DNA from: a virus
Direction: 5' to 3' (one strand)
DNA: 34,048 nucleotides
IMG/VR virus record: IMGVR_UViG_3300020202_000173
Location: 1-34,048 of that record
Part shown: one piece after another, positions 1 to 34,048 of the stretch
How positions within the stretch are numbered: position 1 is the first letter of the stretch
Layout of the letters: every line of letters begins with the position of its first letter
Translations under genes and position numbers: made by a program
The notes under the pieces: generated by a model
The model's input: the letters and a program-made list of their open reading frames with translations, nothing else
Told to the model about the DNA's origin: nothing
Database searches by the model: none

Positions 1-28
1 TCTGGTTCGTTATAAGGGCTGTTCAACG

Positions 29-101
29 TGTACAGAAAAATGCCATTTCTTGTACATATCCAGAAAACGTGTACAGAAAACCGTAGAAATCTATACAGAA
101 A
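29..101. repeat. TGTACA(GAAA) iteron-like repeats upstream of the first gene
   Basis: The palindromic hexamer TGTACA occurs at 29-34, 51-56 and 70-75, with a one-mismatch copy TATACA at 92-97. Spacings are 22, 19 and 22 bp, about two helical turns each. Three of the four copies are followed directly by GAAA. The array ends just before the Shine-Dalgarno of the first plus-strand gene. This looks like a multi-site operator or short iteron set for a protein binding one DNA face; no binding protein can be assigned from sequence. Confidence 0.5.
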
Positions 102-115
102 GGAGTTTTAAACGG

Positions 116-472
116 ATGACAGATACACTAACAGCAAGCGAAGCCCTCTTTGGCTTTATGGGTTGGCTCACATCAAGAAAAGAATCGGTTACATTCTCAT
201 CCAGTCATAACGCTGCCATTGCTGCCGATCTGGTTGCGGAATTCTGCAAAGCCAACAATCTGGAAGAGCCGAGAAACGATTGGCATTTAAGTCTGGTACA
301 CCCACCCGCCGCCGATGAGGTGAAGGGGGTATGTGAATCCTGCGGTGAGAATACCCAGGTACAAAAGCACTATTACGAGACTGTGGACCGTGAGATTACA
401 GTTTGTGATATCTGCTGGCAAGGTGTGCAAGAGCACATGAAGCACGATGTTGACGACTTAACCCATTATTAA
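116..472 (+). CDS. Small zinc-ribbon-like phage protein
   Basis: This encodes 118 residues of unknown function. The C-terminal half holds two CxxC pairs (VCESCG and VCDICW) about 27 residues apart, the usual spacing of a four-cysteine zinc ribbon or knuckle. The N-terminal half is helical and has no recognisable motif. I chose ATG 116 because AAAGGAG lies at 98-105 just upstream; the longer frame would start at a TTG at 50 inside the repeat array with no ribosome-binding site. It is the first gene of a plus-strand run leading to dCMP deaminase and a cytosine methyltransferase. It may be a small regulator or nucleic-acid binder, but that is a guess from the zinc ligands. Confidence 0.75.
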   Translation: MTDTLTASEALFGFMGWLTSRKESVTFSSSHNAAIAADLVAEFCKANNLEEPRNDWHLSLVHPPAADEVKGVCESCGENTQVQKHYYETVDREITVCDICWQGVQEHMKHDVDDLTHY

Positions 473-490
473 AGCGATTCGGAGGAGATG

Positions 491-673
491 ATGACAGACG
501 ACATTCAACGGGCAAAAGAAGCGGCACAAAGAGCCGTTGAATGGTTCCAAACCAAAGAAGGAGCCGAGGCCATTATCAAAATGAAAGAAGATATGAAGCA
601 ACGCCGTCAATATATGTGGTCTATCCGATCTGGTTGTAAATGTGCCGCCTGTTACTACAGGTTTATGCAGTAA
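491..673 (+). CDS. Small basic hypothetical protein
   Basis: This encodes 60 residues of unknown function. A charged helical stretch rich in Lys, Glu and Arg (KEAAQRAVEWFQTKEG and following) leads to a short tail with two cysteines (GCKCAAC). GGAGGAG at 481-487 touches the ATG at 488 but lies at normal spacing from the ATG at 491, so 491 is preferred. It sits between the zinc-ribbon gene and dCMP deaminase on the same strand with short gaps, so it is probably co-transcribed with them. No family is recognised. Confidence 0.6.
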   Translation: MTDDIQRAKEAAQRAVEWFQTKEGAEAIIKMKEDMKQRRQYMWSIRSGCKCAACYYRFMQ

Positions 674-715
674 CCGTACCCTGTAATGCATCTTATATTC
701 AACGAAAGGAACCCA

Positions 716-1174
716 ATGGAAACCAGAACAGAGAAATGGAATAAGAGATTCATGGCCCTGGCCCACGAAGTGGCAGGCTGGAGCAAGGACCAGTCTACCA
801 AGGTCGGTTGCGTCATTGTCGGCCCCAATAACGAGATTCGTTCCACCGGTTACAACGGATTTCCCCGGGGTGTAGATGATACGGTTCCAGCCAGGCATGA
901 ACGGCCAGCAAAATATAAATGGACTGAACACGCTGAACGCAACGCTATTTATAACGCGGCATTTACCGGGGTTTCCCTGAAAGGATGTCGCATATACATC
1001 CCCTGGTATCCCTGTGCCGACTGTTGCCGGGCGATTATCCAGGCAGGCATCAGGGAGATTATTGCCTATGAACCGGAATCCTCTCATGCCACCTGGGGGG
1101 AAGATTTCATTGTTTCCAGCGAAATGATCAAAGAAGCCGGCATTAAGCTGACATTTCTGGAGGATAAATGCTAA
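716..1174 (+). CDS. Deoxycytidylate (dCMP) deaminase
   Basis: This enzyme is expected to deaminate dCMP to dUMP, supplying the precursor of dTMP during phage DNA synthesis. The 152-residue product has the complete zinc-dependent deaminase signature: His72-Ala-Glu74 (HAERNAIYNAA), which gives a zinc ligand and the catalytic glutamate, then Pro99-Cys100 and Cys103 (PCADCC). The N-terminal stretch STKVGCVIVGPNN and NGFPRGVDD match the dCMP deaminase family. Start 716 is chosen over an in-frame ATG at 686 because GAAAGGA (704-710) sits just before it and METRTEKW resembles the usual family N-terminus. Its last 7 bases overlap the start of the cytosine methyltransferase, so the two are likely co-translated. 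ComEB-like and phage enzymes cannot be told apart here. Confidence 0.93.
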   Translation: METRTEKWNKRFMALAHEVAGWSKDQSTKVGCVIVGPNNEIRSTGYNGFPRGVDDTVPARHERPAKYKWTEHAERNAIYNAAFTGVSLKGCRIYIPWYPCADCCRAIIQAGIREIIAYEPESSHATWGEDFIVSSEMIKEAGIKLTFLEDKC

Positions 1175-1893
1175 ATGGCCTGGATTTATTTAGCGGAATC
1201 GGAGGAATCACCCTTGCCCTGGCTCCCTGGGTGCGACCGGTCGCCTATTGTGAAAACGACCGATACGCTCAATCTGTCCTCTTATCCAGAATGGCTGAAT
1301 CTGTCATACCACTTGCCCCTATCTGGGACGATGTTAGAACCCTGGACGGATCATCCCTCCCTGAAATTGACATCATTTCCGGAGGATTCCCTTGCCAGGA
1401 TATCAGCTCTGCTGGACCTGGAAAGGGCTTGGAAGGTGAGCGAAGCGGGCTTTATTGGGAAATGTATCGGCTCATTGGCGAACTTAAACCCCGATTCGTC
1501 TTTTTGGAAAACGTGCCTTTCATCACTTCAAGAGGTGGTTGCCAGGTGGTTGAATCACTTACCGCAATCGGGTATGACTGTCGATGGACAATTCTGCCAG
1601 CCGCTGCAATTGGAGCAGCCCACCTTAGAAAACGTTGGTTCCTACTGGCCCACCATAACGGCAAGGGATTGGAGAAATACCAGGGGGAGAAGCCGAGGCG
1701 AGAGCAGTGGGAAAGACATCATACACTTCCTAAGCCTATTCCATCAGGGCAAACCTGTCCAATTGAAGCCGTCATGGACAGAGCAATACATGGGGTACCC
1801 TACCGGGCACACCGAATTAAATGCCTTGGTAACTCGGTGGTACCGCTCCAGGCGCGGACGGCGTTCATGCGCTTGATGGGCCTTTGCACATAA
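1168..1893 (+). CDS. dcm: DNA (cytosine-5-)-methyltransferase, compact
   Basis: This is an S-adenosylmethionine-dependent C5-cytosine DNA methyltransferase of 241 residues. All core motifs are present in order: motif I DLFSGIGG (6-13), motif IV GGFPCQDIS with catalytic Cys76, motif VI ENV (114-116), motif VIII HLRKRWF (152-158) and motif X GNSVVP (221-226). It is short for the family, with only about 60 residues between motifs VIII and X where the target-recognition domain normally lies, so its specificity is unclear. SD GGAGG at 1159-1163 precedes ATG 1168, which overlaps the dCMP deaminase stop. No restriction enzyme is adjacent, so it is probably an orphan phage methylase for protection against host restriction. 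A 233-codon ORF lies entirely inside it in the +1 frame. Confidence 0.92.
   Translation: MLNGLDLFSGIGGITLALAPWVRPVAYCENDRYAQSVLLSRMAESVIPLAPIWDDVRTLDGSSLPEIDIISGGFPCQDISSAGPGKGLEGERSGLYWEMYRLIGELKPRFVFLENVPFITSRGGCQVVESLTAIGYDCRWTILPAAAIGAAHLRKRWFLLAHHNGKGLEKYQGEKPRREQWERHHTLPKPIPSGQTCPIEAVMDRAIHGVPYRAHRIKCLGNSVVPLQARTAFMRLMGLCT
1175..1876 (+). CDS. Nested ORF within the methyltransferase gene (+1 frame)
   Basis: This is a 233-codon frame lying wholly inside the methyltransferase gene. Its translation is not random-looking. It carries SSFWKTC (108-114), SGMTVDG (132-138), WPTITARDW (158-166) and PSWTEQYMGYPTGHTEL (199-215). From memory, many phage and prophage proteins share the same order of motifs (S-W-K-T, W-P-T-P-x-A-x-D-W, then V-E-W-x-M-G-Y-P-x-G-x-T-x-L), often annotated as hypothetical or methyltransferase-associated; I could not run a search. 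ATG 1175 lies 7 nt after the methylase ATG, so one SD (GGAGG, 1159-1163) could serve both at spacings of 4 and 11 nt. Either both products are made, or the second frame is a conserved by-product of constraints on the methylase. Confidence 0.5.
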   Translation: MAWIYLAESEESPLPWLPGCDRSPIVKTTDTLNLSSYPEWLNLSYHLPLSGTMLEPWTDHPSLKLTSFPEDSLARISALLDLERAWKVSEAGFIGKCIGSLANLNPDSSFWKTCLSSLQEVVARWLNHLPQSGMTVDGQFCQPLQLEQPTLENVGSYWPTITARDWRNTRGRSRGESSGKDIIHFLSLFHQGKPVQLKPSWTEQYMGYPTGHTELNALVTRWYRSRRGRRSCA

Positions 1894-1905
1894 TGCTTAT
1901 TATGA
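1883..1905. repeat. TTTGCACATAA + hairpin element, copy 1
   Basis: TTTGCACATAA at 1883-1893 overlaps the methyltransferase stop and runs into a small inverted repeat, ATAAT-GCTT-ATTAT. The same 11-mer with an analogous but different inverted repeat occurs at 2423-2443. This suggests a repeated regulatory or processing element in the gaps of the left block. Confidence 0.4.
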
Positions 1906-1983
1906 GACTCCAAATCTGAATCGGAAAATGCACAACAGTAAATGTAATCCAATATAGTTTACTCTCGGAGGTAAAAAAATATC

Positions 1984-2415
1984 GTGGAAACACCTGATAA
2001 CACTGAAGCGAAAGAGAACCAAAATGGTTCGTTTACGAATAACAGAGACACCAGCACCTATATCCTCAGCGAAATTGAAGGCGCACTTGCTAAAAATCTA
2101 AAGGCAATCAACGAACAAAATGAGATGGTGTTATCTGCCTTTGAAAAGATGAAGGCCCACTATAAGCCATCAGCTATTGACGGTAAAAAATGGGGTGAGC
2201 ACGTTGCCTTATCAATGGGTTACGAGCTGGCCAACAGGCAAAAAGAAACCCTGTATAACGCTATGGTTGCTATTGTTGCTGAAAACGGGGCTTATTCCGA
2301 TATAGATGACTTTATGCGCTATTACAGCGGGCTTACTGAAAGGCAGATGAAGCATCACCCGAGGGAGCACCGGATCATTTACCAGGCTCTACGGGAGTAC
2401 CGGCAGTATTTATAA
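1984..2415 (+). CDS. Hypothetical protein
   Basis: This encodes 143 residues with no recognised family. The first 30 residues are polar and Asn/Glu-rich, probably disordered, followed by a predominantly helical body (EIEGALAKNLKAINEQNEMV; RQKETLYNAMVAIV) and a basic, aromatic C-terminus ending LREYRQYL. The start is GTG at 1984 with GGAGG at 1967-1971, a slightly long spacing of 12 nt. It sits between two copies of a TTTGCACATAA element in the accessory block carrying the methylase and HNH endonuclease. No function is assigned. Confidence 0.65.
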   Translation: METPDNTEAKENQNGSFTNNRDTSTYILSEIEGALAKNLKAINEQNEMVLSAFEKMKAHYKPSAIDGKKWGEHVALSMGYELANRQKETLYNAMVAIVAENGAYSDIDDFMRYYSGLTERQMKHHPREHRIIYQALREYRQYL

Positions 2416-2422
2416 ACCCTGT

Positions 2423-2443
2423 TTTGCACATAACGTCCGTTAT
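2423..2443. repeat. TTTGCACATAA + hairpin element, copy 2
   Basis: TTTGCACATAA at 2423-2433 is followed by ATAACG-TC-CGTTAT (2430-2443), a 6-bp inverted repeat. Copy 1 at 1883 has the same 11-mer and a similar symmetrical continuation with different stem bases, so symmetry appears to be kept while sequence varies. It lies between the gene ending at 2415 and the HNH gene. Confidence 0.4.
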
Positions 2444-2476
2444 CTTACCCCGTTATAGAACACAGAAAGGATCAAG

Positions 2477-3145
2477 ATGGTAAAAGAAATCCCTTTAAAT
2501 AAAGGTAAAGTTACCTTGGTAGATGACGAAGACTACGAGATGTACAAGGATCATAGATGGTTCATCCGTGAAGGCTATGTTATTGGGCTGGGGGAAGTGT
2601 TCAAAGGCAAGAGATTACACCGGCTTATAATGAATCCTCCTGATGGCATGGTTGTTGACCATCGCAATGGCGATCCTTTGGATAATAGGCGGGAGAATCT
2701 CCGAGTGTGTGAGATAAAAGGTAATGCAAGGAACCGCCGTCCAAATACTGGGTATAAATACAAAGGTGTTCGTTTCACCGATGGTAAATGGTTAGCTCGC
2801 ATTACTGTCAATGCTACCAAACTCCACCTAGGGTACTTCGCCTCAGAGGAGGAGGCAGCAAGTGCCTATAATGCAGCGGCTCTACATTACTATGGGGAGT
2901 TTGCCTGGTTGAATGAAGGGGTTCCGACTGTGGAGTACAGAGAACCAAGACGCCGAACAAACCCATATAAAGGAGTATCGTTTCATAAACGTATAGGGAA
3001 ATGGGTGGCTCAAATTGCAGTCAACCGGAAGGCGAAGCAGTTGGGTTACTTTAATACCGCAGAAGATGCCAGGGACGCCTATCTGGAAATGAAAGAATTG
3101 TTGAAAGCAGATCCTGAAGCTTTGCAGTTATATTTTGGCTCGTAA
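2477..3145 (+). CDS. HNH endonuclease with two AP2-like DNA-binding domains
   Basis: This is a probable free-standing homing-type endonuclease of 222 residues. The N-terminal half matches phage HNH_3 proteins: IPLNKGKVTLVDDEDYE, then RLHRLIMNPP, VVDHRNGDPLDNRRENLRVC and the closing Asn/Arg cluster, giving the His-Asn-His metal site. Two AP2-type domains follow: YKGVRF..GKWLARI..LGYFASEEEAASAYNAAA (about residues 93-145) and YKGVSF..GKWVAQI..LGYFNTAEDARDAY (about 163-205). AP2 domains contact DNA with a three-stranded sheet, so they should supply site specificity. The SD GAAAGGA lies just upstream of ATG 2477. It is convergent with, and directly abuts, the next minus gene. Such genes are typically mobile in phage genomes. 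Confidence 0.9.
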   Translation: MVKEIPLNKGKVTLVDDEDYEMYKDHRWFIREGYVIGLGEVFKGKRLHRLIMNPPDGMVVDHRNGDPLDNRRENLRVCEIKGNARNRRPNTGYKYKGVRFTDGKWLARITVNATKLHLGYFASEEEAASAYNAAALHYYGEFAWLNEGVPTVEYREPRRRTNPYKGVSFHKRIGKWVAQIAVNRKAKQLGYFNTAEDARDAYLEMKELLKADPEALQLYFGS

Positions 3146-3352
3146 TCACTTCCCAAAATCAACCAACCCCAGGTCATCCAATGAAAACTTCCAGCCATTG
3201 GACAGGTAAAACCGGATCTTCTCCAGTCCTATCTCCTGGTAGCGCTCGTAGTGCACCACCTCGGCCCCTGATTCCTTCAGCATGTTCTCTAGAACCCAGC
3301 GTTGGCGCTTGGTCATTCCGATTTTATCGAGGTTCACATATCGACCGCTCAT
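3146..3352 (-). CDS. Small hypothetical protein
   Basis: This encodes 68 residues of unknown function, transcribed from ATG 3352 leftward. The sequence is helical and charged (MTKRQRWVLENMLKESGAEVV) followed by a strand-like C-terminal part (IRFYLSNGWKFSLDDLGLVDFGK). Its stop codon abuts the stop of the convergent HNH gene with no intergenic base. The ribosome-binding site is weak (GGAAT about 6 nt before the ATG). It may be a small regulator or inhibitor, but nothing identifies it. Confidence 0.55.
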   Translation of the reverse strand: MSGRYVNLDKIGMTKRQRWVLENMLKESGAEVVHYERYQEIGLEKIRFYLSNGWKFSLDDLGLVDFGK

Positions 3353-3537
3353 GAAATTCCAATCTAGAAAACACTACTGACTTAACTTTCCAGGATCATA
3401 CACAAGTTTAATTAATTAAATATTTCATGATCTGATGATCATAATGAGCCAGAAACCCGCCCAGCCTGATTTGTAACCAATCCCGTGGCCTTGCCAGAAT
3501 TGGTCGAATAACCTACTTCCCACCGTTGGCCTGACGG
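3353..3537. other. Non-coding divergent region
   Basis: No credible gene is seen in this gap between the leftward 68-aa gene and the rightward RNA/coiled-coil gene. It is AT-rich around 3406-3425 (TTAATTAATTAA), followed by the inverted repeat TGATC-TGAT-GATCA near 3428-3441, which could be an operator. Promoters for the leftward gene should lie here, but no convincing -35/-10 pair was found. A GC hairpin, CCACCGT/ACGGTGG (3520-3526/3534-3540), lies against the promoter at 3538. Confidence 0.4.
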
Positions 3538-3553
3538 TGGTACAATAGACTTA
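3538..3553 (+). promoter_or_regulatory. Extended -10 promoter candidate P1
   Basis: TGGTACAAT at 3538-3546 fits the extended -10 consensus TGnTATAAT with one mismatch and is followed by AGACTTA, placing transcription start near 3553. No good -35 is present, as is common for extended -10 promoters. The same block with TATAAT instead of TACAAT occurs at 4296-4311. A 7-bp hairpin (3520-3540) overlaps its upstream edge and may modulate it. Confidence 0.5.
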
Positions 3554-3611
3554 GCTTTTTAATCATTTGAAGAAATTCAGCCTCTTGTTAGCGCAAGAGG
3601 TTTATTATTTT
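3553..3611 (+). ncRNA. Putative ~60-nt small RNA or attenuated leader
   Basis: A start near 3553 followed by a hairpin-U-tract terminator ending near 3611 would give an RNA of about 60 nt with no ORF. It begins with a U/A-rich single-stranded part (GCTTTTTAATCATTTGAAG) and ends in the terminator stem. Two readings are possible: a stand-alone small RNA, or the attenuated leader of the coiled-coil gene starting at 3651, with read-through under some condition. The sequence does not decide between them. Confidence 0.4.
3581..3611 (+). terminator. Intrinsic terminator
   Basis: The perfect 7-bp stem CCTCTTG/CAAGAGG (3581-3587 and 3594-3600) with loop TTAGCG is followed by TTTATTATTTT (3601-3611). 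It lies about 30 nt after promoter candidate P1 and 40 nt before the next ORF. Confidence 0.75.
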
Positions 3612-3650
3612 GTGGCTGTTACCTCCTGAAACGATCTCTATCCTTTTGAC

Positions 3651-4298
3651 ATGCTCATGTTATATGATCTTCTCGGAAGTGCAAGATCCTTCTTCATGCG
3701 GCTTCCAGGAACTTATTTTACCTTCATTTATCATCTAGCGGAAGATTGTGGAACTTCAATGAACCAATGGGTCGAGATCGACAATAAAAGATACTTTGTC
3801 ATGCAACAGCGGGATGCTAAGGCTATCCTGGGTATCAGCAACCGAGTCTTTAGCGATGATGCTAAAGAAGGGGGTTGGCGCAAAGATAAAGGGCCAGCAC
3901 AAGCTGTTTACTACTATGTCCCGGAAGAATATTATCAGCGTCGCATTAAGTATAAAGTGGAGGTTCCAGAACCCTCCACAATGGATCAACAAGAAGCATC
4001 AATAAACATCATTGAACCTCAAGCAACCCCCTTCCAGGAAGTTCCACCATCCACCATGAAGATCTTGGAGAAGATTGAGGAGGTTTATAGAACCGCCCTG
4101 GATGAAAAAGAAGCTCGTCTTAAGCAGATGGAAGCCCAGATGAAGCAGCTAGAGGAAACAAAGAACCAGGTTATTGAATCCAAAAATAGCGAAATCAAGG
4201 GTTTAAACCATATGTTGGAGAATGCCCAGAGCCAGCTAGTTAAGTATCGGGAAGAGAAGAAGCAGCCAGATAAACCCTGGTGGGCCTTCTGGAAGTGA
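3651..4298 (+). CDS. HTH and coiled-coil protein with KPWWAFWK tail
   Basis: This encodes 215 residues from ATG 3651. The middle part (RYFVMQQRDAKAILGISNRV followed by an alanine/charge pattern and VYYYVPEEYYQRR) resembles an excisionase/MerR-type winged helix. A linker then leads to a long coiled coil (about residues 138-205; KQMEAQMKQLEETKNQVIES), and the chain ends KPWWAFWK, a tail seen in plasmid- and phage-type HTH/coiled-coil replication or partition proteins. The start is uncertain: no Shine-Dalgarno precedes 3651, and ATG 3759 (MNQWVEIDNKRYF) has a weak GGA and begins at the HTH-like domain. The stop TGA (4296-4298) also forms the TG of promoter candidate P2. A role in DNA binding is inferred. 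Confidence 0.7.
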   Translation: MLMLYDLLGSARSFFMRLPGTYFTFIYHLAEDCGTSMNQWVEIDNKRYFVMQQRDAKAILGISNRVFSDDAKEGGWRKDKGPAQAVYYYVPEEYYQRRIKYKVEVPEPSTMDQQEASINIIEPQATPFQEVPPSTMKILEKIEEVYRTALDEKEARLKQMEAQMKQLEETKNQVIESKNSEIKGLNHMLENAQSQLVKYREEKKQPDKPWWAFWK

Positions 4299-4311
4299 TA
4301 TAATAGACTTA
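4296..4311 (+). promoter_or_regulatory. Extended -10 promoter candidate P2
   Basis: TGATATAAT at 4296-4304 is a perfect extended -10 element (TGnTATAAT) followed by AGACTTA; start expected near 4311. The TG comes from the stop codon of the upstream gene. From TAYAAT through ACTTA the element matches P1 at 3541-3553 except for one base. No plus-strand gene follows for more than 400 bases, so it should drive the RNA described next. Confidence 0.6.
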
Positions 4312-4452
4312 CCCCTACGCAGGCATTACGAACCGGGCATCAAGGGGTACGGATGCTTCCCTGCGTACCTCCGTGGAAGGATAGCTAAGGGTTTCCTAGG
4401 TAACGCCCTTTACCCCGAGTCCAGGGGCCACGGCTCCCCCTGTTGCTTTAAA
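4310..4452 (+). ncRNA. Structured non-coding RNA candidate
   Basis: No ORF is visible, but complementary segments are dense. P1 is TACGCAGG/CCTGCGTA (4316-4323 with 4360-4367, perfect 8 bp). An inner hairpin is GCATC/GATGC (4337-4341 with 4352-4356). The 5' end, TACCCC, can pair with GGGGTA in that hairpin's loop (4310-4315 with 4344-4349), making a pseudoknot. Further 3', CCGTGG pairs with CCACGG (4371-4376/4428-4433), AAGGG with CCCTT (4387-4391/4406-4410) and CCCC with GGGG (4413-4416/4424-4427). CAGGGG/CCCCTG (4422-4427/4437-4442), followed by TTGCTTT, could end the transcript and competes with two of those helices. I do not recognise the family; 6S, tmRNA, RNase P and SRP signatures are absent. 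Confidence 0.55.
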
Positions 4453-4461
4453 AATTTCCAA

Positions 4462-4493
4462 TAAAAAAGCCCCTGGCTTTTACACCAGGGGGC
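4462..4493 (-). terminator. Intrinsic terminator (leftward)
   Basis: Read leftward, the stem CCAGGGG/CCCCTGG (4470-4476 with 4485-4491) with an 8-nt loop is followed by a run of six U (4463-4468). It ends the transcript of the small gene at 4527-4715. Rightward it has no U-tract, so it should not act on the RNA from P2. Confidence 0.8.
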
Positions 4494-4526
4494 ACTATCA
4501 AGGAACTGCGTTGGATATGTAGGTTA

Positions 4527-4715
4527 TCAGGGTAAAAGTCGGAGATGTTTCTTCTTGTAAAACCCGCAGTTTTCCACCCCAAAGTTCTGAGTCGGCTCAA
4601 CCATTCCAGCAGCCAATGCCTCCATCAAGGGACATAGTTCATCCATGTTGGTCTGATGGACACAGGTATAGCATTGATCCGTTTTCTCAATATGAATAGT
4701 ATCATCGTAGTACAT
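4527..4715 (-). CDS. Small four-cysteine protein
   Basis: This encodes 62 residues with a Cys pattern CYTC...C...C (QCYTCVHQTN, ELCPLMEALA, ENCGFYKKK) that could bind zinc. It is flanked by leftward terminators on both sides (4462-4493 after it, 4721-4752 before it), so it appears to be its own transcription unit or to depend on read-through. No good Shine-Dalgarno precedes ATG 4715 and no family is assigned. Small proteins with this CxxC...CPLxEALxxG layout look familiar from phage contigs but have no known role. Confidence 0.6.
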   Translation of the reverse strand: MYYDDTIHIEKTDQCYTCVHQTNMDELCPLMEALAAGMVEPTQNFGVENCGFYKKKHLRLLP

Positions 4716-4720
4716 GGCGG

Positions 4721-4752
4721 CAAAAAAAGACCCCGGGGTGGTTACCCCCGGG
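4721..4752 (-). terminator. Intrinsic terminator (leftward)
   Basis: Read leftward, the stem CCCGGGG/CCCCGGG (4746-4752 with 4732-4738) with a 7-nt loop is followed by GTC and a run of seven U (4722-4728). It closes the transcript of the 4771-5076 gene and probably of the whole lysis/tail operon upstream of it. Confidence 0.85.
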
Positions 4753-4770
4753 CTCGGATAGAGAGATTGG

Positions 4771-5076
4771 TTAAACTTTGACGCTGGCTACAATGGTGTC
4801 TTCAAGCTCATCTGCCTTGCGGAGCAGAGCATTGATCAACACCAGAATGATAGCCCGGGCTAAGAAGACCCCCCGGTCTTTCAGCAGCTTGGCATCTTCC
4901 ATGGAGATCCCCAATTCCTGCAGTTTCTCTAGGGGCAGTTTGTTCACCAGCTTGATCACCTGGTCTTCCAGGTAGGTGACAATGGGGACTTTCTGTTCCT
5001 CCAGCAGGTCAAACCCTTTTTTGACCAGCAGGTTCAGGCCGAAATTAACCAGGAATTTTTTCAATCCGTTGAACAT
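4771..5076 (-). CDS. Hypothetical amphipathic protein next to the lysis gene
   Basis: This encodes 101 residues of unknown function. It is almost wholly helical and amphipathic: a basic hydrophobic N-terminus (FNGLKKFLVNFGLNLLVKKG), a leucine/lysine middle, and a more hydrophobic segment near the C-terminus (FLARAIILVLINALL, about residues 70-84). AGAAGGAG sits at ideal spacing before ATG 5076. It is the last gene before the operon terminator and follows a tRNA-like sequence and the endolysin. Position and hydrophobic helix would allow a holin or antiholin role, but the segment is short for a confident membrane call. Confidence 0.65.
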   Translation of the reverse strand: MFNGLKKFLVNFGLNLLVKKGFDLLEEQKVPIVTYLEDQVIKLVNKLPLEKLQELGISMEDAKLLKDRGVFLARAIILVLINALLRKADELEDTIVASVKV

Positions 5077-5097
5077 GGGAATCTCCTTCTAAGTTGC

Positions 5098-5165
5098 GCA
5101 ACCGGGAGGACTCGAACCCCCGTCAGAAGCCGCTGGCCCCTGCTCTACCTCTGAGCTACGGTTGC
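5098..5165 (-). tRNA. tRNA-like gene with defective anticodon arm
   Basis: On the minus strand the acceptor halves GCAACCG (5165-5159) and CGGTTGC (5104-5098) pair perfectly. The D arm GCTC-AGAGGTA-GAGC and the T arm GGGGG-TTCGAGT-CCTCC are also intact. Only 20 nt separate the D and T stems, about 3 fewer than usual. They contain GGCTTCTGAC, which resembles a 5' stem end plus loop TTCTGAC (anticodon CUG, Gln), but no matching 3' anticodon stem exists. CCA is not encoded. It may be a degenerate tRNA, an unusual functional one or an attachment-site relic. Confidence 0.6.
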
Positions 5166-5192
5166 TGGTGTAAAACATCTCACTCTTTCCCA

Positions 5193-5759
5193 TTACGGGA
5201 AAATCCTTTTTAACTGCTTGTAGATAGTGAATGCTCCCGGGCGCTGATCCACAATATCAATCCACTTCCGGCCACCATGACCATCCGGGATGGTGCCACG
5301 GAGCCGCATGTCCATATGCTCCCGGTCATAGTTGTTCATCACGTAGGGAGACTTGTCGGCTGAACCATAGGCCGCGCCGTTGTACCGGTAGATGGCTTGC
5401 TTTACCAGATCATCAGGGCTGGTCAGAGTCAGGTTCCCATCCACCTTTTTCTGAAGGTGGCAGGCTGCCAGAACCCCGCCGGCATAAAAGTCATTGATGC
5501 CCTTTTTGATGATGGCTTCTTTTTCTTCCGGGGTGGTCTTGGTGAACTGGTACAGGTATTTATACAGGGTCTGATCGGGTGGCGGTGGATCAAACTGCCA
5601 GGGGCCTCCCGGGGTCTTGGGGGGGCTGACCGAGAAGGATTCCCGGTACCAGATTGCGGCCATGGCCTGCCAGGGAACATTGGTGAGCTGCTGGATTTTT
5701 TTCAGAATCGGATAGGCCTTTTGGACTTTTCGGATCTGACTTGGGGTTAATCCTTGCAT
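5193..5759 (-). CDS. Endolysin / lysozyme-fold peptidoglycan hydrolase
   Basis: This 188-residue protein probably cleaves host peptidoglycan at lysis. The segment WQAMAAIWYRES places Glu40 in the position of the catalytic acid of lysozyme/lytic-transglycosylase folds. It is followed by GGPWQFDP (51-58), a glycine-rich substrate-loop motif frequent in phage muramidases, and a later YRYNGAAYG segment resembling the YNxG motif of transglycosylases. No signal peptide is present, so a holin should be needed; candidates are the products at 8534-8758 and 4771-5076. ATG 5759 overlaps the TAA stop of the upstream gene (TAATG), implying coupled translation. A virion-associated role is possible but less likely given its position near the operon end. 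Confidence 0.85.
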   Translation of the reverse strand: MQGLTPSQIRKVQKAYPILKKIQQLTNVPWQAMAAIWYRESFSVSPPKTPGGPWQFDPPPPDQTLYKYLYQFTKTTPEEKEAIIKKGINDFYAGGVLAACHLQKKVDGNLTLTSPDDLVKQAIYRYNGAAYGSADKSPYVMNNYDREHMDMRLRGTIPDGHGGRKWIDIVDQRPGAFTIYKQLKRIFP

Positions 5760-6931
5760 TAGAAAAATATCCTCCCGCCACTACCAGCCCCTGTGGAAGC
5801 AAAGGGCTGGTCTTCATCCAGAACAATTTTGAACATCGGTAAAATGGTGCTGGTATCGGTCCAGCTGGTGCCGTTGTAATAAGTTAAGCTGGCCCCGAGG
5901 GGTTTCAACGCCAGGGAATTGGCGTCGTTGTGCCAGTTGTAAACCCGGGTGGCAATATAGTTGGTACTGGCATCACTTTGGGTAGTTTCGCCAATAACCC
6001 CCCGAATAGTGGTCCCGGGTTCAATCTCTTGGATAGAGCTAAAGGGTAAATAAGCATAGACCACACTGGCACTAGTGCCGACTGCGCCAATCGGAAAGGT
6101 GGCTGCCGAAGTCGCCAACAATGTCGTATCGTTGTACAGCCGGAAACGAACATCCCCAGTAGGGGTGCCGCTTTTAAAGACAGGAAACAACAGCCCTTTG
6201 ATCCGCCACTTGGCATTACTAGGGGTAGTCAGTTTAAAACCAACTTCGCGCCCGGAGTAAACAATATTGGTGGTATCATTTCCAGCGCCAAAGTAGGGGA
6301 ATCCCTCAAAGGTGCCGTCAGTATATTCCACTCGGAACGAAGTAAGAGAGTTATCCAGGGTTGAGTAAGAGGTTCCTGAGTTGGTGGAAATGTTATAGTT
6401 CCAGCCCCAGGTGCCTCCTGTGGACCCATTTTCAATTAACCCACTGTCGGCAGCCCCTACTAAAAGGGTGGCAAAATTGGTGCCTGCTGACGCGTTTTGG
6501 TTCCGGATCACCAAATGGTATTTGGTGTGAGCGGTAACGGCTTGATTGAATCCGGTAAACTCAATAAAGGATGCCCCTGTTGGAACCGCCGTCAGTGTAG
6601 AAGAGTTTGCCAATGACGTACTGGTTGGCTTTCCAGCAGTGGTATCCGAGGTCATGATATCAAGGCGTAAATCTCCTGGGGCCAAAGTGCCCGTAACAGA
6701 CACGACCCGGACAATAACTTTGCTGACAGTCTTACTGACTGTAGGGATAAAGGTATAAGCAACCCGGTTCGTAGTGTTGTTGGTATTCGAATTATTTTCA
6801 AGAGACCCTGTGCTGAGGCCGGAAAGTGGCCCAATAGCATAGACATTGTTTTGCGGTGTGCCTGCTGGCGCTTGAAGAGGTAGTAATACTGCTAACAGAG
6901 CGGCAAGAAATAGAGATATAAGACGCTTCAT
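5759..6931 (-). CDS. Secreted beta-rich protein with Gly-rich FF C-terminus (paralogue A)
   Basis: This encodes 390 residues of unknown function with a clear Sec signal peptide: MKRLISLFLAALLAVLLPLQ then APAG, with cleavage near residue 25. The mature protein is Ser/Thr/Asn/Gly-rich and beta-patterned, apparently two similar domains in tandem (one with KVIVRVVSVTG..LRLDIM, one with WRIKGLLFPVF..VRFRLYND), suggesting jelly-roll adhesin or fibre modules. It ends GGRIFF. ATG 6931 overlaps the upstream stop (TGATG) and is preferred over TTG 6934. The neighbouring gene upstream has the same architecture and length, so the two are probably diverged paralogues. It lies between the tail-fibre genes and the endolysin. 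A surface or receptor-related role is inferred only. Confidence 0.75.
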   Translation of the reverse strand: MKRLISLFLAALLAVLLPLQAPAGTPQNNVYAIGPLSGLSTGSLENNSNTNNTTNRVAYTFIPTVSKTVSKVIVRVVSVTGTLAPGDLRLDIMTSDTTAGKPTSTSLANSSTLTAVPTGASFIEFTGFNQAVTAHTKYHLVIRNQNASAGTNFATLLVGAADSGLIENGSTGGTWGWNYNISTNSGTSYSTLDNSLTSFRVEYTDGTFEGFPYFGAGNDTTNIVYSGREVGFKLTTPSNAKWRIKGLLFPVFKSGTPTGDVRFRLYNDTTLLATSAATFPIGAVGTSASVVYAYLPFSSIQEIEPGTTIRGVIGETTQSDASTNYIATRVYNWHNDANSLALKPLGASLTYYNGTSWTDTSTILPMFKIVLDEDQPFASTGAGSGGRIFF

Positions 6932-8085
6932 CAAAAGAATAGCCCCCCGCCGCCTGGGATCTCCCGGATATCTAAAATCCCCTGGGGCAACCGGGTGTTG
7001 TATTCCGTCCAGTTATCCCCGCTGTCCGTGCTTTCGGCATAGAAATAGGTGCCGTTCATCGGCAGAAGCGCACTGGCCAAAGTGGAATTCACATCATGGT
7101 AGTAATAGGTATGGGTGCCGGATGTGGACCCCTGCCAGATCTCCAACCGGTATTTCTGGTTGGCGTTTAACCGGGTGGTGTGGTGTGCTGATGGTGTCGC
7201 AAAGAACACCACCGTATCGGCGTTCGCTTCAATGGAGCCGTCACCATATGGGGTTGCGGTCCAGACAATTTGACCCGTCGTCACGTTGCGAAGCTGGTAA
7301 TGGTAATCTGCTGTGGAGCCAAGGGATCGAATATGGGTTAATTTTGCCCCGTACAGGTAACAATCCCGTTGTGGCGTAAAAGTGATTCCATACCGCTTGG
7401 TTGAGGAAAGCACCACCGAGGTTTTAGCAGTTCCCACGCCAAGGGTTGGAGAATAGGCGGAGCCATTTGCATATTCCAGAATCACAATGGGGTTATGGGT
7501 GGCGGTGTTGCCATTGGTCACCAGGTTGGACCGGCCCCCGGTGGTGGTAATGCCAGAGGTGGCTACCAAGTGGCGTTCTGGCATTTTTAATGCCGTGTAG
7601 GTTATCGCCCCGGATAATTCCCCATAGCGTTGAATCGTCACATGGTTTGAAGCGTCATAAACGGTGCCAGAGCTGGCAGGCGCAAACATGACCCAGATGG
7701 GCGGGCCGGTAAAGGAGATGGATGCCGGGGTGTCAAACGCTACCCGTTTCCAGCCGGCTCCAGCCGTGACCGTATAGGTCTTGGTGAGATTGGCATGCAC
7801 CAGGGTCCCGGAGGGCTTGCCGTTGCCGTCATCCGTTTCAATCCGAATGTCCATGTTTGGAGTCAGGGTGTTAGCGGTCTGGTAGAACCAGATGGCCGCC
7901 AGTGGGCTGGAGACATTGGGCGGAAGCACTGAAAAAGCCAGCCCTTCCCCGGTGCCGTTCAAGTTGGCCGTGTTAAAGGTATAGGTCGATAGGAACTGGT
8001 GGGGCATCTGCACCAGCCCGTTGTCTGCCGCCTGAGCAGGCAGGGCCAGAAGGGCCGCCAGGAATAATGCAACAAGGCGTTTCAT
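6931..8085 (-). CDS. Secreted beta-rich protein with Gly-rich FF C-terminus (paralogue B)
   Basis: This encodes 384 residues with a textbook signal peptide (MKRLVALFLAALLALPAQAA, A-x-A cleavage at about residue 19). The mature part is beta-rich with two similar halves (FSVLPPNVSSPLAAIWFYQT..MDIRIETD and GITFTPQRDCYLYGAKLT..YHYQLRN), each like a carbohydrate-binding or jelly-roll fold. It ends PGGGGLFF, matching the C-terminus of the downstream neighbour. ATG 8085 overlaps the previous stop (TAATG). Phage fibres normally lack signal peptides, so this may be a protein exported by the infected cell, or a virion protein with an unusual assembly route. I do not recognise the family. Confidence 0.75.
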   Translation of the reverse strand: MKRLVALFLAALLALPAQAADNGLVQMPHQFLSTYTFNTANLNGTGEGLAFSVLPPNVSSPLAAIWFYQTANTLTPNMDIRIETDDGNGKPSGTLVHANLTKTYTVTAGAGWKRVAFDTPASISFTGPPIWVMFAPASSGTVYDASNHVTIQRYGELSGAITYTALKMPERHLVATSGITTTGGRSNLVTNGNTATHNPIVILEYANGSAYSPTLGVGTAKTSVVLSSTKRYGITFTPQRDCYLYGAKLTHIRSLGSTADYHYQLRNVTTGQIVWTATPYGDGSIEANADTVVFFATPSAHHTTRLNANQKYRLEIWQGSTSGTHTYYYHDVNSTLASALLPMNGTYFYAESTDSGDNWTEYNTRLPQGILDIREIPGGGGLFF

Positions 8086-8522
8086 TATTTGGTTACCGGG
8101 TGAAACCGTTCGGCCTGGATGAAGTACAGAATCATCGGCCCGGTAATGGCCGCACTGCTCTGAAACTTGATGGCGTTTCCAATCTGGCTGACAAAAATCA
8201 TCCCCTCTCCGATGCCTTTCACAATGCCGCCATTAGCGCCCATCTCCAGCATCATCTGGGGGTCTGTGCCCTCCGTGAACTTCACGTTATGGGCGGTTCC
8301 TTCAGCATAGCTGATGCCGATTAATGCCCCCATCTTGGTGCTGTCCGGGGTGAATGCCGTGACATCGGTATCCACGGTGTCAATGGTGCATTCCACAGGT
8401 GTAACTTCAGTAGCCCCATACAAGGAGATGGGGAGATCTGTTTTGGCGGTACAGGAGTTTGCGGCGTAAGCAGCACTGTTTAACAGGCTGACAAGTGCCA
8501 GCCCGGCAAGTAGTCTTTTCAA
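8085..8522 (-). CDS. Small secreted protein
   Basis: This encodes 145 residues starting at TTG 8522, preceded by AGGAG at good spacing (AGGAGTCCGAGAATTG). A signal peptide is evident (MKRLLAGLALVSLLNSAAYA, cleavage at AYA). The mature domain has two cysteines (SCTAKTD, VECTIDT) that could form a disulphide in the periplasm. It is beta-rich overall and ends LYFIQAERFHPVTK. It resembles the secreted protein at 20484-20990 in layout: signal peptide, early Cys pair, then a compact beta domain of about 120 residues. It is the first of three consecutive signal-peptide genes. Function is unknown. Confidence 0.7.
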   Translation of the reverse strand: MKRLLAGLALVSLLNSAAYAANSCTAKTDLPISLYGATEVTPVECTIDTVDTDVTAFTPDSTKMGALIGISYAEGTAHNVKFTEGTDPQMMLEMGANGGIVKGIGEGMIFVSQIGNAIKFQSSAAITGPMILYFIQAERFHPVTK

Positions 8523-8533
8523 TTCTCGGACTC

Positions 8534-8758
8534 CTATGTCTGTTCTTTTAAACGAAATACTTCATCCAGAACCTGGCGATACCGTTCTTCACAGGCTTTG
8601 ACCTCCCCCTCGAAGGCGGTAATCAACCGTTCATTGTTTTTCTCGAACTTGTCCAGCATCTTGTTGGCGAATTTCCAGAACAGGCTGGCAAACACCAGGG
8701 AAATAACCAGGCCGCTGGCAGGGCCAATCAGCCATTCAGGGGGTATATTAAAGGGCAT
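8534..8758 (-). CDS. Single-pass membrane protein with coiled coil (holin or Rz-like candidate)
   Basis: This encodes 74 residues: a short N-terminal segment, one transmembrane helix (about residues 10-28, LIGPASGLVISLVFASLFW) and then a charged coiled coil (NKMLDKFEKNNERLITAFEG and on to RQVLDEVFRLKEQT). An N-terminal anchor with a coiled-coil body fits an i-spanin or a class III holin, and many phages place such a gene beside the tail fibre and lysis genes. ATG 8758 lies 2 nt after the upstream stop. No lipoprotein o-spanin was found overlapping it. The lysis role is inferred from topology and position. Confidence 0.65.
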   Translation of the reverse strand: MPFNIPPEWLIGPASGLVISLVFASLFWKFANKMLDKFEKNNERLITAFEGEVKACEERYRQVLDEVFRLKEQT

Positions 8759-8760
8759 TA

Positions 8761-9030
8761 TTACGCTCCGGTTATGGGGTGGGGTCCTAGGTCCACAGGC
8801 CAGATGGCCTTTAGGGCTTCTGGGGTTAAAGCGGCATCAATCTCAGGAATTGCAGTGATATCCCGCAGTTTCTTTTTCTGGTTGGCAATTTCCTTTTTCT
8901 TCTGGGTGTTCCCATCTTCATCCGCCCGCTGATATTCAATATCCAAGGCTTCAAGGATGGGTTTTCTGGCCTCTCTCATTTTGTTACGCCAGATCCCCCG
9001 GGCTTTATCCATGTTGATTTTGATACTCAT
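8761..9030 (-). CDS. Tail-fibre-associated small protein
   Basis: This encodes 89 residues. The pattern MDKARGIWRNKMREARKPIL-EALDIEYQRADE-GNTQKKKEIANQKKKLRDI is one I recall from many phage contigs directly downstream of tail-fibre genes, where it is thought to act in fibre assembly; no function has been proven as far as I know. It is an alpha-helical, strongly basic protein with a Pro-rich C-terminal tail. ATG 9030 overlaps the upstream stop as ATGA, and the preceding 62-aa gene is its usual partner in such contigs. Confidence 0.7.
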   Translation of the reverse strand: MSIKINMDKARGIWRNKMREARKPILEALDIEYQRADEDGNTQKKKEIANQKKKLRDITAIPEIDAALTPEALKAIWPVDLGPHPITGA

Positions 9031-9215
9031 TCTTCATACTCCCAGGCGTTTCTAAAGGTCCTATCACTGGGGACTTCGGAAACGTTAACGATTTTATAAG
9101 GCTTGCCTGTTGGCACATCTTTTGCGGCGATTTCTTCAATCGTTAAACCGCTATTAGGGGCGGGGACAATGATGGCAACGCCCCCTTCATCTGTTGGATA
9201 CAGGATTCGCTCCAT
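9027..9215 (-). CDS. Tail-fibre-associated small protein (partner)
   Basis: This encodes 62 residues. LTIEEIAAKDVPTGKPYKIV followed by PSDRTFRNAWEYEE is a recurrent small phage protein signature found immediately after tail fibres, ending in the acidic/aromatic AWE motif. ATG 9215 overlaps the fibre stop (TAATG) and its own stop overlaps the next start (ATGA), so fibre and two partners form a tightly coupled trio. A chaperone or fibre-attachment role is inferred from position. Confidence 0.7.
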   Translation of the reverse strand: MERILYPTDEGGVAIIVPAPNSGLTIEEIAAKDVPTGKPYKIVNVSEVPSDRTFRNAWEYEE

Positions 9216-10207
9216 TAGTTCACATCTCCGTAAAGTACAACGTTAATCCACTCGAAATCAGTCAGGGCAAAAGAGGAGTTGAGAGTCCCTAATTGCCAGC
9301 TTGAGCCTGATCCGTCACTGTTTCGAGGTCCCCATAAAGCTGCGTAGGTGGTTCCACTGGACCCCCGCCCGGCAGCCCCTGTGCCACACCAGTTCCCGGC
9401 AACGGAGTTGGTATTAACAACGTAAATCCCAGTGCCCCCATCCGTAATGCTGCTGACATTATAGGAATCCCGAATAGCAACAGTCCCAGTCCCGTTAAAA
9501 ACCACCCAGGCTTTTGCGGCACTGTCATGGTATTGCTGGCGTCCTGGGGTCACAAACTTAGAGGTGCTTGAGCCGGTTTCCTGGTCTGATTGAGTGGCTG
9601 CCGTTCCAGCTGCTCCAAAACCTATCTCACACCATTTAGACAGGGCCGCACTGTAAACCAGGATTAAAGCTTTGTCGTCTTCATCCAGGGATATATCCCC
9701 ACCAGAGGCAAGGAGGATATTGCCGGTATTATGTTTAACAACTACGGTCCGCCCATCATTTTCAGCCTGGATGATCAAGATCCTCCCGGCAGCACCCCCA
9801 TTAATGGTGTCCAGGTCATCAGAGGCAGCGTCCCCTTCGGTGTCAATAGTATGATAGCTACCTGTAGCAGTAATGGCACCTGTAGCAATGGTTAGCTCCC
9901 CGGCATCGGTAAAGGTCACCCCGGCATCCTTCAGAATGACCCCGTCAATGGTAACCCCGGCAGCGCTGGTACGTTCTACAATCTTATCCACTAGGATAGG
10001 AGTTGTGGCGTGACTGAAGGTATTGGTGCCACTATGGGTATTATTGCCGCTAAAGGTGTTGTTCCCTGAAACCGTATTCACCCCGGCCCGGGACATTTTC
10101 CCATTCAGGGTGGTAATTATCTGGTTGAATTCCCCGTCCACCTGCCCGGACTGAGCTGAGGTATTCGGGGTAAAGTCGTATAAACGACTGATATCGTCAT
10201 CAGCCAT
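9215..10207 (-). CDS. Tail fibre protein
   Basis: This 330-residue structural protein is expected to mediate host recognition. The N-terminus (MADDDISRLYDFTPNTSAQSG then VDGEFNQIITTLNG) matches the virion-attachment region of many podovirus fibres. Next comes a short collagen-like stretch of tandem six-residue repeats (SGNNTFSGNNTHSGTNTFS, about 46-64), typical of fibre shafts. The middle is a beta-rich module (ITATGSYHTIDTEGD..LDTINGG..RILIIQAENDGRTVVVKH), and the C-terminal domain is Gly/Ser/Tyr-rich. Alleles usually vary most there. It is the first gene of the operon running to the endolysin. Confidence 0.85.
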   Translation of the reverse strand: MADDDISRLYDFTPNTSAQSGQVDGEFNQIITTLNGKMSRAGVNTVSGNNTFSGNNTHSGTNTFSHATTPILVDKIVERTSAAGVTIDGVILKDAGVTFTDAGELTIATGAITATGSYHTIDTEGDAASDDLDTINGGAAGRILIIQAENDGRTVVVKHNTGNILLASGGDISLDEDDKALILVYSAALSKWCEIGFGAAGTAATQSDQETGSSTSKFVTPGRQQYHDSAAKAWVVFNGTGTVAIRDSYNVSSITDGGTGIYVVNTNSVAGNWCGTGAAGRGSSGTTYAALWGPRNSDGSGSSWQLGTLNSSFALTDFEWINVVLYGDVN

Positions 10208-10249
10208 ATCGGCGCTCTCCTATAGAGTAACAAAAGCTTTCAATGAGAA

Positions 10250-10271
10250 GCCCCGCTTTTGAGGGCGGGGC
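10250..10271 (-). terminator. GC hairpin between regulator and tail-fibre operon
   Basis: GCCCCGC/GCGGGGC (10250-10256 with 10265-10271) forms a 7-bp stem with loop TTTTGAGG, downstream of the Rha-type gene and upstream of the tail fibre. The leftward U-tract is poor (CUUCUCAUUG), so it may be a weak terminator or an mRNA-stability hairpin. Confidence 0.5.
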
Positions 10272-10297
10272 CAGTAACCGTTAGAAAAGAAATTTGC

Positions 10298-11032
10298 TTA
10301 ACAGGCTTCTAATAGAATCGTAGGTGCTTTTTGCTTCATCTCCAGGCAAGATGGGACGCTTTCAGCAAAAGCCATTACCCGCTCTTTGGCATAAATAAAG
10401 ATATCTTTGTAATACATACCTTGCATCATCCCCTTTCTAATGGCTTGTTCCGCAACAATTTCAGCCATTGACAAGGTTCTTAAAGAGTAATTATCTAGCA
10501 GATCTCGTAATCCGTTAGGTACGGTATTGCCATCAATTAGCCCTAAGCACTTATAGGTCATATTCGTAATGTTTTTATAATACCTGATTGCGTTTTTGGA
10601 ACCTTGGGACGTGGAGTAGTTTACAAAATCTTGAAGAACATCAGTCAACTCTCTGCGAATCTCTTTACCCTCTGACCTTAGTTCTTTCCAGTCACCCATT
10701 TTCTGCCTTTGGAGAGCTTCTTCCATAGCATCAAAGGCATTGATAAAGTCTTCTTTGAATCTATCGGCTTTTTGCCCAGTGAATCCCATGACCAAAAAAG
10801 AGAACCCACTCTTTGTCATCAAATACATGGGCTGATTATTACCCCTGTCGTCTTTGTATTTATGTGGCGCAAAATTGCGCCGCTTGAATTCATCAGAGCA
10901 TCCTAATTTTGATATGGCTTTTAATACATCTTTATGCCGTTTCTCAAAATACTCAGCAATATTTAAGGACGATGTTAAAACTTGATTGCGAACAATCTTA
11001 ACTTCAGGTTTTACAATTTGTAATTGGGTCAT
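10298..11032 (-). CDS. Rha-family phage regulatory protein
   Basis: This encodes 244 residues. The N-terminal domain is a clear pRha match: VLTSSLNIAEYFEKRHKDVL, KAISKLGCSDEFKRRNFAP, then YLMTKSGFSFLVMGFTGQKA followed by FKEDFINAFDAMEE. Rha proteins are phage regulators, described in some lambdoid phages as interfering with growth in hosts lacking IHF. The C-terminal half is helical and unassigned, which is usual because Rha proteins carry variable C-terminal domains. It follows two tiny coupled genes opposite a divergent HTH repressor, an arrangement typical of a lysogeny/early control locus. Confidence 0.88.
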   Translation of the reverse strand: MTQLQIVKPEVKIVRNQVLTSSLNIAEYFEKRHKDVLKAISKLGCSDEFKRRNFAPHKYKDDRGNNQPMYLMTKSGFSFLVMGFTGQKADRFKEDFINAFDAMEEALQRQKMGDWKELRSEGKEIRRELTDVLQDFVNYSTSQGSKNAIRYYKNITNMTYKCLGLIDGNTVPNGLRDLLDNYSLRTLSMAEIVAEQAIRKGMMQGMYYKDIFIYAKERVMAFAESVPSCLEMKQKAPTILLEAC

Positions 11033-11071
11033 ATCTACCTCTATCTTTCATTTTCTAACGGGAAACCCCGG

Positions 11072-11191
11072 CTATGAAGCCAGGGTTTGGGGAATTGCTT
11101 GGGCTCTATACCACAACAGGTAATCACGTAGTACCCGCAGGTCTTCATCGGTTAGCAGTTTTAAAAGGGCTTGGCGTTCAGTGGAGGTCAT
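11072..11191 (-). CDS. 39-aa small protein (coupled pair, second)
   Basis: The frame from ATG 11191 reads MTSTERQALLKLLTDEDLRV and ends QAIPQTLAS. It is helical and acidic/basic-patterned, with GGAGG about 8 nt before the ATG. The ATG overlaps the preceding stop as ATGA. The coding end falls inside an inverted repeat (AAACCC..GGC / GCC..GGGTTT, 11065-11090) that may act as an attenuator before the Rha gene. No function is known. Confidence 0.6.
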   Translation of the reverse strand: MTSTERQALLKLLTDEDLRVLRDYLLWYRAQAIPQTLAS

Positions 11192-11310
11192 GCTACTTCC
11201 TCCAGCACTGACTGTGTAAAATACTGGGTTTCAAATAGATATAGAAACTCGTCAATCTCCCCGAGAGACAGACCTTCAAAGAATTCCCAAACTACATCAC
11301 GGTTACTCAT
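11188..11310 (-). CDS. 40-aa small protein (coupled pair, first)
   Basis: The frame from ATG 11310 reads MSNRDVVWEFFEGLSLGEID and ends TQSVLEEVA, a short acidic helical protein. A strong SD (TTAGGAGATAAGC) precedes the ATG, and a promoter candidate lies 50 bp further upstream. Its stop overlaps the next start (ATGA). Tiny acidic early proteins of this kind often act as anti-regulators, but this is only a suggestion. Confidence 0.6.
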   Translation of the reverse strand: MSNRDVVWEFFEGLSLGEIDEFLYLFETQYFTQSVLEEVA

Positions 11311-11335
11311 GCTTATCTCCTAACTGTTTTGACGT

Positions 11336-11433
11336 ATTGCTCATTTTTGAGTAATATTATGTTATTCAGATTTGAGGTATATGTCAATACTGAGAGATAA
11401 CGCAAAAGTGAGTACTACACCCGTATGAGTAAT
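11336..11433. promoter_or_regulatory. Divergent promoter/operator region of the repressor locus
   Basis: The leftward promoter is TTGACA (11387-11382), 17-bp spacer, TAACAT (11364-11359). Related half-sites TGAGYA(A/C)T recur: an inverted pair ATTGCTCA-TTTT-TGAGTAAT (11336-11355), TGAGTACT at 11409 and TGAGTAAT at 11426, the last overlapping the repressor ATG. This is the layout of an operator bound by the product of the divergent HTH gene, repressing the leftward early genes and its own gene. A rightward promoter may be TTGAGG (11372) with GATAAC (11396), which is weak. Confidence 0.55.
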
Positions 11434-11715
11434 TTAGCTATTATTCAACTCATGTCGAATTTCACTGAGCGGCTTGAGTCACACTTAGCAAAGATAAACA
11501 AGACTCCTTACTGGCTTTGGAAAGAAAGCAAGTTAAGCCAGACGGTTGTTTACAATGTTGTTAGTGGCAAACGAACTCCCACGGATGAAGTCTTAAAGGC
11601 TTTTGCCGGGGTGGAAGGTTTAGGTTTGGATTATGAAACTCTGGTGTCTTGGCGGGTTGTGGACGAGTATCCCAAAGGGGTTCTCTTAAAGGCTTGTAAG
11701 CAGTTAAAAACCTAG
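11425..11715 (+). CDS. XRE-family HTH repressor-like protein
   Basis: This encodes 96 residues. The segment FTERLESHLAKINKTPYWLWKESKLSQTVVYNVVSGKRTPTDEVLK is a Cro/C1-type helix-turn-helix: helix 2 around PYWLWKESKLS, recognition helix around QTVVYNVVSGKRTP. It lacks the cleavable C-terminal domain of classical C1 repressors. It is transcribed divergently from two tiny genes and the Rha regulator, with TGAGTAAT half-sites in between, so it is probably the switch repressor. ATG 11425 has no SD; ATG 11449 (MSNFTERL) is an alternative, also without one. The 3' end overlaps the convergent 11712-13187 gene by 4 bases. Confidence 0.82.
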   Translation: MSNLAIIQLMSNFTERLESHLAKINKTPYWLWKESKLSQTVVYNVVSGKRTPTDEVLKAFAGVEGLGLDYETLVSWRVVDEYPKGVLLKACKQLKT

Positions 11716-13187
11716 TTGGCTTCCTTCAGGAACGGCATTGCCGTTGTCTTCAGGCTTTCATAGTATTCATCTTCTGATATTTCTCCTTCAAAAAGTTCTC
11801 TGGTAGATCTGAGAACTTTTTGGAGTCTGGGATTCCCTAATGGGTTGCGGATTGTAGTTGATAAGGATAACCCAGCATCAGCAAGATCCATCCCCATCCC
11901 TGCATAATCTTGATAGGAAAACTTTTCGGCAGCCTTGCCGACACTGGACCCGAAACGCTGGAAAGCACGTGTCACCATCTGTGAGCTAATGCCAAGCGCT
12001 GTTATTCCGCCAGGCCTAACCAATTTCCCTATAGGGGTTAAATTCTGCTCTTCCCAATCGCTATATCCAGGGTCTGACTTTTTCAAGATAAATGCCAGTG
12101 GCTCAGGAATAACGGCAGCCTGTCCCCCGAGTGCCATCGTAAGTCCTGCCCAGGTTGCCAAACCTCTTGCAGCATTTGAGGCTGTCTGCGGGTTGGTCAG
12201 CCCTACAATCATGCTTCCTAGAAGATGGTAGGTCCCAAGGGTGTAGTTTGTGAATGTCAGAATCCCACGGCCTAAAGGGTTGCGGGTGATACGGCTGTCA
12301 TTTCCAAGACGATTCTTGAAAGCGATCTTTTCAATCCCCTCTGTCCCCTTGGCGGCCCAAGCAATGTTTTTAAGAGGGCGGTCGGTTATAGCCATAACAC
12401 TGTCGGCAAGCTTATTATATGCTTGTGATGCTTTAATAACTGGATTATTTGTGGGCTGATCGGGGAACCCATAATAACCTTTAGCCTCTAGCTCAGGAAT
12501 CTTCGCCCACAGATTCCCGTCAGTTTCTTCTAATGCCTTAACAACCGCCTTACCTGCTCCTCTAACCCCGTAAACGGTGGGTAGTTTTACAATCAATTCA
12601 AATGGGTTGCCGGCCAAAATATTTCCTGAGAAATCAACATTATTAGCGGTGACGTTGGAAATAACCCAAGTAAGAATATTCCCCTGCTTACCGTAGAATG
12701 GATAGCCTTCCTCTAAATCCCGGAACCAGTGCTTTGCTTCGCCTTGCAATGAAGCTGGCAGTGATTCCAAGTCAATGCCTTTTATTACCTTGCGTAGCCC
12801 GTTTCTATACTCCCCCTTAGCGCTCCCCAAGCGAGACATATTGGCATATGCGAATGAATCAACATAGTCCAAGATAGGGGTGGTTACGCTTTCTGGTAAG
12901 TAATCGGTGGGTTTCAAACCATGGGTAAGCACTCCTCTGATATTCAAGGGGGAATGCTCTGTGATAGGAACTATATGATCATCGAGAAAGTTGTCAAAGG
13001 TATCGCTTAAATGCTGATTGCCATCTTCTAATGACTCAGAGCCGCCTTTAGAGCGAGTATTATGGTAAAGTGACTTGCCCGATTTATCAAGCTTGTCAAC
13101 AGCTCCGTCGGTTGCAATAACGCCGCCGCTGTCCATCATTCCGGCAAGCTTGCCTATTACATTATCCGGGGTGCATGCGTCAGTCAT
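11712..13187 (-). CDS. Probable internal virion / ejection protein
   Basis: This encodes 491 residues of unrecognised family. The N-terminal third is polar; the middle and end carry several glycine- and alanine-rich hydrophobic stretches (GTYHLLGSMIVGLTN, LATWAGLTMALGGQAAVIP), compatible with insertion into a membrane after ejection. It is the last gene of the virion operon, in the position held by T7 gp14-16-type internal core proteins in podoviruses. Expected role: part of the DNA-ejection conduit across the host envelope, inferred from position and composition. ATG 13187 has GAGG upstream. Its 3' end meets the convergent HTH gene. Confidence 0.65.
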   Translation of the reverse strand: MTDACTPDNVIGKLAGMMDSGGVIATDGAVDKLDKSGKSLYHNTRSKGGSESLEDGNQHLSDTFDNFLDDHIVPITEHSPLNIRGVLTHGLKPTDYLPESVTTPILDYVDSFAYANMSRLGSAKGEYRNGLRKVIKGIDLESLPASLQGEAKHWFRDLEEGYPFYGKQGNILTWVISNVTANNVDFSGNILAGNPFELIVKLPTVYGVRGAGKAVVKALEETDGNLWAKIPELEAKGYYGFPDQPTNNPVIKASQAYNKLADSVMAITDRPLKNIAWAAKGTEGIEKIAFKNRLGNDSRITRNPLGRGILTFTNYTLGTYHLLGSMIVGLTNPQTASNAARGLATWAGLTMALGGQAAVIPEPLAFILKKSDPGYSDWEEQNLTPIGKLVRPGGITALGISSQMVTRAFQRFGSSVGKAAEKFSYQDYAGMGMDLADAGLSLSTTIRNPLGNPRLQKVLRSTRELFEGEISEDEYYESLKTTAMPFLKEAN

Positions 13188-13194
13188 AAGGGCC

Positions 13195-15111
13195 TCATTT
13201 TACCTTAAACCCAAAAAGCGAACAAAGCCTTTTAAGTTGCATCATATCCTTATTCAGGCTTGCTTTTAGGATGTCAAAATCAGCATCATCGAATCGTCCT
13301 TTTTTCTGGACTTCCCTTAGAAGCTTTTGTGTCTCTGGAGGCAGGGCCTTGAATACATCAGATTTGTAGAATTCTTTCAAAGCATCAGCATTTCTCATTG
13401 CTTCACTCGTCAGAATCCCCTCCTTGGCCTCTTTGCGGTTTAGCAGGTCATCCACGTTAAACGTGCCGTCAACTACCCCATGCTTGGCATACAATCCCTT
13501 GAATGCCGGTCTGTCGGTAATCTGCCCCACAGTGGTAATCACGCTGCCTTCAGGCGTCTCTGTGAGGTAGTACATCCGAGGATGTCCATTCTCGTTATCC
13601 AGATACACCCCAATCCCTTTGTCATTCTTGAACCAACCCCGGATACTGGCATCCGTCCGTTCAGTCTTAACTTTCCCTTTGCGGGTGATCTTTACAGCCT
13701 TGTCAGTTCTGCCGGTAATCTCCGCCTGGTACTCAACCCGGATGATCTTATCCTGTTCAAACGCTTGCTGCAGCTTTTCCGCCTTGCCCATTAATGCCTT
13801 AGGAATTGCGTCCTTGACATCATCAAAACTTTGGAGCCTGGTATCAGGGATTTGCCTTCCGACACCAGTAACAGGGTCATAATCGGACCGCATCACATCG
13901 GGTAGGTTAGGGTTAATCTCAGTTAACTTAGCCCTTAACTCTTTGGCTTCCTGAGACCTGGGTTTCTTCAGAATCTCCCGGATTTCATCAGTGTTCTTTC
14001 CAGTTGCCTCAATGGCCTTCTGGATGGTGGCGTTTAACGCTTTTTGCGACTGGTTGTGACCAGGCTTCTTTTGGGTTGTGTCTGACGCTTTCTGCCCTTG
14101 GGCATCTGACTGCCCTTTTTGCTGTTGGCCTTTCTTTTGTGCATTATCCACATCTTTCTGGATTTTAGCCTTTAACATCTTGCCCTGGCGGGGAGAGATA
14201 TGCCCTGACTGCTCTAGGATGTCCACATCTTTCAGCAGCCGCTCCAATTCAGGGATATTAACGGTTTTGGCAGTGGCGGCAGCTTTATTCTTCAGCCATT
14301 TATACGCCTGGGCTGTCCCCTTCAGGGTCATATCCTTATCAGGCACCCGCTTGCCGACCCGCAGGCGTTGATACTGGGGATTGTTAATCAGCATATTCGG
14401 TTGAGGTTTAGCAGGTAGTGGCTCCAGCTTAGGGAGCTTGAAAGGGGTAACTGTATTTGGGTTAAAGGTCTTGGTGACCCCGCCAATCAACTTGGGAATC
14501 ATCGGAGCTGCTGTTCCTAGTACCCCACCCAGTGCAGCAGATTGTAACCGCTGATCATTGGGTTGTTTATACAGTCCAGCTGTAGCTGCCCCGGATAAAC
14601 CGAGTTGAGCCGCCTGAGGGAGCTTTGCCAGTAACGGGAGCTTGCTAATTCCTTTGTCTGCCAGTAGAGTTGGTGCGATTGCCGAGGTAAGTTCATAGGC
14701 GCCACCCATCACTTGTTCTGGCAACCCAAACTGGTTTTGTTGTCTTAAGCGGGCTTCAATCGCTTTAGCCGGTTGATCCAGATACCCCATAGAAATCCCC
14801 TGCCACGCACGGGTGGTTGGGTAGGCCATCTTCAACAAAGTTGTTGCTAAGGGGTTGCTTATTGATTGTGAGGCAGGGGCTGCAGCGGGTTTTTGAAGAT
14901 GAGCAGGCTTTATCTCAATAGCCTGCGGGAGAACAACTTCATTGATATATTGGATCTGTTCATTTCTCGGAGCTTTGGCAAACTCAGGGTCTTGTTTTGG
15001 CAGGTAATCCTCTAGCAGGTACTGGAACTGCTCATCTGGTGGGGCTGCCTGAAATGCTGTATCAGCCTTAAGGGCTGTGAATTCAGCCCCTGCCTGTAGG
15101 GGTTGGGCCAT
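13195..15111 (-). CDS. Large internal virion protein candidate
   Basis: This encodes 638 residues. The N-terminal ~50 residues contain a repeat-like pair (APPDEQFQYLLEDYLPKQDP and APRNEQIQYINEVVLPQAIE) seen in phage capsid-interior proteins. A Gly/Ala hydrophobic zone follows (LGLSGAATAGLYKQ, LGGVLGTAAPMIPKLIGG, about 165-210), then a Lys/Gln-rich coiled region. A later segment (IIRVEYQAEITG..VKITRKGKV..GIGVYLDNENGHPRMYYLTE) is a compact beta domain, weakly WYL-like, and a helical tail ends the chain. Size and place in the operon fit an ejected internal protein. It is TAATG-coupled to the upstream gene. No enzymatic motif is clear. Confidence 0.65.
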   Translation of the reverse strand: MAQPLQAGAEFTALKADTAFQAAPPDEQFQYLLEDYLPKQDPEFAKAPRNEQIQYINEVVLPQAIEIKPAHLQKPAAAPASQSISNPLATTLLKMAYPTTRAWQGISMGYLDQPAKAIEARLRQQNQFGLPEQVMGGAYELTSAIAPTLLADKGISKLPLLAKLPQAAQLGLSGAATAGLYKQPNDQRLQSAALGGVLGTAAPMIPKLIGGVTKTFNPNTVTPFKLPKLEPLPAKPQPNMLINNPQYQRLRVGKRVPDKDMTLKGTAQAYKWLKNKAAATAKTVNIPELERLLKDVDILEQSGHISPRQGKMLKAKIQKDVDNAQKKGQQQKGQSDAQGQKASDTTQKKPGHNQSQKALNATIQKAIEATGKNTDEIREILKKPRSQEAKELRAKLTEINPNLPDVMRSDYDPVTGVGRQIPDTRLQSFDDVKDAIPKALMGKAEKLQQAFEQDKIIRVEYQAEITGRTDKAVKITRKGKVKTERTDASIRGWFKNDKGIGVYLDNENGHPRMYYLTETPEGSVITTVGQITDRPAFKGLYAKHGVVDGTFNVDDLLNRKEAKEGILTSEAMRNADALKEFYKSDVFKALPPETQKLLREVQKKGRFDDADFDILKASLNKDMMQLKRLCSLFGFKVK

Positions 15112-16268
15112 TACTGCTTACTTTGCTTCCACTTGGCGAAACTGCTGCCAGCATTATCCAGCTTTTGTTTCCCGGAATTGCCAAAAGGAGAAACCTTTCG
15201 GTCGTACGGCAAGGTTAACAGTGGCTTCATCTGCAAGCTGTTGGGGTTGCTGATATAGTCACTTAGAGTTTTAGATGCTTCTTCCGCTTCTGGTGAGCCT
15301 TTCCCAAAAGCTCTTTCTGCTCTTTCTGCGGCCTTAGATAAAGCATCTACAGTGGAGTTGAAGTTATCTTTGCTCCCCCCTGGTAGAATATCCTGGGGTT
15401 GAATCTGTCCACTTTCTAGCAATGTGCTGTATAACCCCGCCATAGATGGCTGAGGAGCAGGTCTTGGACCAAAGCCATACCCCCCCAAGCCTGCTTTGGT
15501 AGCTTCATAAACAGCTTTCTGGTGTTCAATTAATGCCTTCCGGTATTCCTTCAGGTTATCAATCTCCTGCTGATTCTGGTATTGGTCAACCTTTTTCTGC
15601 GTGCCTTCCACTCCAGTCTTAACCGCTCCAGCAAATTCCTTAGGAATATCAGTAGCGTAATTATGCCAGTTGAAGCCGGGAGGTAATTGCATGGGTTTAG
15701 CCATCGCTTCTAAGCCGCCTCGGATTACAGGTTGTTGCCCCCCTCCAGTAACTCCTTCAGGGGAGTTTGTTTCTCCTGGTTTCTTGGGTGGGTTTTTGTA
15801 TAAATCGTAACCAGTATCATAGGCATTCTGATAGTTGGATTTTGCCCCCAGCATGTTCATAACTCTTTCACGGCCTTCAGAATTAGCTTTATGTAAAGCC
15901 ATAACCTGTTCAGGCGACATATACCGCCCCTGGGTGTCAAACTGGCCTGTCTTTGCCTCTCTAGTGGCTGTATCCCCAAAATTAACACCTTCTTGGGCTT
16001 GGAGTATGTAAGGAATAGCTGAAATATCCCCATAATAACCATTCTCTAAGTCAGGGTTTCCGAAAGCTTGAGCTAACCCTTGCCCGATTTGCTGGCGCCC
16101 TTTTTGCTCCATTGCAAATCGGAGCTTCTGGTTTTTACCCCCTATATAAGCCTGACGTCCCCCATATAACAGATTAGCTGCCGGGGCGCTAGGGAATGCT
16201 GTTCTGTAGGCGCTAATCAGGATATCTGCAAGACCCCCGCCAAAGGGGTTAAAGCTTTGTTCAGCCAT
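15111..16268 (-). CDS. Structural protein, internal virion candidate
   Basis: This encodes 385 residues, Gln/Asn/Gly/Pro-rich, with no recognised domain. The N-terminus (FNPFGGGLADILISAYRTAF) is glycine-rich and mildly hydrophobic, the middle contains a Gln/Lys coiled segment (EGTQKKVDQYQNQQEIDNLK) and the C-terminus is basic (SFAKWKQSKQ). It is coupled by TAATG at both ends to neighbouring internal-protein genes. The composition resembles podovirus ejection proteins that are packaged inside the capsid, but the role is inferred from context alone. Confidence 0.6.
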   Translation of the reverse strand: MAEQSFNPFGGGLADILISAYRTAFPSAPAANLLYGGRQAYIGGKNQKLRFAMEQKGRQQIGQGLAQAFGNPDLENGYYGDISAIPYILQAQEGVNFGDTATREAKTGQFDTQGRYMSPEQVMALHKANSEGRERVMNMLGAKSNYQNAYDTGYDLYKNPPKKPGETNSPEGVTGGGQQPVIRGGLEAMAKPMQLPPGFNWHNYATDIPKEFAGAVKTGVEGTQKKVDQYQNQQEIDNLKEYRKALIEHQKAVYEATKAGLGGYGFGPRPAPQPSMAGLYSTLLESGQIQPQDILPGGSKDNFNSTVDALSKAAERAERAFGKGSPEAEEASKTLSDYISNPNSLQMKPLLTLPYDRKVSPFGNSGKQKLDNAGSSFAKWKQSKQ

Positions 16269-16729
16269 TAGCTGTAATACCTCATCATTGCATCCGTTAA
16301 CATCGGCCTGGGGCGCTTCATGTTGCCAAAAGGCATAACAGGCTCAAAAGGGTTCATCTGGTTATTCAGCCCCGCTATGGGCATGGGCTGCGCTTCCATC
16401 CCCCGAAGCTGGATATAGTCTTCATCCTGCTGCTGAGGCCCTGATAAAACCTGCCCCCACTGCTGTAGCCCTTTAAGTTTCTCAGCCGTCAGCATTCCTT
16501 TAAGCCCTCCGGCGGTCTTTCCAGATAAAGCGGCTCCATATTTAGCCCCACTGGCAAACGGGCCAATACCAGATGTTCCTGCTCCGACCCCTGCGGCATT
16601 CAACCCCATACCCCCGGCAGCCCCTAAACCAGCCCCCAGGAGAGCACCTTTAAGGCGGTTCTTTTTATTGGTTAAAGCGCCTAGCCCAGCACCTGCGGCA
16701 GCCATGGCTAACGGAACCCAGAACGGCAT
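16268..16729 (-). CDS. Glycine-zipper membrane-active virion protein
   Basis: This encodes 153 residues. The first 55 contain a hydrophobic N-terminus (MPFWVPLAMAAAGAGLGALT) and a second glycine-zipper segment (LKGALLGAGLGAAGGMGLNA), patterns found in proteins that insert into membranes and oligomerise. The C-terminal half is polar, Met/Pro/Gln-rich. In podovirus virion operons such small Gly/Ala-rich proteins are ejected and form part of a trans-envelope channel. Coupled by TAATG to both neighbours. The channel role is inferred. Confidence 0.65.
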   Translation of the reverse strand: MPFWVPLAMAAAGAGLGALTNKKNRLKGALLGAGLGAAGGMGLNAAGVGAGTSGIGPFASGAKYGAALSGKTAGGLKGMLTAEKLKGLQQWGQVLSGPQQQDEDYIQLRGMEAQPMPIAGLNNQMNPFEPVMPFGNMKRPRPMLTDAMMRYYS

Positions 16730-16968
16730 TAACCCAGCTCCTCATCTTGACGGGCTAGGGGTTTGGGGAACCCGAACATCCCCATTTGTTGCTTCATCCA
16801 GGGGGCAAATGCCATCCACTGGTTATCCTGAAACCGTGGAGCCCAGTTGCGTTCCTGAGCCAGAGGGCTCATCATCATATCCATAAAGGGGTTGTGCTTG
16901 GCCTTCTGCTGCTGCAGCATTCCGGCTAACCCCATCATCATGGGGTTTAATTGGTTCTTGAAGTTCAT
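16729..16968 (-). CDS. Small Met/Gln-rich virion-operon protein
   Basis: This encodes 79 residues of unknown function, very rich in Met, Gln, Pro and Trp (MNFKNQLNPMMMGLAGMLQQ, then several Met-Met and Trp-Met pairs). No fold can be predicted. Its start directly abuts the preceding stop and its own stop overlaps the next ATG (TAATG), so it is an integral member of the internal-protein operon. Confidence 0.6.
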   Translation of the reverse strand: MNFKNQLNPMMMGLAGMLQQQKAKHNPFMDMMMSPLAQERNWAPRFQDNQWMAFAPWMKQQMGMFGFPKPLARQDEELG

Positions 16969-17655
16969 CTATGCACCTCCTGTGAAAAAGCTGAAGAGAC
17001 CGCCGCCACCACTCCGGGGTTGCTGCTGGGCCTGCCAGCGAGCCATCTGATTCTGGAACTGCTGGTTTAACGCATTGGTCCCGGCTTGAGACCCCTGGAA
17101 GCTGGGCTCCAGATCCTGGGCCAGATTGGCCTGCTGCCCCTGCATGGCTGCGTTGAACAGGTTAAACTGGTTGAGGTATGGGGTTAACAACTGGTTAGGC
17201 AGATCCAGCTCCACCATCTTCCGGTTAGCCGCAATATCCGCCAGCCCCTGTGCCCGGTTCTTCTCGATTTCCCCAATGCCGTACTTCTGGAACCCCACCG
17301 AGTTTTTCATCCCGGCATCAGCTCCAGCCATTTCCAGCTGGCCCCTGGCCCGGTTATACGAATTGTCTAGAGCAGCAATCTGGGGAGCTTCATAGGCATC
17401 CCCGTATTCATCAATCTTTTCAGGGCTTGGGTTAATGGCAGAGGGCAGATCCTTCATCAGCTTGCCCATATAGTTGGTGGCATCCTCCTGGATCTGTCGT
17501 TCTACCGGGGTGTTGAATACCCGGTTGAAATAGCCGTTTCTAGCTTTACTAAACGTCCTGGAGGATCTGAGCCGCCCGTTTTCGTAGTACCACTCATGGG
17601 TGGGTTTTGGGGATTTGGGCGGGGATGGAATATCCGGTTTAGATGTTGAACCCAT
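16969..17655 (-). CDS. Virion protein, helical, Gln-rich
   Basis: This encodes 228 residues from ATG 17655 (MGSTSKPDIPSPPKSPKPTH). I prefer it to ATG 17664 because GAGGG sits directly against 17664 but about 9 nt before 17655. A Pro/Lys-rich N-terminal arm leads to a predominantly helical body with a YNRARGQLEMAGADAGM segment and many Gln/Asn residues, ending GGGGLFSFFTGGA. Proteins of this composition occur next to nozzle genes in podovirus contigs and are usually called internal or tail proteins; no precise role is known. The C-terminal Gly-Leu/Ile-Phe-Phe block echoes the ends of the secreted proteins at 5759 and 6931. Confidence 0.65.
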   Translation of the reverse strand: MGSTSKPDIPSPPKSPKPTHEWYYENGRLRSSRTFSKARNGYFNRVFNTPVERQIQEDATNYMGKLMKDLPSAINPSPEKIDEYGDAYEAPQIAALDNSYNRARGQLEMAGADAGMKNSVGFQKYGIGEIEKNRAQGLADIAANRKMVELDLPNQLLTPYLNQFNLFNAAMQGQQANLAQDLEPSFQGSQAGTNALNQQFQNQMARWQAQQQPRSGGGGLFSFFTGGA

Positions 17656-18193
17656 GGTAATCATCCCTCAAGTAATCTAACAAAATTGTTGCGGTAGGCA
17701 CCCCCTGAACAACCACAGACTGGGGCAGCATGGCCCGGAACTTAAAGCCAATGCGCTTATAAATCCGCTCAGCCGCTGCGGCTTCCTTGTCCTGCTTCTT
17801 ATAGGCGGTCATTTCAACATCCAGCTTACGCAGTTCCAGATCCTCAAAGCTATAGCGGACAACCCACTTCAAAAAGTAAAGGGCATTCCAGGTGTTTCGA
17901 TATTCTGGGAATAACGCCCCTCGGATCCGGCCTGTTTCATAGCGGCCAATCTCTACCCAGAAGGCCCCGGCAGGTTGCCCGTCCACCAGGGTGAGGAATC
18001 CATGGATGTTTCCTGCCCGGCAGTGCTGCTCCAGCTGATACAGCATCATAATCAGGTCATGGTCATAGTCATTAAGGAGATGCCGCTGATTTGACAGGGC
18101 CAGATTGAACATCAACTGACGATGTTGCCGGTCGTCCCAGTCTACCGGGAGGATATCCCGCACTTTTTTACCCTCTAGCAGTACTGAAGACAT
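17639..18193 (-). CDS. GNAT-family acetyltransferase
   Basis: This encodes 184 residues with a GCN5-related N-acetyltransferase layout: an acidic N-terminal helix pair, QPAGAFWVEIGRYETGRI (beta4-type strand), RGALFPEYRNTWNALYFLKW (motif A-like region and helix) and AAAERIYKRIGFKFRAML (motif B, typically ..Y.klGF). It should transfer acetyl from acetyl-CoA to an amine, substrate unknown. GNAT genes are often embedded in podovirus virion modules between nozzle and internal proteins, where they may modify virion or host proteins. The start overlaps the upstream gene by 26 bases and no clear SD is visible. Confidence 0.82.
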   Translation of the reverse strand: MSSVLLEGKKVRDILPVDWDDRQHRQLMFNLALSNQRHLLNDYDHDLIMMLYQLEQHCRAGNIHGFLTLVDGQPAGAFWVEIGRYETGRIRGALFPEYRNTWNALYFLKWVVRYSFEDLELRKLDVEMTAYKKQDKEAAAAERIYKRIGFKFRAMLPQSVVVQGVPTATILLDYLRDDYHGFNI

Positions 18194-19730
18194 CGTAAAA
18201 CAGGTCTACTTGCCGGATCTTGATCCGCTGATTGTTACTGAGGTTAATAAACCGGAACTTGATGGCGTTCCCTTTCCCCAAGTTCTTCACCTTAAAGGTT
18301 TGCTGACCTCCGGCATCCCAGAGCATCTCATCCCAGTTGGATTCATCCCAGCCGCCGCCGCTGTTAATCGCTTGAGTTTCAGAGTAGGCGGTTTCCTCCC
18401 CACGTCTCATAATCCGCCACTGGAAAACCAGGGACCCTTGTCCATCAGATTCGCACTGGATATGCAGTTCCCGGTAGCATTTTAACGGACCAACCCCATT
18501 ATGGGCTATCCATTTACTTTCCCAGGTGGCTTCAACAGCAGACCCGTGATAGCTGTAGTCATCCCCGTGCTTGTAAACCTGCCCGGCATAACTACCATGG
18601 TACACTTTGCGATCAAAGACCGCTAAAGTGCTGGCCAGGATGTCATCAGTATCCCGGGGGTCGTTCCCACCCGTTACCGTGTCATGGATAATAACCTTGT
18701 TGTTGGTAGCGTTGGAGCCATATGGCACGGACAGCCAGATTTGTTTGGAGGGCTTATGGTAGACGGCACAGGCGTTTTTAATAGCAGCGGTGGTGTAGTT
18801 GACTCCATCCATAACCCCCTGAATCGGGTAGGTGGGGATCATATCTTCAATATCCCCGTACTGCTGAACCGGTTTCAACTTCCTGAAGCCGTCTTCACTG
18901 AGGAAGTATTGATCCAGACCCTTCTGAACGATTGTCCGGGGGGCGATACAGCCGTATTCATCGGTAATAGGACGTAGGCTGATGGGGTCGATTTCAGAAC
19001 CAAACGGGTTCATGCCAGACATCCGGCGAATAGCCCGCTGTTTGTAGATGATTGCAATATTATCCGTAAGGGCTTTCATGCCGGTAAGATAGCCCCCAAA
19101 CCCGGCATCTACATCAAAGGATTCTACAGAGGACTCGGTGTTATCAAAGTTGTTATGTGTTCCAGGCCGTGCCTTTTTAACCCGATGGGGGTAGGTGGGG
19201 TCTCCCCAGTAGAAGATGGACCCCCGGAAAACCATGGCCCCTTGAGGTCTAAAATCATCCCAGATGGGGTTTGCATCATCGGTAAAGCTAATAGTGGTGC
19301 AGGTAGTTCCGTCATAGTAGAGGGGGATGTCAGTGCCGTTACACATGATCAGGATCTCGGTGCCTGCCCCGTCATCCCATTCGGTAAACTGGTAGTATTT
19401 CCCGGCAGTATGGCCTGTATAAATCTGAGTGGCTGTATCCCCGGCAATGGTAAACACCTTGCCGCCAGCACAGACAATATTAATCCCGTTCCAGTCGTAC
19501 TGACCGGTGATAACCGGGGTGCCAGACAAGGCAGAGGCTAGAACAGCATCATCCCCGGCGTATTTTAAGAGCCCATCTTCAGCCATCTCCCAGTTAACTG
19601 AGGAATGGGCAAACAGGAGGGCTTCAGTACCATCGGCCTTGTCAATAATGACTGGACCTGCCTGGGGTCCGGCGTGGTTATTCTGTCCCCCACTGAAATT
19701 GCTGTAGGTGCGCTGCTGGCTCCCGGCCAT
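18168..19730 (-). CDS. Tail nozzle / DNA-stabilisation protein (P22 gp10 or T7 gp12-like)
   Basis: This 520-residue protein opens with MAGSQQRTYSNFSGGQNNHA, the F-x-G-G-x-N/P start common to podovirus tail stabilisation or tubular proteins. It continues with repeated beta-propeller-like blades (INIVCAGGKVFTIAG; GTEILIMCNGTDIPLYYDG; AMVFRGSIFYWGD; NIAIIYKQRAIRRMSG; DQYFLSEDGFRKL). The order portal-capsid-adaptor-nozzle supports the call: this protein should form the tube below the adaptor ring and close the packaged DNA. TAATG coupling joins it to the adaptor gene. Confidence 0.82.
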   Translation of the reverse strand: MAGSQQRTYSNFSGGQNNHAGPQAGPVIIDKADGTEALLFAHSSVNWEMAEDGLLKYAGDDAVLASALSGTPVITGQYDWNGINIVCAGGKVFTIAGDTATQIYTGHTAGKYYQFTEWDDGAGTEILIMCNGTDIPLYYDGTTCTTISFTDDANPIWDDFRPQGAMVFRGSIFYWGDPTYPHRVKKARPGTHNNFDNTESSVESFDVDAGFGGYLTGMKALTDNIAIIYKQRAIRRMSGMNPFGSEIDPISLRPITDEYGCIAPRTIVQKGLDQYFLSEDGFRKLKPVQQYGDIEDMIPTYPIQGVMDGVNYTTAAIKNACAVYHKPSKQIWLSVPYGSNATNNKVIIHDTVTGGNDPRDTDDILASTLAVFDRKVYHGSYAGQVYKHGDDYSYHGSAVEATWESKWIAHNGVGPLKCYRELHIQCESDGQGSLVFQWRIMRRGEETAYSETQAINSGGGWDESNWDEMLWDAGGQQTFKVKNLGKGNAIKFRFINLSNNQRIKIRQVDLFYDVFSTARG

Positions 19731-20425
19731 TAGTAGATAATATTCCTTATCGCGTGTTTCTGATGGGACTCATACTTGGATTTCATCCGGGGAGACTGCT
19801 GGAAGTGGTTTCCGCTATTGTTGCGGGCCAGTTCAAACAGCTCATTAGCAATCATCCCCTGTGCCCCTGCGGCTGGGTTCCCTTCATAGACCATTTCAAA
19901 CTCAATGGCCTTCTCTTGAATCACCCGGTGGAAATCAGCAGGTAAATCCGGCTCATCAGCATCCAGGTTAAGTGCCGTCATATTCTCCAGGTAACGGAGA
20001 TTAGCGGTTAAGGCTTCATCTGGCGTGGGGTAGAACCAGAGTTTGCGCTGGTAGATGCTACAGACTTGCGGGTAACCCGTGTCGGTTACAACCAGGAATT
20101 GACGCTTATAAACCTCATAGTCATCCCAGGGGATGATATCCATTGGAGGATCAGTCCCAATCTGGACCTGATCAATACTAAGAACCCCAGTGGGGATATT
20201 ATAACTTTCCGTTCCGGCTACCAGTGCCAGGGTAGTGCTATTCTGGCGGTATTCATTGGCCCGGTTGAGCTTTAAGAGCACCCAGTTATAAGCCAGGTTA
20301 ATATGCTCCCGGTAACGCCTTACGGTCTGAGACAAGTTCCCCAGATCGGCGTTATAAATCGTGCTGGGGCGGGACCCATCCAGGCGGTCTGCCATGTTCT
20401 GGGCAATCTGTAAAAAGGTGCTCAT
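19730..20425 (-). CDS. Head-tail adaptor (P22 gp4 / T7 gp11-like)
   Basis: This encodes 231 residues. MSTFLQIAQNMADRLD, a helical N-terminus with LINLAYNWVLLKLNRA-like helices, then YNIPTGVLSIDQVQIG and VCSIYQRKLWFYPTPDEALTANLRYL give the alternating helix/strand pattern of podovirus adaptors that dock to the portal. The C-terminus is basic and helical. It is encoded directly upstream of the nozzle gene, in the usual order. SD GGGGAG lies upstream of ATG 20425. Confidence 0.75.
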   Translation of the reverse strand: MSTFLQIAQNMADRLDGSRPSTIYNADLGNLSQTVRRYREHINLAYNWVLLKLNRANEYRQNSTTLALVAGTESYNIPTGVLSIDQVQIGTDPPMDIIPWDDYEVYKRQFLVVTDTGYPQVCSIYQRKLWFYPTPDEALTANLRYLENMTALNLDADEPDLPADFHRVIQEKAIEFEMVYEGNPAAGAQGMIANELFELARNNSGNHFQQSPRMKSKYESHQKHAIRNIIY

Positions 20426-20446
20426 CTGCTACTCCCCGATAAGGGA

Positions 20447-20470
20447 GGAGAGAGGCCAGAGCCTCTCCCC
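20447..20470 (-). terminator. Hairpin between secreted-protein and adaptor genes
   Basis: GAGAGGC/GCCTCTC (20450-20456 with 20461-20467), loop CAGA, is extended by two further G-C pairs after a mismatch. Read leftward it has no U-tract. It lies just after the strongly expressed capsid/secreted-protein pair, so it may be a partial terminator or RNA-processing stem that sets late-gene stoichiometry. Confidence 0.45.
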
Positions 20471-20483
20471 CACCTTAATTCCT

Positions 20484-20990
20484 TTACTGACGGCCAAAGA
20501 TGACCAGACGGACAGTCCCGTCAAGGTCAGTAATAGAGGTTGTATCGGCCCAGACCCCGATCTTGGTGCCCAGGTTGCTGTTTAGCCCGGAAGCCCCAGC
20601 GCCAGGAACCTGGGTGCCTCTTGCCCCTCTACCGGTTGCGGTCAGGGTTGCAGAGACAAAGTCGGTAGACCCATCAGAGCCCTCTAATGCAGCATCAGAG
20701 GTTGATCCTGCATTGGTCGGGTCGCTGGAGGTAATGGCCTTGAAGATAACGTTGGTGCCCGCAATCGCGGTAATGTTATGCTCCAGGACCACCCGATCTA
20801 CGATGATATCGCTCAGATCGCAGTAAGCCGTGCCATCAGCCTGGGTCAGCAGGGTGTCTGCGGCCAGGTCGGTCATGTTGTACTTGCAGATCTTTACAAT
20901 CTTGGTTACCCGGTCAGCGGCTTCAGCCTGGGGCAGAAAGCTAACGGCAACCAGAAGCGCAGCTAAGAAAACAAAAAACAGTTTTTTCAT
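20484..20990 (-). CDS. Secreted protein encoded directly after the major capsid gene
   Basis: This encodes 168 residues from ATG 20990, preferred because GAGGAG touches the ATG at 20999 but lies about 9 nt from 20990. A strong signal peptide is visible (MKKLFFVFLAALLVAVSFLP then QAEAA, A-E-A cleavage). The mature part begins with a Cys pair (KICKYNMTD..AYCDLSD), is beta-rich, contains Gly/Ala/Thr-rich loops and ends LDGTVRLVIFGRQ. This slot is usually taken by a head decoration protein, but those lack signal peptides. The Cys pair suits an oxidising periplasm. Function unknown; alternatives are an exported decoy or surface protein. Confidence 0.72.
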   Translation of the reverse strand: MKKLFFVFLAALLVAVSFLPQAEAADRVTKIVKICKYNMTDLAADTLLTQADGTAYCDLSDIIVDRVVLEHNITAIAGTNVIFKAITSSDPTNAGSTSDAALEGSDGSTDFVSATLTATGRGARGTQVPGAGASGLNSNLGTKIGVWADTTSITDLDGTVRLVIFGRQ

Positions 20991-21004
20991 AGTCATCATC
21001 TCCT

Positions 21005-22168
21005 CTACGCTACGGTTGACAGGTTGTACAGACGGCCAAGGGTCTCACGAGCGTTGCGGAAAACTGCTGTGAATTCTCCCAGGACCATTTCCCGGACAAA
21101 GTCACCATCTTCAGGAAGCGGCTTGTTCACCCAGGCACGGCCTTCCATTGGATGCACCGAAATGGTGTCCTTCTGGAAGTAGTAGAGTTCATCCTTCCGC
21201 AGGTCAGGAAGCGTGACGATATCCACCTGAGCGTGAGAGCCGAAGTCATACCGGGAAACAAAAGAATCCAGGTTATGCTCTTTCTGGCTCATCCCGCCGC
21301 CCACGATCTTGGCGTCTTTCAACTCGTTCAACAGGCGTTGCTGACGGGTTGATACGGCAAAGCACAACTTGGTTGCGTCTCCACCATTGGTCAGGTAGGT
21401 CTCAATGACACCTTCAATCATGTTCTTGTCAATGGCGGCACCAGCCTTGTCGGTATTGGTTCCCACAGTGGTGGCCCAGTACCGGAACCCACCCATCTTG
21501 CGATCGGTGTAGTTGGTGGAATCATTGGCAGAGCGAAGGCCGTAGATCAAGGCAAACTGAAGCTCTTTCATCAGTTCCTTGGTCAGGTCATCAATCTGCT
21601 TGGCCAGCTTCATCTCATCCCCAACGGATTTCACATGCTGGGAGGTGCCGGTCAGTTTGGCTTCCCGCTGGAAAATCTGGGTGTAGTTGAAGAGGCGTGT
21701 CCCTTTTTGGCTGTCATCCCGTCCGGCGCTGAAGCCTTCTACGCGGGGGTTGCCCACGATAATGACTTCAGAGTTTACCGGGTGAGAGGAGGCAGTGGTG
21801 GACTGCTGAGCCCGGGTGACACAGTAGGAGCTGGCGTTGGTGACAACCGTGATGGTTGAAGACACCAGCAGCACTTCATCTTCAATTAGGATGAGAGTAA
21901 CCCCGTCAATGTAGCGTTTCGGGGCATTGGTCCCGGAAGCGACAGTGATAACGGTGGTGGAGGAGCTGGTCAGCGCTGCAGACAGACTGTCTTTAAAGCC
22001 CACCAGGGTTTTATCCACCCACTCGAATTTGTTGTTGGTGACCATTTCATTGAGTTTCAAGAACATGGCCAAAAATTTGGTATCGCGGTCAGCAACCGCC
22101 TTGAGCATTTTATGAACCTGCTCAAGCTTGCCACCAAAGTCGGTAGCGTAACTGATGGTTCCAGACAT
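21005..22168 (-). CDS. Major capsid protein (SU10 / DUF5309-like)
   Basis: This 387-residue protein is expected to form the capsid shell with an HK97-type fold. Features seen in SU10-like/DUF5309 capsid proteins include an N-terminal KFLAMFLKLNEMVTNNKFEW strand-helix, VGNPRVEGF, then TRLFNYTQIFQREAKLTGTS and the long spine helix (SVGDEMKLAKQIDDLTKELM). A C-terminal domain with KLCFAVSTRQQRLLNEL follows, then VDIVTLPDLRKDELYYFQKD and the terminal GEFTAVFRNARETLGRLYNL. AAGGAG precedes ATG 22168. It lies between the scaffold candidate and the secreted 168-aa protein, in late-gene order. Confidence 0.88.
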   Translation of the reverse strand: MSGTISYATDFGGKLEQVHKMLKAVADRDTKFLAMFLKLNEMVTNNKFEWVDKTLVGFKDSLSAALTSSSTTVITVASGTNAPKRYIDGVTLILIEDEVLLVSSTITVVTNASSYCVTRAQQSTTASSHPVNSEVIIVGNPRVEGFSAGRDDSQKGTRLFNYTQIFQREAKLTGTSQHVKSVGDEMKLAKQIDDLTKELMKELQFALIYGLRSANDSTNYTDRKMGGFRYWATTVGTNTDKAGAAIDKNMIEGVIETYLTNGGDATKLCFAVSTRQQRLLNELKDAKIVGGGMSQKEHNLDSFVSRYDFGSHAQVDIVTLPDLRKDELYYFQKDTISVHPMEGRAWVNKPLPEDGDFVREMVLGEFTAVFRNARETLGRLYNLSTVA

Positions 22169-22187
22169 TATTAAATCTCCTTAAATC

Positions 22188-23117
22188 TTAACGTTGGCGT
22201 AGTGCCCGAATCATCTGGAAGCTGTCTCCAGACTCCAGGGCTTTATCAAATGAACCGGCAGTGACAGCAGGTACAGCGTTGGAGGATTCCACGTACGACT
22301 CCTGTTTCATCACTTGCTTTTGCTCAGCAGTCAGTTGCGCTGTCCGAGGCTGGGACACCAGTCCAAGGGCGGCGGCTTTCTTCTTCAGATCCGGGCCAAT
22401 CTGCTGAGCAATCTGGGCTCGGATCTGGGTGTTATTCAGTGCAAAACTGTAGGCTTGATCAAAACTGACCCCGGGGTTGTTCTGGACAATCGCCCCGGCA
22501 TACTGTTGAACCAGGTTGTTTTCCATATTAGCGGCTAAGGTGAATACAGCTTCTTCCACAGGACTCCAGGAATCCACATCCTTCTCGGCAATCCCGGAGA
22601 ACCCAGGGACATAGGTATCCAGCAGGGCCACGGTCTTCTGATTGGCTTGTTGCGCCTGTTGCTGGAAAGCCTGCTGCTGGGCCAGTTGCTCCTGCTGCTC
22701 AAAGCGCTGGGCAATCTGGTTAATCTTTTCAAAGAGCGGTCCGCCAATTTCCATGAGCCGGGCATCAAACAGGGCCTGTTGATGTGCCGGGTTGGTGGGA
22801 TCAAAACTGTCCTCATCAAAAGGAAGCTGGAAGGGCTGGACCTCTTCCTCCTGTTGCGGATAAAACTGCCCCTGGGCATATTGCTGGGTTAACAGCGGGT
22901 CACTGGCAATCTCTCTCAGGAGCTGGTTGCGGCGTTCTTCTGCTTCCTGGTCAGAGACTTCAGCAGGCTGCTCTTCTGCGGGGGGTTCCGCTGGGGCCGG
23001 GCTGGGCTGAGGGGGTTCTGCCGGGCTTTCGGCGGAAGGTTCAGCAGTCCGCAAATCGGAAATCATACCAAGAGTATTCACCTCGGCTTCAGCCGGGGCA
23101 TTCGTATTGGGATCCAT
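22188..23117 (-). CDS. Scaffolding protein candidate
   Basis: This encodes 309 residues from ATG 23117 (MDPNTNAPAEAEVN); the in-frame GTG at 23120 is less likely because AAGGATAGAG is better spaced from 23117. The N-terminal 90 residues are Pro/Ala/Glu-rich and disordered. They are followed by an acidic, Gln-rich helical coiled region (RFEQQEQLAQQQAFQQQAQQ) and a basic C-terminus ending QMIRALRQR, which fits the capsid-binding end of scaffolds. Acidic, helical, disorder-rich proteins between portal and capsid genes are typically scaffolds that leave during maturation. Confidence 0.75.
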   Translation of the reverse strand: MDPNTNAPAEAEVNTLGMISDLRTAEPSAESPAEPPQPSPAPAEPPAEEQPAEVSDQEAEERRNQLLREIASDPLLTQQYAQGQFYPQQEEEVQPFQLPFDEDSFDPTNPAHQQALFDARLMEIGGPLFEKINQIAQRFEQQEQLAQQQAFQQQAQQANQKTVALLDTYVPGFSGIAEKDVDSWSPVEEAVFTLAANMENNLVQQYAGAIVQNNPGVSFDQAYSFALNNTQIRAQIAQQIGPDLKKKAAALGLVSQPRTAQLTAEQKQVMKQESYVESSNAVPAVTAGSFDKALESGDSFQMIRALRQR

Positions 23118-23121
23118 CACT

Positions 23122-23385
23122 CTATCCTTTTTTCACTAACTCTTTTTGCTGCTGCATCAGGTTCAGACAGCGCTTAATCCCAGAGATAAACGTCAGTTGA
23201 GAGGCGTATTTGGTGGCCTCTGCTTCGGTAAACTCCGAGATATTAGGGGTGTACGTGGCAATCAACTCTTCTGCCAAGGCTGTAAAATGAGCCCAGCCGG
23301 GATGCTCTTCCAGGTCCATAATGGCTCTAGCCGCTTCAATGCGCTGAGCATGCTTTGCTTTTTCTTCAGGGGTTTGAAACCGCAC
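23122..23385 (-). CDS. Small hypothetical protein between portal and scaffold
   Basis: This encodes 87 residues from GTG 23385, which overlaps the portal stop (TAGTG) with AAGGAG at good spacing. It is helical and amphipathic (KAKHAQRIEAARAIMDLEEH, then SQLTFISGIKRCLNLMQQQK). The location suits a head-assembly or portal-associated accessory factor, but nothing in the sequence identifies it. Confidence 0.65.
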   Translation of the reverse strand: MRFQTPEEKAKHAQRIEAARAIMDLEEHPGWAHFTALAEELIATYTPNISEFTEAEATKYASQLTFISGIKRCLNLMQQQKELVKKG

Positions 23386-25385
23386 TAGTCTTGCTCCTTG
23401 TTCTGGGCCTGGAATTCAGATAACTGCGCAGTCCGTTCAGACATCTGGGCGTTATGCTGCCCCATTGCTTCGGTATGGGCCTGTTGTTGGAACTTCAGTT
23501 GCAGCTCCATCTTCTTGATTTCCAACTCGGCCAGTTTGATCTGAAAGTCCTGCTGTTGCTTTTCAGCCTTCAGCCGCAGTTCTTCCTGCTCTTTGGCAAT
23601 CAACAGCTGCTTCTCTTCTTCGGCGGCTTGCTGGTCTCTTTCATCCACTTCTGCCCGCTCCTCTTCATTCATCAAGAGGCGGTCCCGGTCGAGATCCATC
23701 AACTGGAAGGTGTCTTCTGCCACATTTACCCAGTTCAAATACTTTCCAGCAGGGGACTGGCCAATCTGCGGCAGGGCTTGGGCAATGCCCATCAACTGCT
23801 CCTGCTTGCGGATGACATTCTGATACCCCACCACCTTGATATCCATATTCGGCAGGGGCACCACAGGGAGTTCTGCCAAGGGGTTCCCCGCCTCATCCTT
23901 GGGCTGGGTAATCTCCTGAATCTCCTGATAAATGGTGTCATCAAACTGCAGACGGTCATAAATCGCCTGGTAACTCAGTTCCAGAACGGGTTTAATCAGT
24001 TTGTCATTGATGTTAAATGCATCAATATGCATCTTCCCACTGGAGTTATTCTGGGCCTGGGTGATTTCAGTGGCGGTATTATTGCCCCCCACTTCAATCA
24101 TCCCTTTCACCACCTTAGGGACGGTGACGGTCTCAAACTCCACTTTCAGTTCTGCCACTTCCTGGTAAGCAATCTGCAGCGGGCTCATATCCTGCATCAG
24201 CGGAATGAGCTGATCCTGCATCCCCTCCTTGGTGACCTTAATCAAGGCCCCAGGACGGTTGATGACGTTATTGGGGTTAAAGACCGAGTCTTCATAATAC
24301 TTGGTGGGCGGATGGATTCTGAGGTAAATCTCATCCAGCTTGCTGTTAAAAATACGGTTAGCGGCTCTGAGAATTCCTAATCCTTTAGAGTTGAGGCCGT
24401 AGCCATAGAAGCAGTCTCCATCTGGCCTCAGCGCCATGAAGACATAAGGGGACTTGGGACAGCCTGGAGGGAAAGGCTGGAAGCGAATCAAAGTCTTGTC
24501 ATTGACTAAGGTGGCCACATAATTGCGGTACACCTTCCCGTCAATCACAATCCGGTGTATCCAGGCTTCCTTGATGTTAAGCCCCTTGGGGGTTTTCTTC
24601 CCCTCTTGCTTTACTTCCTGCTGCTCATCATCCAGGCTGAGTTCATTCAGGTTGAAATAGTTGGTCTTATTGGCAGACGCCATCAGGTCTTCATAGAACT
24701 TGTGGGTTTCCTGAATCCGGGTGGTCTGGTTGAAATCCCCTCTGATGGGATACATCACAAAGTTCTCTATCGGAACCACATCAATCCAGACATTGTTAAA
24801 GTAGGTGGTCTCCTGAGGTTTGCGGACCTTCTTGGTCCCCACCTGCTCCTCGATAATCTCCCCAGTGATTGGGTCTTGAGCAATCCCCATTACTGGCTCA
24901 TCCACCCAGGGGTATTCCACCGTGGTCTCTTCTTTCCAGTAAACCTTGAGGCAGGCGTGGTTCTTGGTCTTTAGGCTATCGTAGGCTTTGCCTAGTTGCT
25001 GGGCGTAATGGTTCCGCTCAAACCGGTATTCCAGGTATTTCTGCATCACCTCAGCGCCAGGATGGTCTTCATCGGTTCTGCCACTAATGGTAAAGATCTG
25101 GTCATTCTTGGGGATGGTGGTGGAATGAATATGAGCATACCAGGATTCCGCTGCATCAAATGCCCAGGGGAGACATTCATTGCTCATCCAGTCGAGTTCA
25201 GGGGACTCGATTTTCGGCATTCGGCAATGATAAGCGTCTTCACACTCTTTCCAGTGTGTTTCATAGGGCTCCCGATCAGCCTTGCCCTTATTCCAGCAAT
25301 CCAGGATATGAGTTTTAATCGACTCCTGGGCTTCCATGGATAAAGTAACAGGCTTGGCCTGGATAACGGTTTTCTGGGTTTCCAA
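23385..25385 (-). CDS. Portal protein
   Basis: This 666-residue protein should form the dodecameric DNA-entry ring and head-to-tail connector. The N-terminal third contains MSNECLPWAFDAAESWYAHI and YLEYRFERNHYAQQLGKAYD, typical of podovirus portals. The centre holds GYGLNSKGLGILRAANRIFN and the stem/clip region, and GGNNTATEITQAQNNSSGKM matches the conserved TATE-type motif near the portal wing. The last 120 residues are a Gln/Glu-rich coiled coil, consistent with a barrel extension. The start is TTG 25385 with AAGGAG six bases upstream; no better ATG exists. It lies downstream of terminase, with one oppositely oriented small gene in between. Confidence 0.9.
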   Translation of the reverse strand: METQKTVIQAKPVTLSMEAQESIKTHILDCWNKGKADREPYETHWKECEDAYHCRMPKIESPELDWMSNECLPWAFDAAESWYAHIHSTTIPKNDQIFTISGRTDEDHPGAEVMQKYLEYRFERNHYAQQLGKAYDSLKTKNHACLKVYWKEETTVEYPWVDEPVMGIAQDPITGEIIEEQVGTKKVRKPQETTYFNNVWIDVVPIENFVMYPIRGDFNQTTRIQETHKFYEDLMASANKTNYFNLNELSLDDEQQEVKQEGKKTPKGLNIKEAWIHRIVIDGKVYRNYVATLVNDKTLIRFQPFPPGCPKSPYVFMALRPDGDCFYGYGLNSKGLGILRAANRIFNSKLDEIYLRIHPPTKYYEDSVFNPNNVINRPGALIKVTKEGMQDQLIPLMQDMSPLQIAYQEVAELKVEFETVTVPKVVKGMIEVGGNNTATEITQAQNNSSGKMHIDAFNINDKLIKPVLELSYQAIYDRLQFDDTIYQEIQEITQPKDEAGNPLAELPVVPLPNMDIKVVGYQNVIRKQEQLMGIAQALPQIGQSPAGKYLNWVNVAEDTFQLMDLDRDRLLMNEEERAEVDERDQQAAEEEKQLLIAKEQEELRLKAEKQQQDFQIKLAELEIKKMELQLKFQQQAHTEAMGQHNAQMSERTAQLSEFQAQNKEQD

Positions 25386-25408
25386 TTCGGCTCCTTAAAG
25401 CTTATAAT
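25379..25408 (+). promoter_or_regulatory. Promoter candidate for the plus-strand DUF551-like gene
   Basis: TATAAT at 25403-25408 is a perfect -10, with TTTCCA (4 of 6 matches to TTGACA) 18 bp upstream. Start is predicted at 25415, which is the A of the ATG of the gene that follows, so the mRNA would have no leader. The region also carries the portal SD on the other strand. Confidence 0.55.
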
Positions 25409-25414
25409 GGCGTT

Positions 25415-25651
25415 ATGAATGATTGGCTATCGATAGAATCCGCCCCGAAAGACGGCACCCCGATACTGATATGTGAAGGGGATTGTTATGCTGTTGTTCA
25501 TTGGGGGGAATATGCAAATATGTTCCGCTCTGGAGATGGTTGGATTGATGGGCATATGGACACTGAGGATGGCAATTATGCCTATAACCCTGATGCCTGG
25601 ATGCCAATCAAACCATTTACCGGCCTCTTAAAAACTTGTTCAGTGCTGTAG
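25415..25651 (+). CDS. DUF551-like protein, antisense to the late operon
   Basis: This encodes 78 residues. WLSIESAPKDGTPILICEGD at the N-terminus and AWMPIKPF near the end match the layout I know from DUF551-type phage proteins (W-x-P/S-I-x-T/S-A-P-K-D-G-T-P-I-L-V ... H/W-W-M-P-L-P). Function is unknown. It runs against the surrounding late operon, and its last 35 bases overlap the terminase large-subunit 3' end. A perfect -10 box ends 6 nt before the ATG and no SD exists, so it is probably translated from a leaderless mRNA. It looks like an independently expressed cargo gene (moron) between terminase and portal. Confidence 0.78.
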   Translation: MNDWLSIESAPKDGTPILICEGDCYAVVHWGEYANMFRSGDGWIDGHMDTEDGNYAYNPDAWMPIKPFTGLLKTCSVL

Positions 25652-27008
25652 GAACACTAACCGACTGCTCCGGCTTGGTGGACTTGAGAACGATGGGGTC
25701 GTATTTCTCCACCAGATAGGAAGCAGCGTCAAAGATGTGCTTCAGGAACTTCTGTTTCGGGTCTTTCTTGATGGCGTTTGGCGTGGGCTCATCAATCACC
25801 CCAGTGCCTTCCTTGTACTTCAGGTTTTGCAAGTTTTGAATCAGCCATTTACAGCGGGGGTTAATGAAAACCCGTCTTACCCCATTGGTATTGCAGACCA
25901 TCGCATTCCAGGCGGCCACCCGATCCGGTGGGGCCGGGTTCTTCTCCCGGATATCGACCCGAACTTTGGAGGGGTAATGATGAAAGTTAAACCGGTCTCG
26001 CATCAAGGTGTAGCTAGTGCCGCCCACTTTCTCATTCTGGACGTTCCGAGACCCCCCGGAAGCATCCCCGGTAATCACCACGCCGTTTTCATGGTTGGGG
26101 TAACGCCTTACAAACTCGTCAATACACTCTGGGATGTTGGTGTTTTCAATCACAATCTCATCAAAGAAGTGATATTCCCCGTTGTAGCGGTGAGCCAGCG
26201 CCCAGCTCATCGGGTCCACGTTAAAGTCACAGGTGAGATAGATGGTGAGATCCGGTTTGTATTCAGTGTTGGTAATGTTTAAGTCGCTGAAGTTGTAGCT
26301 CACAAGACCTCGTGTATAATCACCGTCCTGCCCAAGAACCATAATCTTGTACAGTTCCGGGTCATAGGTGGCTTGTAGGGTTGCAATAAAGGCATCCGGG
26401 ACATGGGGATTCTCAAGAGTGGCAGCAATCACCCGGCGACGGCTAATCTTCACCCGCTTCCCCCGGATATCCACCTCAGTTATTCCCCCCTGAGCCACAA
26501 ACTGCTCATGCTGCCAGCCTTTGGTGGCTTGGGGGTTGGTGGTGAGAATGACCTCAATCGGAGTGCCTTCTGCCGCTTGCCGGAGTCGCCCTAGGAATTC
26601 CTCATAAGCCGCTTGAAGCAGCATGCTGGATTCTTCCAAGTGGCCGCCGATGCCGTTCACAGACCGGAGGGCCAGGGGGTCTTCAATCCCCTTAAAGATG
26701 GCTCTTGCGTCATCCCAGCCTGGAATTCTAATAATGTGGTCTGATTTATTGGGTTTGTGCCGGATTTTGGCGGCGTCTAAGAGTTCCAGCCACGTCTCCC
26801 AGGTGGTAATCTTGAGGCGCTCCCAGGCATCTGCACCGACCAGCCAGGTGGCTCCAGGGTTCTTGGAGAGAACCTTCAGCCCTTTTAAGGTGCCAAGGAA
26901 TGTTTTCCCGGCTCCCACCCCACCTTGATAGAGCTTAATGTCGTAATCGACCCCGGGGTCCGGGTTAAAGACTTCCCACTGCTTAGGAAGGAGTTTGATA
27001 CTATACAT
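25617..27008 (-). CDS. terL: Terminase large subunit
   Basis: This 463-residue packaging motor has an ATPase followed by a nuclease. Walker A is GGVGAGKT (29-36) and the Walker B/catalytic carboxylate region is GGHLEES (121-127). The second domain has the RNase H-like nuclease acidic residues in TCDFNVDP (Asp261), FFDEIVI (Asp283/Glu284), VITGDASGG (Asp315) and KHIFDAASYL (Asp427). ATG 27008 overlaps the small-subunit stop by 8 bases (ATGTATAG), and no separate SD is evident, so translation is probably coupled. Its 3' end overlaps the plus-strand DUF551-like gene. Confidence 0.95.
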   Translation of the reverse strand: MYSIKLLPKQWEVFNPDPGVDYDIKLYQGGVGAGKTFLGTLKGLKVLSKNPGATWLVGADAWERLKITTWETWLELLDAAKIRHKPNKSDHIIRIPGWDDARAIFKGIEDPLALRSVNGIGGHLEESSMLLQAAYEEFLGRLRQAAEGTPIEVILTTNPQATKGWQHEQFVAQGGITEVDIRGKRVKISRRRVIAATLENPHVPDAFIATLQATYDPELYKIMVLGQDGDYTRGLVSYNFSDLNITNTEYKPDLTIYLTCDFNVDPMSWALAHRYNGEYHFFDEIVIENTNIPECIDEFVRRYPNHENGVVITGDASGGSRNVQNEKVGGTSYTLMRDRFNFHHYPSKVRVDIREKNPAPPDRVAAWNAMVCNTNGVRRVFINPRCKWLIQNLQNLKYKEGTGVIDEPTPNAIKKDPKQKFLKHIFDAASYLVEKYDPIVLKSTKPEQSVSVPTALNKFLRGR

Positions 27009-27441
27009 CAGGAGTGATGTTGAAGCCTGGGGTCTCTTCGTCTTCTTTGTTTTCCTGGGTCTTCAGAACCGCTTTCCGCTTCTCCAGGTAGCTGGCTAAT
27101 CCAGCCTTGATAAAATGCTCTGCCAGCTTATTCGGGAACCCTTCCCCGTCTTGAACTGTAAGTCCCATTAACCCAGAAGCCCGGGTGTTCCTGTAGTCCA
27201 GTAAATGGTCTAGAATCAGCTCCCCGGCAATAGAATCAATAAGCTTCTCCCGCTCATGTTCTTCATCAACCAAGTTTATTGCCTTTTCTTTCCGATTCTT
27301 TCCCCATCCTTCCAGAGAGGCTCTTTTAGAAATGGTGTTGGGGCTGACATTGTAATCCTTAGCAATATCAGATGGTTTTTCCCAGTGGGCTTCGTAGCGG
27401 GCTCTAATCTCCCCCCAGTTTGGAGGTTTCTTTTTGGACAT
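27001..27441 (-). CDS. terS: Terminase small subunit
   Basis: This 146-residue DNA-recognition subunit of the packaging motor has an N-terminal helix-turn-helix (WGEIRARYEAHWEKPSDIAK then YNVSPNTISKRASLEGW), where Ser/Thr-rich residues begin the recognition helix, typical of small terminases. A central helical oligomerisation region follows, then an acidic C-terminal tail (KTQENKEDEETPGF) that may contact the large subunit. ATG 27441 overlaps the nuclease stop (TAATG) and its stop overlaps terL. Confidence 0.88.
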   Translation of the reverse strand: MSKKKPPNWGEIRARYEAHWEKPSDIAKDYNVSPNTISKRASLEGWGKNRKEKAINLVDEEHEREKLIDSIAGELILDHLLDYRNTRASGLMGLTVQDGEGFPNKLAEHFIKAGLASYLEKRKAVLKTQENKEDEETPGFNITPDV

Positions 27442-27776
27442 TAGTCACTCTCGTTCTGTTTCTGCCAGACATACTCCCGAACGAGTTGCTTAATGCTCTG
27501 CTCTAACCCTTTGCCTGCTACAACACAGGGGATATCCGGGTATCTTTCTCGGTGCAGCTGGGCATAATACTCTGAGCTTTTTACCTGGAGCGGAACAGAA
27601 ATCCCTTTGTATTGAACCCAGTAGTCAATGCCTCGGTAATCATCTGCGCTCTTTCGCTCCACTTTCTTGAAGGTATCAATATATTCCCCCTTCTGAAGCT
27701 TTAACAGAGCACCGAAAACAATGTATTCAGAGACATACCCTTTAACAAGGGTTTGATAGACTTTTTTAGGAAGCAT
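27441..27776 (-). CDS. PD-(D/E)XK-like nuclease with QxK variant
   Basis: This encodes 111 residues. The arrangement Glu17 in VSEYIVFGALLK, RGIDYWVQY (Asp51) and then PLQVKSS (Gln64-x-Lys66) is the core of a restriction-endonuclease-like fold: helix with E, strand ending in D, beta strand with (E/Q)xK. The Gln replaces the more usual Glu but occurs in active members. It could be a Holliday-junction resolvase, a DUF4365-like nuclease or a genome-processing enzyme working with terminase, its direct downstream neighbour (TAATG coupling). ATG 27776 lies inside the end of the glycosyltransferase gene (11-base overlap). Confidence 0.7.
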   Translation of the reverse strand: MLPKKVYQTLVKGYVSEYIVFGALLKLQKGEYIDTFKKVERKSADDYRGIDYWVQYKGISVPLQVKSSEYYAQLHRERYPDIPCVVAGKGLEQSIKQLVREYVWQKQNESD

Positions 27777-28755
27777 TTAACTTCTCCAGCCGGGCCTTTG
27801 GAATCGCTCGGTAATAATCCTTCAACACCAACCCCACCCGGTCATACAGGGGCATCTCTAACGCCTGCCTGTAACACCTGGCAGCACTGTCAGTATCCTT
27901 CAGGGCTTCATAGACCAAGCCCAGGGTGGTAATGGGTTCCGCTCTCTCCGGTTCTAACCGGTGACAAATCTGAAGCAGCCGGGCTGCATGTTCGAGTCGC
28001 TCGGTGCTCTTCTCTTCCGTGGCTATCTCCAGGTTTAACTTGCCGCAGTAGAAGAGGCTAATGAACTTGGTGGCGTTGTCCACGTTGGGGTGCTGGGCGG
28101 CTCTATAAAACAGCTCCTCAGCATTTCGTCTGTACAAGGGGGTATTGTTGGGATCATCAGGGTGGACGGCAAGGAAGCGGTAAGACTCAGCGATACCAAA
28201 CCAGTTCTCAGGATCTTTCTCCTCTAGAATACGAAGATACTTCAGTGCTGCTTCCGGTCTCCGTTGTTCCGGCTTGCGGTGGCGGATAACCAGATCGGCA
28301 TACATCGTTTGTTGAACATGGGGCTTCTTAGGAACAGGGGACTCATGGACAAACCCCCGCCAGGAAAAGTCCCGGGTCTTAAAGATTGAAAGCCGTCTCT
28401 GATAACTGGCTTCATCCTGCTGGTACTTGCACCACAATCCGGTGATTCGATGGCGGCGGGCATATTCACAGGCGGGCTGGATAATCTGGGGATTGAGAAC
28501 GATATCGTCTGCATCTAACCAGATAACCCAGGGGGTTTTAACAAAAGACAGAGCGTAATTACGAGCGGCGCTAAAATCATCAATCCAATCAAAATGATGT
28601 ACATCAGCGCCAAAAGTCTCACTGGCAATATCGGCGGTGTGGTCAGTGCTACCGGTATCCACAATGATGATTTCATCAACAAAATCTCGAATTGACTTCA
28701 AACAGATGGGAAGCAGTTGCTCCTCATCCCGGACAATCATATTAAGGGTAATCAC
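27766..28755 (-). CDS. Glycosyltransferase family 2 protein with TPR-like tail
   Basis: This encodes 329 residues from GTG 28755 (reading MITLNMIVRDEEQLLPICLK). I chose it over GTG 28776 because GTGA overlaps the stop of the upstream glycosyltransferase and AGG lies at normal spacing. The N-terminal GT-A domain has DEIIIVDTGSTDHTADIA and the metal-binding DxD in VIWLDADD. The C-terminal half has repeated helix pairs (RNAEELFYRAAQHP; ITTLGLVYEALKDTDSAARC) resembling TPRs, as in SunS-like enzymes. It should transfer a sugar from a nucleotide donor; the acceptor may be host surface, virion protein or DNA. Confidence 0.88.
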   Translation of the reverse strand: MITLNMIVRDEEQLLPICLKSIRDFVDEIIIVDTGSTDHTADIASETFGADVHHFDWIDDFSAARNYALSFVKTPWVIWLDADDIVLNPQIIQPACEYARRHRITGLWCKYQQDEASYQRRLSIFKTRDFSWRGFVHESPVPKKPHVQQTMYADLVIRHRKPEQRRPEAALKYLRILEEKDPENWFGIAESYRFLAVHPDDPNNTPLYRRNAEELFYRAAQHPNVDNATKFISLFYCGKLNLEIATEEKSTERLEHAARLLQICHRLEPERAEPITTLGLVYEALKDTDSAARCYRQALEMPLYDRVGLVLKDYYRAIPKARLEKLNAS

Positions 28756-29717
28756 GCCAGTACCTGCGCTTCCCACTGACGGGCTATGTCCATCCAGTCT
28801 TGAGGCTTATCCCGCATCATAAACTTGAAGTCCTTATGGTCTTCATCGTCCCAAGGACGGCTAAACCATTTCATATCCTGCAAAGCGCACTCAGCAAATT
28901 CTTGGAGCTCTGCATAAGCGTCCACTCTCTCTGGTAAAGCCCCAATATTAGGGGTTATGGGGTAACACCCGTGGGCCTTTGCTTCATCCAGGGCTAGGCA
29001 ATATGTCTCCGGCCAGATACAGGGGTAAAAGAATATCGAAGCTTTTGCATACTCCCGGTAAAGCTGCTCTTGATTCAGGCTTCCTAGCAGCTCCACCCCT
29101 TCCATCTCTGACAACTCTGCAAAGATGTGGGCGTACTGAGCATCCTTCTCAGGCTCCCCGTAGGTCTCCATACTGGAGCAGATGGCGATGGTAGCCTGAG
29201 GCTCTTTCTCTTTTATTTGTTTAAATAGTTTTGGGATTCTTTCGAGTCCTCGGAAGGGGGTTGAGGCATAGATGAGGCGGTAAGGGTCTTTTTCGTACCC
29301 CCTGGCCAGTTCATCCAGCCAGACCCCGTGACCAATAACCTCGGAGTCAATCTTCAGCTTGTCCTTGAAATCATCGTGGTGGCACTGGCTTAAGGTAACC
29401 ACCTTATCAGCGTAACACCGGCCATAGGCAGCATTCTGCTGAATCACCGGCTGGTCTGAAAAGTGGTGGGTCCACCAAACTCGCTTGGAGATGGGGAAGT
29501 TCTCCAGCAGTTCCGCTACCTGAGTCACTACCACATCACAAATGGGCTGGGGTTCTTTCAACTGTTCCGGGGTAGTCACCCAGTGGACTTCATGCCCCAG
29601 CTTCTGCAGGGCTTCACCCAGGAAGATGACACATTTTTCTGTACCCCCAGAGGGCAGCTCCCGTACTGATCGGGAGTCATAGGGCTTCTGGCGGGGGAAG
29701 ATGAATAGTATTTTCAT
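28752..29717 (-). CDS. Glycosyltransferase family 4-like protein
   Basis: This encodes 321 residues with a GT-B fold. It starts MKILFIFPRQKPYDSRSVRE, followed by GGTEKCVIFLGEALQKLGHE, the N-terminal acceptor domain with the G-G-x-E motif. The C-terminal donor domain has RLIYASTPFRGLERIPKLFK, ATIAICSSMETYG, VELLGSLNQEQLYREYAKAS and FFYPCIWPETYCLALDEAKA; the last is the E(x7)E donor-site motif of GT4 enzymes. It lies first in the operon that continues to the GT2 enzyme, nuclease and terminase. It probably works with the GT2 neighbour. Confidence 0.88.
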   Translation of the reverse strand: MKILFIFPRQKPYDSRSVRELPSGGTEKCVIFLGEALQKLGHEVHWVTTPEQLKEPQPICDVVVTQVAELLENFPISKRVWWTHHFSDQPVIQQNAAYGRCYADKVVTLSQCHHDDFKDKLKIDSEVIGHGVWLDELARGYEKDPYRLIYASTPFRGLERIPKLFKQIKEKEPQATIAICSSMETYGEPEKDAQYAHIFAELSEMEGVELLGSLNQEQLYREYAKASIFFYPCIWPETYCLALDEAKAHGCYPITPNIGALPERVDAYAELQEFAECALQDMKWFSRPWDDEDHKDFKFMMRDKPQDWMDIARQWEAQVLA

Positions 29718-29796
29718 AACTCTCTATCCTGTATTGACTTGAAAAAGGAGGAGGGGGAGCGGTTAAACTGAATGGTTTGAGGAAAATTAAGAAACA

Positions 29797-29853
29797 CCCG
29801 CAGGTGAATTAGCAGAGAAAGTAGAAGGAAAGGGTTGGTGTTAGACCTGCGGG
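29797..29853. repeat. Interrupted inverted repeat upstream of the glycosyltransferases
   Basis: CCCGCAGGT at 29797-29805 and its exact complement ACCTGCGGG at 29845-29853 are separated by 39 nt of purine-rich sequence. It lies in the 193-bp gap between a leftward terminator (29857-29882) and the GT4 start (29717). It could be a regulatory mRNA hairpin or a protein-binding site. Nothing else coding is seen in the gap; AGGATAGAGAG before ATG 29717 is the likely SD. Confidence 0.45.
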
Positions 29854-29856
29854 CGG

Positions 29857-29882
29857 TAAAATTAAAAAGCCCCGGGAGGGGC
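29857..29882 (-). terminator. Intrinsic terminator (leftward)
   Basis: Read leftward, GCCCC-TCCC-GGGGC (29882-29869) is followed by TTTTTAATTTT (29868-29858). It ends the early/middle block that starts at the right edge of the window, just after the small Cys-rich gene at 29911-30081, and separates it from the glycosyltransferase/terminase operon. Confidence 0.85.
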
Positions 29883-29910
29883 ATATCTAAGCGTGGAGTG
29901 TAGTTAGAAC

Positions 29911-30081
29911 TTATTCAATGACTTTGGATTTGAAGTATCGTCTAGCCTGTTCCTCTGGGCACTCGTAATTGCCCTTAATCCCGTAAATGCAGAGGTCTCC
30001 ACAGGCTTCAGCCTTTGCATTAAAGCTTTTACCAAAGCAAAAAGGCGGTGGTAAACGTTTGTTTCGGTGACCGGGTTCCAC
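29911..30081 (-). CDS. 56-aa Cys-rich protein
   Basis: The frame from GTG 30081 gives 56 residues with four cysteines: PPFCFGKSFNAKAEACGDLC, then NYECPEEQARRYFKSKVIE. The CFGKxF...C..(L)C...C layout resembles small phage proteins of the type C-F-G-x-F-D-P...C..C...C that I recall from many contigs; function unknown, zinc binding plausible. The GTG lies one base after the upstream stop, with AAGGTGGG as SD. The overlapping ATG frame (MWNPVTETN..., 59 aa) was considered, but its composition is less protein-like. A terminator follows it. Confidence 0.62.
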   Translation of the reverse strand: MEPGHRNKRLPPPFCFGKSFNAKAEACGDLCIYGIKGNYECPEEQARRYFKSKVIE

Positions 30082-30082
30082 A

Positions 30083-30520
30083 TTACCCACCTTTTAACAC
30101 TTTCTTAGGGCCTAATTCCCTATCGTCTTGATTCAACCAGTCTTCATAAGTAAGACATTTTGCAACTGTGTTACCTCGACAGATACGACAGTATCTGACT
30201 TCTTGGATTACATTATCCTGGTTAGAATATAGTGATTTGCACACAGAGCAGATAAAACGATTACAAAGCTTTGTTGGGACAGGCTGTCTATAAGACACAT
30301 ATAGATTAGTTTTCCCTTCCTGGGACCTGTCTACCTCTTCATATTTATGAGGGGGAAGCTTTGTGATTTTATATTGTTCAGGCTCAGACCGTTCTTGATA
30401 GCGCTCTTTTAATTTCGCCTCTGCCAAAACATATGTATCAACCGACACCCTAGCCTGGTTTGCAACACCTTTTAAGGTGTCTTTTCGGTTGCAGCGGTTT
30501 GAATAATCCCCTCTCCCCAC
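30083..30520 (-). CDS. Zinc-ribbon-like hypothetical protein
   Basis: This encodes 145 residues from GTG 30520, just after the preceding TAG, with a weak GGTGGAGGCG upstream. The N-terminal half is basic and resembles a small DNA-binding segment (LKGVANQARVSVDTYVLAEA). The C-terminal half carries CNRFICSVCKSLYS and VRYCRICRGNTVAKC, two CxxC knuckles about 20 residues apart, typical of a zinc ribbon. It may be a phage regulator of transcription or replication; no family is assigned. Confidence 0.65.
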   Translation of the reverse strand: MGRGDYSNRCNRKDTLKGVANQARVSVDTYVLAEAKLKERYQERSEPEQYKITKLPPHKYEEVDRSQEGKTNLYVSYRQPVPTKLCNRFICSVCKSLYSNQDNVIQEVRYCRICRGNTVAKCLTYEDWLNQDDRELGPKKVLKGG

Positions 30521-30940
30521 CTAACTCGCCTCCACCAAGGGCAACTTCTTTTGCTGCTCCAAGTAATACAGATATCCTTCAGGCGGTAAACTCATGGCCC
30601 GGGTATGCTCCCCCACATGCGGCATTGCTCTGGTCTGCTGAGGTTGCTCTGGCTTTTTCTGCAATTTCTCTTCCCTATCCACGGCTTGATGCTTCTGCCG
30701 GTTCAACCATTCCGGCTGGTCATCCGGCTTCACCCGGTTAATGCTGTGCTTCCCGGTATTCAGGCTAAACCCCTGCCATTCCATGACCCGACAGGAATCA
30801 TCATCATGGGTCTTGCTACGTTTGCGGCAGTTGGGACAGTAGGTTATGTAAAGCAGGATGTAATCGTATTTACTGATGTGGCTGTGGAGCCAAGTCAAAA
30901 CCGTTTTACGGCCTGAGCCGCAATGCGTAATTCTGTACAT
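30521..30940 (-). CDS. Hypothetical protein with N-terminal zinc knuckle
   Basis: This encodes 139 residues. The first 50 residues are aromatic and contain TYCPNCRKRSKTHDDDSC, a CxxC with a more distant Cys. The rest is hydrophilic, Lys/Gln/Pro-rich and probably disordered, ending YLYYLEQQKKLPLVEAS. ATG 30940 follows the stop of the upstream gene by one base. No function is assigned. Confidence 0.6.
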   Translation of the reverse strand: MYRITHCGSGRKTVLTWLHSHISKYDYILLYITYCPNCRKRSKTHDDDSCRVMEWQGFSLNTGKHSINRVKPDDQPEWLNRQKHQAVDREEKLQKKPEQPQQTRAMPHVGEHTRAMSLPPEGYLYYLEQQKKLPLVEAS

Positions 30941-30941
30941 C

Positions 30942-31133
30942 CTACATAGGCCTGATTGAGACGTTATACTTCATCCCTTCAAGGATGAAATCGATATCCG
31001 CCTGGCCACATCCAACCCCTTTGCCTGTGACATTGGCCCCTTTGGCCTCAATTGCTTTTTCAAGCCATTCTCTCATGTTGAAAAAGGCTTCAATATCCAT
31101 TTCATCCAGTGTAAAACCGAATTCATTCGTCAT
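30942..31133 (-). CDS. Small conserved-type phage protein
   Basis: This encodes 63 residues. FNMREWLEKAIEAKGANVTG followed by KGVGCGQADIDFILEGMKYN and VSIRP is a pattern I recall in short phage proteins of unknown role (G-x-G-x-G-x-A-D-I/L-x-F/V-x-L-E/D-G). ATG 31133 has GGATAGAAGAG immediately upstream, a good SD. The 83-bp gap upstream (31134-31216) holds only a weak hairpin. Confidence 0.65.
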   Translation of the reverse strand: MTNEFGFTLDEMDIEAFFNMREWLEKAIEAKGANVTGKGVGCGQADIDFILEGMKYNVSIRPM

Positions 31134-31216
31134 CTCTTCTATCCCTCTTTGGCAATGCTGTGGCCTGCCTAGTCCAGCAGGTCTTGTGGAGCTGTGATTC
31201 TGGTACTACCTCCACT

Positions 31217-31447
31217 CTACCAGACTGAACCACCATCTTTAAAGGGGTCTTCCTTCCCAAAAAGTTTTAACATTGTCCCTGGGTTGGGGGCCCCCTCATC
31301 CTCCAGTAATGCTGTAACCGCAATCATCATCTGGCAGGTAAATACCTCACTAAGCCCCAGCCTTGGGATATCACAGCGGCTACAATCCCCGTTGATTAAA
31401 TAACAATTCACAGCACTACGGGTCCAGTGCCTGTCCGTTGTTGCCAA
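31217..31447 (-). CDS. Small Cys-containing protein
   Basis: This encodes 76 residues starting at TTG 31447 with a strong SD (AGGAGG, 8 nt upstream). RHWTRSAVNCYLINGDCSRC followed by EVFTCQMMIAVTALL resembles a family of short proteins (W-T-x-x-A-x-x-C-Y...C-x-x-C-x-I...C-Q-M) I recall from bacterial genomes and phages, of unknown function and possible metal or Fe-S binding. It overlaps nothing and lies 12 bases after the small membrane-protein gene. Confidence 0.68.
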   Translation of the reverse strand: MATTDRHWTRSAVNCYLINGDCSRCDIPRLGLSEVFTCQMMIAVTALLEDEGAPNPGTMLKLFGKEDPFKDGGSVW

Positions 31448-31459
31448 CTTCCACTCCTC

Positions 31460-31603
31460 CTATTTCAGCAAAAGTAAAAACCCCATGAATCCTGGGAACA
31501 TTAATCCTGTGACAAACTGTTTATCCAGTATGCAAAAGGCAAGAACGGCCCCTGATAGCAAGGCCATCATTACCTTAAGTCTGTCGAAATCTTCAATACT
31601 CAC
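31460..31603 (-). CDS. 47-aa membrane protein
   Basis: The frame from GTG 31603 reads MSIEDFDRLKVMMALLSGAV then LAFCILDKQFVTGLMFPGFM and GFLLLLK. Two hydrophobic segments (about 11-25 and 31-46) are separated by DKQF, a helical hairpin. AGGAGGAG lies about 7 nt before the GTG. Such tiny two-helix proteins may be holin-like or membrane modulators; its position far from the endolysin makes a lysis role less likely. Function unknown. Confidence 0.6.
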   Translation of the reverse strand: MSIEDFDRLKVMMALLSGAVLAFCILDKQFVTGLMFPGFMGFLLLLK

Positions 31604-31629
31604 CTGTGACTCTCCTCCTCTGTTAGTGG

Positions 31630-31896
31630 TTAAAAACGCTTCCCAAATATGTGAAACAGCGGTTTCTTTTTGTACCCATAGATATTGACTTCTTCTTCGC
31701 TCCAGGGGTCTATGGAATACCCTTCTACCAGCTCAAAACCTAGTAAATCTAGTAGCTTTGAAAGGCACCTCTTAGTTGCATCATCCCCAATGGTGATTGT
31801 TTTAGGGGCATTATCAACGACATATGCTCTATTACCAGTGGTACAGATTCTGTAGTTCTGCCCCTCAACGGTAAAAATCAGTACTCTCTCCTGCAT
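31630..31896 (-). CDS. Small hypothetical protein
   Basis: This encodes 88 residues from ATG 31896 (MQERVLIFTVEGQNYRICTT); the ATG overlaps the upstream stop as TGATG with GGAGGGG upstream, so it is preferred to GTG 31899. It is mixed alpha/beta with two Cys and ends GYKKKPLFHIFGKRF, basic and aromatic. No family is recognised. Confidence 0.6.
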   Translation of the reverse strand: MQERVLIFTVEGQNYRICTTGNRAYVVDNAPKTITIGDDATKRCLSKLLDLLGFELVEGYSIDPWSEEEVNIYGYKKKPLFHIFGKRF

Positions 31897-32120
31897 CACC
31901 CCTGCCCCTCCAGGGGTCTAAGGAGATTCATTCCGATAGCTGTTTCACTGGGGGAGTAAATCATATCCGGGGGGAGCCCCAGAAGAGACCGCCCCTCATA
32001 CTCTGAAATTAACCCTGCCTGGTACAACATCACCACCGTATGAATCCTAGCCTGTACGTCAGGGGATGCTGAGAGGTTCTCAATCACCTTTTTCAACCCC
32101 TGTATCCGGATATCAGTCAT
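31896..32120 (-). CDS. Small hypothetical protein
   Basis: This encodes 74 residues: IRIQGLKKVIENLSASPDVQ, a helical stretch, then MLYQAGLISEYEGRSLLGLP and a C-terminal EGQG. The ATG overlaps the stop of the upstream HTH gene (ATGA) and its own stop overlaps the next ATG, so it belongs to a tightly coupled four-gene run. Function unknown. Confidence 0.6.
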   Translation of the reverse strand: MTDIRIQGLKKVIENLSASPDVQARIHTVVMLYQAGLISEYEGRSLLGLPPDMIYSPSETAIGMNLLRPLEGQG

Positions 32121-32287
32121 TGCGCTTCTCCTTTTAGAAGACGCTCAATCTCAGTAGTCCCAATTAAATACTGCCTTCCAATTCTTGTGGCCTTTAGCAG
32201 ACCTTGTTTCACATATACACGGACTGTGTACGCAGAAACATGTAGTAATTTCGACGCTTGTTCAGTTGTTAAATAGTTTTCTATCAT
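32117..32287 (-). CDS. Excisionase/MerR-type HTH DNA-binding protein
   Basis: The frame from ATG 32287 gives 56 residues: YLTTEQASKLLHVSAYTVRV then YVKQGLLKATRIGRQYLIGTTEIERLL. This is the canonical excisionase-family helix-turn-helix (L-T-x-x-E-A-A-x-x-L-x-V-S-x-x-T-V-R-x-Y/W, wing G-x-L-x-A-x-R-x-G/I-x-R-x-Y). GGAGAG precedes the ATG and the stop overlaps the next start (ATGA). It may be a transcription regulator of the early block or a recombination directionality factor; no integrase is in the window. Confidence 0.78.
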   Translation of the reverse strand: MIENYLTTEQASKLLHVSAYTVRVYVKQGLLKATRIGRQYLIGTTEIERLLKGEAQ

Positions 32288-32303
32288 TTTGTTTCTCTCC
32301 TAT

Positions 32304-34007
32304 CTAAATTGTCATCCGGTCAGCATAACGACCGGTTCTAAAGTCATATAACAACTCGGTTTGGCCCAGCTTCCCGTTCTCCTTGAACCGGATCTTCTGG
32401 ATATAGATATCCACCAGCCCCCGCTTCTCCTCGGACATATGCCGCCACACAGACAGGCAGTTATCCGCCTTGTTTCGCCAGTGAGCAGACCCGGAAACAT
32501 CATAGGGGGTAGGAATGGGGTAATCCCCGTCTTTATTTTTAGCAAGCTTCGTGGGGTGTGCTACCAGCCACACATGCACCCCGTGTTGCCGGGCAAACTG
32601 GCGGATCTTGGTTAAGGCTTGGGAGATGTACTCCGTTTCCGTCAGGTTGTTGGGGCGGGCATGGTCAATCTCGTTCCAAGGGTCCAATATCAACCCCCGG
32701 ATGCCCTTACGGTAGACCAACACTTTCGCCAACTCCAGCACGTTCTCCAGCTTCAGGTTGTCTTCATCCGGCAGAATGAAACTGTAGTGGTTATTGGTCC
32801 ACAGTTTTGCCTGCAGCATCTCGGAGGCATCCATGTGGCCATAGATAGCCCGTTCAAACGGCTTGCCCACATACTTCTCAATCAGCTTGGCAATGTGCCG
32901 CTCCAAGGGTTGGTTCTCCGGGCTGAAGACCCCAAAGGTCCAGCCGTGGTTCAGTGCTAGGTTCACTGTCAGGGCGTCAATAAACTCGGACTTCCCATGC
33001 CCCGGGATCCCGGTAACCAGTGTCCATTCTCCAGGGCGTACCCGGTAGAGGCCATCCAGAGATTTCCAGCCGGTGGGGTCTCCCGGCTTTAGTCCGAAGT
33101 CATATAGGTTATCTACCCGGTCTGACAGGTCCAGAACCTCGAACACCCCTTTGACGGGATACGGCTTGGCATTCTGGATGCATTCCGCTAGGGCCTGAGC
33201 CCCATGGGTTACTAGGACTTCATTGGCATCTTTGCACCCATCCACCCACTGGACCCGGTGGCACTTGTCCCGCCCTAATCGGCGGGCCAGTTCCTCCTCC
33301 AGTTTCTGTCCAGGTTCATCGGAATCTACCGCTAGAATAAACTGTTTCACGGCTTCCAGTTGGCTCTGGCAGTTCTCCAGGTACTCGAACTTGTTCGAAT
33401 AATCCTTGGTGGTTACTGCAGGAGCCCCATCCGGTACGGACACCACGTTGGTGAATCCCGCCATCTCCAAGGCAAGCTTATCCATCTCGCCTTCCACAAT
33501 GACCGTAGTTTCCTGGATGTCATTGAGCCCGTAGAGGACCCTTTCAGCCCCAGAGACCATCCGAAAGTTCTTGGCCCCATCTCGGTACTTGATGTTTACC
33601 ACTTCATTCCCCCGGTAAAAGGGGAACTGGATGGCATTCACCGTCTCTTCAACCTGGGGCATGTACACTTCACCGTAGCCGATCTTGTTACGCACCAGCA
33701 CCGGTTCAGTAATCCCCCGAGCCGCAAACCAAGCCACAACCTTTTCAGGCAGCCCTGTGGGGTTGTACTCCGGTTTCCGCCAAGTTTTGGGCTTCCACTT
33801 GAACGGATCAGAAGCCCCCTCGACCCCGGACTTCAGAGACCCCCGCCAGTCACAGTGGTGGCAGATCCACACCTCTTTCTCGGTGTTTACCGACATACAG
33901 GGCACCTTGGACTTTCGCCGGTGCGGGCTGCACTGGGGGCAGGTGGTGTACACCTCTTTGCCGTATTTGGAACCCAGGTGGATTCCGTAATCTGCAAAGG
34001 TCTTCAT
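32304..34007 (-). CDS. Toprim primase-helicase (T7 gp4-like)
   Basis: This 567-residue bifunctional replication enzyme has an N-terminal zinc finger (Cys23-x2-Cys26 ... Cys49-x2-Cys52) for primer-site recognition. The Toprim domain follows (VIVEGEMDKLAL, Glu172; AVDSDEPG, Asp228/Asp230), catalysing primer synthesis. The C-terminal RecA-like DnaB-type helicase has Walker A GIPGHGKS (333-340), Walker B LILDP (439-443) and a later VHVWLVAHPTK segment (H4-type). It should unwind DNA and lay primers at the phage fork. ATG 34007 overlaps the upstream stop (TGATG) with AGGA upstream. All active-site residues appear intact. Confidence 0.95.
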   Translation of the reverse strand: MKTFADYGIHLGSKYGKEVYTTCPQCSPHRRKSKVPCMSVNTEKEVWICHHCDWRGSLKSGVEGASDPFKWKPKTWRKPEYNPTGLPEKVVAWFAARGITEPVLVRNKIGYGEVYMPQVEETVNAIQFPFYRGNEVVNIKYRDGAKNFRMVSGAERVLYGLNDIQETTVIVEGEMDKLALEMAGFTNVVSVPDGAPAVTTKDYSNKFEYLENCQSQLEAVKQFILAVDSDEPGQKLEEELARRLGRDKCHRVQWVDGCKDANEVLVTHGAQALAECIQNAKPYPVKGVFEVLDLSDRVDNLYDFGLKPGDPTGWKSLDGLYRVRPGEWTLVTGIPGHGKSEFIDALTVNLALNHGWTFGVFSPENQPLERHIAKLIEKYVGKPFERAIYGHMDASEMLQAKLWTNNHYSFILPDEDNLKLENVLELAKVLVYRKGIRGLILDPWNEIDHARPNNLTETEYISQALTKIRQFARQHGVHVWLVAHPTKLAKNKDGDYPIPTPYDVSGSAHWRNKADNCLSVWRHMSEEKRGLVDIYIQKIRFKENGKLGQTELLYDFRTGRYADRMTI

Positions 34008-34048
34008 CAGTACACCGGTATCCTGGGTTTCTGGGGTGGGACTTCCAC
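34007..34048 (-). CDS. Partial upstream gene (C-terminal 13 residues)
   Basis: An open frame, VEVPPQKPRIPVY then TGA, enters from the right window edge and ends in a TGATG overlap with the primase-helicase start. Only the C-terminal end of a gene is visible; too little is present to name it. The coupling implies it belongs to the same replication operon. Confidence 0.4.
   Translation of the reverse strand: MEVPPQKPRIPVY

Follow-up and report, generated by a model that had tools for sequence, protein, structure and literature searches.

A phage C5-cytosine DNA methyltransferase probably encoded in two overlapping frames of the same DNA

An open reading frame of 233 codons that lies wholly inside a phage DNA methylase gene raises the question of whether it encodes a protein of its own and, if so, what that protein would contribute to the methylase. 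The frame in question is found in a stretch of viral DNA of 34,048 nucleotides (IMG/VR record IMGVR_UViG_3300020202_000173; hereafter the window), which is part of a tailed phage with portal, major head protein, terminase and primase/helicase genes. The methylase frame (alpha; 1168-1893, 241 aa, starting with ATG) corresponds to the large (catalytic) domain of a C5-cytosine methyltransferase and matches PF00145 (E 1e-39) and phrog_363 (E 4e-59). The nested frame (beta; 1175-1876, also starting with ATG) lies entirely within alpha in the +1 frame, exactly as the original prediction had described it, and would encode a small-domain subunit with a TRD-like region and motif IX. All window features given here are on the + strand. 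It is very probable that the two frames together specify one C5 DNA methyltransferase, an alpha/beta heterodimer most like M.EcoHK31I.

Starts and openness of the nested frame

The ATGs of alpha and beta are 7 nt apart, and a single GGAGG Shine-Dalgarno sequence (1159-1163) lies 4 nt 5' of the former and 11 nt 5' of the latter, so the shared ribosome-binding site and start spacing of the original prediction are present in the sequence. Upstream of the pair is a dCMP deaminase gene (686-1174; PF00383, E 9e-25) in the same frame as beta, and its TAA (1172-1174) stands immediately 5' of the beta ATG (TAAATG). The alpha ATG, the deaminase TAA and the beta ATG all fall within 10 bases (1168-1177; ATGCTAAATG). 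The same bases read CLGNSVVP in the alpha frame and ALVTRWYR in the beta frame, also as first noted. Further downstream, an HNH endonuclease gene with AP2 repeats (2477-3145, +; PF00847, E 2e-14; PF13392, E 2e-9) lies near the methylase and probably encodes a homing-type endonuclease.

The original prediction had also considered that beta might be fused to alpha by a frameshift. Ribosomes that shifted out of the alpha frame into beta, and then returned for motif X, would make one polypeptide with the domain order that is indeed seen in single-chain homologues, but beta begins at its own ATG, preceded by an in-frame stop codon and a Shine-Dalgarno sequence, the 7-nt start spacing is kept in most of the close family, and motif X could be reached only by changing frame twice. 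A fused product is therefore not needed and is considered very unlikely.

The openness of the +1 frame is not due to chance. When synonymous codons of the window alpha were permuted, the +1 frame acquired 7.05 stops on average, and it was open in none of 300 shuffles; the same permutation over 103 non-identical relatives gave a mean of 6.15 stops and left 0.33% of the shuffles open. A homologue search, which the original prediction had called for, found relatives of the +1 frame in many phages, and no stop interrupts this frame among close methylase homologues. By scanning IMG/VR with beta, 34 relatives were identified, and in every one a methylase overlaps the beta frame in the +1 register seen in the window. 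Because a scan based on beta is biased, viral contigs were also scanned with the methylase alignment alone, and beta was present in the +1 frame at 80 of the best 80 loci. The frame offset was always +1 (119 loci), and in most of them the beta frame opens 7 nt past the alpha start.

Domains carried by each frame

Catalytic motifs I (GLDLFSGIGG, 1177-1206), IV with the catalytic PC (GGFPCQDIS, 1381-1407), VI with ENV (RFVFLENV, 1492-1515) and VIII (RKRWFLLAH, 1627-1653) are invariant in the alpha alignment (A2), which identifies alpha as a C5-cytosine DNA methyltransferase; motif VI also aligns with HhaI. Motif X (CLGNSVVPLQA, 1822-1854) was located in the same alignment and has a counterpart at the HhaI C-terminus. 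It had been claimed that the methylase frame holds all five core motifs, which proved wrong: alpha has I-VIII and X, and neither a TRD nor motif IX was found in alignment A2 or in the HhaI comparison, the interval from VIII to X being only a variable linker. Thus, alpha does not combine TRD and IX with I-VIII in one chain as a monomeric C5 methyltransferase does. The structural comparison gave the same picture. The AF2 model of alpha (pLDDT 80) matched M.HhaI at a Z of about 19, and about 190 residues aligned across HhaI 11-321, a number too small for the small domain of HhaI to be covered, and most of that domain has no counterpart in the model; the VIII-X linker itself has low pLDDT.

This gap in alpha, without TRD and motif IX, explains the presence of beta. 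Motif IX of beta (LKPSWTEQYMGYPTGHTEL, 1763-1819) has invariant E203 and M206, is supported by the phase test, and stands in frame with motif X in a single-chain homologue. The C-terminus of the beta alignment carries a conserved LNPxWVEWLMGYPxxWTxLE, which agrees with motif IX in both location and pattern and follows a set of PTPTAxD modules. Before it in the window is a TRD-like region (1649-1762), which begins with a PTITARD module and is recognized by its frame-specific identity; in alpha, the same bases encode the unconserved linker of low pLDDT. Further upstream lies an N-domain (SFWKT...SGMTVDG...VGSYWPTITA, 1499-1660) that is conserved, including in single-chain relatives, while residues 1-100 of beta are under weak constraint. 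Among the relatives, the TRD region consists of 0-6 TPxA-type modules with a median spacing of 33 aa (for example, L031 at 1331-2194 and L122 at 1564-2313), and these modules are possibly a modular recognition domain.

Beta matches the phrog_1008 family 'DNA methyltransferase' (E 1e-11), as do all 32 members of alignment A1. No match was found in Pfam or NCBIfam, and comparison of the beta profile with PDB sequences yielded a chance match alone. The single-chain AF2 model of beta was poor (mean pLDDT 56, pTM 0.27), and no PDB chain matched it by fold; its BFVD matches, all with E near 1 or worse, were set aside.

The C-terminal half of beta could be identified because single-chain methylases of Mycobacterium prophages join TRD, IX and X to I-VIII. 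In the prophage prophiFSAT01-1 methylase (L126, about 450 aa), motifs I-VIII, PTPTASD, LNPRFSEWMMGWPQDW (IX) and GNGVVPQQA (X) all lie in one frame, and residues 258-445 match phrog_1008 (E 6e-50). As judged from sequence, the C-terminal half of beta shares homology with the TRD-IX segment of such single-chain C5 methylases. This homology bears on the possibility that beta is a separate accessory protein, such as a regulator or an anti-restriction factor, overlapping a methylase that works without it. The extra conserved N-domain of beta would fit such a protein, and it keeps its +1-frame constraint even in the single-chain Mycobacterium prophage methylases. However, alpha is without motif IX and TRD, and the C-half of beta corresponds to the TRD-IX part of single-chain enzymes, so that an independent accessory role is regarded as unlikely. 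A second product that supplies the missing targeting function, which had been offered as speculation, is the best-supported reading, since beta has the motif IX and TRD-like region that are absent from alpha.

Selection on the two frames

Both frames are under selection, which supports the proposal of a dual-coding modification locus, and between motifs VIII and X selection shifts from the alpha frame to beta before it returns to alpha. In pairs that are 80-97% identical, amino-acid identity in the catalytic part (codons 68-103) was 0.97 for alpha vs 0.75 for beta, and in codons 104-162 it was 0.90 vs 0.86; the order was reversed in the linker/TRD region (alpha 0.60 vs beta 0.89) and in motif IX (0.89 vs 0.96), and returned in motif X (0.94 vs 0.73); these figures are descriptive, since the 21 closest pairs represent a small number of clades and cannot be counted as independent. 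The direction of frame-specific conservation was unchanged among pairs of 70-80% and of 60-70% identity, so that it holds in all three bands, and a further analysis agreed. Within the linker, mismatches by alpha codon position were 0.36 at position 1 (the beta wobble position), 0.085 at position 2 and 0.055 at position 3, which is the codon periodicity of beta. For the motif IX columns of beta, pairwise identity was 0.485 vs 0.251 in alpha-preserving shuffles. The codon-level constraint in the overlap that the original prediction had proposed to look for was therefore found in the second frame.

These patterns also decide how the open frame itself should be read. It could in principle be an untranslated by-product of conserved alpha codons, and the beta HMM does give alpha-preserving shuffles a median score of 78 bits, vs a median of 155 for the real sequences. 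Matches to this HMM are partly a by-product of alpha and by themselves weak proof of beta, for which the openness of the frame, the codon-phase pattern of substitutions and the single-chain homologues are the proof. On the other hand, six to seven stops appear in the shuffles, the codon-phase pattern of the linker follows beta and not alpha, and the C5-methylase motif IX is present solely in the +1 frame, which makes a by-product extremely improbable.

The preferred reading, one enzyme from two frames, involves several predicted steps. Frame 0 would provide the large domain, which is catalytic and includes motifs I-VIII as well as a motif-X helix that packs back on it, and frame +1 would provide the small domain with the target-recognition region, motif IX and the extra N-terminal domain. 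The single Shine-Dalgarno sequence may serve both starts, and beta might also be started by reinitiation once translation of the deaminase ends at the adjacent stop. The two polypeptides are predicted to assemble into the active enzyme, in which alpha would bind SAM, flip and methylate the base, and beta would select the target sequence. Because the window belongs to a tailed phage, the role of this enzyme would likely be the shielding of phage DNA from restriction.

Relatives and comparison with known split methylases

The survey comprised 110 nested loci with motif X in alpha, five single-chain forms and two or three staggered ones. In the staggered forms (Streptomyces and Mycobacterium phages Vash, Samy and Wizard007), alpha ends after motif VIII, and TRD, IX and X are in beta. 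In the catalytic-domain tree, single-chain and staggered forms fall together in one actinophage clade, and the tree does not settle whether the nested or the single-chain form is ancestral. The nested arrangement proved to be widespread in phages, but its second gene mostly goes unannotated: both genes are already annotated in Paenibacillus phage Jacopo, and in E. coli PT62, where beta is present, the annotation covers alpha alone.

Several relatives show further arrangements. A +1 ORF of 91 codons that encodes the beta N-domain but lacks an ATG persists in the single-chain methylases of Mycobacterium prophages (L126, 1028-1300; same place in L127-L129). Between L126 and L129, third-position changes per 30 codons were 14, 13, 10 and 9 before this ORF, 1, 2 and 4 inside it, and 12, 11 and 13 after it; it seems to be translated, because the third-position changes of the methylase fall sharply exactly there. 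L130 is an intermediate architecture, in which a single-chain methylase (1899-3314) with motif IX in its own frame is accompanied by a 260-codon +1 ORF (2011-2790) that still encodes the beta N-domain together with several TP modules. In L033, an insertion of ~500 nt (about 2490-2990) splits the methylase just ahead of motif IV, with a TGA inside this motif in the alpha frame; the insertion gives a weak helix-turn-helix match below the Pfam cut-off and appears HNH-like by eye.

A search of genome contigs, limited to one peptide pattern, turned up a single locus, a count that does not reflect prevalence in bacteria. On the Picosynechococcus PCC 7002 plasmid pAQ5 (L146), a 404-codon +1 ORF (1696-2907), annotated at its 3' end only, runs across a distant C5 methylase gene (1800-2612). 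By eye, the +1 frame contains a motif-IX-like SPEAMAMYMGFPWHLF and alpha a motif-X-like stretch, although the IX and X HMMs were not significant. Its identity with M.AquI was considered and not shown, the X-like stretch being in alpha and the IX-like one in the +1 frame; its sequence looks like another nested case.

Taken more broadly, the nested two-frame class may be large and mostly unannotated in phages, with selection swapping frame at each domain boundary, specificity exchanged through the +1 frame alone (0-6 repeated TPxA modules in each protein), and an enzyme that requires the beta N-domain, which is not seen in canonical methylases but which single-chain relatives continue to conserve in their +1 frame. 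The chances that this wider proposal holds appear evenly balanced. On the two-frame reading itself, a large number of phage genes with an annotation as full cytosine methylases would each supply an inactive half of the enzyme unless the hidden +1 gene is expressed as well, and cloning or annotating alpha by itself would mislead. Such loci would also represent a natural case of nested genes for two interacting halves of one enzyme in which the selected frame changes domain by domain, as well as ready-made split methylases, a type of enzyme that has already attracted interest as a tool for targeted methylation. Split methylases as a kind are already known; their phage-wide spread, the TRD in beta and the extra conserved beta N-domain look under-recognised. 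The passages searched in papers on P. larvae phages, PRFect and Burkholderia phages contain no discussion of the alpha/beta overlap.

Among known systems, the monomeric enzymes M.HhaI and M.HaeIII share the catalytic fold of alpha but have motifs I-X in order in one chain. In PHROGs, alpha and beta belong to two 'DNA methyltransferase' families, phrog_363 and phrog_1008, which are listed separately and whose entries state no alpha/beta relation. C5 methylases that are cut between motif VIII and the TRD reassemble efficiently (PMC5944983). M.AquI (CYCGRG) is a naturally split C5 methyltransferase that is cut in the variable region (PMC3404938). Its IX and X are both in beta. The window shares the natural split, but its motif X is in alpha, so that its arrangement is not that of M.AquI, which is resembled by the staggered forms of Vash, Samy and Wizard007. 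As in split C5 methyltransferases generally, the motifs are spread over two predicted polypeptides with IX outside alpha at the 110 nested and two or three staggered loci.

The closest counterpart is M.EcoHK31I (YGGCCR), whose beta (176 aa) is encoded within alpha (309 aa) in another frame. Compared by description and not by sequence, the window beta has a greater length (233 aa), and its start lies 7 nt downstream of the alpha start. The TRD of M.EcoHK31I has been predicted in alpha (PMC3404938), whereas in the window it is beta that shows the TRD signal and the alpha linker lacks conservation; the location in M.EcoHK31I is only a prediction and hence was not taken as defining the kind. In this two-polypeptide enzyme, alpha carries motifs I-VIII and X and beta carries motif IX (PMC3404938, citing Lee et al. 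1995), which is the arrangement found in the window and at 110 loci.
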